NCBI RefSeq assembly: GCF_003385955.1
Contig: NZ_QRDW01000002.1
Location: forward strand, 496,001 to 560,000
Direction of reading: 5' to 3'
Source: Aestuariispira insulae
Lineage (GTDB): Bacteria; Pseudomonadota; Alphaproteobacteria; UBA8366; Aestuariispiraceae
Length of the DNA: 64,000 nt
The position numbers were made by a program, and so were the translations under genes. Positions within the stretch are counted from its first letter, which is position 1; the number at the start of each line of letters is the position of its first letter. Under the pieces are notes generated by a model that worked only from the letters and a program-made list of their open reading frames with translations, was not told the origin of the DNA and ran no database searches. Shown piece by piece: positions 1 to 64,000 of this stretch.

Positions 1-383
1 ATGATCGGGTGGTGATATCACTGCCGTCTGACAGTGTCTTTCTGCCCGGCAACGCATTGATTGCGGCAGAGGCTGAGCAGGCATTGTTCCGCCTGGCCGG
101 CGTTTTCAGCCAATTTGGTAATCAGATCATCATCGTCGGGCATACGGATCCGTTGCCGGTTTCCAACAAATCCTATCAGTCCAATTGGGAATTGTCCCTG
201 GCCAGGGCGCTTTCTGTGGCTGACTATCTGAAGGAATCGGGTTATCCGGGGGAATTGACAGTTTTTGGAATGGCCAATGGACAGTACCGGTATCTTAATC
301 CCAACCTCTCGGAAGAGCGGCGTTATGAGTTGGCGCGCCGTGTTGACATCGTTATCTATCCGGATGCGGGAGGCCAGCCATGA
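1..383 (+). CDS. motB: MotB-like flagellar stator protein, C-terminal part (gene cut by window edge)
   Basis: The frame is open from base 3 to a TGA at 381-383, so only the C-terminal ~127 codons are present. They form an OmpA/MotB-type peptidoglycan-binding domain: a strand ending in the IIIVGHTDPLP motif, then NWELSLARALSVADYL and a late RRVDIVIYP strand, which is the typical order of this fold. In MotB the domain anchors the stator to peptidoglycan around the flagellar motor. A GTG at 9 is open but is not the likely start, because the coding frame runs in from the left. The neighbouring flagellar genes favour MotB over a general OmpA lipoprotein, but the plug and transmembrane part that would prove it lie outside the window. 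The stop overlaps the next start (ATGA), indicating translational coupling. Confidence 0.8.
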   Translation, partial: DRVVISLPSDSVFLPGNALIAAEAEQALFRLAGVFSQFGNQIIIVGHTDPLPVSNKSYQSNWELSLARALSVADYLKESGYPGELTVFGMANGQYRYLNPNLSEERRYELARRVDIVIYPDAGGQP

Positions 384-3300
384 CCGAGGCTAAGGGCATT
401 CGAAAAGGCCTGCTGGGCCTGCTGCTACCGGCAGCGGCCCTTTTGGCGGCAGATTTTGCCTTTGCACAAGAGGCGGTGCGCACCCGGGGCTGGGCGCATT
501 CAGATTTTGGCCGCCTGGTATTCGATTGGCCGGCGGCGGTCGGCTTTGAAGTGGATGCGGCCAACCAACAGCTGACGGTTCGCTTTGATCGAACGCTTGA
601 ATCCAGTTTCGGCGCCGTTCAACAGCAATTATCCGACTATCTTGTCTCGGGAGAAATTGTCGAAAATGGTCGGGCAGTACGTTTCCAGTTAAAGCAGCCG
701 GTCCGGGTCAACAGCTTTGCCAACGGCAATTCGGTGGTGGTTGATCTGCGTCCGGGGCAGGATGCCACCCCTCAGGCACCCCAGGCAACTCAAACAACCC
801 AGGCGGCGCCGGCTCTTGGTGTGCGGGTTGGTGAACATCCTACTTTTGACCGTCTGGTCTTTGATTGGATTCAGCCTGTGACTTATCAAAGCGCGAAGCA
901 GGGCGGCAGCCTGACGGTTGAATTCAATCGCCCGGCCAGCATAAATCTGGCAAATGTGCGGGGCCAACTTCCCGCCGGGGTCAGCAACCCGCAAAGTGAG
1001 ATACGCGACGGGCGCACCAGATTCTCCCTGCAAATACCGGAAAACAGGACGGTCCGGCATTTCAAATCCGGTGAAAAGGTTGTGATTGATATCCTGAAGG
1101 GCGAGGCACCGGCAGTGGCAGGAGCCCAGACGGTCTCCGAAGGTCCGATCGAGCCGGTCGCCGAAACCTCGCCGACAGCGGAACAGCCCGTGGCATCGAC
1201 TGATGAAGAAGCCGCAGCCAGCCCCCCGGGGACCGCGGAGGGTGAGCCGTCGTCCAATGCCAGTGCGGACAATCCTCTGTCCCTGACACCGCCGGTGCCG
1301 GAGGCATCACCGGTCGGCGAGGTTACCGCGGATCCGCAAATTGAGGGAGCGCCCGCAGGTGAGCAAGCGGCCGAGGCTTCGGAAGAGGCGGTTCTGAGCG
1401 AGGAAGAGCGCGCACGCCAGGAAGAAGAACGCCTGCGGATCGAAGCTGAGGATGAAGCGGCCCAGCAAGCAGCGATCGAGGGCAATCTGAACCTGAACCG
1501 GCCCGGTGATCTGTCCGTGCGGGACAATGCGCCTGACGAAGAAGGACCGGCGCCGGTCAGTCTGACATTTTCATGGCCGGAAGATGTTGGCGCTGCGGTC
1601 TTCAGGCGCGATGCCCAGGTTTGGATTGTTTTTGACCGCAAAGCGACAATCGATCTGGCTCCTTTGCGCCAGCGTGGCCAGCCCCTGATCGAGCGTATCG
1701 AACAATACCCCAACACCGGCGCGACAGTGCTTGGTTTGCGAACCCAACCGGGGATCAATCCGATCGCCAAGCGGGAAGGTTTTGATTGGGTCATTGATTT
1801 TAGAAAAAAGCCGATCCGACCAAGGAACCAGATGACGATTGAGGCGACGACTGATGCGGATGTCGGGCCGCAATTGTTGTTCCCGACCACGGATCCGGGC
1901 GGCTTGATCAATCTCTTTGATCCCAATGTCGGTGATACCCTGCGTATCGCCGCCTTTAAGGAACCTGGATACGGCATACGGGGCAGGCGGGTTTATCCGG
2001 AATTCACCATTTTGCCGTCGGCCCAGGGGTTGGTGGTCCAGCCGGCCATCGATGATTTGCTGCTGGATCGGGATTTGAATGGGTTCCAGCTTACAAGCCC
2101 TGACGGGCTTCATATTTCCGCGGTATCCCCCGAAGCGCCGGTTTCTTCCGGGCCGGAGCTTTCAGCCAGACGATTGTTTGATCTGGAGAGCTGGAAGCAT
2201 GGCGAATATGAGGATTATCTGGAAGCGGAACAAGCGCTCTACCGGGCGATTACCGAAGTGCCGGTCGAAAAGATCAATGATGCCAGGATGGATCTGGCCC
2301 GTTTTTACATCGCCCGCCAGCGCGGCCCGGAAGCCATGGGCGTGATCAAGGTGATAGAAGGGGAAGAGCCGAATATTGCGACACGCCCGGAATTTCGGGC
2401 GCTGCGCGGAGCCGCAAAATTCCTCAATCGCGATTACCAAGAAGCGTTAGGGGACCTAAATGACCCGCGGTTGAATGGCTTTGCTGAGATCGCGGTTTGG
2501 CGTGGGGCGGCATTGGCGGAAACCGAACAATGGCAAGATGCCGAAAATAACTTCAAATCCGGCGACTCGCTGTTATTGCGTTATCCCTATCCTTTGCGGG
2601 GGCGTTTGGGATTGCTCAGGGTCGAATCGGCTCTGGTTAACAGGTCGCTGCAAAGCGCCGACAGTTGGTTGAAGGAACTGGACCGCAAACCGGACCTGCT
2701 GCAGCGTGGGCAGTTGGCCGCACTTCGGTTTTATCAGGCCCGGGTCGCCTTCACCTATAACGACCTTGATACGGCGGATTTGTTGTGGCGCGATTTGGCC
2801 GAGGGGAAAGATTGGAAATATTCGGTTCTCTCACAATATGCCTTGGTTAATATGAATCTCAAGCAAGGGGTGATCAGCAAGGAAGAAGCAACCGAAACCC
2901 TGGACCATCTCAGCTACCAATGGCGCGGGGACGGGTTTGAATTGCAGGTGCTGCGCCGTCTGGGCGAGATCTATATCCAGGATAATGACTATATGAACGG
3001 ACTAGGTGCCATGCGCACGGCCGTCACCTATTTTGGTGAAGATCCGATCGCGCAGGGTATCCGGGCGAATATGCTGGATATTTTTCGGAGGCTCTATCTG
3101 GATGGAGAGGCGGACAGGTTGCCGCCACTCAGGGCGCTGGCGATATTTGACGCGTTCCGGGAATTGACACCCGCCGGGCCGGATGGCGATTTGATGCTTG
3201 AGAAACTGGCGGACAGGCTGATTGCGGTCGATCTGCTCTCCCGGGCGGCGACGTTGCTGGAGCATCAGCTTAAAAACCGCCTGGTCGGAGAGGAAAAAGC

Positions 3301-3922
3301 GCGGGTTGGGGCCAAGTTAGCACTGATCCGGCTGATTGATGGTGATCCTCAAGGCGCCTTAGCAGCCCTGGCGGCTACAAGTTTTCCGGAATTGGACCGG
3401 GAATTGGAAGATGATCGCAGGCGCTTGAAGGCCAAGGCTTCTTATGAAAATGGCGATATCGACGAAGCGATCAAATTACTGGCCGGTGATATCAGCATCG
3501 AGGCCGACATGCTGCGACGGGATATTTATTGGAACGAGGAAAACTGGGCGGAGGTGGCCAAGGTTCTGCAGCGTCTCGCCGGGGATCCGCCGGAAGAGGC
3601 GGAGGTCGGCATGACCGACGAAAAAGCCCGTTTCGTCCTGAACTGGGCCGTTGCATTGCTTCTCAATAGTGATGACGATGGCATTGCCCTGTTGAATGAT
3701 CTTTATGGACCGGCGATGAATAACAGTTCCTATGCCAGCACCTATCGGTTCATCGCAACGCCGGTCGAAAGCGGTAACACGGCGAAGCTGCAAGATACCA
3801 TTCAGCAATTGGCCAATAGTGATATGTTCAACGCTTTCATGAATAATTATCGTGACAAACTTCTGGCCACGCCGACAAGCCCCGGTGGGGATGGTTTGGA
3901 GGATTTCAGCCCTCAGGGATGA
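380..3922 (+). CDS. Large exported protein with AMIN-like repeats and TPR-type helical region, coupled to motB
   Basis: 1180 residues. Residues 1-30 form a signal peptide ending in AFAQ. Three related beta-rich segments follow, at about 33-125, 147-240 and 392-478. Each has a hydrophobic F-x-W core (RLVFDWP, RLVFDWI, SLTFSWP) and a closing strand such as VVVDLRPG, VVIDILKG or WVIDFRKK; this looks like repeated AMIN-type domains, which bind peptidoglycan or outer-membrane partners in other proteins. A linker rich in Pro, Ala and Glu (about 241-385) with a charged EEERARQEEERLR helix separates repeats two and three. From about 590 to the end the protein is helical with TPR-like units. The start overlaps the motB stop by four bases, so the two are probably translated together. 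The inferred role is a periplasmic partner of the stator or motor; its exact function is unknown to me. Confidence 0.75.
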   Translation: MTEAKGIRKGLLGLLLPAAALLAADFAFAQEAVRTRGWAHSDFGRLVFDWPAAVGFEVDAANQQLTVRFDRTLESSFGAVQQQLSDYLVSGEIVENGRAVRFQLKQPVRVNSFANGNSVVVDLRPGQDATPQAPQATQTTQAAPALGVRVGEHPTFDRLVFDWIQPVTYQSAKQGGSLTVEFNRPASINLANVRGQLPAGVSNPQSEIRDGRTRFSLQIPENRTVRHFKSGEKVVIDILKGEAPAVAGAQTVSEGPIEPVAETSPTAEQPVASTDEEAAASPPGTAEGEPSSNASADNPLSLTPPVPEASPVGEVTADPQIEGAPAGEQAAEASEEAVLSEEERARQEEERLRIEAEDEAAQQAAIEGNLNLNRPGDLSVRDNAPDEEGPAPVSLTFSWPEDVGAAVFRRDAQVWIVFDRKATIDLAPLRQRGQPLIERIEQYPNTGATVLGLRTQPGINPIAKREGFDWVIDFRKKPIRPRNQMTIEATTDADVGPQLLFPTTDPGGLINLFDPNVGDTLRIAAFKEPGYGIRGRRVYPEFTILPSAQGLVVQPAIDDLLLDRDLNGFQLTSPDGLHISAVSPEAPVSSGPELSARRLFDLESWKHGEYEDYLEAEQALYRAITEVPVEKINDARMDLARFYIARQRGPEAMGVIKVIEGEEPNIATRPEFRALRGAAKFLNRDYQEALGDLNDPRLNGFAEIAVWRGAALAETEQWQDAENNFKSGDSLLLRYPYPLRGRLGLLRVESALVNRSLQSADSWLKELDRKPDLLQRGQLAALRFYQARVAFTYNDLDTADLLWRDLAEGKDWKYSVLSQYALVNMNLKQGVISKEEATETLDHLSYQWRGDGFELQVLRRLGEIYIQDNDYMNGLGAMRTAVTYFGEDPIAQGIRANMLDIFRRLYLDGEADRLPPLRALAIFDAFRELTPAGPDGDLMLEKLADRLIAVDLLSRAATLLEHQLKNRLVGEEKARVGAKLALIRLIDGDPQGALAALAATSFPELDRELEDDRRRLKAKASYENGDIDEAIKLLAGDISIEADMLRRDIYWNEENWAEVAKVLQRLAGDPPEEAEVGMTDEKARFVLNWAVALLLNSDDDGIALLNDLYGPAMNNSSYASTYRFIATPVESGNTAKLQDTIQQLANSDMFNAFMNNYRDKLLATPTSPGGDGLEDFSPQG

Positions 3923-3955
3923 CGGTCTCACCCGAAGGGCGGGAGGCTGGCTATG

Positions 3956-4819
3956 TCAGAGATACCTGTAAAGGCGCACGGTGCCATTGATCGGGATGAT
4001 ATGATCCTGGCTTAGGAAAAATGTTGGCATCACCTGCTGGACATCCCGGATACTTTTCCGGGCGACCTCCGGGGGCTGTTCCTGACGGATCCGCCATTCC
4101 GCCATATCGCGGAACACACGGCTGCTGGCTTCAATGATATGGTCTCCCTTGTCATTGAGGCTGCAGGCGATGCTGCCAGGGACGAAACTGTCACCCACAG
4201 GCATGAGAACCGTTCCGGCGATTGGCTGGATATAGCTTGATGTCTGAAATGCCGGGTTGGAAAAATTCACATAACGACAGGGGCTGTACAGGGTCCAGTC
4301 ATCGCCGCCAGTGGACCAACTTACTTGCAGGAAGAGGCTGCGAACCGAAATTTGGTTGCTCAGCAATCGTTCATGGATTTCGTCATAGTCGAAATAATAG
4401 ATCTGCCGGTCCGGGCAATGGGCTTGGCTGTTGCACCCTTTGATTTCAAACGCCGGCGGAAAGGTGCCATCGCCCTCGGACGAAGGCGGTACGGTCATGA
4501 CTGCCGGGTTGCCAAATTGATAAATGCGGCCTTCTTGGGTGTAGGTTAGAAACTCCCAAGGCTTTTCTTTTTGGAAGATTTCCCGACCGCCGCCAAGATA
4601 GGTTTCCGAATGGGGCAGACGCTCCATCCGGCATTCATGGGACAGATAGGCCGTTGTCTTTTTGGTGCCCGACTGGGCCAGCACGGACTGGATTTCTGTC
4701 ATCCAGAGATTTTCACCACCATTGATCATCCGCCCGTGTTCGAGATCTGGCGCGGTGCCATCGGCCGTTCGTTTTTCCGCCGCGACGGGCAGGTGGCCAT
4801 CGGGTTGTGGATCAATCAT
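3956..4819 (-). CDS. Hypothetical protein downstream of fliP
   Basis: 287 residues, no recognised family. There is no signal peptide or membrane helix. The N-terminal ~40 residues are polar and low in structure; the rest has mixed strand content with several aromatic motifs (YYFDYDEIHERLL, DWTLYSPCRYVNF) and a helical stretch near residue 240 (RDMAEWRIRQEQPPEVARKSI). Three to four cysteines are scattered without a metal-site pattern. It lies 37 bases after the fliP stop in the same direction, so it may be the last gene of the flhX-fliO-fliP unit. The ribosome-binding site before the ATG at 4819 is weak, and a later in-frame start is possible. It could be a flagellar accessory protein or an unrelated gene. 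Confidence 0.55.
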   Translation of the reverse strand: MIDPQPDGHLPVAAEKRTADGTAPDLEHGRMINGGENLWMTEIQSVLAQSGTKKTTAYLSHECRMERLPHSETYLGGGREIFQKEKPWEFLTYTQEGRIYQFGNPAVMTVPPSSEGDGTFPPAFEIKGCNSQAHCPDRQIYYFDYDEIHERLLSNQISVRSLFLQVSWSTGGDDWTLYSPCRYVNFSNPAFQTSSYIQPIAGTVLMPVGDSFVPGSIACSLNDKGDHIIEASSRVFRDMAEWRIRQEQPPEVARKSIRDVQQVMPTFFLSQDHIIPINGTVRLYRYL

Positions 4820-4856
4820 GTGTCATGCTCTTAAGCCCCATCACCTCTGTCACCCC

Positions 4857-5630
4857 CTATACTGGCACAAAACTCTGCACCAGAGACCCGACCACCAGAT
4901 ACCAGCCGTCCACGAGCACAAAGAAAATCAGTTTAAAGGGCAGGGATATCATCACCGGCGGCAGCATCATCATGCCCATGGACATGAGAACGGATGCAAC
5001 CACCATATCAATGATCAGGAAAGGCACGAATAGCAGGAAGCCGATTTCAAAGGCACGTTTCAGCTCGGATATCATGAAGGCCGGTATCAGCGCCCTCAAG
5101 GGGGTATCCTCACGGTTCTGGACCGTTTCGATCTGTCCGATATCCATGAACAATTTCAAGTCCTGATCACGCACATGGCGCATCATGAAGGCATGCAATG
5201 GAGCCACGGTCTGGTCGAAGGCTTCTTCTTCGGTGATCTGTTCCTCAATCAGAGGCGCGATGCCTTTGCTATAGGCTTCTTCCAACGTTGGCTGCATGAT
5301 GAAAAAAGTCATGAACAATGCCAGGCTGATCAGGACCGAATTGGGCGGCGATTGCTGAGCGCCAAGGGCGGTTCGCAGCAGGGAAAGAACAATCACGATC
5401 CGGGTAAAAGATGTCACCATAACCAGGGCGGATGGTGCCAGGGACAAAACCGTGAGCAGCGCCACCAACTGGATCAGGCGGCCCGTCACTGTGCCGCCTT
5501 CGCCGATTTCAATATTGACCGATTGCGCCAGGGCCGGTGCGGACCACAACAGTCCCAGGCTCAGGCAGAAAGCCAGGGCCGAGATCAACAGGGCTTTCAC
5601 CGGCAGGGATTTCTCCTGCCGGAATTTCAT
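4857..5630 (-). CDS. fliP: Flagellar biosynthesis protein FliP
   Basis: Core subunit of the flagellar type III export gate in the inner membrane, forming the FliP5FliQ4FliR1 complex. From the ATG at 5630 the product is 257 residues, the usual FliP size, with a cleavable-looking signal segment (KALLISALAFCLSLGLL ... ALAQ). Family landmarks are the TSFTRIVIVLSLLRTALG motif, PPNSVLISLALFMTFF, the long periplasmic helical insert, SELKRAFEIGFLLFVPFLIID and the C-terminal LPFKLIFFVLVDGW. Starts further upstream exist (5690, one base after the fliO stop), but would add an unusual basic N-terminal extension; the 5630 start is preceded by AGAGGGGA at a workable distance and begins directly at the signal sequence. 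Confidence 0.95.
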   Translation of the reverse strand: MKFRQEKSLPVKALLISALAFCLSLGLLWSAPALAQSVNIEIGEGGTVTGRLIQLVALLTVLSLAPSALVMVTSFTRIVIVLSLLRTALGAQQSPPNSVLISLALFMTFFIMQPTLEEAYSKGIAPLIEEQITEEEAFDQTVAPLHAFMMRHVRDQDLKLFMDIGQIETVQNREDTPLRALIPAFMISELKRAFEIGFLLFVPFLIIDMVVASVLMSMGMMMLPPVMISLPFKLIFFVLVDGWYLVVGSLVQSFVPV

Positions 5631-5691
5631 GGGTGGTTCTGTTCCCCTCTTGGCCTTCATGCCTTTGGATTTGTCGGGACAGCGCGTCATA

Positions 5692-6105
5692 TCAATCCGA
5701 GTCACTTTTTTCTTGTCCATTGCGGACCAGCAAATTTTGAAATCTGGACAAAGTTCCGGTCGTAATCGGTTTCTCCGGATGGTCTTGTCGCGGCTTTTCG
5801 GCAGGATCATCCGATTCCTGTGACTGAGCAACTTTTATGCCTGAATGGATAAGCTGGCTGTTGCCGGCACCGATCAAAATCAGATGTTCCTGATCATCCT
5901 GGCGGACCAGAACCAGCCGATGTCTGGCATCCACAGGCAGGATTTCCTCCACCGACAGGCGTCTTTTTCCACCTCTGGCCTGCGGCCCGGCCAGACGGAG
6001 GCCATATTTGCGCAAAATCACCGCGCAGATACCGATCAGGCCAATCACAAGAATCAGGGCCAGGAGAAAACGGAAATAATCTGCTGTACCCACGACTTCA
6101 TTCAT
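5692..6105 (-). CDS. fliO: Flagellar biosynthetic protein FliO
   Basis: 137 residues. One transmembrane helix near residues 11-31 (FLLALILVIGLIGICAVIL) is followed by a basic cytoplasmic FliO-type domain with the features KRRLSVEEILPVDARHRLVLV and HLILIGAGNSQLI. FliO assists assembly of the FliP ring and is not itself part of the mature gate. It sits directly upstream of fliP, as in most flagellar clusters. The C-terminal ~45 residues are polar, charged and probably disordered. Confidence 0.88.
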   Translation of the reverse strand: MNEVVGTADYFRFLLALILVIGLIGICAVILRKYGLRLAGPQARGGKRRLSVEEILPVDARHRLVLVRQDDQEHLILIGAGNSQLIHSGIKVAQSQESDDPAEKPRQDHPEKPITTGTLSRFQNLLVRNGQEKSDSD

Positions 6106-6164
6106 GGCGAGGATCCTACAAGCAATCGGACGGTATCAAGCGGCAGGACATAGCCCAGACAGGT

Positions 6165-6503
6165 TTAACCTTCGTCACCATTTTGGGCTTCATTCTGGGC
6201 TTCTTTTGCGGCTTCAGCTTCCTGGTCTTCAATTTCCTTCAACCGACGGCTGATTTCGCCCAGTTCTTCGGAAAAATTGATCAGATCGGTTCGCAATGTC
6301 TCAAGGATCGGGCGCAGTTCCACTGAATCTTCGTCCGAAAGGGCCGTAACTTCGGCGCAGGCGGCGGCGACGCGCTCCCCGATCGCTTCCAATCCAAAAT
6401 CCTTGCCCTGGGAGAGATTGACCCGTGCCTGCTCGATCTCTTCGATCATGCCTTTGATACGGTTTTCAAGTTCGGCTTGGGACATAATATCTTCCACTTC
6501 CAT
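6165..6503 (-). CDS. Small acidic coiled-coil protein in flagellar export cluster
   Basis: 112 residues, no named family. It is almost entirely helical and acidic, with heptad-like stretches (LENRIKGMIEEIEQARVNL and LRTDLINFSEELGEISRRLKEIE) and a low-complexity tail rich in Glu, Ala and Asn. It lies 28 bases after the FlhB-like gene and 59 bases before fliO in the same direction, so it is probably part of one transcript. Size, charge and helical hairpin shape resemble flagellar export chaperones such as FliT, FlgN or FliJ, but no motif supports an assignment. A second in-frame start at 6485 (MSQAELEN) is equally plausible. Confidence 0.6.
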   Translation of the reverse strand: MEVEDIMSQAELENRIKGMIEEIEQARVNLSQGKDFGLEAIGERVAAACAEVTALSDEDSVELRPILETLRTDLINFSEELGEISRRLKEIEDQEAEAAKEAQNEAQNGDEG

Positions 6504-6531
6504 TCATGTTTTCTTGTGGGGCCGATCCGAC

Positions 6532-6900
6532 TCAACCACCTGTTAACTTGCGTCCGTTAGCGGCATAGACGAATCTCAGAATTTCAGCCACGGCAATAAA
6601 GGCTTCCACCGGTATCTCTTCGCCGACTTCGGTTGCGGCGAGGATGGATACCAGATCGGCATCCTTGTGGATCGGCACTCCATGCTCGGCGGCTTTTTCC
6701 AAGATGCGTTCCGCTAAGCTGCCTTTGCCCGATGCCACCACAGAAGGCGCACTGTCCCGGTCGGCGGGGTCATAGGATAAGGCAACAGCAACGGAATCAT
6801 TGGTTGATTCGCCTTTGCTGGCAATATCCGCCTTGGCCTCTTCTGCTGCCTTGGGGGTGCCGAGCAAATTTTCCAATCCGTCTTTTTCTTCTTCTGCCAT
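6532..6900 (-). CDS. Orphan FlhB C-terminal (FlhB/EscU substrate-switch) domain protein
   Basis: 122 residues. After an acidic, low-complexity N-terminus (about 1-35) the protein matches the cytoplasmic tail of FlhB: VAVALSYDP, then ASGKGSLAERILEKAAEHGVPIHKDADLVSIL, and EIPVEAFIAVAEILRFVYAANG. It lacks the four export-gate membrane helices, and it lacks the autocleavage NPTH motif that the full FlhB in this window has: the equivalent position reads VALSYDP. Such stand-alone FlhB-tail proteins are known (COG2257) and can modulate the hook-to-filament export switch; that role here is inferred. It heads the leftward unit with the coiled-coil gene, fliO and fliP, divergent from flgB. Confidence 0.82.
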   Translation of the reverse strand: MAEEEKDGLENLLGTPKAAEEAKADIASKGESTNDSVAVALSYDPADRDSAPSVVASGKGSLAERILEKAAEHGVPIHKDADLVSILAATEVGEEIPVEAFIAVAEILRFVYAANGRKLTGG

Positions 6901-7015
6901 TTGTCTCCGCTAGGCAAAACTGACCGCCGATCCTTGAGTGCAAGAGTAGCTCATTTATCGGGGGGCTGTCAGTAATTTATTGTTTTATAAGGAATTCGCG
7001 CCGGATCAGATGGTT

Positions 7016-7031
7016 TGGCCCGTATATTGCT
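7016..7031 (+). promoter_or_regulatory. Sigma-54 (RpoN) promoter for flgB operon
   Basis: TGGCCCGTATATTGCT matches the -24/-12 consensus TGGCACG-N4-TTGCW with one change in the -24 element. The invariant GG (7017-7018) and GC (7029-7030) are exactly ten bases apart. It lies 71 bases before the flgB start, in the same orientation. Class II/III flagellar operons for basal-body rods are commonly RpoN-dependent. No activator binding site was identified. Confidence 0.7.
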
Positions 7032-7101
7032 TCTGTGTTTGGCGAGAGAGTGAATGAACCGGAGGTGAGAGGCCGGTTCAGAACAAATGAGGAGAGTGAC
7101 T

Positions 7102-7512
7102 ATGTCCCTGGAATCGACACCATTATTCGGCATGATGCAGGTAAAGATGAACTGGCTGACCCAGCGTCAGCGGGTTTTGTCCCAGAATATCGCAAACTCC
7201 GATACGCCTGGTTATCGATCCAAGGATCTGGTCGGCATTAATTTCCGCGAAGAGCTGCGGAACACTGAAAAGCGGATCTCCCTGTCCCAAACATCAGAGG
7301 GGCATATCAAAGGGCATTCCGATACCAGTTCCCATAAGTCTTTCCGGACCAAGCAGCCTTATGAATTTGCGCCTGACGGCAACGGTGTTGTCGTGGAAGA
7401 GCAGATGATGAAAATGCATGAGACCGGTGCGGATTACAAACTGGCGACCTCTCTCTTCTCCAAATACACCAATTTGTACAACATCGCACTGGGCAGCGGC
7501 GGCGGCCGATAA
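7102..7512 (+). CDS. flgB: Flagellar basal-body rod protein FlgB
   Basis: 136 residues. The N-terminal rod-protein signature is present (LTQRQRVLSQNIANSDTPGYRSKDL), as is a C-terminal helix of the type that packs into the rod (YKLATSLFSKYTNLYNIALG). FlgB forms the most proximal rod, next to FliE and the MS ring. The ATG at 7102 has AGGAGAG seven bases before it and is preferred over the ATG at 7087. It is first in a rightward unit with flgC, fliE, fliQ, fliR and flhB and follows the sigma-54 promoter. Confidence 0.96.
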   Translation: MSLESTPLFGMMQVKMNWLTQRQRVLSQNIANSDTPGYRSKDLVGINFREELRNTEKRISLSQTSEGHIKGHSDTSSHKSFRTKQPYEFAPDGNGVVVEEQMMKMHETGADYKLATSLFSKYTNLYNIALGSGGGR

Positions 7513-7524
7513 GGGAGAGAGACC

Positions 7525-7935
7525 ATGGACCAACTGAAATCATCCTTCTATATCGCTGGTTCCGGCATGCGCGCGCAGGGCACGCGTTTGCGGGTTATTT
7601 CCGAAAATATCGCGAACAAGGATTCCACGGCTGAAACCGCCGGTGGCGATCCCTATCGCCGGAAAGTCGTTACCTTCAAGAATGTGCTGGATCGAGAGAT
7701 TGGCGCAGAATTGGTGCGCCCAACCAAGATCAGCGAGGATCTGTCTTCCTTCACGCTGCAATATGATCCGGGGCATCCGGCCGCTGATGAGACCGGCTAT
7801 TACAAGCGGCCCAACGTAAAGGGGTTGGTTGAAATGATGGACATGCGTGAGGCGCAGCGTTCTTACGAGGCCAACCTGAATGTGATCCAGTCGACAAAAA
7901 GCATGGTGGATCGCACGATCGATTTGCTGAAGTAA
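7525..7935 (+). CDS. flgC: Flagellar basal-body rod protein FlgC
   Basis: 136 residues, the normal size. The start carries the rod/hook N-terminal motif (FYIAGSGMRAQGTRLRVISENIANKDS), the middle holds the PYRRKVVTFK strand, and the end has the conserved helix (MMDMREAQRSYEANLNVIQSTKSMVDRTIDLL) shared by FlgC, FlgF, FlgG and FlgE. It forms part of the proximal rod. The start follows the flgB stop by 12 bases with GGGAGAGA as ribosome-binding site. Confidence 0.96.
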   Translation: MDQLKSSFYIAGSGMRAQGTRLRVISENIANKDSTAETAGGDPYRRKVVTFKNVLDREIGAELVRPTKISEDLSSFTLQYDPGHPAADETGYYKRPNVKGLVEMMDMREAQRSYEANLNVIQSTKSMVDRTIDLLK

Positions 7936-8026
7936 GGAATCAGGGCTTATAATAGGGGACTGTTCTATTTAAGGGTTGGCCCCGATACCCGGAAAATTCA
8001 ACCGGGTAAGGGCCAGGAGAGTGAAA

Positions 8027-8344
8027 ATGGCAATCAATCCGGCAGATGTGGCAGCCGCCTACAGAACCAACGCATTGAACGCGATCAAGGGCGCGGAGCC
8101 CAAGAGCAGCGGTTCAGTCGATGCCGGCACTCATTTCATGAATATGGTCAAGGATTTTGGCCAGCAGACCATTGACGCCAACCGGGGCGCGGAAAAAATG
8201 AGTATGGAAGCGGTTGCCGGTCGGGCGGAGCTTTCCGATGTGGTGACAGCTGTTGCCCATGCGGAAACGACCCTCAAAACCGTGGTGACGGTGCGTGATC
8301 GGATTATTTCCGCCTATCAGGAAATCATGCGTATGCCGATTTGA
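8027..8344 (+). CDS. fliE: Flagellar hook-basal body complex protein FliE
   Basis: 105 residues. The C-terminal helix pair is typical of FliE: VAGRAELSDVVTAVAHAETTLKTVV, ending in VRDRIISAYQEIMRMPI. FliE joins the rod to the MS ring and is one of the first exported substrates. The ATG at 8027 is chosen because AGGAGAG precedes it; longer readings would add a basic N-terminus with no family match. Confidence 0.95.
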   Translation: MAINPADVAAAYRTNALNAIKGAEPKSSGSVDAGTHFMNMVKDFGQQTIDANRGAEKMSMEAVAGRAELSDVVTAVAHAETTLKTVVTVRDRIISAYQEIMRMPI

Positions 8345-8352
8345 CGCCGGGT

Positions 8353-8397
8353 TAGGCACTTAATTCTTTATTCAATGGACTTCGGAATAAGTGCCTA
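8353..8397 (+). other. Stem-loop between fliE and fliQ
   Basis: TAGGCACTTA at 8353-8362 pairs with TAAGTGCCTA at 8388-8397. The stem continues as TTC (8364-8366) with GAA (8385-8387) after a one-base bulge, leaving an 18-base loop. No run of T follows, so it is not a standard terminator on the plus strand. It may stabilise or process the flgBC-fliE message, or attenuate transcription before fliQRflhB. Confidence 0.45.
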
Positions 8398-8484
8398 TCG
8401 GGATTTCAGTTTTGCCACTGGCCTGGAATCGGTGCAGCCTGATCGAGCCAACCCCCAAAACTAGGTGAACCGGACCGGCCAGCC

Positions 8485-8751
8485 ATGAGCGAACAAGAAG
8501 CCCTCGATTTTGCACGTGAATCCATCTTCGTCCTGCTGAAACTCGGCCTGCCGATCATGATGGTCGGCCTGATTGTTGGTCTCACAATCGCTATTTTCCA
8601 GGCTTTGACCCAGATCCAGGAAATGACCCTGACCTTCGTGCCGAAAATCATCGTGGTTTTCCTGTCTATGCTGGTTTTTCTCCCCTGGATGATGGATGTA
8701 TTGTTTGATTTTATGGCTTTAGTTGCCGATCATATCATTAATATCCAATAG
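8485..8751 (+). CDS. fliQ: Flagellar biosynthesis protein FliQ
   Basis: 88 residues with two membrane helices. The N-terminal helix lies at about 16-36 (VLLKLGLPIMMVGLIVGLTI), followed by the family motif AIFQALTQIQEMTLTFVPKI and a second helix with LPWMMDVLFDFM. FliQ is a peripheral helix-hairpin subunit of the export gate around FliP and FliR. It is separated from fliE by 140 bases holding a stem-loop and is followed closely by fliR. Confidence 0.95.
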   Translation: MSEQEALDFARESIFVLLKLGLPIMMVGLIVGLTIAIFQALTQIQEMTLTFVPKIIVVFLSMLVFLPWMMDVLFDFMALVADHIINIQ

Positions 8752-8764
8752 CGGGGGATAGGCG

Positions 8765-9529
8765 GTGTATTCCGAACTGGTCCCTTTTGAAGCCTATCAG
8801 TTCTTCATGGTTTTTGCGCGCCTCAGTGCGGTGGTCCTGTTGATGCCGACCTTGGGGGAATCCTATATCAGCCCCAGAGTCCGGCTGTTCCTGGCGCTTG
8901 GCATTACCTTGATCACAACCCCCATCGTCGCGGATCGTATTCCGCCCTTGCCAGACAGCATTCTGGCTTTGTTTCTGCTGATCGGCGGTGAAATCTTGAT
9001 CGGGGTGTTCCTGGGGCAGGTGATGCGGATCTTGTCGTCCGCCCTGTCAACCGCCGGCACCGTGATTGCTTTCGTTACCGGCTTTGCCAACGCAATGCTG
9101 TTCAACCCGATGATCAGCAGCCAAGGGTCCCTGCATTCTGTTTTCCTGTCCATGCTGGGCTCGGTTATCATCCTGGCAACGGATGTGCATCATTTGATGA
9201 TCGGCGCGATCGTCGACAGCTATTTCATGTTTAACCCCGGCGTGATGCCGATTCTGGGCGACATGAGCAACAGCATCACTCGCCTGGTGGCAGATAGCTT
9301 TTTGATGGGGATGCAATTAGCCTCCCCCTTCCTGCTCTTGTCGATTATGTATAATGTTCTGCTGGGGTTGCTGGCCCGGCTGATGCCACAATTCCAGGTA
9401 TTCTTTATCGGTTTGCCATTGCAGATCATCCTGGGCCTCGCATTGTTCGGGATTGTGATATCCTCAATGATGCTGTGGTTCATGCGTTACTTCACGGAAG
9501 GCCTGTCGCCTTTCCTGTTGCTGAATTAA
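8765..9529 (+). CDS. fliR: Flagellar biosynthetic protein FliR
   Basis: 254 residues, the family length, with about six hydrophobic helices. Landmarks are FARLSAVVLLMPTLGESYISPRVRL at the start, GGEILIGVFLGQVMRIL, and VLLGLLARLMPQFQVFFIGLPLQI near the end. FliR closes the FliPQR export-gate cone. Translation starts with GTG at 8765, 13 bases after the fliQ stop. Confidence 0.95.
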   Translation: MYSELVPFEAYQFFMVFARLSAVVLLMPTLGESYISPRVRLFLALGITLITTPIVADRIPPLPDSILALFLLIGGEILIGVFLGQVMRILSSALSTAGTVIAFVTGFANAMLFNPMISSQGSLHSVFLSMLGSVIILATDVHHLMIGAIVDSYFMFNPGVMPILGDMSNSITRLVADSFLMGMQLASPFLLLSIMYNVLLGLLARLMPQFQVFFIGLPLQIILGLALFGIVISSMMLWFMRYFTEGLSPFLLLN

Positions 9530-9541
9530 GATCGGGACGCC

Positions 9542-10612
9542 ATGTCAGAGGCCGACGAGTCACAAAAGACAGAAGACCCGACCTCAAAACGTCTGGCCGA
9601 TGCCAAACGCAAGGGGCAGGTTGCCGTCAGTAAAGAGCTGAATACCTGGATGATGCTGTTCGGGGTGGCGATCCTGCTGGCGATGATCGCGCCTTACCTG
9701 TTGGGCAACCTGAAAGACACCCTGGGACAACATATCCAGCTTGCCCACCAGGTACCGATGCAACCGGGCGAACTGGGGGGCTATCTCGCCGGTCTGCTTT
9801 GGACCGTGACGAAAATCATGCTGGTACCCTTTGGCATGTTCATTATTTTGGCGCTGGCGGCCGGCTATCCGCAAACCGGTATCATCTGGGCGGTGGAAAA
9901 GCTCAAGCCCAAACTGGATAAATTCAACCTGATCAAAGGGGTGAAACGCTGGTTCTCAATGAGCAACCTGGTGGAATTCGGCAAGGGCATGATCAAAATC
10001 GCCCTGGTGGCGGCTATCGGGGTGGCGACCATGGCCCCTTATGCCGGCATTGTCGAGGTTCTGCCCGGCACCAGCATGGAATTCCTGATGGAAGAGGTGC
10101 ATTTCCTGGTGCTCAAGGTGCTGGCGGCGTCACTGGCCCTGCTGTTTGCCATCACCATTGCCGATATTTTCTATCAGCGCTTCCAGCATATCAAGCAGCT
10201 GCGTATGACAAAGCAGGAAGTGAAGGAAGAATTTAAGAATATGGAGGGGGACCCCCAGATCAAGGCACGCCTGCGCCAGATCCGGCAGGAGCGTGCCCGG
10301 TCCCGCATGATGCAGGCGGTGCCGACCGCCGATGTGGTGGTCACCAACCCGACCCATTTTGCCGTGGCGCTGGCCTATCGACCGGAAGAGATGGAGGCGC
10401 CTCAGGTGGTGGCCAAAGGCCAGGACGTATTGGCATTCAAGATCCGTGAGATTGCCGAAGAGCATGATATCACCATTGTTGAAAACCCGCCGCTGGCACG
10501 CGGCCTCTATGCAGCGGCCGAAGTGGAGGATTATGTTCCCGAACAATTCTACAAGGCTGTTGCGGAAGTGATCTCTTACGTCTTTAATCTTAAAGGGAAA
10601 AAACTGGGTTAA
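9542..10612 (+). CDS. flhB: Flagellar biosynthesis protein FlhB
   Basis: 356 residues. The N-terminus has the family start (KTEDPTSKRLADAKRKGQVAVSKEL), four membrane helices follow, and the cytoplasmic tail carries the autocleavage site NPTH in VVTNPTHFAVALAYRPEEM. Cleavage between Asn and Pro switches export from rod/hook to filament substrates. The tail ends in YKAVAEVISYVFNLKGKK. The gene begins 12 bases after fliR. The separate FlhB-tail protein at 6532-6900 is a paralogue of this tail without the NPTH motif. Confidence 0.97.
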   Translation: MSEADESQKTEDPTSKRLADAKRKGQVAVSKELNTWMMLFGVAILLAMIAPYLLGNLKDTLGQHIQLAHQVPMQPGELGGYLAGLLWTVTKIMLVPFGMFIILALAAGYPQTGIIWAVEKLKPKLDKFNLIKGVKRWFSMSNLVEFGKGMIKIALVAAIGVATMAPYAGIVEVLPGTSMEFLMEEVHFLVLKVLAASLALLFAITIADIFYQRFQHIKQLRMTKQEVKEEFKNMEGDPQIKARLRQIRQERARSRMMQAVPTADVVVTNPTHFAVALAYRPEEMEAPQVVAKGQDVLAFKIREIAEEHDITIVENPPLARGLYAAAEVEDYVPEQFYKAVAEVISYVFNLKGKKLG

Positions 10613-10658
10613 AGGCAGAGCCCCCATTTGGTGGGCCGGCCGTCAAGGAACGGTGGAG

Positions 10659-12797
10659 ATGCAGGCTGGCAAAATCAAGAGCGGATTGATGGCGGGAAGG
10701 CTCGGTCTGACCCTTCTGGCGTTGGTGGCGGTTTGCGCCGGCACGACCGGACTGCTGATGGAAGCGGCCGTCGCGTCCGAAGTGATGTTCATGGTGGTTG
10801 GGGCAATGGCGATTTTCGGTCTGTATTGCCTCTGGACCATGTATCTGGCCCTGGGGCGCGGCCGGTCCCTGCATCGTGAAGTGACATTGCTGCGGGAGAT
10901 GGAGGACAGCTATTCCCTGGCATCGGCCATTGAAGATCGGGATGGCGATATTGTTTATGCCAACAACCGTTTCCGGGATTGGTTCCCGGAAAAGGATCAT
11001 GGCCTTGTCGGTGCGATCGCGGGTGGGTTGACCGGGGATCCGTCGGTGACGCCGGATGACCTGATCAAGCTTCGGATGCAGTCGCTAAAAGGCAACGGTG
11101 GGCGGGCGGAATTATCGAGCGTCCTGCCCGGCTCAAAAGGGCCGCGTTGGTTTGATATCTCCTCTTTTCCCCTGAAAGACGGCCTGATTGCCTGGCATAT
11201 TCGCGAAGCGACCGAACGCCGCCGCCAGATCGAGCGGGCGGGAGATCGTCTGGCCCTGCTGTCGCGGGCATTGGACCGCGCGCCCTTCGGTATTGTTGTC
11301 ACGGATGAGGATCTGACCGTGCGCGAGGCCAATATGGCCTTTCGGCATATTTTGGATGACCAGCCCGCGGCGGGACGGAATTTCCTGACCCTCGTGATAG
11401 AGGAAGACCAGAAATTGGTGCAGGCCTATCTGGACAGCTGCCGGAAAGAGGTCAGCACACCATTGGAGGGGATTGATATCCGGCTGGCCGGGGTGCCGGA
11501 TCGGACCATCACCATGAGTGCGGTTCAGACCACCAGCGGCGGTGAGGGCGGTTTCCTGCTGCATTTGTTGGACGTGACCGAACGCAAGCGCCTGGAAATG
11601 CAATTCGCACAATCCCAGAAGATGCAGGCCGTGGGGCAACTGGCCGGTGGCGTGGCCCATGATTTTAACAATATGCTGACCGCCATTATCGGTTTCTGCG
11701 ATTTGCTGCTGCAACGTCATCAGGCGGGGGATTCCTCTTTTGCCGATGCCATGCAGATTAAGCAAAATGCAAACCGCGCCGCCGGCCTGATCCGCCAGCT
11801 GCTGGCCTTTTCCCGCCAGCAGACCGTGCGGCCTCGAATTCTCAATGTTTCCGATATTCTCGCGGAACTTTCCATCCTGCTGCGGCGCCTGCTGGGGGAG
11901 CGGATCGATCTGGAATTGATCCACGGGCGCGATCTGGGGCCGATCAAGATGGACCAGGTCCAACTGGAACAGGTGATCATCAACCTGGCGGTCAACGCCA
12001 GAGATGCGATGCCGAGCGGCGGACGGCTGATCATCCAGACGGATAACTTTTCCGCCAAGCGGCCCTACCAATTGCGCGGCGAGACCATGCCGGTCGGGGA
12101 TTATGTGATGCTTTCCATTGCCGATACCGGTGAAGGGATCAGCCGTGATGACCTGGATCGGATTTTTGAGCCTTTCTTCACCACCAAGGAGGTGGGCGAG
12201 GGGACTGGTCTTGGTCTCTCCATGGTCTTCGGCTCGATCCGACAGGCCGGCGGGTTTGTGGTCGCCCACAGCGACGGTCCCGGCCGGGGCGCGACCTTCA
12301 ATATTTATCTGAAACGGGTGGCGGAGGAAGAAATGGCTACCGTGCAGGATAAGGAGGTGGAGCGCTCTGTCAGCGACGATACCGGCGGCGGTAATATCCT
12401 GCTGGTGGAAGATGAAGATGCGGTGCGCCTGTTTGCGGCCAGGGCTCTGCGGTCTAAGGGTTATAAGGTGCTGGAGGCCCGCACCGGCGAGGCAGCGGTC
12501 GAGATTATTGATGAGGGCGAGCAGACATTTGATCTGTTGGTGACCGACATGGTCATGCCCCGGGTGGATGGGGCGACCTTGATCCGCCATGTCCGCAAAG
12601 TGTTGCCGGACCTGCCGGTGGTCTGCATTTCTGGCTATACTCAGGATTCGGTCGCCAAAGAGGTTGCGGAATTACCGAATGTGCATTTCCTGCCGAAACC
12701 CTTCAGCCTGAAACAGCTGGCGACCCGGGTGAAGGATGCGCTGGATCAGCAGACCGATTCGCAAAAAACCGGGAATACAAGTGGACCGGATCTCTGA
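10659..12797 (+). CDS. cckA: Hybrid histidine kinase CckA (cell-cycle phosphorelay)
   Basis: 712 residues. Two membrane helices lie within the first ~65 residues. PAS-type sensor segments follow (ALLSRALDRAPFGIVVTDEDLTV is the start of the second). The HisKA dimerisation helix has GQLAGGVAHDFNNMLTAIIG with phospho-acceptor His334; the HATPase domain has DTGEGIS and GTGLGLSMVFG; a C-terminal receiver has Asp630 in LLVTDMVMPRVDG. This order and the AHDFNN H-box are those of CckA, which drives CtrA and CpdR phosphorylation through ChpT. Its position between flhB and recA also fits alphaproteobacterial cckA. The ATG at 10659 is favoured over the GTG at 10653 because AGGAA lies eight bases before it. 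Confidence 0.9.
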   Translation: MQAGKIKSGLMAGRLGLTLLALVAVCAGTTGLLMEAAVASEVMFMVVGAMAIFGLYCLWTMYLALGRGRSLHREVTLLREMEDSYSLASAIEDRDGDIVYANNRFRDWFPEKDHGLVGAIAGGLTGDPSVTPDDLIKLRMQSLKGNGGRAELSSVLPGSKGPRWFDISSFPLKDGLIAWHIREATERRRQIERAGDRLALLSRALDRAPFGIVVTDEDLTVREANMAFRHILDDQPAAGRNFLTLVIEEDQKLVQAYLDSCRKEVSTPLEGIDIRLAGVPDRTITMSAVQTTSGGEGGFLLHLLDVTERKRLEMQFAQSQKMQAVGQLAGGVAHDFNNMLTAIIGFCDLLLQRHQAGDSSFADAMQIKQNANRAAGLIRQLLAFSRQQTVRPRILNVSDILAELSILLRRLLGERIDLELIHGRDLGPIKMDQVQLEQVIINLAVNARDAMPSGGRLIIQTDNFSAKRPYQLRGETMPVGDYVMLSIADTGEGISRDDLDRIFEPFFTTKEVGEGTGLGLSMVFGSIRQAGGFVVAHSDGPGRGATFNIYLKRVAEEEMATVQDKEVERSVSDDTGGGNILLVEDEDAVRLFAARALRSKGYKVLEARTGEAAVEIIDEGEQTFDLLVTDMVMPRVDGATLIRHVRKVLPDLPVVCISGYTQDSVAKEVAELPNVHFLPKPFSLKQLATRVKDALDQQTDSQKTGNTSGPDL

Positions 12798-12894
12798 AAA
12801 TCGCTTCGGGAATGAGGCTGTTTTTTGCGCCTTACCCATGTGATTGACTGGACTTTCATGCAGAAGAGCTTGATTTTCCGCAATTTCTCAATGA

Positions 12895-12909
12895 GAACAA
12901 AAAAAGAAC
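12895..12909 (+). promoter_or_regulatory. LexA (SOS) box upstream of recA
   Basis: GAAC-AAAAAAA-GAAC is an exact match to the alphaproteobacterial LexA site GAAC-N7-GAAC (the same as GTTC-N7-GTTC on the other strand). It lies 76 bases before the recA start. A third GAAC at 12920-12923 is out of register. DNA-damage induction of recA through LexA is expected. Confidence 0.8.
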
Positions 12910-12985
12910 TTGAGAATGAGAACAAAATGTGTACGCTGGACCCAGTTGCAAGCTGATATGGCCTATGACAAAAGGAGGGCGAGTG

Positions 12986-14083
12986 ATGTCGCAACCCGCA
13001 CTGCGTTTGGTGGATAAGGATACCATGGATAAACAAAAAGCACTGGAAGCCGCCCTTGGACAGATTGAACGGTCTTTTGGCAAGGGATCGATCATGAAAC
13101 TGGGCCAGCAGCAGGCCATGGATATCGAGGCGATTTCCACCGGTTCGCTGGGGCTGGATATCGCATTGGGGATCGGCGGTCTGCCGAAAGGTCGGATCAT
13201 TGAGGTCTACGGCCCGGAAAGTTCCGGTAAGACGACGCTGGCCCTGCATGTTTTGGCCGAAGCTCAGAAAAAAGGTGGCACCTGCGCCTTTGTCGACGCG
13301 GAGCATGCGCTTGATCCGGTTTATGCCAAGAAGCTGGGAGTGAATGTGGATGAGTTGCTGGTGTCCCAGCCGGATGCGGGTGAGCAGGCATTGGAAATTG
13401 CCGATACGCTGGTCCGAAGCGGGGCGATCGACGTGTTGGTGATCGATTCCGTGGCTGCCCTGGTGCCGCGTGCGGAGTTGGAGGGCGAGATGGGGGATTC
13501 CCATGTCGGTCTGCAGGCCCGCCTGATGAGCCAGGCACTGCGCAAGCTGACCGGCTCCATCAACCGTTCCAACTGTATGGTTATCTTCATCAACCAAATC
13601 CGTATGAAGATCGGAGTCATGTTCGGCAGCCCGGAAACGACTACCGGCGGCAATGCACTTAAGTTCTATGCCTCCGTCCGGCTGGATATCCGCCGCATCG
13701 GCCAGATTAAGGACCGGGATGAGGTTGTCGGCAACCAGACCCGTGTGAAAGTGGTCAAGAACAAGGTGGCGCCACCCTTCCGTCAGGTGGAATTTGACAT
13801 CATGTATGGTGAAGGCTTCTCCAAGACCGGCGAGTTGCTGGACCTGGGTGTGAATGCTGGTGTGGTGGAGAAATCAGGTTCCTGGTTCTCCTGCATGGGG
13901 CAGCGCATCGGCCAGGGACGTGAGAATGCCAAAAACTTCCTCAAGGAAAACACGGAAATGGCCCAGAAGATTGAGCGCCAGATCCGTGAGAATGCCGGGA
14001 TCCTGGACAGCGCCATGCTGGAAGGGCCGACCGAGGCCGAGCAGGCGGAAGCGGACCTGACACCGGCGGATGCTCCGAAATAA
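12986..14083 (+). CDS. recA: Recombinase RecA
   Basis: 365 residues. Walker A is GPESSGKTT, the Walker B region is [22 protein letters not shown], and the loop-2 region includes [28 protein letters not shown]. RecA forms the strand-exchange filament on single-stranded DNA and stimulates LexA self-cleavage. The ATG at 12986 follows an AGGAGG ribosome-binding site; longer readings start in the promoter region. The last ~25 residues are acidic, as in other RecA proteins. An SOS box lies upstream and a strong hairpin terminator downstream. Confidence 0.98.
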
Positions 14084-14104
14084 ACTCCGATGGATGAATG
14101 AAAA

Positions 14105-14137
14105 AAAGGCGCGGTTCTTATCAACCGCGCCTTTTTT
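14105..14137 (+). terminator. Rho-independent terminator after recA
   Basis: A 12-bp perfect stem (AAAGGCGCGGTT at 14105-14116 with AACCGCGCCTTT at 14123-14134) has a six-base loop and runs into a T tract. An A run precedes the stem, so it may also act on the leftward gene whose end lies beyond it, although that gene ends at 14169. Confidence 0.9.
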
Positions 14138-14168
14138 ATTTGCCCGTTGCCGGAACAATTGGAAAAGG

Positions 14169-14852
14169 TTAGCCACGCCTGCGCAGTATGCCGCCAGTGG
14201 CCGCCAGTCCCAAAAGCATTAGGGACAGACCGAAGGGCGCAGGCACATTGCCGATCACGTCATATTCGACCGCGGCCAGCCAGAAATCGGAGTCCCCTTC
14301 ATCAAGCTCGGCGGCGCTGATGGCAAACAGACTGCCGGTGAAATCGAAACCACCAAAGCTTTCCGGATCACCGGTATTATCCTGCCCGGTAAAGCTTGCC
14401 AGCAGGTCTATGGTCTCTTCTTCGAAGGAAACCGTGTAGAAATGGGCGATATCGGATTGGCCGGGATCTTCCTGGTTATCCTGGTCAAAGCTGCTGAATG
14501 TCAGACCGGTAATGCGTACATCTTTTGAGAACCAAAGCAGCAGGATATCTTCGTCAGAACTGTGGGTGTCGAGCGCCGATTCCCCGCTGCCGAGGCCAAA
14601 TCCCTGGGTCAGTGAAGTCCCATTGGGACCGCAGGAATCGCAGTCGAACATATCTTCAAAGCTGAGATAAGGGCCGCCATTGTCTGGGCCTTCCCCTTCG
14701 CCGCCGATCGCCTCGAGTTCTAAGCCATCGCCCAAATCAAAGATGAAGGAAAAATCCTCATCATTGCCCCGATTGGTGAAATCCACCACGGCGGCCTGGC
14801 TCGCGCCACCCCACAGCATGGCCCCAACCAAGGCCAGTGCAAATTTTTTCAT
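14169..14852 (-). CDS. Exported protein with PEP-CTERM-like C-terminal sorting signal
   Basis: 227 residues. A signal peptide spans residues 1-20 (ALALVGAMLWGGASQAA). The mature part is acidic and rich in Asp, Gly and Ser, predicted beta, with FDCDSCGPNG and repeated SFDQDNQEDPG-like turns. The C-terminus has the tripartite form of PEP-CTERM-type signals: VPAPFGLSLMLLGLAATGG and then a basic end RRRG. Such proteins are processed by an exosortase and linked to the cell surface or secreted. No exosortase gene is in the window. Function is unknown. It is flanked by the recA terminator on its 3' side and a long intergenic region on its 5' side. Confidence 0.7.
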   Translation of the reverse strand: MKKFALALVGAMLWGGASQAAVVDFTNRGNDEDFSFIFDLGDGLELEAIGGEGEGPDNGGPYLSFEDMFDCDSCGPNGTSLTQGFGLGSGESALDTHSSDEDILLLWFSKDVRITGLTFSSFDQDNQEDPGQSDIAHFYTVSFEEETIDLLASFTGQDNTGDPESFGGFDFTGSLFAISAAELDEGDSDFWLAAVEYDVIGNVPAPFGLSLMLLGLAATGGILRRRG

Positions 14853-15315
14853 ACCATACTCCTGTTAGTGCCGATGCCCCCGGCAATCTGCCTGGTCAGG
14901 CAGCCTGCGGAAAAGAAAGCAAGGACCATACCTAATTTGGGAAGCCGCATATTTGCTGGAATTCTGACCCGCACCGATCAGAGCGGTCACAGTATGTGTA
15001 AAGAAAATCGACATGCTTCTTTGGCCGGATAAGACAAATGAAGAGACCGATATATGCAAGAAATACTCTTTAAAGGGGTGTTGATATTATCCTAATTTTA
15101 TCATGGGTAGATTTATGTTACGATTTTATGACAAGTAAGAATGCTTGTTGAAGACAGGAGTCGATGAATGTCCCTGTCAGGAACGGGAAAGTCCCTTATC
15201 TCTATGACCCCCAGGTCCGGATGCACCCGTTCTATGGATTGGCTGCAGGTTCCGTTTGCTCCGTCCGGGGAAATTGGGGCGGAGCGGGCGGAACCCGATT
15301 ATTGGGGAAATGATA
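14853..15315. other. 463-bp intergenic region between the PEP-CTERM gene and the MCP gene
   Basis: This region must hold the promoters of the two divergent genes. It is AT-rich around 15040-15150. I found no sigma-54 motif, no clear operator and no recognisable riboswitch fold. One short frame at 15164-15313 (49 codons) starts three bases after AGGAG and ends TGATAATG just before the MCP start; it resembles no protein family and may be a leader peptide or chance. A second frame starting at 15168 overlaps the MCP start and is less likely. Confidence 0.4.
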
Positions 15316-17313
15316 ATGTCTATTCTCAAATCCACGGGAATACGCGCACAGATTCTGTCTGTCGGCTTTAGTGCCTTGGCGGGTTTTGTCTTGATCGGCG
15401 CGGTCTATTTTTTCAGTTCACGTCAGTTGGATAATGTTCAACATCTTCAAGACAGGGCAATGGAACAACGGCAGGCTGTTACGGGGATACGGTATGAATT
15501 CCTGAATGCCAGGCGTGCGGAGAAGGATTTCCTGATCCGGATGGATGAAAAATATATCGCCCGCCACGCAGAGATTTCAAAAGAGATGGCCGATCAGCTA
15601 AGTCGGCTCAATGATCGGGGAGGGGACAGCGAAACGATAGACATGCTGAGGGCTGTGCGGGAAGGTTATGAGGCCTATGCGACGCAATTTGCCAATGTGG
15701 CCTCGGTGTGGAGCCGGATTGGCCTGAATGAGGAAGAGGGCCTGCGTGGCAGCTTGCGCGCCTCGGTCCATGATATGGAGAGCCGCCTGAAATCATTTGA
15801 AAATGACCGGTTGGCGGTCGTGATGCTGATGATGCGACGGCATGAAAAGGATTTCCTGATGAGGCTTGACCCTAAATATGTCGATCGGATGGGCGTGCGG
15901 GAGGCGGAGTTTCTGGATGCCTTGAGCCGATCAGATATCCCTCAGGCGGATCAGGCTGAAATTGCCGGTTTGATGGCAAGCTATCTGGAGGATTTTCGCG
16001 CGCTGGCGGCGTTGCGCCTGACGGTGGAGGCGGAGACCGGCAAGCTGAGCGCGCTTTTTGCGCAATCGGAACCCCGGTTTGACGCTCTCTTGGCCGATAG
16101 CGAGGCAAGGTTGCAGGCAAGCCAACAGCAGGCGGAGAACAATGCCGCCTTAACCAAACAGATTATCGCTGTTTCCATGACGCTTACCGCATTGCTCGTA
16201 ATGGGGCTCTGTCTGGTGATCGGGCGGGGCTTCTCGCGCCCAATTCGCGATATGGCGGCCGTGATGACCGATCTGGCGGGCGGTAATAAGCATGTGGAGA
16301 TCCCAGCCGTCGATTATGCCAACGAATTGGGGGAGATGGCGCAAGCGGTTCAGGTCTTTAAGGAAAATGCCATCCAGATGGAAAAACTGGAGGCAGACCG
16401 GAAACTGGCTCAGAAAGCGGCTGAATTGGAAAAACGGGTTTGGATGGCCCAGATGGCCGACGAATTTGATGAGAGGGTCGGCGGGGTTATTACGGCCGTG
16501 ACTGCGGCCTCCGGCCAGGTGTAGGATTCAGCACAGCATATGTCGGCTTCCGCCACCCAGACCAACAGCCAGGCCGAGACGGTTGCGTCCGCCGCGGAAG
16601 AGGCGAGCAGCAATGTTCAAACCGTCGCAGCCGCTGCAGAGGAGCTTTCAGCCTCAATCGCCGAGATTGACCGTCAGGTCCAGGAATCGACACGGGTGAC
16701 GTCCGAAGCGGTGGAAAAGGTCCGTCAAAGCGATGAAACCGTGCGGGATCTGGCTGTTGCTGCGGAGAAAATCCAGGAAGTGGTCGCGATGATTTCCGAG
16801 ATCGCGGAACAGACCAACCTGCTGGCCTTGAATGCCACCATTGAGGCCGCCCGGGCGGGTGAGTCCGGAAAAGGCTTTGCCGTGGTGGCATCGGAAGTGA
16901 AAACCCTGGCCGGGCAGACCGCGCGGGCAACCGATGAAATCTCGGCCCAGGTCCGTACGATCCGGGGCCGCAGTCAGGATGCGGTGGATGCGATCAACGG
17001 TATTTCCTTCACCATGAATAATGTCAGTCAGATCTCCAACGCCATTGCGGCGGCGGTCCAGGAACAGACCGTCACAACCCAGGAAATCGCCCGCAATACC
17101 CAGCAGGCGGCCCAGGGCACGGAAAAGGTTTCGGGCGTTATCTGCGGGGTGACCCAGGCGGCAGGCAAATCCGGGCAGATGTCTTCGGAGATGCTGGATG
17201 CTTCAGACGCGCTCTCAAAACAATCGCATATCCTGCGCAATGAGGTGGACCGGTTCCTGTCGGAAGTCCGCCCGGAGGAAGAGAAGGAAACGGTCATAGC
17301 TGCGGCAGACTGA
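15316..17313 (+). pseudogene. Methyl-accepting chemotaxis protein interrupted by in-frame TAG
   Basis: One reading frame of 665 codons holds a complete chemoreceptor except for TAG at 16522-16524 (codon 403). Before the stop: a first membrane helix (about 11-31), a periplasmic helical bimodular (HBM)-type sensor with the paired motif RRAEKDFLIRMDEKY and RRHEKDFLMRLDPKYV, a second membrane helix (about 280-300) and a HAMP domain. After it: the methyl-accepting domain with the hairpin tip [21 protein letters not shown]. The context ...SGQV[16 protein letters not shown] suggests Gln (CAG) changed to TAG. The first part would make a membrane sensor unable to signal; the second would be a soluble signalling domain if an internal ATG is used. 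The start at 15316 follows GGGGAAA. It could be a true pseudogene, a sequencing error or readthrough. Confidence 0.85.
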
Positions 17314-17368
17314 CAGCCTGTCTCTCTCAATGAATTTATCAGTTTGTATGGTAAGACCTTGCCACACT

Positions 17369-17397
17369 GGGCCCGGATTTCCGGGCCCGTTTTTTTG
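17369..17397 (+). terminator. Rho-independent terminator after MCP gene
   Basis: GGGCCCGGA (17369-17377) pairs with TCCGGGCCC (17380-17388) across a two-base loop; the stem is so tight that the real loop is probably larger. G and a run of seven T follow. It lies 56 bases after the MCP stop and ends that transcript before alaS. Confidence 0.88.
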
Positions 17398-17561
17398 CAG
17401 ATTTCTAATCCTGGGCCTATTTCTTACGGCAATGCCCAGCGGTGGGCTGGACAGTGGCTGTGCGACAGGGTAACTAAACCCGTTAATTTGCGGCGATGCG
17501 GCAAAAAACGCAGGACGAAGCAAACAGGCCTCAAGACTAAGCAGAAACGGTAGTGTCAGCC

Positions 17562-20222
17562 ATGATCACGGCAAATGAAATCCGCACCACTTTCCTGAAT
17601 TATTTCCAGAAGCACGGGCATGAGATCGTTGATTCTTCACCTCTGGTGCCTCGGAATGACCCGACCCTGATGTTCACCAACGCGGGCATGGTCCAGTTCA
17701 AGAATGTGTTCACCGGCCAGGAAGCCCGTGATTACAGCCGTGCGACCACCTCGCAGAAATGCGTGCGCGCCGGGGGCAAGCATAATGATCTTGAAAATGT
17801 CGGTTATACCGCGCGCCATCACACTTTCTTTGAAATGCTGGGCAATTTCTCGTTCGGGGATTATTTCAAGGATGATGCGATCAAATTTGCCTGGGATCTG
17901 GTGACCGGCGAATATGGCCTGCCGAAGGAAAAGCTGCTGGTGACCGTCTATTCCGAGGATGAAGAGGCTGCCGGTATTTGGAAGAAGGTCGCAGGCCTGT
18001 CTGACGACCGGATCATCCGCATCCCGACCTCGGATAACTTCTGGCAGATGGGCGATACCGGCCCCTGCGGGCCTTGTACCGAGATCTTCTTTGATCATGG
18101 CGAAGGCATCCCCGGCGGCCCTCCGGGCAGCCCGGATGAAGATGGCGACCGCTTCATCGAGATCTGGAACCTGGTCTTCATGCAGTATGAGCAGCTTAAC
18201 CCTGGTAACCGGGTCAACCTGCCGAACCCGTCCATCGATACCGGCATGGGCCTGGAACGCATCACCGCCGTCTTGCAGGGCAAACATAACAACTATGATA
18301 TCGACCTGCTGCGCCATATCATCGAGAGCTGCGCGGATATCACCAATGTGGACCCCGATGGTCCGCAGGCGGTCAGTCATAAAGTGATCGCCGACCATCT
18401 GCGCTCGGCCGCCTTCCTGATCGCTGACGGGGTTCTCCCGGACAAAGTCGGCCGCGGCTATGTGTTGCGCCGCATCATGCGCCGCGGTATGCGCCATGCC
18501 CATATGCTGGGCGCGCAGGAGCCTTTGATGCATAAACTGGTGCCGAGCCTGATTGACAAGATGGGCGGGCATTTCGGAGAGCTGAAACGGGCCGAGGCGC
18601 TGATCACCGAAACCCTGAAACTGGAAGAGACCGGTTTCCGCCGCACGCTGGACCGCGGTCTGCATATGCTGGAAGCCGAAACCGCCAAGCTGGGCGATGG
18701 CCAGGCGCTGGACGGCCGGGTGGCCTTCACCTTGTACGATACCTACGGTTTCCCGCTTGATCTGACCCAGGATATCCTGCGCGGCCAGAACCGGGCGCTG
18801 GACGTGGCCGGTTTTGACGCCGCCATGGAAGAACAGAAAGAAGCCGCGCGTTCCAAATGGAAAGGCTCCGGCGAACAGGCGACCGACGCGGTCTGGTTTG
18901 ATGTGCAGGACAAGGTCGGCGCGACCGAATTCCTGGGCTATGAAACCGAAACGGCTGAAGGTGTTGTCACCGCCATCGTCAAGGATGGTGCGCCTGTGGA
19001 AGAAATCAGCCAAGGCGACGAAGCCATCCTGCTGGCCAGTCAAACCCCGTTCTATGGCGAATCCGGCGGCCAGATGGGCGACAAGGGCCATATCGAAGGT
19101 CCCGATGGCGCGCTGTTTGAAGTGACTGACACGCTGAAGAAAATGGGTGAGCTGCATCTTCATGTGGGCAAGGTGGTCAAAGGCGGTTTCAAAACCGGTG
19201 ACGAGCTTTCCCTGCATGTGGATGGCGATCATCGGGCAAGGCTGCGGGCCAACCATTCTGTGACCCATCTGGCCCATGAAGCGCTGCGCCGTGTCCTGGG
19301 CGAGCATGTGACCCAGAAAGGTTCGCTGGTAGCGGCTGACTTCATGCGTTTTGACTTTGCCAATCCGAAAGGCATGACACCGGAACAGATTGCCGAGGTC
19401 GAAGCCATCGTCAATGCCCAGATCCGGGCCAATATCGAGGTTGCCACCCGTTTGATGACGCCGGATGCGGCGATCGAGGCTGGTGCCATGGCGCTATTTG
19501 GCGAGAAATATGGTGACGAGGTCCGGGTTGTCTCCATGGGCTTGGAAACCGAGGCGGACGGCAAGGATTATTATTCCACCGAGCTGTGCGGCGGCACCCA
19601 TGTGAAACGTACCGGTGACATCGGCTATTTCAAGATCATTTCTGAGGCTGCCATTGCCTCCGGCGTGCGCCGGATCGAGGTGGTGACCGGCCAGGCGGCG
19701 ATTGATTTCGCCAACGCCAAGGAAGCCAGCCTGAAGGAAACGGCCTTCATCCTGAAAGCGCAGGAAGCCGACGTTCCGGCCCGTGTGGCCAGCCTGGTGG
19801 ATGAGCGTAAGAAGCTGGAACGCGAGGTTTCTGAGTTGCGCCGCAAACTGGCCGCGGCAGGCAGTGGCGGCGGGGCGAGCGCTCCCGAAGCCAAGGAAAT
19901 CAATGGCGCAAAATATGCAACCCGCCTGTTGGATGGGGTTCCGGCCAAGGAATTGAAACCCTTGGTCGATGCCTTGAAAAAAGAGCTGGGCTCCGGCGTG
20001 ATTGCTGTGGCTGCGGTCAATGACGGCAAGGCCTCACTGGTGGTGGGCGTGACCGATGACCTGACCGACCGGTTCAGCGCGGTGGATCTTGTCCGTGTGG
20101 GCTCTGCCGCCATGGGTGGCAAGGGTGGCGGTGGCCGCCCCGACATGGCCCAGGCCGGTGGCCCGGACGGGGCGGTTGCCGGCAAGGCGCTGGAAGCCAT
20201 CGAAGCGGCCATGGCAGGTTAA
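17562..20222 (+). CDS. alaS: Alanyl-tRNA synthetase
   Basis: 886 residues. The class II catalytic domain begins [17 protein letters not shown] and contains [17 protein letters not shown]. The editing domain has the zinc motifs [12 protein letters not shown] and [13 protein letters not shown]. The C-terminal oligomerisation/DHHA1 domain ends with glycine-rich [16 protein letters not shown]. It charges tRNA-Ala and clears mischarged Ser/Gly. The ATG at 17562 is chosen because it places the family N-terminus (MITANEIR) at the start; a GTG nine bases upstream is also open, and neither has a strong ribosome-binding site. In many alphaproteobacteria alaS follows recA, as here once the MCP and surface-protein genes are set aside. 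Confidence 0.97.
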
Positions 20223-20245
20223 GCATCAGACAAAAGGGCAGGGGC

Positions 20246-21088
20246 ATGCAGTTCCAGGGCACGAAGGATTATGTGGCAACCGAGGACCTCAAGGTTGCGG
20301 TCAATGCGGCGATTACCCTGGAACGCCCTTTGCTGATCAAGGGCGAGCCCGGCACTGGCAAGACGGTGTTGGCCGAACAGGTTGCCAAGGGCCTGGGCCG
20401 CGATCTGATCGAGTGGCATATCAAATCCACCACCAAGGCCCAGCAGGGCCTTTACGAGTATGACGCAGTCAGCCGCCTGCGCGACAGCCAGCTGGGCGAT
20501 GAAAAGGTCCATGACATTGGTAATTATATCGTCAAGGGCAAGTTGTGGGAGGCTTTTGAGCGCGATCAGGCGCCGATCCTGCTGATCGATGAGATCGACA
20601 AGGCCGACATTGAGTTTCCCAACGATCTGCTGCTGGAACTCGACCGGATGGAGTTTCACGTCTATGAGACCCAGCAGCGCGTGGTCGCCAAACAGCGGCC
20701 CCTGGTGATCATCACCTCCAACAATGAAAAGGAACTCCCCGACGCCTTTTTGCGCCGCTGTTTCTTCCACTATATCCAGTTCCCGGATGCCGAGACTATG
20801 GCCAAGATCGTGGCTGTCCATTATCCGGACATCAAAAAGACCCTTCTGCGTGAAGCCTTGAATATGTTTTTCGAGGTCCGCGAGGTCCAGGGTCTGAAAA
20901 AGCGTCCTTCCACCTCGGAATTGCTGGATTGGATCAAGCTGTTGATGGTTCAGGATATCGACCCGACCGTGCTGCGCGAGACCGATCCTTCTAAGGCGAT
21001 CCCGCCGCTCCATGGCGCGCTGCTCAAGAACGAACAGGATGTGCATCTTTTCGAACGCCTGGCCTTCATGGCCCGCCAGCGGCGTTAA
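20246..21088 (+). CDS. MoxR-family AAA+ ATPase
   Basis: 280 residues. Walker A is GEPGTGKTVLAEQVA, Walker B is ILLIDEIDKAD, sensor 1 is VIITSNNEKELPDAFLRR with the arginine finger, and the C-terminal lid domain is present. MoxR ATPases act as chaperones for metal-cofactor insertion or complex assembly, nearly always with a von Willebrand A-domain partner encoded next to them. Here no VWA gene follows: the next gene is convergent. It begins 24 bases after the alaS stop and may be co-transcribed with it. The substrate is unknown. Confidence 0.88.
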   Translation: MQFQGTKDYVATEDLKVAVNAAITLERPLLIKGEPGTGKTVLAEQVAKGLGRDLIEWHIKSTTKAQQGLYEYDAVSRLRDSQLGDEKVHDIGNYIVKGKLWEAFERDQAPILLIDEIDKADIEFPNDLLLELDRMEFHVYETQQRVVAKQRPLVIITSNNEKELPDAFLRRCFFHYIQFPDAETMAKIVAVHYPDIKKTLLREALNMFFEVREVQGLKKRPSTSELLDWIKLLMVQDIDPTVLRETDPSKAIPPLHGALLKNEQDVHLFERLAFMARQRR

Positions 21089-21091
21089 GAG

Positions 21092-21118
21092 GCTGGCGGC
21101 CCACAAAAGACCGCCAGC
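21092..21118. terminator. Possible bidirectional hairpin between convergent genes
   Basis: GCTGGCGG (21092-21099) pairs with CCGCCAGC (21111-21118) over an 11-base loop, midway between the ends of the MoxR gene and the leftward YdhR-like gene. There is no T run on either strand, so termination strength is doubtful. Confidence 0.4.
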
Positions 21119-21125
21119 AAACCCG

Positions 21126-21905
21126 TCAGGCATAGAAAGGCGAATACATATCACGACTGGCGGTTTCGGTAACTGAAGCGTCAAAGACCCTTGTATAGAA
21201 AGCGGCATTCAGCTTGCGCGCTGTCTCCGGAAAGCTTTTCAGGGCGAAGGCTTTGGCATTTTCCACTGTATCAAAAGCATCGATGCCGCCGATGGTGTTG
21301 GTATGCAAACCGCTCAGCCAGGTCTTGGTGATCAGGCCGGGCTCCTGTTTGAGGATCCGGTTGCGCTTTGCCCAGGGAAACCTCTTGAAGGGCATGTTGA
21401 GCTGTACTTCCGTATAGACGAATGCCCCTGGCTTTGCCGATGGTTCAACACCGAAGAATGGTGATCCCAGATCCATGCTGGCTTCGCGAACAATAGGGGC
21501 ATCAAAGACGCGGGTGTTATGGGCGGCATCAAAGCTGCCGGCTTCCTCCGGAAAATAGCCGGTGACGAAATTCTGCGCATTTTCAATGCTGTCGAAGGCA
21601 TAAATCCCGCCAAGGGAATTGGTTTTCACGCCTGACAGCCAGGTTTTGTTCAGGAAGCCCGGCTGTTTTTTGATGTCTTCGTTGATCTTCGGCCAGGGAG
21701 CCTGATCAAACGGGACAGAAATCTGGACTTCGGTATAAACAAAGGCACCGGGGGTGCTGGCGGCAGAGGAAATGCCAACAGCACTTGCGGCGTTGGAACC
21801 AAGGATCGACACTGAGCCGACCGTCACCGCCGCCGCAGACGAGGCGGCAATCAAGCCAAGGGCTTCGCGGCGGTTCAGATCATTTGATTTTTCATTGTCA
21901 GTCAT
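21126..21905 (-). CDS. Tandem YdhR-like (dimeric alpha/beta barrel) protein with Tat-type signal
   Basis: 259 residues. The N-terminus has a twin-arginine motif (NRREALGLIAA, residues 11-21) and a hydrophobic, alanine-rich segment. Two copies of a ~95-residue domain follow. They share FVYTEVQ, P-W-x-K, KTWLSG, GGI-x-AFD, ENA and NTRVFDA or YTRVFDA, which matches the YdhR-type putative mono-oxygenase fold (ferredoxin-like barrel). In this family two chains usually pair; here both halves are on one chain, giving a built-in pseudo-dimer sent out by Tat. The enzymatic role is unproven even for the family. It is divergent from an HxlR regulator across an intergenic region with three operator-like repeats. 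Confidence 0.7.
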   Translation of the reverse strand: MTDNEKSNDLNRREALGLIAASSAAAVTVGSVSILGSNAASAVGISSAASTPGAFVYTEVQISVPFDQAPWPKINEDIKKQPGFLNKTWLSGVKTNSLGGIYAFDSIENAQNFVTGYFPEEAGSFDAAHNTRVFDAPIVREASMDLGSPFFGVEPSAKPGAFVYTEVQLNMPFKRFPWAKRNRILKQEPGLITKTWLSGLHTNTIGGIDAFDTVENAKAFALKSFPETARKLNAAFYTRVFDASVTETASRDMYSPFYA

Positions 21906-21943
21906 GTGAGAAAATCCCGTTCTATCTGTCGGTTTGATAAAAG

Positions 21944-22070
21944 CTTGCGAAATGCAAGTTAATTAAATGTTGGGCGATTGCTTTCAAAATGCAAGTGATA
22001 AATTGCCAGTAATCGGGGAGTTCGCCCGTATGGGAACGGGAAATCCGCAGAAATACTTGCATTTTGCAAT
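21944..22070. promoter_or_regulatory. Three operator-like inverted repeats (CTTGC-N5-GCAAG) between YdhR-like gene and HxlR regulator
   Basis: Copies lie at 21944-21958 (CTTGC-GAAAT-GCAAG, perfect arms), 21981-21995 (CTTTC-AAAAT-GCAAG) and, on the other strand, 22056-22070 (CTTGC-ATTTT-GCAAT). Read in one orientation all three share AAATGCAAG. The first is 39 bases before the YdhR-like gene, the last 22 bases before the HxlR gene, so they cover both promoters. They are the natural candidates for HxlR binding. Confidence 0.6.
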
Positions 22071-22091
22071 TAAAATAAATATCTGTTGGAT

Positions 22092-22499
22092 ATGAGAAAC
22101 ACTGACAAACAACGCCAATCCGGCTGTCCGGTCGCTTTTGGACTGGATACCTTCGGTGACCGATGGAGCCTGCTGGTGATCCGGGAACTGATGTTCAACG
22201 GCAAATCCACCTATGGCGAATTCCTGGAGATGGAGGAAGGCATTTCCACCAATATCCTGGCGGATCGGTTGAAACATCTCGAGGCCGAAGGGATCCTGGA
22301 AAAGGAACAGGATCCTGAGAACCGCCGCAGTTACCGCTATCGCCTGACGAAAAAGGGCCGGGATCTGGCACCGGTGATGATCGAAATCATCGCCTGGAGC
22401 GGCCGACATGATAAAAGGCCCTTTGCGCTCAGAGCAATGGTTGAGAAGGTGGCGAGGAACCGGGTCCAGGTGGAGCGGGAGGCTCGTTCTGTCGGCTGA
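22092..22499 (+). CDS. HxlR-family winged-helix transcriptional regulator
   Basis: 135 residues. The family signature is near the start: SGCPVAFGLDTFGDRWSLLVIRELMFNG, with the conserved N-terminal cysteine, followed by the helix-turn-helix EGISTNILADRLKHLEAEGIL and wing RRSYRYRLTKKGRDL. HxlR proteins often sense electrophiles or oxidants through that cysteine. The ATG at 22092 is chosen; a TTG six bases earlier is open. It probably controls itself and the divergent YdhR-like gene. It ends directly against the convergent LysR gene. Confidence 0.88.
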   Translation: MRNTDKQRQSGCPVAFGLDTFGDRWSLLVIRELMFNGKSTYGEFLEMEEGISTNILADRLKHLEAEGILEKEQDPENRRSYRYRLTKKGRDLAPVMIEIIAWSGRHDKRPFALRAMVEKVARNRVQVEREARSVG

Positions 22500-23357
22500 T
22501 CACTGCACCAGATCCAGGAAGGCACGCAGTAAGGAAAGTGCATGCCTGCGATCCAGATAGAGAAGATAATCAGTGATTTCTTGTTTAGGTTCCACCAAGG
22601 GCAGGGGGTGCAAGATGTCGTCCTCTGGAAGCTCACCTGATAAGACGATCCCAATCCCCAGCCGCTGGCGCACCAGTTCTTCGACCGTTTCCCGGCTGCC
22701 GGCTTCGATGACGCTGTGTGGGGTGAAATCGTGTTGCTTGGTAGCCTCTTCAAACAATCGACGGGTTACGGACCCTTTTTCCCTCAAAATCAAAGTTGCC
22801 TGTTCCAATTGCCACAGATTGATCGGCCCGTTTTGTGCGGCCATGGGATCATCGCGATGGCAAAAGGCGATCAATTGATGCTGTTGGAAGGGAAGGCGGG
22901 TGATGCCGTCCATTTCGGGGGCTTCGGTCTGGATGGCAAGATCGGCCTGTTCGGCCAGCAGCATTTCCTCAACATTCTGGAAATTGCCGGGCAGAAGCTG
23001 TATCTCGATGCCGGGATAGCGCTTGCGGAACCGTTTCAGCAACGGCGCTATGCCATAAGGGCTGCCGATGGCCAGGCGCAGCTTGCCGGTTTTTAGATCC
23101 TGCGCGCCTTCGAGATAATCCGCGGCTTCCTCTTCCAGGGCGAACAGGCGCTCGGCAATCCCAAGCAGATGATCGCCCGCATGGGTCAGGCTTATCTTGC
23201 GGCCCCTCCGGTGAAACAGGGGCACACCATGGCGCTCTTCCAGGGCGGAGATACTGGCGGTCACTGCCGGCTGGCTGATACACAGCCGTTCCGCGGCCCT
23301 GGTGAAGCTGCCGGATTTTGCCACCGCATGAAAAGCTTTGAGCTGGGTCAGGTTCAT
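22500..23357 (-). CDS. LysR-family transcriptional regulator
   Basis: 285 residues. The N-terminal helix-turn-helix reads MNLTQLKAFHAVAKSGSF, then RAAERLCISQPAVTASISALE. The substrate-binding domain runs from about residue 90 to the end with KLRLAIGSPYGIAPLLKRF and the loop RETVEELVRQRLGIGIV. The ATG at 23357 gives the exact family N-terminus; longer readings run into the divergent promoter. It is divergent from a PbfA-like PLP enzyme gene and probably controls it. The AT-rich region between them contains a perfect LysR-type palindrome. Confidence 0.9.
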   Translation of the reverse strand: MNLTQLKAFHAVAKSGSFTRAAERLCISQPAVTASISALEERHGVPLFHRRGRKISLTHAGDHLLGIAERLFALEEEAADYLEGAQDLKTGKLRLAIGSPYGIAPLLKRFRKRYPGIEIQLLPGNFQNVEEMLLAEQADLAIQTEAPEMDGITRLPFQQHQLIAFCHRDDPMAAQNGPINLWQLEQATLILREKGSVTRRLFEEATKQHDFTPHSVIEAGSRETVEELVRQRLGIGIVLSGELPEDDILHPLPLVEPKQEITDYLLYLDRRHALSLLRAFLDLVQ

Positions 23358-23359
23358 GA

Positions 23360-23374
23360 ATAATTTCAAATTAT
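23360..23374. promoter_or_regulatory. LysR-type T-N11-A box
   Basis: ATAATTTCAAATTAT is a 15-bp palindrome, perfect around the central C, containing TAATT-N3-AATTA in T-N11-A form. It lies directly in front of the LysR start and about 90 bases before the divergent aminotransferase-like gene, as usual for the autoregulatory site of a LysR pair. Confidence 0.55.
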
Positions 23375-23461
23375 AATTTAAATAACTTAAATCAATTTGT
23401 CTTATGTGAATTCTTTCCGCAAGACTGCATTTCCACAAACCCTCCCGATGAAAGGATTTGT

Positions 23462-24838
23462 ATGATGCAGGAAGATACGGCCCCCGCCGGTGCCGAAGGC
23501 GATGTGAACTCTTCCCCCAACCGGGCCACCTGGGCGGCGGATTATATTGAGCCGGAGGCAAGGGCGCTGCTGGACCGGGATGAGGCGGCTTTTCTGCATC
23601 AATCCGTTTCCACCCCCTGTCTTTCGGTCATAAAGAAAGCGGAGGGTATCTGGATCGAGGATGCGTCGGGTCGCCGTTACATGGATTTTCACGGCAACAA
23701 TGTCCATCATATCGGCTATGGCCATCCAAGGCTGATCGAGGCGGTGACGAAACAGATGGCGGATCTGCCTTTTGCCCCTAGGCGGTTTACCTGTGAACCG
23801 GCGGTGACTCTGGCAGAGAAATTGGGCGCGATCACGCCGGGGGATTTGTCCAAGGTGCTGTTTGCCACCGGTGGATCAGACGCGGTAGAGATCGCGCTCA
23901 AGATCGCGCGGATGAAAACCGGGAGGTTCAAGACATTAAGTTTCTGGGATGCGTTCCATGGGGCCGGGTTTGGGGCCAGCTCGGTCGGTGGGGAAGAAAT
24001 GTTCCGCGGCGGCCGCCACGGGCCGTTGTTGCCGGGCACGGAACATGTGCCGCCCTTTGGCGATTACCGCAATGCCTGGGGCGTGCGCGAGGGCAGCGCG
24101 GAGATCTGCGCCAATCAGATCCGATATATCCTGGAAAAGGAAGGGGATATCGGGGCCTTCATCGCAGAGCCGACCCGGGCGGTGCCCTATATACCCGATC
24201 CGGGTTTCTGGCAGGCGGTGCGCCAGGCCTGTGATGATCATGGCACCTTATTGATCTTTGATGAGATCCCGACGGGCCTGGGCAAGACCGGACGCATGTT
24301 TTCCTGTGAATATGAAGGCGTGGTGCCGGACATCCTGCTGCTGGGCAAGGCGCTGGGCGGCGGCATGCTGCCAATCTCGGCGGTGGTGGCAAAGCCGGAG
24401 CTGGATGTCACCGGCGACTATGCCATCGGCCATTACACCCATGAGAAAAATCCGGTCACCACCAGGGCGGCCCTGACCACGATCGAGATTATCGAGGAAG
24501 AAGGCCTGGTCGAGCATGCGGCGGAACTGGGCGGCTATGCGCTGGAACGGTTGCGCGAAATGCGGCAGCGCCATGCGCTTATCGGGGATGTCCGGGGAAG
24601 GGGCTTCTTATTCGGAGTGGAATTGGTCATGGATCGGGACAGCCGGGCACCGGCCGGAGAGGCAGCGGATCAGGTTCTGTATGCCGCCCTGGCCAAGGGG
24701 CTCAGCTTCAAGACCACCATGGGCAATGTCCTCACCTTCACCCCCTCCCTGGTCACCAGCCAGAGCGAGATGGATCTCGCCCTAGATATTATTGAGGCAA
24801 GCCTGGGTGAGGTCGGACAGAGGCTGGGCTTTCACTGA
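23462..24838 (+). CDS. PLP-dependent class III enzyme, PbfA-like (1-hydroxy-2-aminoethylphosphonate ammonia-lyase type)
   Basis: 458 residues of the class III aminotransferase fold. Motifs are MDFHGNNVHHIGYGHPRL, the PLP-binding LFATGGSDAVEIALKIAR, LIFDEIPTGLGKTG with the PLP-contacting Asp, catalytic Lys296 in ILLLGKALGGGMLP, and HYTHEKNPVTTRAAL. The HGNNVH, LLPGTEHVPPFGDYR and GHYTHEKNPV segments resemble PbfA, a lyase feeding hydroxy-aminoethylphosphonate into the PhnW/PhnX route; this likeness is from memory, not a search. No phnW, phnX or other phosphonate gene is in the window, so the substrate is uncertain. The start at 23462 follows AAAGGA. The last 50 bases overlap the convergent membrane-protein gene. 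Confidence 0.7.
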   Translation: MMQEDTAPAGAEGDVNSSPNRATWAADYIEPEARALLDRDEAAFLHQSVSTPCLSVIKKAEGIWIEDASGRRYMDFHGNNVHHIGYGHPRLIEAVTKQMADLPFAPRRFTCEPAVTLAEKLGAITPGDLSKVLFATGGSDAVEIALKIARMKTGRFKTLSFWDAFHGAGFGASSVGGEEMFRGGRHGPLLPGTEHVPPFGDYRNAWGVREGSAEICANQIRYILEKEGDIGAFIAEPTRAVPYIPDPGFWQAVRQACDDHGTLLIFDEIPTGLGKTGRMFSCEYEGVVPDILLLGKALGGGMLPISAVVAKPELDVTGDYAIGHYTHEKNPVTTRAALTTIEIIEEEGLVEHAAELGGYALERLREMRQRHALIGDVRGRGFLFGVELVMDRDSRAPAGEAADQVLYAALAKGLSFKTTMGNVLTFTPSLVTSQSEMDLALDIIEASLGEVGQRLGFH

Positions 24839-25247
24839 CAAGCTGGCGCAGGCCGGAGATCTGAACCAAGGCGAAGGCCAGGACGGCAAGCGCAGCCGCA
24901 GCAGTGAAGGTTAGTCCGGCCAGGGTCAGATAATCGGGCGCCAAGGCAATCAAGGCGGCGCTGCCCAGCACCCAGCTGAAATCGGCGGCGATAATCAGCT
25001 TCGACCAGAGCGGTGCCATGTTCCCTTGCCGGGCGGCGGCAAAAACCAGACTTGCAAAAATGAGGATCAGGAAACCCATGATCCGAATGACATCTGCCGG
25101 ACCGGCGGCGAAAAGAGTGAATTCTTCTGCCACAAACCATTCCGCCAGCACTGCCGGCAAGGTCAGGAAGATCAGGCCGGAAACCAGGGAGAAGGATGAA
25201 TTGGCATAAAGGGCTTTTCTCAAAAGGGTTTTTTCACTTGTATTCAT
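24789..25247 (-). CDS. Four-helix integral membrane protein
   Basis: 152 residues with four hydrophobic helices at roughly 17-35, 50-70, 82-102 and 108-130. There is no signal peptide and no motif I recognise. Its 3' end overlaps the convergent PbfA-like gene by 50 bases. It is divergent from an XRE/MmyB-type regulator across 115 bases, an arrangement that suggests the regulator controls it. Confidence 0.65.
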   Translation of the reverse strand: MNTSEKTLLRKALYANSSFSLVSGLIFLTLPAVLAEWFVAEEFTLFAAGPADVIRIMGFLILIFASLVFAAARQGNMAPLWSKLIIAADFSWVLGSAALIALAPDYLTLAGLTFTAAAALAVLAFALVQISGLRQLVSESPASVRPHPGLPQ

Positions 25248-25362
25248 CCTGTTAAATCCTTGGATTAATGAAGATTGTGCTATTGCTAACCGGAGGAGGG
25301 TATGATCTCAATTACCTGTCGGGTTATTGTCTTGATTACGTATAGGCGGGCATAAAGGGGGC

Positions 25363-26163
25363 ATGATGATGAGCAATTTCGGTAATCTTGTTAAATCCTG
25401 GCGCGCCAAACATGGCGTCAGCCAGCTTGAGCTGGCAATGCGCTGTGACGTAAGCCAGAAACATATCAGCTTCCTGGAAAACGGGCGCAACCGGCCCAGC
25501 CTGTCCATGGTGCTGACCTTGTGCGAAGGATTGAATATCCCGCTGCGGGATCGCAATCAGATGCTGATGACGGCAGGATTTGCCCCGCAATATAAGGAAA
25601 GCAGCCTGGATGCTCCGGAGTTGGAAATGGTCGATCAGGCATTGAACATGATCCTGCAGGCCCATGAACCCTTTCCTGCCGTGGTGATGGATGGCGGATG
25701 CAATCTGGTCCGGGCCAATAGCGGGGCCTTGAAGATGCTGATGTTCCTTTATGATGTTGATCATGTACAGAATCTGCCCGAAGACGGTGCCAATCTGATG
25801 CATAATCTGTTCAAGCCGGACGGCTATCGCCGTTATGTTGTCAATTGGGAGGAAGTCGCGGTCAAACTTTTGCGCCGGATGCAGGGTGACGTTCATGCGC
25901 TGGGTGGCAATGACGAGTTGCAGGAACTGGTGGATGAGTTGGCCTCCTATCGTGGTGTCCCCCGCAACTGGCGGCAAGTAGCGCCTGGCGACTGGGAAGT
26001 GCCGATGATGACCATCGACTTTGAGAAAGAAGGTCACCGGCTGAGTTTCTTCACCACATTGGCCACTCTTGGCACGCCTCAGGATATCAGCTTGCAGGAA
26101 ATCAAGATCGAATCCTTCTTCCCTGCTGATGAGGCCACCTCAGCCTTTTTCATGAATAGCTGA
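25363..26163 (+). CDS. XRE-family regulator with MmyB-like ligand-binding domain
   Basis: 266 residues from the first of three consecutive ATG codons (25363, 25366, 25369); the third has the best spacing from the AAAGGGGG ribosome-binding site. Residues ~8-60 are an XRE helix-turn-helix (GVSQLELAMRCDVSQKHISFLE, then NGRNRPSLSMVLTLCEGL). The C-terminal ~170 residues match the MmyB-like transcription-regulator domain: PFPAVVMDGGCNLVRANSGAL, then a helical region and a tail with MTIDFEKEGHRLSFFTTLATLGTP. Members bind small hydrophobic ligands in solved structures. It probably regulates the divergent membrane protein. Confidence 0.85.
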   Translation: MMMSNFGNLVKSWRAKHGVSQLELAMRCDVSQKHISFLENGRNRPSLSMVLTLCEGLNIPLRDRNQMLMTAGFAPQYKESSLDAPELEMVDQALNMILQAHEPFPAVVMDGGCNLVRANSGALKMLMFLYDVDHVQNLPEDGANLMHNLFKPDGYRRYVVNWEEVAVKLLRRMQGDVHALGGNDELQELVDELASYRGVPRNWRQVAPGDWEVPMMTIDFEKEGHRLSFFTTLATLGTPQDISLQEIKIESFFPADEATSAFFMNS

Positions 26164-26190
26164 CCACAGAAAAAGGCGGCTGTCGAACTG

Positions 26191-26219
26191 TGGTAAAAAA
26201 ACGGTAATCAAACTGTAAA
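26191..26219 (+). promoter_or_regulatory. Pho-box-like direct repeats upstream of phoX
   Basis: Three 7-base units in 11-base steps, TGGTAAA (26191), CGGTAAT (26202) and CTGTAAA (26213), resemble the PhoB site CTGTCAT-N4-CTGTCAT, with the best units last. They lie 109 bases before the phoX start. PhoB control under phosphate limitation is typical for phoX. The match is partial, since the CAT ends are degenerate. Confidence 0.5.
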
Positions 26220-26327
26220 TGATCACCTCTATCGTCTCGCAATTCCATTCACAGGTGCCTCGGGATGTTCCGCAGGAATATCGCATTAAAAACAAGGCAT
26301 CATCCCAGCGATCAAGGGTAGAGGACT

Positions 26328-28226
26328 ATGACCAGCGAGAATTTCAAATACGAATCCATCGATGATTTTGATGAGGCGGTGAACCCGCCGCCGGCGGAAA
26401 CCGATTTCGATCGTGTCGTAGAGGCCCGCATGAGCCGTCGTAACTTCCTGGGCGGTGCTTTGGCCATGGGCGCGGCCGCAGGTCTGTTGGGCAGCACGGC
26501 ACTGACCCGTTCCGCTGAAGCGGCGACCTCCCGTCTGGCGTTCGATCAGGTTGCAGCCAATTCGCTTGATACCATCACTGTGCCGGCGGGTTACAAATGG
26601 CATGTCCTGGCCAGCTGGGGCCAGCCATTGTGGAGCAACGGCGAGGAATTCAATCAGGCGAGCCGCGGCACCGGCAGCAGCCAGGAACTGGCGTTTGGCG
26701 ACAATACCGATGGCATGGCGCTGTTCCAGAATCAGGGCCGTAACATTCTGGCGGTCAACAACGAATATACCAACCGTGATATCATTTATGGCAACCGGGA
26801 AAGCAAACTGCCGGAAACCGCTGATGATGTGCGCAAAGGCAAGGCGGCACATGGTGTGACCGTGATGGAAGTGGTTTCCAAGGATGGCAAATGGGAAGTT
26901 CTGAAGGATTCGCCGTTCAACCGCCGCATCACCGCTGACAGCCCCATGGAAATCACCGGTCCGGCCCGGGGCCATGACCTGCTGAAAACAAAGGCGGATC
27001 CGACCGGTACCCAGTCTCTTGGCACCTGGAACAACTGCGGCAACGGCCGCACACCGTGGGGCACCTATCTGACCTGTGAAGAGAATTTTAACGGTTATTT
27101 CTCTTCCTCGGACGAGAATTTCGAAATTCCGGCGGCATTGAAGCGCTATGGCGTCAGTCACAAGGACTGGGGCTATAACTGGGCGATGACCGATGAGCGA
27201 TTCGACATCTCCAAAAACGTGAATGAACCGAACCGCGCCGGCTACATCGTGGAAATCGATCCGATGGATCCGAAATCCACCCCGAAAAAACGCACGGCCC
27301 TTGGCCGCCTGAAGCATGAAAATGCCGAACTGGTTGTGGCCAGCAACGGCCATGTGGTTGTCTACATGGGCGATGATGAACGCGGTGAGTATCTCTATCG
27401 CTTTGTTTCCAAAGACAAATACACGGTGGGTGGTGATCATTCCAAACTGTTGGAAGAAGGCACCCTTTATGCCGCGAAATTCAACGATGACGGCACGGGT
27501 GAATGGTTGGCCCTGACCCCGACCACCACCGGCATGAAGGACATGGCCGAGATCTGCATCCATACCCGCATGGGCGCATCGGCTGTGAAAGCCACCACAA
27601 TGGACCGTCCGGAATGGGTTTCCGCCAACCCGAACAAGGTTGAGGCTTATTGCTGCCTGACCAACAACAAAAACCGTGGCAAAAAGCCCAATGCCGGTGG
27701 CGATGACACCTCCGTCAATGCGGCCAACCCGCGCGAAGCCAACAAATATGGTCAGATCGTTCGTTGGGAACCGATGAATGAAGACCATTCCGCTGACAAA
27801 TTCACCTGGGACTTGTTCGTCCTGGCCGGCAACCCGAAAGTTCACAAGGATGATCGCAAGGGGTCTGCAAATGTGAATGAAGATAATATGTTCAACAGCC
27901 CGGACGGTCTGGCATTCGACAGCACCGGCCTGCTGTGGATCCAAACCGACGGCAACTATAAAAACGAAGGCGATTTCGAAGGTCAGGGCAACAACCAGAT
28001 GCTGGTTGGTGATCCGGAAACCGGCGAAATCAAACGTTTCCTGGTTGGACCGAAAGGCTGTGAGGTTACCGGGATCACCTGGTCCGCAGACCGTCGCACG
28101 CTCTTCATCGGGATTCAGCATCCGGGTGAAAAAGACACCGGCAGTCATTTCCCGGATGGTGGTGATACAACGCCGCGCTCCTCGATTGTCGCGATTGCCC
28201 GTGAGGACGGTCAGACCATCGGCTAA
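26328..28226 (+). CDS. phoX: PhoX-family alkaline phosphatase, Tat-exported
   Basis: 632 residues. The Tat signal is at residues 36-55 (SRRNFLGGALAMGAAAGLLG), placed after an unusual acidic 35-residue leader. The mature protein is the DUF839/PhoX six-blade beta-propeller: FNRRITADSPMEITGPARGHDLLKTKADPTGT, then GRTPWGTYLTCEENFNGYF, and ending near the C-terminus with LVGPKGCEVTGITWSADRRTLFIGIQHPGE. PhoX is a calcium/iron phosphatase that releases phosphate from organic esters in the periplasm. It has its own Pho-box-like region, a GTAGAGG ribosome-binding site and a terminator, so it is probably a single-gene unit. Confidence 0.92.
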   Translation: MTSENFKYESIDDFDEAVNPPPAETDFDRVVEARMSRRNFLGGALAMGAAAGLLGSTALTRSAEAATSRLAFDQVAANSLDTITVPAGYKWHVLASWGQPLWSNGEEFNQASRGTGSSQELAFGDNTDGMALFQNQGRNILAVNNEYTNRDIIYGNRESKLPETADDVRKGKAAHGVTVMEVVSKDGKWEVLKDSPFNRRITADSPMEITGPARGHDLLKTKADPTGTQSLGTWNNCGNGRTPWGTYLTCEENFNGYFSSSDENFEIPAALKRYGVSHKDWGYNWAMTDERFDISKNVNEPNRAGYIVEIDPMDPKSTPKKRTALGRLKHENAELVVASNGHVVVYMGDDERGEYLYRFVSKDKYTVGGDHSKLLEEGTLYAAKFNDDGTGEWLALTPTTTGMKDMAEICIHTRMGASAVKATTMDRPEWVSANPNKVEAYCCLTNNKNRGKKPNAGGDDTSVNAANPREANKYGQIVRWEPMNEDHSADKFTWDLFVLAGNPKVHKDDRKGSANVNEDNMFNSPDGLAFDSTGLLWIQTDGNYKNEGDFEGQGNNQMLVGDPETGEIKRFLVGPKGCEVTGITWSADRRTLFIGIQHPGEKDTGSHFPDGGDTTPRSSIVAIAREDGQTIG

Positions 28227-28255
28227 GTCCGGACGGACCCAATAGAATGAAGAAG

Positions 28256-28284
28256 GGGCGGCTGATTACAGCCGCCCTTTTTTT
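28256..28284 (+). terminator. Rho-independent terminator after phoX
   Basis: GGGCGGCTG (28256-28264) pairs with CAGCCGCCC (28269-28277) around a four-base loop and is followed by seven T. Confidence 0.93.
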
Positions 28285-28318
28285 GCCTGGAAAACTTGTT
28301 CCGGATAGGAACCGGATG

Positions 28319-30115
28319 TCAGTCAGCAACCCGCATGGGCGGCATCTGAACCAGGCCGGCCTGTGGGGTGAAGGCGCTCAGATCTCCCAGCACTGATTCG
28401 GCCTGGCTTTTTACCGTCTGGTGGATCGCTTTGGTGGCGATCCATTGCAGCGGGTCGTCAGATCCCAGAAGCATCTCCAGGCGTTCCAGCGCGCTTGGCT
28501 GAGCGGGCAGGACCGTCCTGGAAAGCGGGCTGTCTTCTTTCAAATTCATCAGCCGGGTGAGTGCGCGCTCTGCTTCGGCCATGCCACCCAATTCATCAAC
28601 CAGGCCGATCTGAATGGCATCTTCCCCGGTCCAGATCCGGCCACGGGCAGCTTTGTCAATCTGAGGCATGCTCAATTCCCGATCCTTCGCGGCCTTGCTG
28701 GTGAAATCCTGATAAACGAAATCCAGAAACTCTCTGAATTTGGCCAATTCGGTTGGGGTGAAGTCGGAAACCATGCTCCACATGCCGGCATTTCGGCCGC
28801 TTTGCACCCGGTCCCACTGAATGCCCAGGCTATTCCATAGGCCTTCGGTGACGAATTTACCGGAATAGACGCCGATTGATCCGGTGACCGTGCCAGGCCG
28901 GGCCACCACATAATCGGCGGCCATGGCGGCAAAATAACCGCCGCTGGCGGCAACATCCCCCATAACCGCAACCACGGGCTTGCCCGCGTCCCGCAACTGT
29001 TTGATCTCGCGCCAGACCATGTCCGCCTGGGGATAGGCACCGCCGGGGCTGTCAATGCGCATCAAAACCCCTTCGATGGTGGCATCCTCGCGGGCCTCGC
29101 GCAGGGCCTGGGCCACTTCATAGGGGCCAAAGGTACTGTCATTCCAGGCACCGTCGCCGCCTTCGTCCGGCATGATGGTACCGACACCGTAAATCAGGGC
29201 AATGTGAGTTGCCGGTCGGAAGTTGCCGTTTTCATCCTTTGGCTGGAACCCGTTGGCGGCCAGATATTCGCCAACCGTCATGGCATCCAACAGGTCCATA
29301 TTGAACCGATTGCGGATTTCCGTTTCCCATTCATCCGGATAAGCCAGTTTGTCCACAAGGCCGGTGGTCCAGGCATCATGCGCTAGATAAGGGCCGTTAT
29401 CGATCAGGCTGGTAACTTGGCCGGTCAATTTGGGCCGGTCCGTTTCCAGATCGCGTACGATCTGGGCCATCCAGCCGTCGACCATCCGCTCCATGCTTTG
29501 CCGAACCGGCAGGGACATGCCGGTTCTGGTGAGGGATTCCGCGCCGCCTTTATATTCATGGCGTTGTTCAAAACGCGGGGTGATGTCCAGTTTCTCTAAA
29601 GCCCCGGCGAAATAGGGGCTTTCCAGGGCCAGGCCGGTCAGGCCGACACCGCCGGAGGGTTGAACCCAGATTTCCGAAAAGGCACTGGCTAGGTAATAAT
29701 CAAGCATGCCCCCACCGAAACTGCCCAGATCTTCCGAATAGATCAGCGCCGGTTTCCCGGACTCGCGGAATCGAGAGATCGCCTCACGCAATTCTTGGGT
29801 TCTGCCGACACCAAGCCCGGTCTGGCCCAATTCTGCCACGACAGCCTCGATCCGATCATCGTTCCGGGCATGCTCCAGGGCTTCAATTACATCCAGTAAA
29901 ACAGGTTCCTGGACGGAAGAGGGCAGGAAGCCGCCGCTGTCGCGCTTTTCACTGAGCGGGGTCGACAAGTCCAGCATCAGCACGGTCTTGTCCGGGACTT
30001 CCGGGGCCGCTGGCTGAAACCGGGTGGCCGCCACAATAATCCCCGCCAGACCGAGCGCCACCAATGCGCCGATCGATGCGAAGAGCCAGAGGAAAAAACG
30101 GCCGAACTTTGCCAT
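28319..30115 (-). CDS. sppA: Signal peptide peptidase SppA, 67K type
   Basis: 598 residues, the long (double-domain) form. One N-terminal membrane anchor lies at residues 8-30. The two S49 domains are both present: the N-terminal half holds the catalytic lysine in RHEYKGGAESL, and the C-terminal half the nucleophile serine in VMGDVAASGGYFAAMAADY. It degrades cleaved signal peptides and membrane fragments. It is last in the leftward gene run after the AhpD-like gene. Confidence 0.93.
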   Translation of the reverse strand: MAKFGRFFLWLFASIGALVALGLAGIIVAATRFQPAAPEVPDKTVLMLDLSTPLSEKRDSGGFLPSSVQEPVLLDVIEALEHARNDDRIEAVVAELGQTGLGVGRTQELREAISRFRESGKPALIYSEDLGSFGGGMLDYYLASAFSEIWVQPSGGVGLTGLALESPYFAGALEKLDITPRFEQRHEYKGGAESLTRTGMSLPVRQSMERMVDGWMAQIVRDLETDRPKLTGQVTSLIDNGPYLAHDAWTTGLVDKLAYPDEWETEIRNRFNMDLLDAMTVGEYLAANGFQPKDENGNFRPATHIALIYGVGTIMPDEGGDGAWNDSTFGPYEVAQALREAREDATIEGVLMRIDSPGGAYPQADMVWREIKQLRDAGKPVVAVMGDVAASGGYFAAMAADYVVARPGTVTGSIGVYSGKFVTEGLWNSLGIQWDRVQSGRNAGMWSMVSDFTPTELAKFREFLDFVYQDFTSKAAKDRELSMPQIDKAARGRIWTGEDAIQIGLVDELGGMAEAERALTRLMNLKEDSPLSRTVLPAQPSALERLEMLLGSDDPLQWIATKAIHQTVKSQAESVLGDLSAFTPQAGLVQMPPMRVAD

Positions 30116-30169
30116 GGGTCTTCATTCCTTGAGTTGGTATTATTGCCGAAGGGCGTTAAAGGTCTCGTG

Positions 30170-30742
30170 TTACCGGTTTTTTGTGTGGTATTCGCGGTTC
30201 GGCATCATGTCTAATCCATGTGCCATCCTGTTGGTATAGTTGAAAAAACCGATGGTTTCACAAATGTCGAAATAGGATTCTTCATCAAAGCCAGCAGATA
30301 GGAGCGCCTGCCGGTCGGCCTCGGTGGTCGCCGCGGGCGTCTCGGTCATTTTCCAGGCAAAATCCAGCATCGCACGCTGTTTAGCCTCCAGCGGGGCCAC
30401 CCGATAATTCATCACAAGCATTTCCCCCAGTTCCGGATCGCCGCTCAGTTCCCGCACGGCCTGGCCATGGGCGACAAGGCAGTAGTAACAGCGGTTGCAA
30501 CTGCTCACCACCACGGCAATCATTTCCCGCTCCAGTTTACTGAGTTTCGATTCCGCCAGCATGACCTCATTATAATGGTCAATGAATTTGCGCAGACGTT
30601 CGGGGCGGAAGGAATAGGATTTCAACACATTGGGCACCAAACCCAGTTTTTCCTCGCAGATCGAGAGATATTTCTGCAAGTCCGCGTCCAACTCGCCGGT
30701 TTCGGGAATGGGCAGGATATGAATATGGTCAGGTTGCGGCAT
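30170..30742 (-). CDS. AhpD-like peroxidase-related protein
   Basis: 190 residues. The carboxymuconolactone decarboxylase/AhpD fold is marked by EREMIAVVVSSCNRCYYCLVAHG, with the redox C-x-x-C pair of the family, and then DFAWKMTETPAATTEADRQAL. The family name is uncharacterised peroxidase-related enzyme; alkylhydroperoxidase activity is inferred. The start at 30742 follows GGGGG. It is encoded between a receiver-domain gene and sppA on the same strand, with no clear functional link. Confidence 0.85.
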   Translation of the reverse strand: MPQPDHIHILPIPETGELDADLQKYLSICEEKLGLVPNVLKSYSFRPERLRKFIDHYNEVMLAESKLSKLEREMIAVVVSSCNRCYYCLVAHGQAVRELSGDPELGEMLVMNYRVAPLEAKQRAMLDFAWKMTETPAATTEADRQALLSAGFDEESYFDICETIGFFNYTNRMAHGLDMMPNREYHTKNR

Positions 30743-30843
30743 GGGACCCCCGGCTAGATTGGTTGATGATCCAGAAAAGAATATAAGGCAGGTCGGGTGA
30801 GAATATAACCACCTGCAGGAAACAGGGGCGTGTTAAATCTCGG

Positions 30844-31287
30844 TTAATCCGAGGCGGCCTTGCTGGCGATGGCAATGCGTTTTTCGGCATTGTCCAAACC
30901 AATTGACATACGTTCCAATAATGCCTTGGGCATGATTGGTTTGGTCACCACGGTATCAGCCCCGGATTTAAGTGCCTCCATAATGGCGGTCTCATCCTCA
31001 ACCCCGGTGACCATGATGATGGGCAGATCACGCGGCAATCCATCCTTGCCGTCGCTGTTGCGCAGCATCTGGACAAATTCGATCCCGCCCATGGGCTTCA
31101 TGCGGATATCAACCAACGCCATGTCGGGCGCAAAATCGGTCAGCACCTTGATCGCTTCACGACCGTCGCCAACCTCTCGGATATGCGCGACCGCAACGGT
31201 TTTCAGGATGGATCGGATCAGCCGGCGAATGGGTTCATGATCGTCCACGACCAGGATCTTCATTCCCTTGAAGCGCGACAGATCCAT
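30844..31287 (-). CDS. Stand-alone CheY-like response regulator receiver
   Basis: 147 residues, a single receiver domain with no output domain. The acidic pair is DDHE (Asp15-Asp16), the phospho-acceptor Asp60 is in ALVDIRMKPMGG, Thr in IIMVTGVED, and Lys in VVTKPIMP. The C-terminal ~20 residues are an added helix. A near-perfect ribosome-binding site (TAGGAGG) precedes the ATG. The partner kinase is not encoded next to it. Confidence 0.9.
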   Translation of the reverse strand: MDLSRFKGMKILVVDDHEPIRRLIRSILKTVAVAHIREVGDGREAIKVLTDFAPDMALVDIRMKPMGGIEFVQMLRNSDGKDGLPRDLPIIMVTGVEDETAIMEALKSGADTVVTKPIMPKALLERMSIGLDNAEKRIAIASKAASD

Positions 31288-31390
31288 AAAAATTAACCTC
31301 CTAACCGATTGATATCTGGAATTTTAGCGGTGATTCTTGTCCCCGGCCAAGGGGTAAGTTGGTCACTTTTGCGGGATCGGGTTTCGAGAA

Positions 31391-32155
31391 TCACGATCGT
31401 TTGGCATGGATGAGAAATTCCACATTGCCCTGCGGCCCGGTGATCGGACTTTCCGTCAGCCCCTGAACCGACCAGCCGTCCAGGCTGTTCAGCCAGTCGC
31501 GCACATCGTCACAGGCTTGTTGATGCAGGGCCGGATCCCGGACAACACCGCCTTTGCCAACCTGTCCCTTGCCGACTTGAAACTGCGGCTTGATGAGGGC
31601 CAACAGCCAACCGCCGGGTTTGACCAATGCGAGGGCGGCGGGCAGCACTTTTTCCAGGCCGATGAAACTGGCATCGCAGACAACCGCATCAATTGGATCG
31701 GGTACGGTCTCTGCATCCAATGTCCGGGCATTGGTGGATTCCATCACCACAACCCGGTCATCGGTGCGCAGTTTCCAATGCAACTGGCCGCGGCCAACAT
31801 CGACCGAATAAACCTTGGTCGCGCCATTTTGCAGCAGCACATCGGTGAACCCACCGGTTGAGGCCCCGACATCCACAGCGATCAGGCCCGTTGGATCGAG
31901 GTCAAATTCATGCAAGCCCTTTTCCAGTTTCAACCCGCCGCGACTGACCCAGGGATGGTCCTGGCCACGCACTTCAAGCGGTTTGTCATCGGCGAGCTTG
32001 TCACCGGGTTTGGCTATCTTTTGTTCGCCGCTAAAGACCTTACCCGCCATCACCAGGGCCTGGCCCTTCGTGCGGGTCTCCACCAGACCGCGATCCACCA
32101 GTAACTGGTCGACACGGATTTTCTTGGGCTTGGCAGGTTTGGCAGTCTCAGTCAT
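31391..32155 (-). CDS. tlyA: TlyA-family rRNA 2'-O-methyltransferase
   Basis: 254 residues from the ATG at 32155 (a start 15 bases earlier is also open). The N-terminal S4 domain reads IRVDQLLVDRGLVETRTKGQALVMAG. The methyltransferase has the SAM motif AVDVGASTGGFTDVLLQNGA and the K-D-K catalytic set within GGLKLEKGLHEF, VCDASF and LIKPQFQ. TlyA methylates 16S/23S rRNA; some homologues also act as haemolysins. Its start lies within the last codons of the MATE gene. In other alphaproteobacteria tlyA directly follows dxs. Confidence 0.9.
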   Translation of the reverse strand: MTETAKPAKPKKIRVDQLLVDRGLVETRTKGQALVMAGKVFSGEQKIAKPGDKLADDKPLEVRGQDHPWVSRGGLKLEKGLHEFDLDPTGLIAVDVGASTGGFTDVLLQNGATKVYSVDVGRGQLHWKLRTDDRVVVMESTNARTLDAETVPDPIDAVVCDASFIGLEKVLPAALALVKPGGWLLALIKPQFQVGKGQVGKGGVVRDPALHQQACDDVRDWLNSLDGWSVQGLTESPITGPQGNVEFLIHAKRS

Positions 32156-33671
32156 CGAACAATCGCTCATCAGCAGTCTTGAAATAGAAGCGGATCATAT
32201 AGGCGAGCGCCGCGGTAACCAAGCCCAGTGCCATGCCCCACCAGATTCCGATCACACCGGCCTCCAGATAAAAGCCGAAGAGAACTGCGGCGCTGATACC
32301 GATGCCCCAATAACAGACCAGCCCGATCATGGAAGCGGCCAGCATATCGGAAATGCCATTCAAGGTGCCGGCCATGATCAACTGTAGGCCATCCGTGATC
32401 TGGAACAGGGCCGCGACCGCGAGCAATGATGCCGCCAGCATCAATACCTGCTGAGCGTCAGGGGTTTCCGGATCCAGGAAAACCTGGGACAGCTCATAGG
32501 GAAAAAAGGTGAAGAGCAGGGCAAAACAGCCCATGAAGCCAAGCGCCATGAAAAGCGAGCTCAGGCACGCCCGGCGAATTCCGGAGACATCTTTGCGGCC
32601 CATGAAAAAGCCCGCCCGCGTGCTGGCGGCACCGGAAAAACCGAGCCCCACCATATAGGCAATTGATATCCATTGCAGCGCAATGGCATGGGCGGCGACC
32701 TCGATCGGGCTGAACAGGCCCGCCAGTAGGGTGCCAGTGGAAATCAGCCCCTCTTCGGCCAGGCCGGAGGCGATCATGAAGGCAACAGTGACAATATTCA
32801 TGGCGATGGCATGGGCAGCGGTTTCATTGGGGCCGATGCTGCCCGCGGTCAGAGTGGCGGCGGAAAACATGCCCTGTTCCAGCATGAAGCCGATGCCGAT
32901 TGGAACACCAAGCTTAAAAATCTGACGATAGAGGGACCAATCCGGACGCCAGAGACGACCCAATATGTGATAACGCCGATAGGGCAGACGGGTATAGAGG
33001 ATCGACAGGCAGATCAGGAACATGGTGGCATTAACCAGCAGGCTGGACAGCCCCGCGCCCGGTAGCCCCATTTCCGGCAGGCCCAGATTGCCGAACAATA
33101 GACCGTAATTCAGCACTGCATTCAAAATGATGCCCACAATCGTGATATAGAGTGTCGGGCGTGCCCGGCCCAGCGCAATCATGAAACAGCGCATGGCATC
33201 ATACATCAGGGTGAAGACCATGCCCCACATGAAGAAATGCATATAGCCGGTGGCCCGGCCGATCAGGCGCTGATCCTGGAACAAAATGTTCAAGACCCAG
33301 TCAATCTGCCAGAGCAGGATCATGGCAGGAACCGCCAATGTCAAAGCGACCCAAATTCCCTGGCGAACTGCCCGGCGCGCCATGCGCGGATCGCCGGCAC
33401 CCAGGGCCTGGGAGGCAAGCGGTGTCACTGCGATCACCACGCCCATGCAAAACATGTAAAATCCGTAATAGACACTGATTGCAACGGCGGAAGAGGCCAA
33501 CTCTTCTGCACCCAGTCGCCCGATCATCAAAACATCAGTGGTGCCGATGGCGATATGGCCGACATAGCTCAATGCCAGAGGCCAGGAAATCCCGAGCAGG
33601 CGACGCACTTCCCCGCGCGCTTCGCCAAGGGGCGAACCGAACATAGAATAGAGGGGCGCAGGCGCAGTCAT
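32148..33671 (-). CDS. MATE-family efflux transporter
   Basis: 507 residues with about twelve membrane helices. MATE signatures are LALSYVGHIAIGTTDVLMIGRLGAEELASSA in the first repeat and GFSGAASTRAGFFMGRKD in the second. NorM/MATE pumps export cationic drugs and metabolites by sodium or proton antiport. It overlaps the start of tlyA, so the two are translationally coupled. It stands between the dxs group and tlyA and interrupts the usual dxs-tlyA neighbourhood. Confidence 0.93.
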   Translation of the reverse strand: MTAPAPLYSMFGSPLGEARGEVRRLLGISWPLALSYVGHIAIGTTDVLMIGRLGAEELASSAVAISVYYGFYMFCMGVVIAVTPLASQALGAGDPRMARRAVRQGIWVALTLAVPAMILLWQIDWVLNILFQDQRLIGRATGYMHFFMWGMVFTLMYDAMRCFMIALGRARPTLYITIVGIILNAVLNYGLLFGNLGLPEMGLPGAGLSSLLVNATMFLICLSILYTRLPYRRYHILGRLWRPDWSLYRQIFKLGVPIGIGFMLEQGMFSAATLTAGSIGPNETAAHAIAMNIVTVAFMIASGLAEEGLISTGTLLAGLFSPIEVAAHAIALQWISIAYMVGLGFSGAASTRAGFFMGRKDVSGIRRACLSSLFMALGFMGCFALLFTFFPYELSQVFLDPETPDAQQVLMLAASLLAVAALFQITDGLQLIMAGTLNGISDMLAASMIGLVCYWGIGISAAVLFGFYLEAGVIGIWWGMALGLVTAALAYMIRFYFKTADERLFDD

Positions 33672-33789
33672 GACCTGACTCCTTAAACAAGAGGGACAAA
33701 CAGTTTTTGCTAGGGTTGAAACGAGTCCGGGCGTTTTGCCGGGCCGGGCAGGCTAGCAGAATGTGATCAAAATTGTAAAGAGGGAGAAA

Positions 33790-33897
33790 ATGCCAGAATC
33801 ACTGCTCAGTAACCCAGATACTGTTCACCAAACACCTTCGGATAACAGCCGACATAGTCCCGTTAGATCCGTTTCAGCGTGCCTTGGCGGAATATAG
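33790..33897 (+). CDS. Possible 35-codon small protein in MATE/DUF454 gap
   Basis: An ATG at 33790 directly follows AGAGGGAGAAA, a good ribosome-binding site, and opens a 35-codon frame ending TAG. The product is polar, starts MPESLLSNPDTV, has one Cys and no membrane segment. The surrounding gap (33672-33950) otherwise shows only the promoter region of the leftward MATE gene. It could be real or a chance frame; no homologue is known to me. Confidence 0.25.
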   Translation: MPESLLSNPDTVHQTPSDNSRHSPVRSVSACLGGI

Positions 33898-33950
33898 ATA
33901 GAAGCTGGTATTTCCGAATCTCAGAAGGGCAAAAAACAAAGAGTGCCCTT

Positions 33951-34367
33951 TTAATCGGCGGGGGTTTGGGCCGCCTGGCTCTGGGCACCGTCCGGCTTGC
34001 GGCTGGGTTTGCTAAGGATATACCAGGCAATGGCGGCCATCACGACGGCGGCGCAGGAAACCGCCCAAAGCGGCACCTTGAACAGGAAGATCATCATCAC
34101 CAGGGATCCGGCCATGGCGGCACTGGACCAGATTTTTCCCCAGATCGGCACGACACGATATTGATCCCAGTCGCGCAGGATCGGGCCGAAAGATTTATGG
34201 CTGTAGAGCCAGTTATGGAATTTCTCGGAGCTTTTGGAAAAGGCCCAGAGTGCCACGATCAGAAACGGGACCGTCGGCATGATCGGCAGCAGGATGCCGA
34301 CAAAGGCAAGGCCCACAGCGATGAAGCCGATAAGAAGATAAACGAGGCGCAGGCTCTTTCGGGTCAT
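33951..34367 (-). CDS. YbaN/DUF454 family inner membrane protein
   Basis: 138 residues. The family start is LVYLLIGFIAVGLAFVGILLPIMPTVPF, giving a helix pair, then FLIVALWAFSKSSEKFHNWLYSHKSFGPILRDW, and two more helices at about 85-125. The last ~20 residues are polar. Function of the family is unknown. It lies 82 bases after dxs in the same direction. Confidence 0.9.
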   Translation of the reverse strand: MTRKSLRLVYLLIGFIAVGLAFVGILLPIMPTVPFLIVALWAFSKSSEKFHNWLYSHKSFGPILRDWDQYRVVPIWGKIWSSAAMAGSLVMMIFLFKVPLWAVSCAAVVMAAIAWYILSKPSRKPDGAQSQAAQTPAD

Positions 34368-34449
34368 TTCACCCCATGGCGGAAAGCGAGACTATCCCCA
34401 AATGAAGGGAAGGCAGCCTTGAAATGCAATGATCTGTCGGCAGAAGCGA

Positions 34450-36375
34450 TCAGTTTCTGATCCTCTTGTCTTTGGTATCAAGCGCTTGTTCGATTCCCAA
34501 GGCCTGAAGCGCGGCGTCACAGATGGCCGCAGCATCCAGGCTGGCTTTGGCATATTGGACGTCCGGCTTGTCATGATCCAAAAACATGTCCGGCATGTAA
34601 AGCGGCCGGACTTTCAGCCCCTGTGTCAGGTCATTCTTCACCAGGAAATCGGTGACAAGTGCACCAAAACCACCAATGGAGCCCTCTTCAATCGTGATCA
34701 GGACATCATGTCTTTCTGCCAGTTCACGGATCAGGTCTTCATCCAGCGGTTTGGCAAAGCGTGCATCGGCCACCGTGGTGCTGATGCCCCGGGCCGATAG
34801 TTCTTCTGCGGCTTTCAGGCTTTCCTGCAACCGGGCGCCAAAGGACAGGATCGCCACGGTATTGCCGTCGCGCACGATCCGGCCCTTGCCGATTTCAAGT
34901 GGTTCCGGCTTTTCCGGAATATCGACGCCAACGCCCTCGCCACGGGGATAGCGGAAGGCGATCGGCCCTTGGTCATGATGGGCTGCGGTCGCGGTCATGC
35001 GCGCCAGCTCCGCCTCGTCACTGGCGGCCATGACCACCATGTTGGGCAGGCAGCAAAGATAGGCAATATCAAACGCCCCGCAATGGGTCGCGCCATCGGC
35101 ACCGACAAAACCCGCACGGTCGATGGCAAAGCGCACCGGCAAATTTTGGATCGCCACATCATGGACAATCTGGTCATAGGCGCGCTGCAGGAAGGTGGAA
35201 TAAATGGCTACGAACGGGCGGTAACTCTCACAGGCCAACCCGGCGGCAAAGGTCACCGCATGCTGTTCGGCGATCGCCACATCAAAGGTGCGGTCGGGGT
35301 GGCGTTTTTCGAAAATGTTAAGTCCTGTGCCGGATGGCATGGCCGCCGTGATGGCGACGATCTTGTCATCCTCATCAGCCAGCTTGGTCAGGGTCTCGCC
35401 GAAAATGGCGGTATAGCTGGGGGCGTTGGCTTTGGCCTTATGCTGGGTGCCGGTGACCACATCAAATTTGGAAACACCGTGATATTTATCGGCGGCTTCT
35501 TCCGCCGGGGCGTAGCCCTTGCCCTTCTGGGTCACCACATGGACCAGGAAGGGGCCGCGTTCTTCGCCGTCGCGCACATTACGCAGCACGGGGAGCAGAT
35601 GATCCAGGTTATGGCCATCAATCGGGCCGACATAATAGAAGCCCATCTCTTCAAACAAAGTACCGCCGGTCATCATGCCGCGGGCAAACTCCTCGGCGCG
35701 CGCAGCGGCTTTTTCCATGGGGTCGGGGAATTTATGGGCAATCTTTTTCGCCACTTCCCGAAGCGATAGATAGGATTTCGACGATAGCAGCTTGGACAGA
35801 TAGGCGCTCATGGCACCGACCGGCGGCGCGATCGACATATCATTGTCGTTCAGGATGACGATCAGGCGGGAATTCATCGCGCCCGCATTGTTCATTGCCT
35901 CATAGGCCATGCCGGCACTCATCGAGCCGTCGCCGATCACCGCGATCACATTGCCATGCTCGCCATCCAGGCTTTTGCCAACCGCCATGCCGAGGCCGGC
36001 GGAGATAGAGGTGGAGCTGTGCCCGGCGCCAAAGGCGTCATATTTGCTTTCGGCCCGTTTGGTGAAACCGCTCAAGCCCCCGCCCTGGCGCAGGGTGCGT
36101 ATACGGTCGCGCCGTTCGGTCAGGATTTTATGCGGATAACATTGATGGCCCACATCCCAAATCAGGCGGTCCTGTGGGGTATCAAACAGGTAATGCAGCG
36201 CAACTGTCAGTTCAACGACCCCTAAACCCGCGCCCAGATGGCCGCCGGTATGGGACACCGCATGAATGGTCTCTGCCCGCAGGTCGTCAACAAGAGCATG
36301 CAGCTGATTTTCATCCAGCTTGCGCAGCTCTTCGGGGCTGTTGACCAAATCCAGTACCGGTGTTTCCAGTTTCAC
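34450..36375 (-). CDS. dxs: 1-deoxy-D-xylulose-5-phosphate synthase
   Basis: 641 residues. The thiamine-diphosphate site is [18 protein letters not shown]; the transketolase central domain has the conserved [18 protein letters not shown]; the N-terminus has [22 protein letters not shown]. It makes DXP from pyruvate and glyceraldehyde-3-phosphate, the first step of the MEP isoprenoid pathway and a source for thiamine and pyridoxal. It stands behind ispA, which uses the C5 products. Confidence 0.97.
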
Positions 36376-36447
36376 CTTATGACTCCTTGGCCCTGAGGCC
36401 GGACGCGAGGCTGCAGAATGCCTCTAATTACCTTAACAAATTGCCAA

Positions 36448-37344
36448 TCAACTGCGACGATCCACGACAAATCGGGCAACTTCGCGGAGGAAATCAGCCT
36501 TTTCGTCGAAAATCGCCAAATGGTCAACCGCCTGGTCGGCCAGCATGCGGGCCTGATCGCGGGCGCGTTCAACGCCCATAATGGAAACGAATGTGGCTTT
36601 TCCTGCCCCTGCATCCTTGCCAACCGCCTTGCCTGTTTCCGCCTCGCGCCCTTCCACATCAAGCAGATCATCTGCGATTTGGAAACAGAGGCCCAAATCC
36701 TGGGCATAGCCGCGCAGGGCCTCGCTGGCTTTTTCCTGGGCGTTGCCCAAAATGGCACCGGCCCGGCAGGAAAATTCGATCAATCGGCCGGTTTTCAGCC
36801 GTTGCAGACGGGTAATGGCATGAATATCCAGTTCCTGATCCTGGGCGCGCAAATCAATCATCTGACCACCGACCATACCATGGCCGCCGGAAGCCCGTGC
36901 CAAGGCGTGGACCAGGTCACAGCGGATCCGGGCATTGGCGTGGGTGTCCGGATGGGAAAGAACTTCGAAAGCGAGTGTCAGCAAGGCGTCGCCCGCCAGA
37001 ATGGCGGTTGCGTCATCAAACTGCTTGTGAACCGTGGGCAACCCGCGCCGCAGATCATCGTCATCCATGGCCGGCAGGTCGTCATGGATCAGCGAATAGC
37101 AATGGACCAGCTCGATCGCGGCGGCGGCGCGCAGCGCGGAGGATGGCGAGACCGAAAACAGCTTGGCGGATTCGAGCAGCAGGAACGGTCGGAACCGTTT
37201 GCCGCCGTTCAGGCTGCCATGCCGCATGGCGGCGATCAGCTGCTGTTCCGGCGCTTCATGGACGGCCAGCAGCCGGTCCAATTCGGTTTCCACCTTGTCC
37301 GCCGCGGCGGCCATTGCATCTTTGAGTGTGAGCATATCCGTCAT
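36448..37344 (-). CDS. ispA: Polyprenyl (farnesyl/geranyl) diphosphate synthase
   Basis: 298 residues. The two aspartate-rich motifs are LIHDDLPAMDDDD (first, after SYSLIHDD-type family sequence) and FQIADDLLD (second). GGKRFRPFLLLES marks the substrate site. It condenses IPP with DMAPP/GPP. The ATG at 37344 is used because GAAGG precedes it; an upstream TTG is open. It follows xseB and precedes dxs, the standard order xseB-ispA-dxs. Confidence 0.94.
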   Translation of the reverse strand: MTDMLTLKDAMAAAADKVETELDRLLAVHEAPEQQLIAAMRHGSLNGGKRFRPFLLLESAKLFSVSPSSALRAAAAIELVHCYSLIHDDLPAMDDDDLRRGLPTVHKQFDDATAILAGDALLTLAFEVLSHPDTHANARIRCDLVHALARASGGHGMVGGQMIDLRAQDQELDIHAITRLQRLKTGRLIEFSCRAGAILGNAQEKASEALRGYAQDLGLCFQIADDLLDVEGREAETGKAVGKDAGAGKATFVSIMGVERARDQARMLADQAVDHLAIFDEKADFLREVARFVVDRRS

Positions 37345-37413
37345 CAATACCTTCAATAGAGCGAATCACAAAGGAGAAACCGCCCAGCAGTGCGGTGGTC
37401 AGGCGATGATTGA

Positions 37414-37662
37414 TTATTCGATTTCGGCGGAAACGGCCTGGGCCTTGCCGTTGGAATCGAGGGAGATTTTCTCCACCCGCATCCGGGCTTCCGCCAGTTT
37501 GGTTTCACAATGACGCTTTAGTTGGGCACCGCGTTCATAGGCATTGATGGATTCATCCAGGGAGACGTTGCCCCCTTCCAGGTCTTTGACGATCATTTCA
37601 AGCTGCTTGAGCGCGTCTTCGAAACTGAGCGCGGAAATTTCCTGGGGAATTGCATCTGCCAT
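37414..37662 (-). CDS. xseB: Exodeoxyribonuclease VII small subunit
   Basis: 82 residues. XseB landmarks are LSFEDALKQLEMIVKDLEGGNVSLDESINAYERGAQLKRHCETKLAEA. It pairs with XseA (not in window) to degrade single-stranded DNA. First gene of the leftward xseB-ispA-dxs group, divergent from the deacetylase-like gene, with GGAG as ribosome-binding site. Confidence 0.95.
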   Translation of the reverse strand: MADAIPQEISALSFEDALKQLEMIVKDLEGGNVSLDESINAYERGAQLKRHCETKLAEARMRVEKISLDSNGKAQAVSAEIE

Positions 37663-37918
37663 TTTATAGAACTCCGGATCTGAAACAGGCGGCGAGTGTA
37701 ATGCCTCTCTCCAGTGAGGCCAAGATGGTTATGCCCTTCATGTGCAAGGTTTTTTAACCGGGACATGGAAGGCTGGCGCAATCATTATATTTAAAATTAA
37801 ATTCCGCTTTTGTTTCAGCGGTTTATTGCTACACTCGTCCGGCATTTTTCTGACGCGGGTCGCATTTTTCGGGCTCGGCCTTTTGCCGGGCAGAGAGTCC
37901 TTGGGGGAGGGGGCAAAA

Positions 37919-38848
37919 ATGACCTTGTTATTCACGCATGATAATTGCCGCCGCCATGATATGGGGGCGGGCCATCCGGAACAGCCAGCCCGGATTGATG
38001 CGATACTGCAGGCTTTGTCAGGTGAGGAGTTTCAGGATCTGGAGCGCCGGGAGGCGCCGCTGGCGGATCGCGCGACGATCCGTCTTGTGCATCCGGGCCG
38101 CTATGTGGATGACCTATTGGATGCTGTGCCCGATGACGGGCGGCATATGCTGGATGTGGATACCAGCCTGTGTCCGCGATCGGGCGAGGCGGCGCTTCGT
38201 GCGGCCGGTGCGGTCACAGCGGCGGTGGATGCGGTGTTGAAGGACGAGGATCAAAACGCCTTTTGTCTGGTCCGGCCGCCGGGCCATCATGCGGAACCGG
38301 ACCGGGCCATGGGGTTTTGTCTGTTCAATAATGTCGCGGTCGGTGCGGCCCATGCCAGGGCCATATATGGGGTCGACCGGGTGGCGGTAGTGGATTTTGA
38401 CGTGCATCATGGCAATGGCAGCCAGGCGATGTTCGAGGGGGAGGCTGATTGGTTTTATGCCTCGAGCCATCAAAGCCCCCTTTACCCGGGAACAGGGCGG
38501 GATTTTGAAACCGGGGTGGCCGGCAATATTTTGAATGTGCCCTTAAGTCCCCATACGGGATCCGATGGATTTCGCGCGGCGTACCAGGGTAGGATCTTTC
38601 CGGCATTGAAAGAACACCGGCCGGACCTGATATTCATTTCGGCCGGTTTCGATGCCCATCGGGATGATCCCCTGGCCCAGCTTGCTTTGACGGATGACGA
38701 CTATTTCTGGGTGACGCAGGAATTAATGGCCGTGGCGGATGAATGTTGTGGGGGCAGGATCGTTTCAACCCTGGAAGGGGGCTATGATCTCGCCGCGCTG
38801 GGACGGTCTGCAGCAGCGCATATCCAGGCGCTGATGGGGCGGGAATAG
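37919..38848 (+). CDS. Histone-deacetylase-family amidohydrolase
   Basis: 309 residues. The zinc-hydrolase fold is shown by RPPGHHAEPDRAMGFCLFNNVAVGAAHA, with the catalytic His pair, and VVDFDVHHGNG, with metal ligands, followed by ISAGFDAHRDDPLA. Bacterial members act on acetylpolyamines or acetyl-lysine; the substrate is unknown. The ATG at 37919 follows GGGGGAGGGGG. The family commonly neighbours xseB in alphaproteobacteria, as here. Confidence 0.93.
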   Translation: MTLLFTHDNCRRHDMGAGHPEQPARIDAILQALSGEEFQDLERREAPLADRATIRLVHPGRYVDDLLDAVPDDGRHMLDVDTSLCPRSGEAALRAAGAVTAAVDAVLKDEDQNAFCLVRPPGHHAEPDRAMGFCLFNNVAVGAAHARAIYGVDRVAVVDFDVHHGNGSQAMFEGEADWFYASSHQSPLYPGTGRDFETGVAGNILNVPLSPHTGSDGFRAAYQGRIFPALKEHRPDLIFISAGFDAHRDDPLAQLALTDDDYFWVTQELMAVADECCGGRIVSTLEGGYDLAALGRSAAAHIQALMGRE

Positions 38849-38940
38849 GCCTGTTGACCCGGATTTGTGCCGGGGCAGAGTAAATGACATATAATAGGTG
38901 GATAATATCCGTGTGGAACGGGTCAGTGAAGGATGGGATG

Positions 38941-40086
38941 ATGACGGTATCTGGATTGAAACGGGTGATGGGGGTGGCCACGGTTGCCGCGGTCGCAATG
39001 CTGTTTGCTGCCCCGGCACTGGCGCAGGGCAAGGGATTTCCTGCCCTTGTGGATGTGGATACGGTGATCAGCCAGCCCTTGTCCCAGACCATGCCGGTGA
39101 TCGGGCGGTTTGTTGCGCGTGAGCGCGGTGTGGTTTCCAGCCTGACCGCAGGCCCGGTTGCGGCGGTAGAGGTCGAGGTCGGGGAGCGTGTAGAAGCGGG
39201 ACAGGTGCTGATTCGTCTTGATGATGCGGTTATCACTCAGGAACGGAATCTTGAGGCGGCCGCTGTCAAGCAGAGCCGCGCCGAGCTCTCGACCGCGAAA
39301 GAGGCGCTGGGCCTGGCACTGCAGGAACAGAAACGACTTGAGCGGTTGAAAGGATCTGCGGCTTTCTCCCAGGCGCGCCTGGATGACAAAAAGAAGGAAG
39401 TGGCGCGCCTGCGGTCCGAACAGGCGGAAGCTGAAGCCGCGGTCGCGAAGTCCCAGGCCAGCCTGGCGCTGGCCGAAATTGATTTGAAACGGACCCGTGT
39501 TCTGGCGCCCTTTAACGGTGTGGTGATCGAACGGCACACAGAAAGGGGCGCATATCTGAGTGCTGGCGGCAATGTGGTCACCCTGCTCAATGATGAGGAT
39601 ATGGAAGTTGAGGCGGATGTGCCGGCGAATCGGATTGCGGGCCTGACGCCAGGCCGTCTGGTCGAGATAGAATTGGTGGCGGGCGAGAACCAGCAGGCCA
39701 TCGTACGTGCGGTGGTGCCGGATGAAAATGTTTTGACCCGGACCCGTGCGGTCCGTTTCACACCGGCGGCCAAGGCAACTGAACCAGGCGCACTTGCGGC
39801 GGGGCAGTCCGTGACGGTCTTTATTCCCGTCGGCACCGCCCGCGAGATCGTATCGGTTCACAAGGATGCGGTCCTGCCCCAGGGCGGCCGGAACCGGGTT
39901 TATGTTGTGCGCAACGGTGTGGCCGAGATCCGGGAAATCACCTATGGCGAGGCTGTCGGCGACCGGTTGGAGGTGCTCTCCGGCCTCGAACCCGGCGATG
40001 TCACGGTGATTCGTGGCAATGAACGCATCCAGCCCGGCCAGGAAGTCACCTATCAGGGCATGCCCGGCAATGGCACAGGCGGTTGA
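38941..40086 (+). CDS. RND efflux periplasmic adaptor (membrane fusion protein)
   Basis: 381 residues. A signal peptide ends at about residue 28 (AAPALAQ). The barrel-sandwich halves flank a coiled coil: VVSSLTAGPVAAVEVEVGERVEAGQVLIRLDD, then helices with SAFSQARLDDKKKEVARLRSEQAEAEA-type sequence, and LKRTRVLAPFNGVVIERHTERGAYLSAGG. The beta-barrel and membrane-proximal domains follow. It links the RND pump to an outer-membrane channel, which is not encoded here. The ATG at 38941 follows AAGGA at the right distance; the ORF upstream is open for 19 further codons. Confidence 0.92.
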   Translation: MTVSGLKRVMGVATVAAVAMLFAAPALAQGKGFPALVDVDTVISQPLSQTMPVIGRFVARERGVVSSLTAGPVAAVEVEVGERVEAGQVLIRLDDAVITQERNLEAAAVKQSRAELSTAKEALGLALQEQKRLERLKGSAAFSQARLDDKKKEVARLRSEQAEAEAAVAKSQASLALAEIDLKRTRVLAPFNGVVIERHTERGAYLSAGGNVVTLLNDEDMEVEADVPANRIAGLTPGRLVEIELVAGENQQAIVRAVVPDENVLTRTRAVRFTPAAKATEPGALAAGQSVTVFIPVGTAREIVSVHKDAVLPQGGRNRVYVVRNGVAEIREITYGEAVGDRLEVLSGLEPGDVTVIRGNERIQPGQEVTYQGMPGNGTGG

Positions 40087-40137
40087 TCCGCAAAGCAGTC
40101 CCTGATCTTTAACCGTTAATCTTTAGGCGTTGGCGTC

Positions 40138-43100
40138 ATGAATTTGATTTCCCTTTCCATTCAGCGGCCGGTCGCGGTGATCGCGGCGGTTTTGATGGCG
40201 GTGATGTTCGGGGCGGTGGCCTTGACCTCCATCCCGATCCAGTTGGCGCCGGATGTATCCCGTCCCGTGATTACGGTCAGCACCAACTGGCCGGGGGCTG
40301 CCCCTGCTGAGGTGGAGCGGGAAATCGTCAATGAGCAGGAAGATGTGCTCAAAGGGCTGGAAGGCATGAAATCCATGACCAGTTCGGCCAGCAACGGGCA
40401 GGCGCGCATTACGTTGGAGTTTGATGTCGGCCAGGATATGGGGCGGGCCCTGCTGTTGACGGCCAACCGCCTGGATCGAGTCAGCGGCTATCCGGACGAA
40501 GCGGATGAACCGACCCTGGCAACGGTCGGATCGGAAGATAATGCCATTGCCTGGTTTCGGATTCGCAAAACGGATAATGAAACCGGTCCGGCGATTGGAA
40601 CCTATCGCGATTTCGTGGTCGATGTGGTCAAAGAGCGGATCGAGCGTGTTCCCGGCGTCAGTGAGGTCAATGTTTATGGCGGCGGTGAACGGGAGATGCA
40701 GGTGGTGGTCGAACCGGCCCTGCTGGCGCGCTATGGCCTGACCGTATCCAATGTGCTGGATCGATTGCGGGCGGCCAATGCCTCTGTCACCGGTGGCAAG
40801 GTTGATGAAGGCAAGCGCCGCTATGTGGTGCGCACGGATAATGAATTTTCCAGCCTCGATCAGGTGCGACGGGTGGTGTTGCGTTCTTCTCAGGACAGCG
40901 TGAGTGGCCGGACGGCGCGGGTGACCGTTGGCGATGTGGCAACGGTCACAATGGCTTACAAGGAACCCGGCGCAGATATTCGTTCAAGCGGTTTTGAAGC
41001 TGTTGCTGTTAATGCCACACGGGAAACCGGGGCCAATGTAATCGAGGTGATGACCGCCATTCGTGCCGCCGTTGCGGAACTGAATGCCGATGCGTTGCCC
41101 GATCGCGGGTTGCTCATGGAACAGCTGTATGATGAGACGGTCTATATCAATTCCGCGATTGATTTGGTGACCCAGAATATCTGGGTCGGTGGCATTCTCG
41201 CTGCGATCATCCTGTTGGTGTTTTTGCGCTCAGTCCGGGCGACCCTGGTGGTGGCGCTGGCTATTCCGGTGTCGGTTGTGGCTTCATTCGTGGCCATGGC
41301 GGCTATGGGCCGGTCGTTGAATGTGGTCTCGCTTGCGGGGATTGCCTTTGCTGTTGGCATGGTGGTGGATGCAGCCATTGTGGTGTTGGAAAATATCTAC
41401 CGCCTGCGTCAGCAGGGCCAGCCGATCGGCAAAGCGGCCTATCACGGTGCCGCCCAGGTCTGGGGGGCGATTTTGGTTTCCGCCCTGACTACGGTGATGG
41501 TCTTCATCCCGATCCTGATCATGGAGCTGGAGGTGGGGCAACTATTCCGCGACATTGCGGTGGCGATCTCGGTCGCGGTGCTTTTGTCGCTGCTGGTTTC
41601 CATCACGGTGGTTCCGGCGCTCGCCAATTGGTTACTGTCCCATGATATCGCTGATCCGTCCCGGCGGCTGGTCAGCCTTCCTCTGGTGGATGCCTTCGGT
41701 AAGGCCTTCATGAAACTGGTCAACCGATTGACACGCGCCATGGTGAGCAGCCGCCGGCTGGCGTTGGTTATGGTGGTTTCTGTCACCGCGGTCGCGGGAA
41801 CGGTCACATATATGCTGATCCCAAAATTGGAATATCTGCCTGAAGGCAACCGGAATTTTGTTTTTGGCATGCTGTTCCCGCCGCCAGGTTACAATCTGGA
41901 AACCATGAAAGAGATGGCGGGGCGGGTCGAAACAGCGGTCCGACCGCTCTGGGCCTCGGAAACCGGTCCGGAATCCGCGCCGGGCGAGCCGCCGAAAATT
42001 GAGAATTTCTTCTTTGTGGCAACCAATAACCGTACTTTCATGGGCGCGAGTGCAGTAGATTCCCAGCGGGCTGGTGAATTGTTGGGGCCGCTGACCGGGC
42101 CGATTTATCGAGAGCCCGGTACCTTCGGATTTTTCACTCAACCATCCATTTTCGGTCGGGGTGTTGGCGGGACGCGTGCGGTGGATCTTGATATCACCGG
42201 GCCGGATCTGGAACAGGTGATTGCGATCGCTCAGCAGGCGGCAGGAATGGTGTCCCAAATCCTTCCGACCAGCGAAGGGAACCAGCTGCGTCCTCGCCCG
42301 GGGCTGGAGCTGGGGGCGCCGGAAATCCGGGTCGAGCCGGACGCGGTTCATCTCTCGGATAACGGTGTAACGGCGCGTGAGTTGGGTCTGACCGTGGATG
42401 CCTTCAATGATGGGCTGCGGGTCGATGAGATCACTTATGAGGGAAAATTGATTGATTTAATGCTGACCGGCCCGGACCGCTATGCCAGCCGCACCCAGGG
42501 AATCAACAATCTGCCCGTGGTAACCTCGTCGGGCACGATTTTGCCACTTAGCTCGCTGGCCAGGATCGATGTGACGGCGGGACCGACAGAAATTCGCCAC
42601 ACAGAACGTGTGCGGACGATTACATTGACCATCCGTCCAAACAGCGCGATCCCCCTGGAAACCGCTCTGGAAAAGATAGAGGCGGAGGTGATCAAGCCCC
42701 TGAAAGCGCAGGGCCTGCCGGATGGCGTCCGGTTGCAAATGACCGGCACGGCTGAAAAATTGGCGGCGACCTGGGCGGAACTGCAAGTGGATCTGCTGAT
42801 TGCGCTGGTGATTGTCTTCCTGGTGATGGCGGTCTTGTTTGAGAGCTTCTTGTATCCGCTGATCATTATGTTTGCGGTGCCGCTGGCAACGGCGGGCGGG
42901 TTGATCGGCTATTCCATTCTGGCGGAATTCCGATTCCAGACATTCAACATGCTTACCATTCTGGGCTTTGTGATTTTGATCGGGATCGTGGTGAATAATG
43001 CGATTTTGATTGTACATCAAACCCTGCATCACATAAGGGCCGAGGGAATGGCTGCGGCGGAGGCGATTGTGGAGGCGACCAACAACCGGGTGCGGCCGAT

Positions 43101-43314
43101 CTTCATGTCCACCCTGACCAGTGTCGTTGGCATGCTGCCGTTGGTGGTGTTCCCCGGGGCCGGTTCTGAAATTTACAGCGGTTTGGGATCTGTTGTGGTG
43201 GGCGGTTTGGCGCTGTCCGCCGTGCTGACTTTGACCATTGTGCCGCCGCTGATGACATTGATCATTGGCTTGATGGAGCGCCCGACCAAGACCGCGCCTG
43301 CTGTTGCCGACTAG
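40138..43314 (+). CDS. RND-family multidrug efflux permease (HAE1 type)
   Basis: 1058 residues, the expected size, with twelve membrane helices and two large periplasmic loops. It starts with the family sequence MNLISLSIQRPVAVIAAVL. The proton-relay helix 4 carries the Asp pair in FAVGMVVDAAIVVLENIYR. Helix 10-11 holds the LGFVILIGIVVNNAILIVHQ motif. It pumps substrates from the periplasm with the upstream adaptor. It is followed 136 bases later by an ArsR/SmtB-type regulator. Confidence 0.95.
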   Translation: MNLISLSIQRPVAVIAAVLMAVMFGAVALTSIPIQLAPDVSRPVITVSTNWPGAAPAEVEREIVNEQEDVLKGLEGMKSMTSSASNGQARITLEFDVGQDMGRALLLTANRLDRVSGYPDEADEPTLATVGSEDNAIAWFRIRKTDNETGPAIGTYRDFVVDVVKERIERVPGVSEVNVYGGGEREMQVVVEPALLARYGLTVSNVLDRLRAANASVTGGKVDEGKRRYVVRTDNEFSSLDQVRRVVLRSSQDSVSGRTARVTVGDVATVTMAYKEPGADIRSSGFEAVAVNATRETGANVIEVMTAIRAAVAELNADALPDRGLLMEQLYDETVYINSAIDLVTQNIWVGGILAAIILLVFLRSVRATLVVALAIPVSVVASFVAMAAMGRSLNVVSLAGIAFAVGMVVDAAIVVLENIYRLRQQGQPIGKAAYHGAAQVWGAILVSALTTVMVFIPILIMELEVGQLFRDIAVAISVAVLLSLLVSITVVPALANWLLSHDIADPSRRLVSLPLVDAFGKAFMKLVNRLTRAMVSSRRLALVMVVSVTAVAGTVTYMLIPKLEYLPEGNRNFVFGMLFPPPGYNLETMKEMAGRVETAVRPLWASETGPESAPGEPPKIENFFFVATNNRTFMGASAVDSQRAGELLGPLTGPIYREPGTFGFFTQPSIFGRGVGGTRAVDLDITGPDLEQVIAIAQQAAGMVSQILPTSEGNQLRPRPGLELGAPEIRVEPDAVHLSDNGVTARELGLTVDAFNDGLRVDEITYEGKLIDLMLTGPDRYASRTQGINNLPVVTSSGTILPLSSLARIDVTAGPTEIRHTERVRTITLTIRPNSAIPLETALEKIEAEVIKPLKAQGLPDGVRLQMTGTAEKLAATWAELQVDLLIALVIVFLVMAVLFESFLYPLIIMFAVPLATAGGLIGYSILAEFRFQTFNMLTILGFVILIGIVVNNAILIVHQTLHHIRAEGMAAAEAIVEATNNRVRPIFMSTLTSVVGMLPLVVFPGAGSEIYSGLGSVVVGGLALSAVLTLTIVPPLMTLIIGLMERPTKTAPAVAD

Positions 43315-43369
43315 GGCCTCGCAAGGGGGCGGCAGACGGACAAATGCAGGCACGCATTGGCATTAGTGA

Positions 43370-43383
43370 ACTATTCAAGTAGT
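43370..43383. promoter_or_regulatory. Imperfect palindrome before ArsR gene
   Basis: ACTA-TTCAAG-TAGT has perfect four-base arms and lies 67 bases before the ArsR start, after the RND permease stop. Winged-helix ArsR regulators bind short AT-rich inverted repeats at their own promoters. The assignment rests on position and symmetry only. Confidence 0.35.
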
Positions 43384-43450
43384 CTGATGTTGGCGGCGGG
43401 GTGAGGCTGCCGATGAAAAACAGGGTGTAAACAGGCTTAGGCGGGGTGTC

Positions 43451-43747
43451 ATGAAGCCTTCGGATATGGAAGCGAATGTCAGGCAGGCCAGCCTGCTTTT
43501 GAAGGCCATGAGCAATGAAAAGAGGCTCATGGTCCTGTGTTATTTGTCTCAGGGAGAAATGTCTGTTGGGGCATTGGAGAAAGTGATCGGTGTCAGCCAG
43601 TCGGCACTGTCGCAGCATCTGGCGCGGCTGCGCCGGGATGGATTTGTCCAGACCAGGCGTGAGGCTCAAACCATTTATTATTCCCTAAGGGGCGAAGAAA
43701 CCATCGCCGTGATTGGAGCACTGCACGATTTATACTGTGCTTCCTGA
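43451..43747 (+). CDS. ArsR/SmtB-family regulator with SqrR/BigR-type cysteine pair
   Basis: 98 residues. The winged helix-turn-helix is MSVGALEKVIGVSQSALSQHLARLRRDGFVQTRREAQTIYYSL. Cys30 in LMVLCYLSQGE and Cys96 in DLYCAS are 66 residues apart, the same spacing as the sulfide-sensing pair of BigR/SqrR, which forms a polysulfide bridge and releases DNA. No metal-binding CxC or DxH motif of SmtB/ArsR metal sensors is seen. It may regulate itself and perhaps neighbouring genes; a sulfide oxidation operon is not in the window. Assignment to the persulfide class is inferred from the cysteines. Confidence 0.8.
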   Translation: MKPSDMEANVRQASLLLKAMSNEKRLMVLCYLSQGEMSVGALEKVIGVSQSALSQHLARLRRDGFVQTRREAQTIYYSLRGEETIAVIGALHDLYCAS

Positions 43748-43986
43748 CATTTAGGTGATTGGTAATCCTGAGCCTGAATATGGTTCGTATTTTATCTAAC
43801 TTCCTGTTGGTTTTTTTCCGTTGAAATCGCCTAGGGGGCAGGTAAAGTTTTTGAACGCCTCGGGCAAACCTATTGGAAAAGAGTGAAAATTTTCGTCCTT
43901 TTCAAGGAATAGGGCGCATCGTTCAGAAAATTGCTGTATGATAGGCGGATGGATTTTGGGGCATTGATGCAAGGAAAGACCATAGT

Positions 43987-45126
43987 ATGGCGGGAAGCTT
44001 AAGCGCAGAAGATGTAAAACGCCTGATGGAAGATCCTTCCGTCGACAACCGGGCGGAAACGGCCACCAAAGTGGCCAGCCGGTTCGGCGATGGCAAATTA
44101 TCAGATAATGAACGGGCGCTCGCGCAGGATATTTTCCGCATCATGGTCCGTGATGTCGAGGAACGTGTCCGGGTGGCGCTGGCGGAAAATTTGAAAGCCG
44201 CGCCGAATATTCCCAAGGATGTGGCCGTATCCCTGGCCGAGGATGTCAGCGATGCCGTGGCCCTGCCGATTATTCAGTTTTCCGAAGCGCTCAGTGATGA
44301 AGAATTGATCGCAATTATCCGGACCCAGTCCGTGGACCGCCAGGTGGCGGTTGCCTCTCGGACGGATGTCTCGGAGGCGGTGGCGGACACATTGGTTGAA
44401 GAGGGCGACAAGCGCGCCGTTGTCACCCTTGTTTCCAACGATGAAGTCAGTCTTTCGGAAGGCACCTTGAACAAGGTGGTCGACCAGTATGGCGATGATG
44501 TCGAGGTTCAAAGCCCGCTGGTGCATCGCTCCCAATTGCCGCTCAATATTGCCGAGCGTCTGGTGACCAAGCTGTCGGAAGACCTGCAGCATCATCTGGT
44601 CACCCATCATGAGCTTGGCAATGAAACCGCGACGGATCTTATCCTGCAGGCGCGGGAACGGGCGACCATAAGCCTGGTTACGGCGGGTGCAGACGAGCAT
44701 GATGTAGAAACCCTTGTGCGCCAGCTTCACACGAATAAGCGGCTGACCCCTTCCATTATTCTCCGTTCCCTCAGTGTTGGCGATTTGGCGTTTTTTGAAA
44801 CATCGCTGGCGGTGATGGGCGGGATCCCGCTCAACAACGCCCGGATCCTGATCCATGACGAGGGGGAGTTGGGGTTCAAGTCGCTGTTCAGCAAGGCGGG
44901 CCTGCCAAAGCAGCTTTTTGGCGCGTTCCAGACTGCCGTGTCGCTGGTCCGGGATGCGGAAGGCGAACGCTATGACGGCAATCCGGACGAACAGATGCGC
45001 CGTATGCTGGAACATATCCTCACTGTTCACGAAGATATTGTTGATGAATATGGCGGCGAGAATGTCGAGTATCTGCTGGCTAAGTTCAATGCCTTGGCAC
45101 AAGAAGGGCAGGCCAATCAGGCTTGA
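43987..45126 (+). CDS. DUF2336-domain protein
   Basis: 379 residues, largely helical, acidic, with no signal peptide. The N-terminal two thirds contain HEAT-like repeats with phrases such as RVRVALAENLKAAPNIPKDVAVSLAEDVSDAVALPII and RQVAVASRTDVSEAVADTLVEEGDKRAVVTLVSN, the pattern of the DUF2336 family common in alphaproteobacteria. Function is not established. AAGGAAAG precedes the ATG. A hairpin follows the stop. Confidence 0.85.
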   Translation: MAGSLSAEDVKRLMEDPSVDNRAETATKVASRFGDGKLSDNERALAQDIFRIMVRDVEERVRVALAENLKAAPNIPKDVAVSLAEDVSDAVALPIIQFSEALSDEELIAIIRTQSVDRQVAVASRTDVSEAVADTLVEEGDKRAVVTLVSNDEVSLSEGTLNKVVDQYGDDVEVQSPLVHRSQLPLNIAERLVTKLSEDLQHHLVTHHELGNETATDLILQARERATISLVTAGADEHDVETLVRQLHTNKRLTPSIILRSLSVGDLAFFETSLAVMGGIPLNNARILIHDEGELGFKSLFSKAGLPKQLFGAFQTAVSLVRDAEGERYDGNPDEQMRRMLEHILTVHEDIVDEYGGENVEYLLAKFNALAQEGQANQA

Positions 45127-45163
45127 GTCTTTTCGCCGGTTCGTGACCGGTTTATAGTTTGTT

Positions 45164-45189
45164 GAAGGGCCGGCCTCGACCGGCCCTTC
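45164..45189 (+). terminator. Probable terminator after DUF2336 gene
   Basis: GAAGGGCCGG (45164-45173) pairs with CCGGCCCTTC (45180-45189) over a six-base loop. The T-rich stretch starts about ten bases later, so the signal is good but not canonical. Confidence 0.6.
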
Positions 45190-45244
45190 GGCTGTTTGCT
45201 GTTTTTCCTTTTTTTCGCCACCTTCGATACCTACATTGCAGATC

Positions 45245-46666
45245 ATGATTAAGAATAGCTTGCTGAATCGGGTTGCGGCCCTGTCCCTGATTTTTCCTCT
45301 GGTATCCCTGCCGGTCGTGCCCGGTAACGCGGCTGACGTGCCGCAGAGCCGGGAACAGATCCAGCTGTCTTTTGCGCCGTTGGTGAAGAATGCATCACCT
45401 GCGGTGGTGAATATCTATGCCAAGAAGATCGTACAGCAGCGCCGTCGCGGTGCGCTTTTTGACGATCCGCTGTTCCAGCGTTTCTTTGGCAGGCAAGCCC
45501 CTCTGGGACGGCAGCGCCAGCGGGTGGAAAACTCCCTGGGTTCGGGCGTGATTGTGCGCGAGGGGGGCATCGTCATCACCAACCATCATGTGATTGGTGA
45601 TGCGCAGGAGATCCGCGTGGTAATGGCGGACCGGCGTGAGTTTCCCGCTGAATTGCTGCTCAAGGATGAGCGTACAGATCTAGCGGTTTTGCGTCTGGTT
45701 GGCGCGCCTGAAGATTTGCCGGTACTGGAATTCGGTAATTCGGAAGGGCTGGAAGTGGGCGATCTGGTGATTGCCATCGGCAACCCGTTTGGGGTCGGCC
45801 AGACGGTCACCAGCGGCATTGTTTCAGGCCTGGCCCGTACATCTGTCGGGATCACGGATTTCCGATCCTTCATCCAGACCGATGCGGCGATCAATCCCGG
45901 TAACTCGGGCGGTGCCCTGATTAATCTTTCCGGCAAAGTGATTGGCATCAACACGGCGATCTATTCCAAGACCGGCGGCAATATGGGGATCGGTTTTGCC
46001 GTGCCGGCCTCCATGGCCAATGCGGTTGTGGAAAGTGCCATATCCGGTAAGCCGTTGGTTCGGCCCTGGCTCGGCTTCAGCGGTCGGGATGTGGATTATG
46101 AAACCGCCGAGGCGCTGGGCATGGACAGGCCTGGCGGGGTTTTGGTTGAATCGATTTATGACGGCAGCCCCGCTGCGGATTCAGGCATCCGGCCCGGAGA
46201 CGTGATTCTGGAGGTGGATGCGCAGGAAGTGGAGGATGCGCAGACGCTCCGGTTCAAACTGGCAACCAAGGGTGTCGGCGGCCGGTCGGAGCTCGGCATT
46301 CTACGTTCGGGCGACCGGGAAACCATCGGCTTTGATTTGATTGCACCGCCGGAAGACCCGCCGCGTGATACCTATCAGGTGGGAGGGCACGGCCCGCTTG
46401 CCGGGACGGAAATTGTCAATCTGTCACCGGCTGTGGCGGATGAGGTCGGCCTGCCCACTGACCAGAGGGGTGTCATGGTGATGCGCGTGGCGGGACGGTC
46501 GCTGGCCAACCGCCTGCAGATCAAGCCTGGGACAAAAATCCTGAGCGTGAACGGCGAAGAGATTACCTCGGTTGATGATGTGCGCGCCGTTGTTGCAGAC
46601 CCGCCAGGCGAATGGCATCTGGTGGTGGAACAAAATGGCCGCAAACGTGTAATTGAGGTCCGGTAA
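45245..46666 (+). CDS. degQ: DegP/DegQ-type periplasmic serine protease
   Basis: 473 residues. A signal peptide of about 30 residues ends in GNAAD. The trypsin-like domain has the catalytic His in VITNHHVIGDA, Asp in ERTDLAVLRL, and Ser in NPGNSGGALINLSGKV. Two PDZ domains follow (GRDVDYETAEALGM and LSPAVADEVGLP regions). It removes misfolded envelope proteins. It has the short Q-linker typical of DegQ rather than DegP, but the two are hard to separate. The ATG at 45245 is chosen over an upstream TTG. The rarA start lies one base past its stop. Confidence 0.9.
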   Translation: MIKNSLLNRVAALSLIFPLVSLPVVPGNAADVPQSREQIQLSFAPLVKNASPAVVNIYAKKIVQQRRRGALFDDPLFQRFFGRQAPLGRQRQRVENSLGSGVIVREGGIVITNHHVIGDAQEIRVVMADRREFPAELLLKDERTDLAVLRLVGAPEDLPVLEFGNSEGLEVGDLVIAIGNPFGVGQTVTSGIVSGLARTSVGITDFRSFIQTDAAINPGNSGGALINLSGKVIGINTAIYSKTGGNMGIGFAVPASMANAVVESAISGKPLVRPWLGFSGRDVDYETAEALGMDRPGGVLVESIYDGSPAADSGIRPGDVILEVDAQEVEDAQTLRFKLATKGVGGRSELGILRSGDRETIGFDLIAPPEDPPRDTYQVGGHGPLAGTEIVNLSPAVADEVGLPTDQRGVMVMRVAGRSLANRLQIKPGTKILSVNGEEITSVDDVRAVVADPPGEWHLVVEQNGRKRVIEVR

Positions 46667-46667
46667 A

Positions 46668-47984
46668 ATGTCGGACTCGGACGGATTATTCGGCGGTGGC
46701 TTCTTCGAAGCCGATGCGCCCCGCCCCCTGGCGGACAGACTCAGGCCCAAGACGCTTGAGGAAGTTGTGGGCCAGGACCATCTTCTGGGCGAAGAGGGGC
46801 CGATCCGCCGGATGATCGATCAGGGGCGTTTGACCTCTATGATCCTGTGGGGAACACCCGGCTGCGGCAAGACCACCATGGCCCGGCTGCTGGCGGATCA
46901 AACCGACCTGGCCTTCGAACCGTTGAGCGCGGTATTTTCGGGTGTTGCGGACCTGCGCAAGGTTTTTGACCGCGCCCGGGACAGGCGCATGGGCGGCAAG
47001 GGCACCTGTCTGTTCGTGGACGAGATCCATCGTTTCAACAAGGCCCAGCAGGATGGATTTTTGCCCTATGTAGAGGATGGCACGGTCATCCTGGTGGGAG
47101 CGACCACGGAAAATCCCAGTTTCGAGCTGAATGCGGCTTTGCTGTCGCGCTGTCAGGTCTTTGTGCTGAACCGGCTGGATGAAGAAGCGCTCAACCTGAT
47201 GGTTGGCCGGGCCGAGGATTTGGAAGGGAGGCCCATTCCGCTTAACGCGGAGGCGCGCGCCAGCCTGCTCGGCATGGCCGATGGTGACGGTCGCTATCTC
47301 TTGAATATGGTCGAGGCGCTTTATGCGCTGGGTATTTCCAAACCCATGGATCGGGATGAACTGGCCAAGGTGGTCCAGCGCCGCCTGCCGGTTTATGACA
47401 AGGGTCAGGACAGCCACTATAATCTGATGAGTGCGCTGCATAAATCCCTGCGTGGTTCTGATTGTGATGCGGCGCTCTATTGGTTCGGGCGGATGCTGGC
47501 CGGGGGAGAAGACCCGCTCTATATTGCAAGGCGCCTGATCCGGTTCGCCTATGAGGATATCGGCATGGCCGATCCGGCGGCAGCCGTGCAGGCGCTGGCC
47601 GGATGGGATACCTATAAGCGGCTGGGATCACCGGAAGGGGAATTGGCCTTGACCCAGGTGGTGATCTATCTGGCGACCGCGCCGAAATCCAATGCGGCAT
47701 ACAAGGCCTTCAAAACCTGCCAACGGGTGGCCAAGGATACGGGATCGCTGGCACCACCGAAACATATTCTGAATGCGCCGACCAAGATGATGAAAGATCT
47801 GGGCTATGGAGCCGACTATGCCTATGATCATGATTCCGAAGACGGGTTTTCCGGGCAGAATTTTTTTCCTGAGACGATGAAACGGGAAAATTTCTATCAG
47901 CCGGTGGAGCGCGGTTTTGAACGTGAAATCCGCAAGCGGCTTGATTACTGGGACAAATTACGCAAAAAGCGCAACCAGAGTTAA
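46668..47984 (+). CDS. rarA: Replication-associated recombination protein RarA (MgsA)
   Basis: 438 residues. N-terminal clamp-contact region is SDGLFGGGFF, then the AAA+ core: GQDHLLGEEGPIRRMI, Walker A LWGTPGCGKTTMARLLA, Walker B CLFVDEIHRFNKAQQD, sensor LVGATTENPSFELNAALLSRC, and the C-terminal tetramerisation domain ending with the conserved PPKHILNAPTKMMKDLGYG. RarA acts at stalled replication forks. It starts one base after degQ, implying coupling. Confidence 0.95.
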   Translation: MSDSDGLFGGGFFEADAPRPLADRLRPKTLEEVVGQDHLLGEEGPIRRMIDQGRLTSMILWGTPGCGKTTMARLLADQTDLAFEPLSAVFSGVADLRKVFDRARDRRMGGKGTCLFVDEIHRFNKAQQDGFLPYVEDGTVILVGATTENPSFELNAALLSRCQVFVLNRLDEEALNLMVGRAEDLEGRPIPLNAEARASLLGMADGDGRYLLNMVEALYALGISKPMDRDELAKVVQRRLPVYDKGQDSHYNLMSALHKSLRGSDCDAALYWFGRMLAGGEDPLYIARRLIRFAYEDIGMADPAAAVQALAGWDTYKRLGSPEGELALTQVVIYLATAPKSNAAYKAFKTCQRVAKDTGSLAPPKHILNAPTKMMKDLGYGADYAYDHDSEDGFSGQNFFPETMKRENFYQPVERGFEREIRKRLDYWDKLRKKRNQS

Positions 47985-48010
47985 CGCAGACCAGGGATGT
48001 ATCGGTTCAC

Positions 48011-48388
48011 ATGAAGATGATCATGGCCATTGCCGCCGGCGGCGCGGTGGGGGCGGTTGCCCGGCATTTTGCCGCCCATTGGGTGGCGCTGCATACCGGT
48101 GCGCCCTGGGGCATTTTCGCTGTGAATATCCTTGGGGCCGTGATCATGGGCGCGCTGGTTGAAATCTTCGGCCTTTTCTGGTCGCCTGCGCCGGAGATGA
48201 GGGCATTTCTGGCCGTCGGTATCCTTGGCAGCTTCACAACCTTTTCCACCTTCGCGCTGGATTCGGTTCTGTTGCTGAACAAGGGGCATTGGGGAACGGC
48301 GATGACCTATATGGTTCTCTCGGTTGTCTTATCCGTCGCGGGCCTGAAGCTTGGCATGCAGGCCACCAAATATTTGATCCTGAATTGA
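48011..48388 (+). CDS. crcB: Fluoride channel Fluc/CrcB
   Basis: 125 residues with four membrane helices. The family motifs are AGGAVGAVARHFA near the start, the channel residue Asn in FAVNILGAVIMG, and GILGSFTTFSTFALD, which carries the Phe/Thr fluoride track and the sodium-site backbone. Fluc dimers let fluoride out of the cell. It is placed 26 bases after rarA with no room for a fluoride riboswitch. Confidence 0.93.
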   Translation: MKMIMAIAAGGAVGAVARHFAAHWVALHTGAPWGIFAVNILGAVIMGALVEIFGLFWSPAPEMRAFLAVGILGSFTTFSTFALDSVLLLNKGHWGTAMTYMVLSVVLSVAGLKLGMQATKYLILN

Positions 48389-48432
48389 TCGCCGCTGTGG
48401 CGTGTTTATGTATAGTTTTTAAGTGAGGCATT

Positions 48433-49425
48433 ATGAGTGGGGTTCAGACCCGTTACGTCGCCCGGAACGAGGCCGATATGCGTCTCGACCGCTGGTTCAA
48501 ACTGCATTTCCCGGAACTGCCTTTTGGCAAGCTGCAAAAGATCGTGCGCAAGGGCGAGGTCCGGGTCAATGGCAAGCGCGCCAAGACCAGCCAGCGCCTT
48601 GAAGTGGGCATGGCGATCCGTATTCCGCCGCTGGGGGATGCGGCGACCACGAAGGCTCCAAGCGGTGAAAAGCCGAAATATGTGCTCACCGATGCGGATC
48701 GGAAGCTGGCGCAATCCCTGGTGATTTATAAGGACAAAGATGTTCTTGCGATCAACAAACCCTCGGGCCTGGCGGTGCAGGGCGGCACCAAGATGGAGCG
48801 CCATTTGGACGGCATGCTGGAAGCGTTGACATATGATGCAGAGGAAAAGCCGCGCCTGGTGCACCGTCTGGACAAGGATACCAGCGGCGTGATGCTGCTG
48901 GCCCGAAACCGGCAGAGCGCATCGGACCTGGGCAAGGTCTTCAAGGGGCGGGAAACCCGCAAGATTTATTGGGCAATACTGGTCGGCCTGCCGGAAATGG
49001 ACAGCGGTACGATCACCCTGCCGCTCGCCAAACTGCCGGGCAAGGCCGGAGAGCGCATGGTGGTGGATACCGAGGAAGGCAAGCCCTCTGTAACCGAATT
49101 CCGGGTGCTGGAGCGAGCGGGCAAAAGGCTTTGTCTGGTGGCGCTCTGGCCGAAGACCGGGCGCACTCATCAGTTGCGTGTCCATATGGCGGCGCTTGGC
49201 ACGCCGATCCTAGGCGATGGCAAATATGGCGGCCAGGACGCCTTCATTGATGGCGACGAAATTGAAAAGCGCCTGCATCTTCATGCGCGCGAGATTGATA
49301 TTCCTGGCAGCAATGCCCGGGTGAAGGCTCCCTTGCCGGATCATATGAAAACCACATTTAAGTTGTTTGGTTTCGATGGGTCCGACTGGTTGAATGAAGA
49401 TCCGTTTGAAGATCTGATTGATTAA
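48433..49425 (+). CDS. RluC/RluD-type 23S rRNA pseudouridine synthase
   Basis: 330 residues. An N-terminal S4 domain is FPELPFGKLQKIVRKGEVRVNGKRA. The catalytic loop is LVHRLDKDTSGVMLLARN with the nucleophile Asp. The later motif GRTHQLRVHMAALGTPILGDGKYGG closes the fold. RluC modifies U955, 2504 and 2580 in E. coli; exact positions here are inferred. It precedes a HAD phosphatase gene by 17 bases, a common pairing in alphaproteobacteria. Confidence 0.92.
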   Translation: MSGVQTRYVARNEADMRLDRWFKLHFPELPFGKLQKIVRKGEVRVNGKRAKTSQRLEVGMAIRIPPLGDAATTKAPSGEKPKYVLTDADRKLAQSLVIYKDKDVLAINKPSGLAVQGGTKMERHLDGMLEALTYDAEEKPRLVHRLDKDTSGVMLLARNRQSASDLGKVFKGRETRKIYWAILVGLPEMDSGTITLPLAKLPGKAGERMVVDTEEGKPSVTEFRVLERAGKRLCLVALWPKTGRTHQLRVHMAALGTPILGDGKYGGQDAFIDGDEIEKRLHLHAREIDIPGSNARVKAPLPDHMKTTFKLFGFDGSDWLNEDPFEDLID

Positions 49426-49442
49426 CGCCTAGGCAGGTTTCT

Positions 49443-50120
49443 ATGGCCCTATCCACGTTGCGTTTCGTGGTTTTTGATTGTGACGGCACCCTGGTGGATT
49501 CTCAGTATGGGATCTTTGCCGCCATGGCATTCGCCTTTGAACAGGCGGGGTTGCCGGCTCCCGCCCGGGCCGATGTGACGGCCCAGGTGGGATTACCACT
49601 GGAAGAGGGGGTGGCCAATATGCTGCCGGGTGAGAGCGCGGACCTTCACCGGAAAATCGGCCATGATTTCCATGCCGCCATCTATGAGCATAAGCTTCCG
49701 GCCACACGGCAGGCGCGTCTTTTCCCCCATTGCCGGAAAATACTGCATACCCTCAATGACGAAGGATATGTGCTGGGCATCGCCACCGGTATGGGGCGGC
49801 GCGGGTTGGAACGCACGCTTGGTGAACAGGATCTGGAGGGATTGTTCACGGTTACGAAAACCGCTGATGATGGCCCAGGAAAGCCCAATCCCGCGATCTT
49901 GCAAGATGCCATCGCGGAGGTTGGAGCGGACCCAAAAGATACGGTGATGATCGGGGATACGGTTTTCGATATTCAAACAGCTGTGAATGCCCGCACCCTC
50001 GCAATTGGCGTGGACTGGGGATATCATGGTACCGATGCCCTGAAACGGGCCGGGGCGCGGATGGTTGTTAGTGATTTCCGGGAGATCCCGGATTGCCTTG
50101 AAAAGATTTGGGTTGGCTGA
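49443..50120 (+). CDS. HAD-superfamily phosphatase (phosphoglycolate phosphatase-like)
   Basis: 225 residues. HAD motif I is VVFDCDGTLVDSQYG; motif II lies near the LGIATGMGRRGL segment; motif III and IV are KPNPAILQD and VMIGDTVFDIQTA. A helical cap follows motif I (type IA). The substrate is unknown. It lies between the RluC-like gene and the AsmA-family gene, overlapping neither. Confidence 0.88.
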   Translation: MALSTLRFVVFDCDGTLVDSQYGIFAAMAFAFEQAGLPAPARADVTAQVGLPLEEGVANMLPGESADLHRKIGHDFHAAIYEHKLPATRQARLFPHCRKILHTLNDEGYVLGIATGMGRRGLERTLGEQDLEGLFTVTKTADDGPGKPNPAILQDAIAEVGADPKDTVMIGDTVFDIQTAVNARTLAIGVDWGYHGTDALKRAGARMVVSDFREIPDCLEKIWVG

Positions 50121-50121
50121 G

Positions 50122-53100
50122 ATGAAAAAATTTTTCAAGATTATCAGTGGTTTGTTTGTGGTGTTCCTGGCCATGGCCGGGATTGCGGTCGCCGTGGTTT
50201 TGAACCTGGATTACAACGAATACCGTTATCTGGTGGAAGCGGAAGTGCGCGAAGCCACCGGCCGGGATCTTGAGATCCGGGGCCGGATGGATGTGGATCT
50301 ATCCCTGACGCCGTCCATCCAGCTGAATGATGTGCATTTTGCCAATGCGGATTGGGGCAGTGAAAAGGAAATGGCCAGCCTGAAACGGCTGGATGTCAAA
50401 CTGGACTTGATGCCGTTGATCCTGGACGGTGTTGTCGATATCCATACCATTGAAATCGCCGGTTTGCGCATGCTGGTGGAAAAGGCGCCTTCCGGTAAAA
50501 CCAACCTTGAATTTGAACCCGCGAAAGGCGGTGGTAAGTCCTCTGGTGGCAGCCAATCTTCCGGCGGCGGTTCCGCCGGTGAGGCAGGTCTGTCTCTGCC
50601 GATCCTGCGCAATGTGGACCTGTCCGACGTGAAGGTACGCTACAAGGATCTGGCCGCGGCGGAGGAGCGCTCACTGGATCTCGCCAATCTTCTGATTACC
50701 GGCAAGGGACCGTTTGATCCCCTGGCGGTCAGCCTGGAGGGCCGCGCGGATGATATCCCGATCACCTTTGCCGGTGAACTGGGCGCGCCCAATGACATGC
50801 TGAATGCGGACCGCCTATGGGTGATTGACCTGGCCGGTGATCTGGCCGGGACCAAGATTGGCCTGTCGGGTGGCATTGATGAGCCGGCCACCGGCCGCGG
50901 CATGAATGTGTTTGTCTCCGTTGAAAGTGCCGAGATCGGTACGCTTTCCCGGATTACCGAGCCACTGACCGGGGAAAAGGTCCCGGCGCTTGGCCCGTTG
51001 AATCTCTCCCTGCTGTTGAAGGGGGATGCGGACCGGTCTTTGGCAGCCAATGATATTGCAATCGACCTTGGCCGTGATCAGCTGATCAAGGCACGCATTA
51101 ATGGCGATGTAGCGGATATTTTTTCACAAAAAGGGATTGCGCTGAACGCAGATCTGGCGGTGGCTTCCACCGAGCAGCTGGGTCGTGTATTGGGGCAGGA
51201 ATTGCCGGATCTTGGCAGAGTGAAGGCGGCTTTCAAGCTGTCCGGCCAGCAGGAGCGCCTGGCCCTGAGCAATCTTGATCTCAATCTCTCCGGCGGCAAC
51301 ATCCAGGGCCAGGTCTCCGGTACGGTGGCGGACCTGCTAAAACAAACCGGCATTGCGTTGGATGTGAACGCGCAGGTGGCCAGCCTAGCCGATATCACGG
51401 AAATTCCGGATCTGGTCCTACCTGATCTGGGCCGGGTCACCCTGACAGGCACAGTAAGCGGTGATGTTGACGGCAACTTGGCAGCGAGCGGCGTGGACCT
51501 TCAGGTCGCCAGGGGCAAGGATTGGAACATCCGCACCACCGGCAGCATTGCCAATGTGAAGGATGTGCAAGGCATCGCGATGGATGTCGATATCGAAATT
51601 GCGGACACCACGCGCCTGCCGAAAATTGAAGGCGTCGAAATCCCGGATCTGGGCAAGGTCTCCGCCAAAGGCCGCCTGACCGGTGATCTGGACAAGGCCA
51701 TTGCGCTGTCCAACCTGCAGGCGGAAGTGAAGCGGCGCAATGATATCGCTCTGGTCGCGACCGGATCGATCGGTGACCTGATGAAACAGCAGGGGATTGA
51801 TCTGGATGTGAAGGTGAAGTCCTCCAATCTTGGTCAGATTGCTGACATTGTGCAGACCTCTGTGCCGGCGTTGGAAAATCTTGCGCTCGCCGTGCTGGTT
51901 TCCGGTGACAATGGCGGCACGATCCGGGTGCCGAGCCTGGATCTTTCGGTTGGCAAGAGCCAAGTCAAAGGCCATATCAATGCTAATCTGGCCGAGGATC
52001 GTGTGGATGTGGACGGGGCCTTGGACAGTCCTGTCCTTTATCTGGCGGACCTGAAAAAGCAGATGGTTGAACCGCCGGTTAAAACAGGCGGCAGTGATAC
52101 GGCGAAAGCGGTCACAACTTCCAGCAGCAAGCAGAAATCCAGCGAAGCCGAAGCACGGGTTTTCTCAGCCGAGCCATATGACCTGGCGTTTATCAGGAAA
52201 TCGCGCGCGCGCTTTGACATGAATCTGGAAAAGCTGATCATGCCCAATGGCGAGGTCCATGCGATGACCTTCAACCTGGAAGCCATGGACGGCCTGATCA
52301 CCATTTCCAATATGGCGCTCAAGGACCCGGAGGCGGGGGTTCTTTCCGGCAGTTTCACCTTTGATGCCCGCAAGGATATCCCGACCATGACGGCGGTGGT
52401 GAAGACCGATGGTTATCCGATGGAGAATTTGACCAAATTCACCGATTATGACGGCCTGATCCAAGGGCCGTTCCTGCTGGATATCAACCTGCAGGCGGCG
52501 GGCAAGTCGCCTGCGGCCATGGCGGCCAGCCTGCAGGGCCATATGAAGGCGTCTGCGGTAGATGCATTGGTCGACCGCAAGAGCGCCTTGCAACTGATGG
52601 CCGGTGGGCCGTTGCTGGCTGCGGTGGTGCCGGGCGAAACCAGCGCACCATTGTCCTTACAGGAAATTGTCAGCGTGGTCCCCAATCTCTTGAGTGCGGC
52701 AACCCGTGACAAAGAACTGCCGGAACAGTTGAAGTTGCATTGCATGGTGGCGGATTATTCAGTCACCAAGGGCGTTGTGAATACCAATAACCTGTTGCTG
52801 GACAGCAAATATTTCACCAGCACGGGAACCGGCACGGTAGATCTGGGGCGTGAAACCCTGGATTTGACCATCACGCCGCAGCGCTTGTTTGGTGTATCGG
52901 AAGTAGCGGTCAGCCAGCATGTGACCGGTACCCTGAACAATCCGGTTTCCAGCACCGATGTTCTGGGGTCTGCGCTTGGCACGCTCGGGAACTTACTGAA
53001 GCTGCCGATCAATACCATGCAGGCGGTTGGTGTGCCGGTGGGCGAGGAAAGCCCCTGCGTCAACCTGCGGCCCAGCAACCAGAAAAAGCAGCAGGCCACC

Positions 53101-53211
53101 CAGCCCGCGGCCCAGCCGCAGCAGCAGGAGCAGAATGCGGAGCCCAAAAAGCCGAAAGAACAGTTGAAGGATGCGGGTAAGGAATTATTGAAAGGCCTGT
53201 TTGGCGGATAA
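50122..53211 (+). CDS. AsmA-family envelope protein
   Basis: 1029 residues. A membrane anchor spans residues 7-28, then the AsmA N-domain (YLVEAEVREATGRDLEIRGRMDVDLSLTPSIQLNDVHFANADWG). A long repeated region follows in which segments such as RVLGQELPDLGRVKAAFKLSG, LPDLGRVTLTGTVSGD and IPDLGKVSAKGRLTGDL recur, and the AsmA C-domain comes last. The tail is rich in Gln, Pro and Lys. AsmA/TamB-like proteins form bridges that move lipid between inner and outer membranes. The ATG at 50122 is right after the HAD stop (one base) and is preferred to the upstream start. Confidence 0.88.
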   Translation: MKKFFKIISGLFVVFLAMAGIAVAVVLNLDYNEYRYLVEAEVREATGRDLEIRGRMDVDLSLTPSIQLNDVHFANADWGSEKEMASLKRLDVKLDLMPLILDGVVDIHTIEIAGLRMLVEKAPSGKTNLEFEPAKGGGKSSGGSQSSGGGSAGEAGLSLPILRNVDLSDVKVRYKDLAAAEERSLDLANLLITGKGPFDPLAVSLEGRADDIPITFAGELGAPNDMLNADRLWVIDLAGDLAGTKIGLSGGIDEPATGRGMNVFVSVESAEIGTLSRITEPLTGEKVPALGPLNLSLLLKGDADRSLAANDIAIDLGRDQLIKARINGDVADIFSQKGIALNADLAVASTEQLGRVLGQELPDLGRVKAAFKLSGQQERLALSNLDLNLSGGNIQGQVSGTVADLLKQTGIALDVNAQVASLADITEIPDLVLPDLGRVTLTGTVSGDVDGNLAASGVDLQVARGKDWNIRTTGSIANVKDVQGIAMDVDIEIADTTRLPKIEGVEIPDLGKVSAKGRLTGDLDKAIALSNLQAEVKRRNDIALVATGSIGDLMKQQGIDLDVKVKSSNLGQIADIVQTSVPALENLALAVLVSGDNGGTIRVPSLDLSVGKSQVKGHINANLAEDRVDVDGALDSPVLYLADLKKQMVEPPVKTGGSDTAKAVTTSSSKQKSSEAEARVFSAEPYDLAFIRKSRARFDMNLEKLIMPNGEVHAMTFNLEAMDGLITISNMALKDPEAGVLSGSFTFDARKDIPTMTAVVKTDGYPMENLTKFTDYDGLIQGPFLLDINLQAAGKSPAAMAASLQGHMKASAVDALVDRKSALQLMAGGPLLAAVVPGETSAPLSLQEIVSVVPNLLSAATRDKELPEQLKLHCMVADYSVTKGVVNTNNLLLDSKYFTSTGTGTVDLGRETLDLTITPQRLFGVSEVAVSQHVTGTLNNPVSSTDVLGSALGTLGNLLKLPINTMQAVGVPVGEESPCVNLRPSNQKKQQATQPAAQPQQQEQNAEPKKPKEQLKDAGKELLKGLFGG

Positions 53212-53248
53212 TTTCAACGGCTTGCCGGATATTGGCAGGATTGAATTG

Positions 53249-53288
53249 AAAAATGCGGTCGCCAATGGCAAAAAGCGGCCGCATTTTT
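53249..53288 (+). terminator. Probable terminator after AsmA-family gene
   Basis: AAAAATGCGG (53249-53258) pairs with CCGCATTTTT (53279-53288), ending in T, over a 20-base loop. It lies between the AsmA-family stop and the ATP12 start. Confidence 0.65.
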
Positions 53289-53313
53289 CTTTTCCCATCC
53301 GGAGCCAGAACCG

Positions 53314-54015
53314 TTGAAAAAGATCTTCAAACTCGCCGAAACCAAGCCGCTGGAGAATGGCAGCCATACCGTGACCCTGGATGGCCGTGTTTTGAAGACA
53401 CCGGCCAAGGCGGCCTTGGAACTGGCCAGCCTGGCCCTAGCAGAGGCGGTGGCTGAGGAATGGAATGCGCAGGAAGAGAAAATCGACCCCGCGACCATGC
53501 CCATGATGACCTTGGCCAGTACGGCGATCGATCGGGTGGGCACCCAGATGGATCATGTGGCGGAAACCATCAGCGCTTATGGCGGAACCGATCTTCTTTG
53601 TTACCGCGCGGATGAGAACCAACCCGATCTGCATGAAAAACAGGTCAAACAATGGCAGCCCTGGCTGGATTGGGCGATGACCGCTCTGGATGCGCCGCTC
53701 ACCTCCACGAGGGGGATCATGCATGTGACGCAACCGGAAGAGAGCCTGGCCGCCCTGTCGCGTGTTGTTGCGCAATGTAACGCCTTTGAAATGGCCGCAT
53801 TGCATGAGTTTACCACCATGACCGGATCACTGGTGCTGGGGCTGGCGGTGCTGCGTGAGGAAATAAGTGCTGCCGATGCTCTGGAGGTGAGCCTCTTGGA
53901 TGAGCTGCATCAGGCAGAGCTGTGGGGCGAGGATGAAGAAGCCGCAGCGGCGCGCGAAAAACGGCAGGGCGACATGGCTAATGCCGAACAGTTCCTGAAA
54001 CTGGCCCGGGCCTGA
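53314..54015 (+). CDS. ATP12-family F1-ATPase assembly chaperone
   Basis: 233 residues. ATP12 landmarks are VTLDGRVLKTPAKAALELAS, AVAEEWNAQEEKIDPATMPMMTLASTAIDRV, and DLLCYRADENQPDLHEKQVKQWQPWLDW. Alphaproteobacteria and mitochondria use ATP12 to bind the F1 alpha subunit during assembly. Translation starts with TTG at 53314 after a weak GGAG. There are no atp genes nearby in the window. Confidence 0.92.
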   Translation: MKKIFKLAETKPLENGSHTVTLDGRVLKTPAKAALELASLALAEAVAEEWNAQEEKIDPATMPMMTLASTAIDRVGTQMDHVAETISAYGGTDLLCYRADENQPDLHEKQVKQWQPWLDWAMTALDAPLTSTRGIMHVTQPEESLAALSRVVAQCNAFEMAALHEFTTMTGSLVLGLAVLREEISAADALEVSLLDELHQAELWGEDEEAAAAREKRQGDMANAEQFLKLARA

Positions 54016-54352
54016 CGCCTTTCATCAAAGCGATTCGCGTCTGCTGAGGATCGCTGACCGCTAAATGCAGCAATCATACCCTTTTGCTGTTTGCGTCCCC
54101 GCTCTTGGCGGAGGCCGTCGGTGCATGTGAGTCCTTCAATGCAGATATTGTAACTGTCTGTTAAAATGGAATTTATTTGTTTTTCCATACGCATGCGTAT
54201 GTTTTTTCTTGCGTTCTTCAATCCGGTTGCGTAAATAAATCACAGAAAACCATACGCATGCGTATGTTATTATGCTCAACTTGGGCGGCTGACTATGCCA
54301 TCATGGCGGCCCAGACAAATTACGATAAATCGCACCGAGCGGGAGAGTGTTC
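54016..54352. other. 337-bp intergenic region before the propionyl-CoA carboxylase operon
   Basis: The region contains two identical palindromic sites (described separately) and no gene. It is AT-rich from about 54140 to 54280. The promoter of pccB must lie here; no clear -35/-10 or sigma-54 motif stands out. Confidence 0.6.
54185..54268. promoter_or_regulatory. Two identical palindromic operator-like sites before pccB
   Basis: CCATACGCATGCGTATGTT occurs at 54185-54203 and again at 54250-54268. Each contains the perfect 16-bp palindrome CATACGCATGCGTATG (54186-54201 and 54251-54266). The centres are 65 bases apart, about six helical turns, so two dimers could bind the same DNA face. The second copy is 84 bases before the pccB start. 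Exact length, symmetry and repetition make a regulator site very likely. The regulator is not identified and is not the PccR site (TTTGCAAA pair) known in Rhodobacter. Confidence 0.75.
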
Positions 54353-55885
54353 ATGGAAGAAATCATCCGGCAGCTTGAGGAAAAGCGGGATGCCGCGCGC
54401 CTGGGCGGCGGGCAGAAGCGCATCGATGCCCAGCATGCCAAGGGCAAGTTGACGGCGCGTGAGCGGATCGAGTTCCTGCTGGATGAAGACTCTTTTGAAG
54501 AATGGGACATGTTCGTCGAACATGACTGCACCGATTTCGGTATGGAAAACAACAAAGTGCCGGGTGATGGCGTGGTTACCGGCTATGGCACGATCAATGG
54601 CCGGCCGGTATTCGTCTTCTCCCAGGATTTTACCGTTTTTGGCGGTTCGCTCTCGGCGGCTCATGCGCGCAAGATCTGCAAGGTCATGGAACAGGCCATG
54701 AAGGTGGGGGCGCCGGTGATCGGATTGAACGATTCCGGTGGCGCGCGCATCCAGGAAGGCGTGGCCAGCCTTGGCGGTTATGCCGATGTGTTCCAGCTGA
54801 ATGTGCTGGCGTCTGGCGTGGTGCCGCAGATATCCATGATTATGGGGCCTTGTGCCGGCGGCGCTGTTTATTCCCCCTCCATGACCGACTTCATTTTCAT
54901 GGTCAAGGACAGTTCCTACATGTTCGTGACCGGCCCGGAAGTGGTCAAGACGGTCACCAACGAAGATGTCACTCAGGAAGAGCTGGGCGGGGCGATGACC
55001 CATACCTCGCGCTCCGGCGTTGCCGACAAGGCCTTCATGGATGATGTGGAAGCCCTGACCCAGCTGCGCCGCTTCATGGGCTTTGTGCCGTCCAACAACC
55101 GGGAGAAAGCCCCGGTCAAGCCGACCGCCGACCCGGCCAACCGGCCGGAAATGTCGCTTGATACATTGGTGCCGAAAAACCCGAACAAGCCCTATGACAT
55201 GAAGGAACTGATCTTCAAGGTCGTGGATGAGGGTGATTTCTTCGAGACCCAGCCGGAATATGCCGCCAACATCATCACCGGCTTCGGTCGCATCGAAGGC
55301 CATCCTGTCGGCATCGTCGCCAACCAGCCGATGGTCCTGGCGGGATGTCTGGATATCTCCAGCTCCATCAAGGCGGCGCGCTTTGTGCGCTTTTGTGATG
55401 CTTTCAATATTCCGCTGGTGACCTTTGTTGATGTGCCGGGCTTCCTGCCCGGAACGTCCCAGGAATATGGCGGTATTATCAAACATGGCGCGAAGCTGCT
55501 TTATGCTTATGCCGAGGCCACCGTTCCCAAAGTCACCGTGGTGACCCGGAAAGCCTATGGCGGGGCCTATGATGTAATGAGTTCCAAACATTTGCGCGGG
55601 GATGTGAATTATGCCTGGCCCAACGCGGAGATTGCCGTGATGGGCGCGAAGGGGGCTGTAGAGATCATTTTCCGGGCCGACCGGGATGATCCGGAAAAGA
55701 TCCAGGCGCGCACGGACGAATATCAGCAGAAATTTGCCAACCCCTTTGTCGCCAGCGCCAAGGGCTTTGTCGATGACATTATCCGGCCGCATAATACCAG
55801 GCCACGCCTGGCCCGTGCCCTGCGTATGCTGAGGAACAAGAAACTGGACAATCCCTGGAAGAAACATGGGAACATCCCCCTGTGA
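54353..55885 (+). CDS. pccB: Propionyl-CoA carboxylase beta (carboxyltransferase) subunit
   Basis: 510 residues. Both carboxyltransferase halves are present: the first with [43 protein letters not shown] and [18 protein letters not shown], the second with [32 protein letters not shown] and [21 protein letters not shown]. It moves carboxyl from biotin to propionyl-CoA, giving methylmalonyl-CoA. The ATG at 54353 follows GGGAG. A small methyltransferase gene and pccA follow on the same strand, and two palindromes precede it. Confidence 0.95.
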
Positions 55886-56403
55886 CGCCATTGCGCCTGC
55901 ATATTGGCGGCAAAGAGCCGAAAGCGGGCTGGACGATCCTGAACGCGCAGCCGGGCGATCATGTCGATATCGTCGGGGATTGCCGGGATCTTAGCCAGTT
56001 TGCCGATGGCAGTGTGGCGGATATTTATATCAGCCACACCTTGGAGCATTTAAGTTACGCGGGGGAGTTGGTCCCGACCTTGAAAGGGTTTCACCGGGTC
56101 ATGAAACCGGGGGCCAGGTTGTTGATCAGTGTGCCGAATATGGATGTTCTCTGCCGGATGATCACCCATGAAGGAACCGACACCAAGATGCGTTACCAAT
56201 TGATGCGCATGCTGTTCGGCGGCCAGGTGGATGATTGGGACTATCATAAGGTCGGGTTCACGCCGGACCTGCTGGCGGCCTTCCTTGGGGAGGCCGAGTT
56301 TGAAACTGTTGAACAGGTCCCATTTTTTGGCCTGTTCCAGGATGCCAGTGAATTGAAGATCGGCAATGTGCCGATCAGCCTGAATGTGATCGCCTATCGG
56401 TGA
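55882..56403 (+). CDS. Small SAM-dependent methyltransferase-like protein within pcc operon
   Basis: 173 residues. The class I fold is suggested by [16 protein letters not shown]-like start, then [27 protein letters not shown] and [21 protein letters not shown]; these resemble the predicted methyltransferases with a missing or reduced glycine-rich motif I. It starts with GTG overlapping the pccB stop and is followed by pccA 48 bases later, so it is surely co-transcribed. Its substrate and link to propionate metabolism are unknown. Confidence 0.75.
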
Positions 56404-56451
56404 TCATGCGGGTGAATGACGAGATATAGCAACAGGGGCTCAGGGAAAGAT

Positions 56452-58449
56452 ATGTTCAAAAAAATCCTGATCGCGAACCGCGGTGAAATTGCGTGCCGGG
56501 TCATCAAAACCGCCCGCAAAATGGGGATTGCAACCGTTGCCATCTATTCAGAGGCCGATGCGGATGCTTTGCATGTGAAAATGGCCGACGAAGCGGTTTG
56601 CGTGGGCCCGGCGCCCAGCGCCGAAAGTTATCTGGTGATTGATAATATCCTGGCGGCGATCCGCCAAACCGGGGCTGAAGCGGTGCATCCGGGCTATGGA
56701 TTCCTGTCCGAAAACCGGCATTTTGCCGCCGCGCTGAAAAAGGAAGGTGTTGCCTTCATCGGCCCGCCGGAAGGCGCGATCCAGGCCATGGGCGATAAGA
56801 TTGAAAGTAAGAAGATTGCTGAGGCCGCGGGCGTCAACACCGTGCCGGGGCATCTGAAAGCCGTTTCCGACCCGGAAGAGGCAGTGCAGATTTCCAACGA
56901 TATTGGCTATCCGGTGATGCTGAAAGCCTCTGCCGGGGGTGGGGGCAAGGGCATGCGCCTGGCCTGGAATGATGATGAGGCGCGCGAGGGCCTGGTCTCG
57001 GCCATGAATGAGGGGCGTAATTCCTTTGGCGATGATCGTGTTTTCATCGAAAAATTCATCGAGGAGCCGCGCCATATCGAAATCCAGGTAATGGCCGACA
57101 GCCATGGCAATGCCATTTACCTGGGTGAGCGGGAATGCTCGATCCAGCGCCGACACCAGAAAGTGCTGGAAGAAGCGCCAAGCCCGTTCCTGGATGAAGA
57201 AACACGCGCCGCCATGGGCGAACAGGCGGTGCAATTGGCCAAGCAGGTGGATTATTGTTCCGCCGGCACGGTGGAATTCATCGTCGATAAGGACCGCAAT
57301 TTCTATTTCCTGGAAATGAATACCAGGCTCCAGGTGGAGCATCCGGTGACCGAACTGGTGACTGGCCAGGATCTGGTGGAATTGATGATCCGGGTGGCCG
57401 ATGGGGAAAAACTGCCCCTGGCCCAGAAGGATGTCACCCTGACCGGTTGGGCGCTGGAAGCCCGGCTTTATGCCGAGGACCCGGAGCGCGGCTTCCTGCC
57501 CAGCACCGGGCGTCTGGTGGATTATCTGCCGCCGGAAGAAAAGGATAATGAGGTTCGGGTCGATACTGGCGTGGTCGAGGGCGCGGAAATATCCATGTTC
57601 TACGATCCTATGATCGCCAAGCTGATCACCTATGGCGATAGCCGCGAGCAGGCGATCGACAATATGCGCGAAGCGCTGGACCGTTATTATGTGCGCGGGC
57701 TTTCCACCAACCTGGCCTTCCTGGCACAGCTGTGCCGCCATGAGCGGTTCCGCAGCGGGGCCATGACCACCAACTTCATCGCCGAGGAATATCCGGACGG
57801 CCTGACCCCGGAATTGCTGGTGCCGGAAGATCCCAAACTGTTTGCCGCGATCGCCGCTGTCATCCAGTCCCGTGTTGATGAGGAAGACGGCAATATCTCG
57901 GGCCGGATCACCCCGGCGGCCCCGCTTCGGGCGACGGAATATAGCGCCTTCCTGGGCGACCAGGACCGACCGGAGCTGGAACTGGTTGTCAATCGGGTGG
58001 AAGATCGCGACCGGATCGAGGTGGAAGGCCGGGTGATAGAGGTCTCCAGCGGCTGGAAACCGGGTGAGGGACTGTTCCGGGGGCTGGTGGATGACCGCAA
58101 AGTGGTGATGCAGATCGACCGCCATGACAGTGGGGTGATTTTGACCCATGACGGGGCCCGCACCCGGGTGCAGGTGGTGCCGAAACGCCTGGCCCATCTG
58201 GTTCGGCTGATGCCTTACAAGGCCCCGCCGGACATGTCGAAATTCCTGATCTCGCCCATGCCGGGCCTGTTGGTCAAACTATCGGTCGCGGAAGGTGATC
58301 AGGTCAAGGCCGGGGCGGAATTGGCGGTGATTGAGGCGATGAAGATGGAAAATGTCATGCGCGCCAGCCAGGATTGCGTGGTCACCAAGCTTCATGCCAA
58401 TACAGGTGAAAGCCTGGTTGTCGACCAGAAGATCATCGAATTTGAATGA
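56452..58449 (+). CDS. pccA: Propionyl-CoA carboxylase alpha subunit (biotin carboxylase/carrier)
   Basis: 665 residues. Biotin carboxylase: MFKKILIANRGEIACRVIKT, the ATP-grasp loop KASAGGGGKGMRLAW, and catalytic region FLEMNTRLQVEHPVTELVTG. A BT-type linking domain follows and the C-terminal carrier holds the biotinylated Lys631 in VIEAMKMENVMRA. It carboxylates its own biotin with bicarbonate and passes the carboxyl to PccB. The ATG at 56452 gives the exact family N-terminus and has CAGGGAAA before it. No methylmalonyl-CoA mutase gene lies in the window. Confidence 0.95.
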   Translation: MFKKILIANRGEIACRVIKTARKMGIATVAIYSEADADALHVKMADEAVCVGPAPSAESYLVIDNILAAIRQTGAEAVHPGYGFLSENRHFAAALKKEGVAFIGPPEGAIQAMGDKIESKKIAEAAGVNTVPGHLKAVSDPEEAVQISNDIGYPVMLKASAGGGGKGMRLAWNDDEAREGLVSAMNEGRNSFGDDRVFIEKFIEEPRHIEIQVMADSHGNAIYLGERECSIQRRHQKVLEEAPSPFLDEETRAAMGEQAVQLAKQVDYCSAGTVEFIVDKDRNFYFLEMNTRLQVEHPVTELVTGQDLVELMIRVADGEKLPLAQKDVTLTGWALEARLYAEDPERGFLPSTGRLVDYLPPEEKDNEVRVDTGVVEGAEISMFYDPMIAKLITYGDSREQAIDNMREALDRYYVRGLSTNLAFLAQLCRHERFRSGAMTTNFIAEEYPDGLTPELLVPEDPKLFAAIAAVIQSRVDEEDGNISGRITPAAPLRATEYSAFLGDQDRPELELVVNRVEDRDRIEVEGRVIEVSSGWKPGEGLFRGLVDDRKVVMQIDRHDSGVILTHDGARTRVQVVPKRLAHLVRLMPYKAPPDMSKFLISPMPGLLVKLSVAEGDQVKAGAELAVIEAMKMENVMRASQDCVVTKLHANTGESLVVDQKIIEFE

Positions 58450-58467
58450 TCGTCCGTGCATTGTTGG

Positions 58468-58505
58468 AAAGTGGCCCCGTTCCGGATCCGGCGCGGGGCC
58501 ACTTT
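58468..58505. terminator. Bidirectional terminator between pccA and cupin gene
   Basis: AAAGTGGCCCCG (58468-58479) pairs perfectly with CGGGGCCACTTT (58494-58505) over a 14-base loop. It stands between convergent genes and has A/T ends on both sides, so it can serve both. Confidence 0.8.
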
Positions 58506-58512
58506 ACGTCTG

Positions 58513-58878
58513 TTAGATCCAATCATCTTCCGGTGCGGTGCGATCGCCACCGGCATTGCCGGTATTCAGGGTGCCTTTCGGTTCGATCAAGAGGATTTGG
58601 GCTTCCTGTTCCGCAAAAGGCTTATGCTCGACGCCCTTGGGCATGACAAACATCTCGCCAGCCTTAAGGGTGATCGCCCCGTCACGGAAATCGATCCGCA
58701 CCTCGCCATCCAGCACAATGAAGGTTTCATCGGTTTCCGGATGGTCATGCCAGATGAAATCCCCCTCGATCTTGGCCAGCTTGAACAGATAGTCATTCAT
58801 GGTGGCGATGTTTTTCGGGCTCCAATGGCGGTCGATCAGCTTTTGTTTGTCCGCCAGGTTGATTGCTTGATAAGGCAT
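58513..58878 (-). CDS. Cupin-domain protein
   Basis: 121 residues. A single cupin barrel: motif 1 is IWHDHPETDETFIVLDGEVRI, with the metal-binding His and Glu, and motif 2 is GEMFVMPKGVEHKPFAE. Such small cupins bind metal and act as isomerases, dioxygenases or sensors; the substrate is unknown. It is divergent from a MocR-type regulator gene, which is the usual layout for a MocR target. Confidence 0.88.
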   Translation of the reverse strand: MPYQAINLADKQKLIDRHWSPKNIATMNDYLFKLAKIEGDFIWHDHPETDETFIVLDGEVRIDFRDGAITLKAGEMFVMPKGVEHKPFAEQEAQILLIEPKGTLNTGNAGGDRTAPEDDWI

Positions 58879-58957
58879 GGTGTTTTCCTTCCTTTGTCCT
58901 GTGTATTTCTTATGGTCTGGCTTGTGCCTGCTCCTTATGTACGGATCCTTGTGATTG

Positions 58958-58998
58958 CGGAACAGATACAGATTTTGTAAATCTCATACGGAACAGAT
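58958..58998. promoter_or_regulatory. Direct repeats CGGAACAGAT between cupin and MocR genes
   Basis: CGGAACAGAT is present at 58958-58967 and 58989-58998, 31 bases apart, about three helical turns, in the same orientation. MocR regulators typically bind two direct repeats at such spacing. It lies in the divergent region 58879-59011 and ends 13 bases before the MocR start. Confidence 0.6.
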
Positions 58999-59011
58999 TG
59001 AGGGATGACCG

Positions 59012-60433
59012 ATGCAGGGCGAAAACAGTTTCAAATATGAGGCGGCAGCCGCGCGCATCCTGGACATGCTTTCCAGTGGCCTGTTGGGCATCGGTATGAA
59101 GGCGCCATCCTTGCGGGAATTTTCCCGGCAATCCGGCATTGCCATGTCGACCGCCATGCAGGCCTATCGCCTGCTGGAGGACCAAGGCGTTCTGGAATGC
59201 CGGCCGAAATCGGGTTTTTATGTGCGTGGCTTGGGCGAGGGCGGACCGGATCTGCCGCGCCCAGCCGGCCCGCCAAAAATCATCGATCTGATCGACAAGT
59301 CTGGCTCAATCCAGAATCTGCTGGTCCATGCATCGGACCAAAAGCTGCTGCCATTGGGTTGTGCCATACCAACCACGGAAATCCTGGCCTCGGAAAAGTT
59401 GGACCGCTGCCTGGCGCGTGCGGCACGGGTCGGCAGCACGGATTTCAATCTCTATACGGTACCCAAGGGCAACCCGGATCTGAGCCAGGAACTGGCGCGG
59501 CGGGCTTTGGAATGGGTCCAGGTGGTCGACCCGGAGGATATGGCCATCACCTGCGGCGCAACCGAGGCAATCTACTTGGCACTGAAATGTGTGACCAAAC
59601 CGGGGGATCTGGTGGCGGTCGAATCGCCGACCTAATTCGGACTTTTGCAAATCATCGAGAATCTGGGTTTGAAAATCCTGGAATTGCCGACGGATGCGGG
59701 AAAAGGCCTGGATCTAACGGCGTTTGAAGCGGCACTTTCCCGGCACCCGGTCAAGGCCTGCCTGTTTGCTTCCTGTTTCAGCAATCCGTTGGGCGCAGCG
59801 CTTTCCGAGGCGGACAAAAGGCGCGTGCTGGCGATCCTGGCGGAAAAGGGTGTTCCCCTGATCGAAGATGATGTTTACGGCGATCTTCATTTCACCGGCA
59901 ATCGGCCAAAGCCCTATATGGCGCTTGGCGGCGAGGCGGATGTGATCTATTGCGCATCCCTATCCAAGACACTGGCCCCCGGCTACCGGATTGGCTGGGT
60001 TGTGAGCCATCGGCATATCCATCAGTTGGTCGAATTGAAGCTGGCCATGACGTTGAGCGGCGTGACCTTGGCGCAAATGGCGGTGGCGGATTATCTAAGT
60101 CGCGGCGGCTATGATCAGCATTTGCGCCGCCTGCGCCGGATCTTTTCGGGCAATATCACGAAAATGAGCCAGGCCATCGCGCATTATTTTCCGGACGGCA
60201 CCCGGATCAGCCGTCCGCAAGGTGGCTTTGTGCTCTGGGTGGAAATGCCGGAGGGTTATCGGGGGCGTGATTTATTTGCAGATGCACTGAAGCGGGGAAT
60301 CTGCATCTCACCAGGTGACGTCTTTTCCGCTGCTGACAGGTTCGAAAATTGCATCAGGATCAGCTGCGGCCATCGCTGGGGCGATCATATCGCCGGTGCT
60401 GTAAAAGCACTCGGGGGCCTCATTCAACGGTGA
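59012..60433 (+). pseudogene. MocR-type PLP-dependent regulator interrupted by in-frame TAA
   Basis: One reading frame of 473 codons encodes a complete MocR protein apart from TAA at 59633-59635 (codon 208). Before it: a GntR helix-turn-helix (SLREFSRQSGIAMSTAMQAY, LLEDQGVLECRPKSGFYV) and the first part of the aminotransferase-like domain. The stop falls in the family motif ESPT-stop-FGLLQIIE, where Tyr (TAT or TAC) is expected. After it: LIEDDVYGDLHF, the PLP-lysine motif SLSKTLAPGYRIGW and the C-terminal small domain. As written, a DNA-binding N-terminal piece could still be made, but no PLP sensing. MocR/GabR proteins regulate amino-acid or cofactor genes. Either a genuine mutation or a base-call error is possible. 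Confidence 0.85.
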
Positions 60434-60568
60434 CGGTCAAGAGGTAAGCGGCTGTAGAAGTTGACGTATCTTTACAAAAGTTTAAAAGCTTTGCGCGAAA
60501 GTAGTAACAAGGCTGCGCAATACATCTCCGTTTCTAATTAGACGGTTTTATGTAGAAGTGAGTGGAAC

Positions 60569-60847
60569 ATGGTTAAGACAGTATCCGTTATCATCGAGGG
60601 TAAGGTACAGGGCGTTTGGTATCGCGGCTGGACCGAGGCCACAGCCCGGGAGCTGGGCTTGAGCGGCTGGGTCCGCAACCTGTCCGACGGATCGGTCGAG
60701 GCGCTGTTTTCCGGAGCGGAAGCGGCAGTGGAAGATATGCTGGAACGCTGTTGGCAGGGACCGGAACCGGCGATTGTCACGGCGGTTAACGCGAAATCGG
60801 GCGAAGCGCCAGAAACCGATGATTTCGTGGTGCGCAGCACAAAATGA
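60569..60847 (+). CDS. acyP: Acylphosphatase
   Basis: 92 residues. The acylphosphatase fold is shown by IIEGKVQGVWYRGWTEATARELGL, with catalytic Arg in the VQGVWYR loop, and GWVRNLSDGSVEALFSG, with catalytic Asn. It hydrolyses carboxyl-phosphate bonds such as acetyl phosphate. It stands alone between the broken MocR gene and the convergent MarR gene, with a 135-bp region before it. Confidence 0.93.
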   Translation: MVKTVSVIIEGKVQGVWYRGWTEATARELGLSGWVRNLSDGSVEALFSGAEAAVEDMLERCWQGPEPAIVTAVNAKSGEAPETDDFVVRSTK

Positions 60848-60904
60848 CACGGAAGTTGCCATTATTGGCAACAGGCATGTCATTCATTCAGTAAGAAACT
60901 GAAA

Positions 60905-61369
60905 TCATTCAATGATTCTTGAGAGCCGCTTTTGCAGCTCGCGGATATTGTCGTTGGTGACATCCAGGCTGCGCAGGTCCATGCCGGTGGCCAGGACATC
61001 GGCCATGTCGCGGATCTGCTCGGTTGTGCGGCGCACATGATTATGGCCTTTAGCGGTGAGATCCAGCAGCTGAGAACGCTTGTGCCGGGGGTTGTTGATG
61101 AACTGCGCCAATCCTTGTGCCACCAGATCATCGGCGATCTTTTGCATGCGCTGGCGGGCCACGGGGCGGCGCTTGGCCAATTGCGGTACGGTTTGCGGTC
61201 CTTCGATCTGGATGGTGCGCATCAGGGACCAGGTGCCGCTGCCCCAGCCGGCTTCTTCGCTCACCTGTTTCCCCGCGGCGCGAAGCTTGAAGAAAGTCGC
61301 CATCAGATTGCTGATCAGATCAAACATGGCATCCCCTTCCGGGGGGTGGCGGCGGCTAAACTCAGTCAT
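60905..61369 (-). CDS. MarR-family transcriptional regulator
   Basis: 154 residues from the ATG at 61369 (ATG at 61384, or 61327 with a better GGAAGGGG ribosome-binding site, are alternatives). The winged helix-turn-helix reads PQTVPQLAKRRPVARQRMQKIADDLVAQGLAQFINNPRHKRSQLLDLTAKG, with long N- and C-terminal dimer helices. Ligand unknown. An inverted repeat overlaps its 5' leader. Upstream on the same strand is a GNAT gene ending 79 bases before; the MarR gene may regulate it. Confidence 0.85.
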   Translation of the reverse strand: MTEFSRRHPPEGDAMFDLISNLMATFFKLRAAGKQVSEEAGWGSGTWSLMRTIQIEGPQTVPQLAKRRPVARQRMQKIADDLVAQGLAQFINNPRHKRSQLLDLTAKGHNHVRRTTEQIRDMADVLATGMDLRSLDVTNDNIRELQKRLSRIIE

Positions 61370-61393
61370 ATGGACAGCACCCATTACTTTTTT

Positions 61394-61409
61394 ATTGTGA
61401 GATGACAAT
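61394..61409. promoter_or_regulatory. Inverted repeat at MarR gene 5' end
   Basis: ATTGT-GAGATG-ACAAT is a 16-bp inverted repeat with perfect five-base arms lying 24 bases before the ATG at 61369, a typical MarR autoregulatory position and size. Confidence 0.5.
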
Positions 61410-61447
61410 TATGCTGTCGATTCGCACATTCTTGGCAAGTGGATGTG

Positions 61448-62284
61448 TTATCCCAGTTCGAAACTGGTGATGCCGAAGGTATGGTCCCAGGGCAGGTCTG
61501 GCATGCCGCCCTTATACATGCGTGCGGTCTCAAAACAGGGCTCAAGGCCGTATCGCTGGGCCAGGGCCATGGCGGCGCCATTGGGTTGGGGCACGTCCAG
61601 ATAAACCTGCTCACCGGGATGCAGGGCGCAGAGGGAGCGAAACAGCTGGTCGGCGGCAGCACTGTTTTCCGCAAAGAGCGGCCCGATCTTGAAACCTTCG
61701 CGACAGGGGCGGATGGCTCCAAAACCGAGCAACCTGTCACCATCCTTGAGCGCATGGGCGGTAACCTTGGGATGTTTGATCCAGGCTGCCAGGAAGGCTG
61801 CGCGAGGCCCGGCAAAGAATGCACTGTCATAGGCGGTGATGGCGGGATCGGCATAATCCAGGGGCAGGATGTCGGCTTCGGTGGGGGCTGATACGGTCAC
61901 CTCTCCGCCAAAGCGGATGTTATTCTGTTCCAGCCTAAATCCGGACTGGGCATAATTATCCTGTTGGTCGACAACCCCGTCCAGGCCAATCACCCGGTCG
62001 CCCAGATAATCAATCGCTGCCTGCCAGAGGCGGTAGCCATAACCGAACCCCCGGAAATCCGGATCGACTATGTAAAAGCCGATAAATCCAAATCTGTCGC
62101 CATAGCGCACGGCGGAGATGGAGGCGATCATGCGGCCGTCCAACCGGCCTGCCAGAAAACCCTGGTCATCGGCGGCAAAGAAAGCATCCGCATCGGCCAG
62201 GCCCGGGTTCCAACCCTCTCTTGCGGCCCATTCGACCATCCGGTCCACTTCCTCACGGCTGGCAATGCCGATTTCATAACTCAT
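61448..62284 (-). CDS. GNAT-family N-acetyltransferase with duplicated domain
   Basis: 278 residues. The N-terminal GNAT domain has the acetyl-CoA motif FIGFYIVDPDFRGFGYGYRLWQAA. The C-terminal half matches the companion domain found in long GNAT proteins (ITAYDSAFFAGPRAAFLAAWI, then LLGFGAIRPCREGFKIGPLFAENSAAADQLF and YGLEPCFETARMYKG). Substrate unknown. The ATG at 62284 is used; upstream codons are open. It begins 24 bases after the thiQ stop on the same strand and may be part of its operon. Confidence 0.88.
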   Translation of the reverse strand: MSYEIGIASREEVDRMVEWAAREGWNPGLADADAFFAADDQGFLAGRLDGRMIASISAVRYGDRFGFIGFYIVDPDFRGFGYGYRLWQAAIDYLGDRVIGLDGVVDQQDNYAQSGFRLEQNNIRFGGEVTVSAPTEADILPLDYADPAITAYDSAFFAGPRAAFLAAWIKHPKVTAHALKDGDRLLGFGAIRPCREGFKIGPLFAENSAAADQLFRSLCALHPGEQVYLDVPQPNGAAMALAQRYGLEPCFETARMYKGGMPDLPWDHTFGITSFELG

Positions 62285-62308
62285 GACAGCAATCCTTATC
62301 CTCACCAG

Positions 62309-63004
62309 TCAGCCGAGATAGTCCCGGATGGCGGGATCGGCCGGTTCCACCAGAATATCCGAAGGCGGGGTAAAGGCCAGTATCATTCCATCGCGGATGA
62401 AGGCGCATTGGTCGGCAATGCGCAGGGCATCTTCCGGCGCATGGCTGGCCATGACCACAGTGAGGCCAGAATCGCGCTGCAAAGCCTGGATCAGATCCAG
62501 CATGCGCGCGCGTCTTCCCGGATCAAGTGCGCTGAAGGGTTCATCCAGCAGCAACAGCGGGCGGCGTCGAACCAGCGAGCGGGCAATAGCGACCCGCTGG
62601 CGCTGGCCGCCGGACAGCGCACCTGGCTTGCGTCCGCCAAGGCCATCCAGGCCAACCTGTTTCAAGGCCTGATCAATCTTGTCCCGGTCCGATGGGGTGA
62701 GTTTTAGGCCTGGATGGATGCCAAGCCCCACATTATCCGCCGCGGTCAGATGCGGGAACAGATTGTTTTCCTGAAACAGCATGGTGACCGGACGCTCATT
62801 CGGGGCCAGGGCGGTGATGTCCACGCCATCAAATCTGATCGTCCCGGACAGGGGCCGGTCAAATCCCGCGATCAGGTTAAGCAGGGTTGTTTTGCCGCCA
62901 CCGCTGGGTCCGACCAGAGCCAGGCATTGGCCGGATCCCAAGGACAGGTCAAATGCCATCTGCATGGCATCATAATCAAAGCGGAGTGCGGTGATCTCAA
63001 GCAT
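62309..63004 (-). CDS. thiQ: Thiamine ABC transporter ATP-binding protein ThiQ
   Basis: 231 residues. Walker A is GPSGGGKTTLLNLIAG, the signature is ALSGGQRQRVAIARSLVRR, Walker B is LLLLDEPFSALD. The segment NERPVTMLFQENNLFPHLTAADNVGLG is distinctive for ThiQ. It powers uptake of thiamine and thiamine diphosphate with ThiP and the binding protein ThiB. The start overlaps the thiP stop by eight bases. Confidence 0.92.
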   Translation of the reverse strand: MLEITALRFDYDAMQMAFDLSLGSGQCLALVGPSGGGKTTLLNLIAGFDRPLSGTIRFDGVDITALAPNERPVTMLFQENNLFPHLTAADNVGLGIHPGLKLTPSDRDKIDQALKQVGLDGLGGRKPGALSGGQRQRVAIARSLVRRRPLLLLDEPFSALDPGRRARMLDLIQALQRDSGLTVVMASHAPEDALRIADQCAFIRDGMILAFTPPSDILVEPADPAIRDYLG

Positions 63005-64000
63005 GTTTCCGGCCTCCCAGGCCGCGTTCGATCAGTTGGAAAATCACGAAAGAAAGCAGGATCAGGACCAGCGCCGCAACCGCCGCCTGATCCATGCGAT
63101 AGGCTCCCATGGAGCGGAAAATATAGAGCGGCAGGGTGGTGAAATCCTGGCTGCCAAAGAGCGCGATCACGCCAAAATCACCAAAGGAGAGTGTGGTGGA
63201 GAGGGCGAGGGCCAGAGCAATCGGGCGACGAAGAACCGGCCATTCGGCCAGACGAAACCGGTTCATCCCCCTGAGATCCAGGCTGCGGCACAATCGGTCC
63301 CTTTCGTTGCCAATCTGGTGGAAGGCCGGGCCAACCACCCGCAGAACAAAGGGCAGGGCCATGCAGCCATTGATGACCACCACCAGGAAAGGCCCCATGG
63401 AAAAAATATCTGTATATCCCCGTAACAAGATGAAAAGGCCGGTCGCCAGCACAAAGGGTGGCACTACGAGAATGAGTGCTCCGGTATTTTCAACCAGCCT
63501 GGCGCTTCTTGTCCGATAAAGCCGGATGGCCAAATGACGGCTGGTGAAAAGGATGGCCGTGCCCAGCGTCAGTGCCAGCATGCCAGCGGGCAGCGCGACC
63601 GCCAGGCTGGTTGCGGCGGCCCGGTAAAATGCGGGATCCTGTAAAACTTCGGGCAGGCGGTCATTCATACCACCCACCGCAACGGCAGCCAGCGGCGGCA
63701 GGACCAGTCCGGCGGCGATCAGCAGAAAGGCACCGTCGAACCATCGGGCGAACCGGCCGTCGGGCAGGGGCGCACGGAGCTTCCTGTTCAGCGCCAGTTC
63801 GCTTTCCGGATTATGGCCGCGCCCCAGCAGCAATAACGCGGCCCCGCCGCAGAGCATGATCTGGATGAGGGCCAGGGCGACCGCGGTCGGGATATCAAAA
63901 TCGAACCGCAGAGCCTGATAGATGGCAACCTCTGTGGTGGTGGCCTTTGGTCCGCCACCCAGCGCCAAAACCACGACAAAGCTGGTGAAACAGAGCATCA
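62997..64000 (-). CDS. thiP: Thiamine ABC transporter permease ThiP (partial, cut by window edge)
   Basis: The C-terminal ~333 residues are present and the frame is open to the right edge. The segment LCFTSFVVVLALGGGPKATTTEVAIYQALRFDFD is characteristic of ThiP. A second permease half follows with the EAA-type loop LDLRGMNRFRLAEWPVLRRPIALALALS. ThiP is a fused two-domain permease; the first half and thiB lie outside the window. Confidence 0.92.
   Translation of the reverse strand, partial: MLCFTSFVVVLALGGGPKATTTEVAIYQALRFDFDIPTAVALALIQIMLCGGAALLLLGRGHNPESELALNRKLRAPLPDGRFARWFDGAFLLIAAGLVLPPLAAVAVGGMNDRLPEVLQDPAFYRAAATSLAVALPAGMLALTLGTAILFTSRHLAIRLYRTRSARLVENTGALILVVPPFVLATGLFILLRGYTDIFSMGPFLVVVINGCMALPFVLRVVGPAFHQIGNERDRLCRSLDLRGMNRFRLAEWPVLRRPIALALALSTTLSFGDFGVIALFGSQDFTTLPLYIFRSMGAYRMDQAAVAALVLILLSFVIFQLIERGLGGRKHA

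Follow-up and report, generated by a model that had tools for sequence, protein, structure and literature searches.

A pair of palindromic operators before pccB in Aestuariispira insulae and a newly proposed TetR regulator of the propionyl-CoA node

The promoter of pccB in Aestuariispira insulae carries two identical perfect palindromes, which raises the question of which regulator they serve. In Cereibacter/Rhodobacter sphaeroides, PccR, a protein of the ScfR family, governs pccB expression and propionyl-CoA assimilation (PMC12632250, PMC10370305). The window analysed here is a stretch of 64,000 nucleotides, G000:C2:496001-560000, where G000 is this genome (4.82 Mb). A PccR-like pattern, used in place of the published motif, had no match in the window. 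The original prediction had guessed at a regulator other than PccR.

The palindrome pair upstream of pccB

Direct reading bore out that two identical copies of a 19-bp unit, CCATACGCATGCGTATGTT, lie in front of pccB and that each encloses the same perfect 16-bp palindrome, CATACGCATGCGTATG, with an offset of 65 bp. The features of the locus are:

54186..54201, no strand: operator 1, perfect palindrome inside the 19-bp unit 54185-54203
54251..54266, no strand: operator 2, same palindrome inside the 19-bp unit 54250-54268, 65 bp from operator 1
54353..55885, plus strand: pccB, propionyl-CoA carboxylase carboxyltransferase subunit (Carboxyl_trans PF01039, E 1.3e-203)
55882..56403, plus strand: open reading frame between pccB and pccA, from the frame listing, overlapping pccB by 4 bases
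56416..58449, plus strand: pccA, biotin-carrying propionyl-CoA carboxylase subunit (PCC_BT PF18140 and Biotin_lipoyl PF00364 above cut-off)

The operators begin 167 and 102 bases ahead of the pccB start codon, with gaps of 151 and 86 bases to the ATG at 54353, which was our choice of start (an alternative GTG lies at 54347). Within the window the pair is confined to this promoter, as had been claimed: at up to three mismatches these two are the only matches, and dinucleotide shuffles expect 0.22.

pccB is the first gene of the operon downstream of the operator pair. The frame that follows is one we take to be methyltransferase-like, and pccA has the Pfam content of a biotin carboxylase with a PCC_BT domain. 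In the related genome G005 the gap between pccB and pccA is 21 bases long and contains no methyltransferase-like frame (locus L150). Downstream of pccA are a presumably MocR-like (GntR/aminotransferase) frame at 59012-60433 and a frame at 60905-61408 that we take to be MarR-like. An in-frame stop codon (TAA, 59633-59635) cuts the MocR-like frame short and points to a pseudogene or a sequence error.

Sites across the genome and their putative target genes

A genome-wide search for the palindrome gave five exact copies of the 16-mer against 0.001 expected. The form with a free centre, CATACGN4CGTATG, has eight exact copies, where 0.26 are expected from the base composition of 147 kb and 0.08 from a first-order Markov model. 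Six of them lie outside the window (Poisson P = 3.6e-7), and this count is the fair one because the motif was chosen for the two window copies. A reversed-arm control had no exact copy of its 17-bp form in this genome. With up to one mismatch the genome contains 10 sites (eight exact, two inexact) versus six for the control, and with up to two mismatches 65 versus 77, which is no enrichment. The inexact sites are no commoner than the control and are therefore credible only through their position: one overlaps the start codon of a tetR gene, and the other (C1:750976) is located inside an unrelated reading frame. All eight exact sites are intergenic by our gene calls, and those outside the pccB promoter precede genes of one pathway; exact copies away from promoters, many of which the original prediction had named as the sign of a repeat element, did not turn up. 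The palindromes are an operator and not a repeat.

Two of the eight exact sites belong to the pccB promoter. Two further ones, 65 bp apart as at pccB, precede a propionate-CoA-ligase-like gene, whose best match is propionate--CoA ligase (758.7 bits, under the cut-off of 955) and which passes the cut-off of the acetate--CoA ligase subfamily (671 versus 657 bits). An exact site is also found upstream of the gene for methylmalonyl-CoA mutase (1274 bits, cut-off 876) and of a valine-degradation operon, which encodes an acyl-CoA dehydrogenase, a 3-hydroxyisobutyryl-CoA hydrolase and a 3-hydroxyisobutyrate dehydrogenase, the latter two both above their cut-offs. This operon is divergent from an O-acetylhomoserine sulfhydrylase-type gene. 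The tetR promoter carries one exact site besides the one-mismatch site at the start codon.

The site before bioB (414 bits, cut-off 225) is the exact 16-mer and begins 148 bases ahead of the gene; the frames that follow bioB are, by our own naming, bioF-, bioD- and bioA-like. Among 29 genomes searched, one of the 13 bioB promoters has the site, that of this genome, so any tie between biotin and the regulon comes from a single genome. An exact BioR-like box was found in none of these 13 promoters. A bioB match at E below 1e-60 is absent from 16 of the 29 genomes, G005 among them. Only three of the 14 genomes of the family have such a match (G000, G001 and G003), which hints that the others are biotin auxotrophs.

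The idea that the two sites before pccB are spaced in whole helical turns did not hold up. Their offset corresponds to 65/10.5 = 6.19 turns, and phasing at 10.5 bp over six promoter classes is not significant (Rayleigh P 0.20). The pair spacings in the pooled promoters (65, 65, 66, 62, 62, 42, 42, 44, 44, 45, 44, 47 and 22 bp) cluster near whole turns, a tendency that loses significance when related promoters are merged; a Rayleigh P of 0.008 is reached only with 13 promoters counted separately, related ones included. Promoter hexamers between the paired sites of seven promoters had a summed score of 46 versus 47.4 for shuffles (P 0.78), and a -35 box directly after site 1, seen in an alignment by eye, was dropped since this score is no better than that of shuffles. 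The ligase-gene promoter of this genome taken alone scored 9/12 (P 0.046).

A candidate TetR regulator and its occurrence in other genomes

The best candidate for a protein that would bind the palindromes is the product of the tetR gene:

G000:C3:329841-330434, minus strand: tetR, 197 aa (TetR_N PF00440 49.7 bits, cut-off 24)

The sites in its own promoter are at L020:6433 and 6475. Beside tetR we assign, from sequence, a divergent FadD-like ligase frame and Liv-type transporter frames, and these neighbours do not point to propionate. Pfam at E 0.001 gives TetR_N only, and the ScfR domain PF09856 is not among its matches. Altogether, 25 proteins of this genome match TetR_N; the helix VTKGSFYWHFKD is present in the candidate and in none of the other 24. 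A structure model was used of the orthologue from Curvivirga (L028, 69% identical, N-terminus cut), which consists of helices only (pLDDT 90.3); NCBI assigns Curvivirga aplysinae to the Aestuariispiraceae (Rhodospirillales). Foldseek matched it to solved TetR proteins, FadR and KstR included, with TM-scores of 0.50-0.78 among the 50 matches listed; the model adds little because these scores are moderate and spread over many TetR proteins.

A homologue search with one genome per species returned 565 relatives, of which the best 80 were kept; by their record titles these come from Alpha-, Beta- and Gammaproteobacteria and Cyanobacteria. In windows that open 350 bases ahead of the extrapolated start and close 40 bases past it, exact sites are present upstream of 17 of these best 80 of 565, sites with up to one mismatch upstream of 63 and with up to two upstream of 76. 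The reversed-arm control gave 0, 5 and 8 in the same 80 windows, and for 1278 windows placed at random in these loci the counts were 3, 13 and 13. The 80 homologues are not independent of one another, being phylogenetically redundant with many Rhodocyclales among them.

Eight of 39 close genomes, a set that includes this genome, encode an orthologue (E below 1e-50). The exact motif CCATACGN4CGTATG is present in seven of these eight genomes versus one of the 31 without an orthologue (Fisher P 4e-6); that one, G031, has its exact site inside a reading frame and was scored as a site without TetR. The eighth orthologue-bearing genome, G002, has two one-mismatch sites ahead of its tetR. Among 289 genomes of the class, the TetR profile is matched at E ≤ 1e-30 in 42 and the exact site is found in 23: both in 19, TetR only in 23 and the site only in four (P 1e-14), so that 19 of the 42 genomes with the profile carry the site versus four of the 247 without. 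Here at most 11 candidates were scored per genome, and 'site only' means absence from the list of 42.

The target promoters were compared with those of two other genera, represented by G001 and G005. Of the six in this genome, five are kept in G001 and three in G005. Counted by gene, pccB, the valine operon and tetR retain the site in all three genera, the mutase and ligase genes in two of three, and bioB in one of three. In G001 two exact sites, 66 bp apart, precede pccB, which was recognised by its first codons because an antisense frame had been called there, and further exact sites lie before the ligase gene, the mutase gene, a valine acyl-CoA dehydrogenase gene, mmsA (methylmalonate-semialdehyde dehydrogenase, 675.5 bits, cut-off 448.5) and tetR. 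The gene of an SDR-family dehydrogenase in G001 also has two exact sites, 22 bp apart, one of them where another frame ends; about 1 kb further on is an acetoacetyl-CoA ligase gene. In G005, pccBA is preceded by one exact and one mismatched site (62 bp apart), the valine operon by two exact sites (47 bp apart), mmsA (methylmalonate-semialdehyde dehydrogenase) by an exact site and tetR by two one-mismatch sites.

The semialdehyde dehydrogenase gene thus has a site in two of the three genera and lacks it in this genome: unlike in G001 and G005, no site within three mismatches was found in 4.5 kb around mmsA. A second semialdehyde dehydrogenase is encoded at G000:C2:49479-50975 (L208; 62% identical to the product of G001 mmsA), and 4.5 kb around it gave no site within two mismatches.

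Pooling 27 sites gave the consensus acCATACGCATGCGTATGgt, in which the CATACG arms are near-invariant and the centre is loose. The consensus leaves out several sites with one mismatch, namely C1:750976 in this genome (within a frame), 459527 and 2646906 in G001 (the latter inside the valine acyl-CoA dehydrogenase frame) and those on C69, C113 and C140 in G005. Four further genomes (G009, G010, G011 and G013) have a single exact 17-bp site, at tetR/FadD, and the propionate regulon therefore looks, from these comparisons, like a lineage-specific expansion. Outside these genomes, sites of this class stand before different genes, for example those of acyl-CoA dehydrogenases, and because of this the motif marks the TetR clade and not a pathway. 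At loci L247-L255 (G235 and G320, both alphaproteobacterial) it stands before frames that we take to be UbiD-like, TauD-like and xanthine-dehydrogenase-like. In G235 the site lies near a TetR of the candidate's clade, so that the operator class is shared and the genes are different ones. At two Rhodocyclales loci (L045 and L036), TetR homologues are divergent from acyl-CoA dehydrogenase frames and from frames we presume to be electron-transfer-flavoprotein-like; these homologues are possibly relatives of FadP or LiuQ.

Proposed regulation, alternatives and known systems

Our main reading, to which we give a probability of about 0.8, is that the palindromes are operators of an autoregulated TetR protein, the putative hub of a scattered propionyl-CoA regulon, which would act as a repressor and be released by a CoA thioester. 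The sites and their positions, the identities of the genes, their conservation and the association of motif and TetR are established from sequence; from these we infer binding, the direction of control, the inducer and the cooperation of paired sites. A TetR dimer would occupy each CATACGN4CGTATG site, and at the paired sites of pccB and the ligase-like gene two dimers would probably act together. When substrate is absent, TetR would repress pccBA, the ligase gene, the gene for methylmalonyl-CoA mutase, the valine operon and its own gene. A CoA thioester of the pathway would then free TetR from the DNA; most likely this is propionyl-CoA or methylmalonyl-CoA, since the target pathways converge there. 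By this reading the breakdown of propionate and that of valine seem to be under the joint control of the protein, and in this one bacterium perhaps biotin (vitamin B7) production as well.

An activating role of TetR, in place of repression, is unlikely. The distance from site to start codon varies, with 167 and 102 bases for the two pccB sites and 148 for the bioB site, and hexamer scoring identified no promoter elements between the sites, both of which would suit an activator, but the start codon of tetR is overlapped by a site, as suits repression, and TetR proteins are mostly repressors. We regard it as improbable, too, that a different protein binds the sites, be it of the ScfR/PccR type, the MocR- or MarR-like product encoded near pccA or another TetR, with the candidate merely sharing the motif. 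Two ScfR-domain proteins are encoded in the genome, but both genes are away from pcc, on C1 and C5, and the 10 kb region of each contains no site within two mismatches. By our labels, one of them is divergent from an isocitrate lyase frame and the other is next to a transporter substrate-binding frame. Both the MocR-like (59012-60433) and the MarR-like (60905-61408) frames lie close to pccA, but the former is broken by the TAA at 59633. Against any of these proteins stands the co-occurrence of motif and TetR across genomes, and no second TetR here shares the helix VTKGSFYWHFKD.

An element acting in the RNA, namely a hairpin with a T run behind it that serves as intrinsic terminator or attenuator, could account for the TTTTTT directly after site 1 and for three terminator-like matches at the two palindromes, where 0.4 are expected. 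The stem of the palindrome has only six pairs, however, and no T run follows the copies at the mutase gene, the valine operon, bioB or tetR, which makes such an element very unlikely. Five identical 16-bp copies within one genome might also suggest a dispersed palindromic, REP-like repeat, but this explanation is the least credible: only eight exact N4 copies exist, all intergenic by gene calls and in front of one pathway's genes, their central four bases vary while the arms are constant, and the same genes carry sites in two other genera.

The operator pair is real and very probably belongs to a TetR regulon, whose regulator is newly proposed and of a known kind. The guess that a protein other than PccR acts here is supported, since the likely regulator is a TetR and not of the PccR/ScfR type. 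It would have control of pccB and propionyl-CoA in common with PccR, which belongs to the ScfR family, whereas the candidate is a TetR_N (PF00440) protein. LiuQ and FadP, predicted by comparative genomics to control the breakdown of fatty acids and branched-chain amino acids, are like the candidate TetR proteins of acyl-CoA catabolism, but are reported as unique to Betaproteobacteria (PMC5343134). LiuR of Rhodospirillum rubrum, proposed to regulate Ile/Leu/Val degradation via an 'ILV box' (PMC7238569), shares the control of valine degradation but is of the MerR family and uses another box. With AcuR, the TetR regulator of acrylate utilisation, the candidate would share three-carbon acyl metabolism and shows similarity in the HTH region (residues 13-86); the score against NCBIfam NF051457 is 38.4 bits, far below the cut-off of 247 for membership. 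A literature search that largely excluded subscription papers found neither the motif strings nor a TetR regulator of pcc, mutase, biotin or valine genes, and no regulator of such kind is named among the titles listed by a broader query.

Biotin synthesis operons are regulated by BioR and BirA, with BioR described for Rhizobiales and Rhodobacterales (PMC5343134). Control of a biotin operon would be common to them and the candidate, but BioR is of the GntR family and BirA of the BirA family. A tentative and rather doubtful proposal goes further: a single TetR repressor, freed from the DNA by propionyl-CoA or a related thioester, would here take the place of PccR-type regulation of propionate use as well as of BioR/BirA-type regulation of biotin, with carboxylase demand driving cofactor synthesis. 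Should the bioB site be functional, the making of the cofactor would be coupled to substrate supply, and biotin would be produced at times of need for the biotin-dependent propionyl-CoA carboxylase.

For this family of Rhodospirillales, the analysis offers a concrete candidate regulator, together with its presumed operator, for the propionyl-CoA node, from propionate activation and valine breakdown to carboxylation and the mutase, and the TetR regulon would be an alternative to PccR. Judged by the best 80 of 565 homologues, the TetR clade has an operator that is nearly unchanged across Alpha-, Beta- and Gammaproteobacteria and Cyanobacteria, while the target genes differ.
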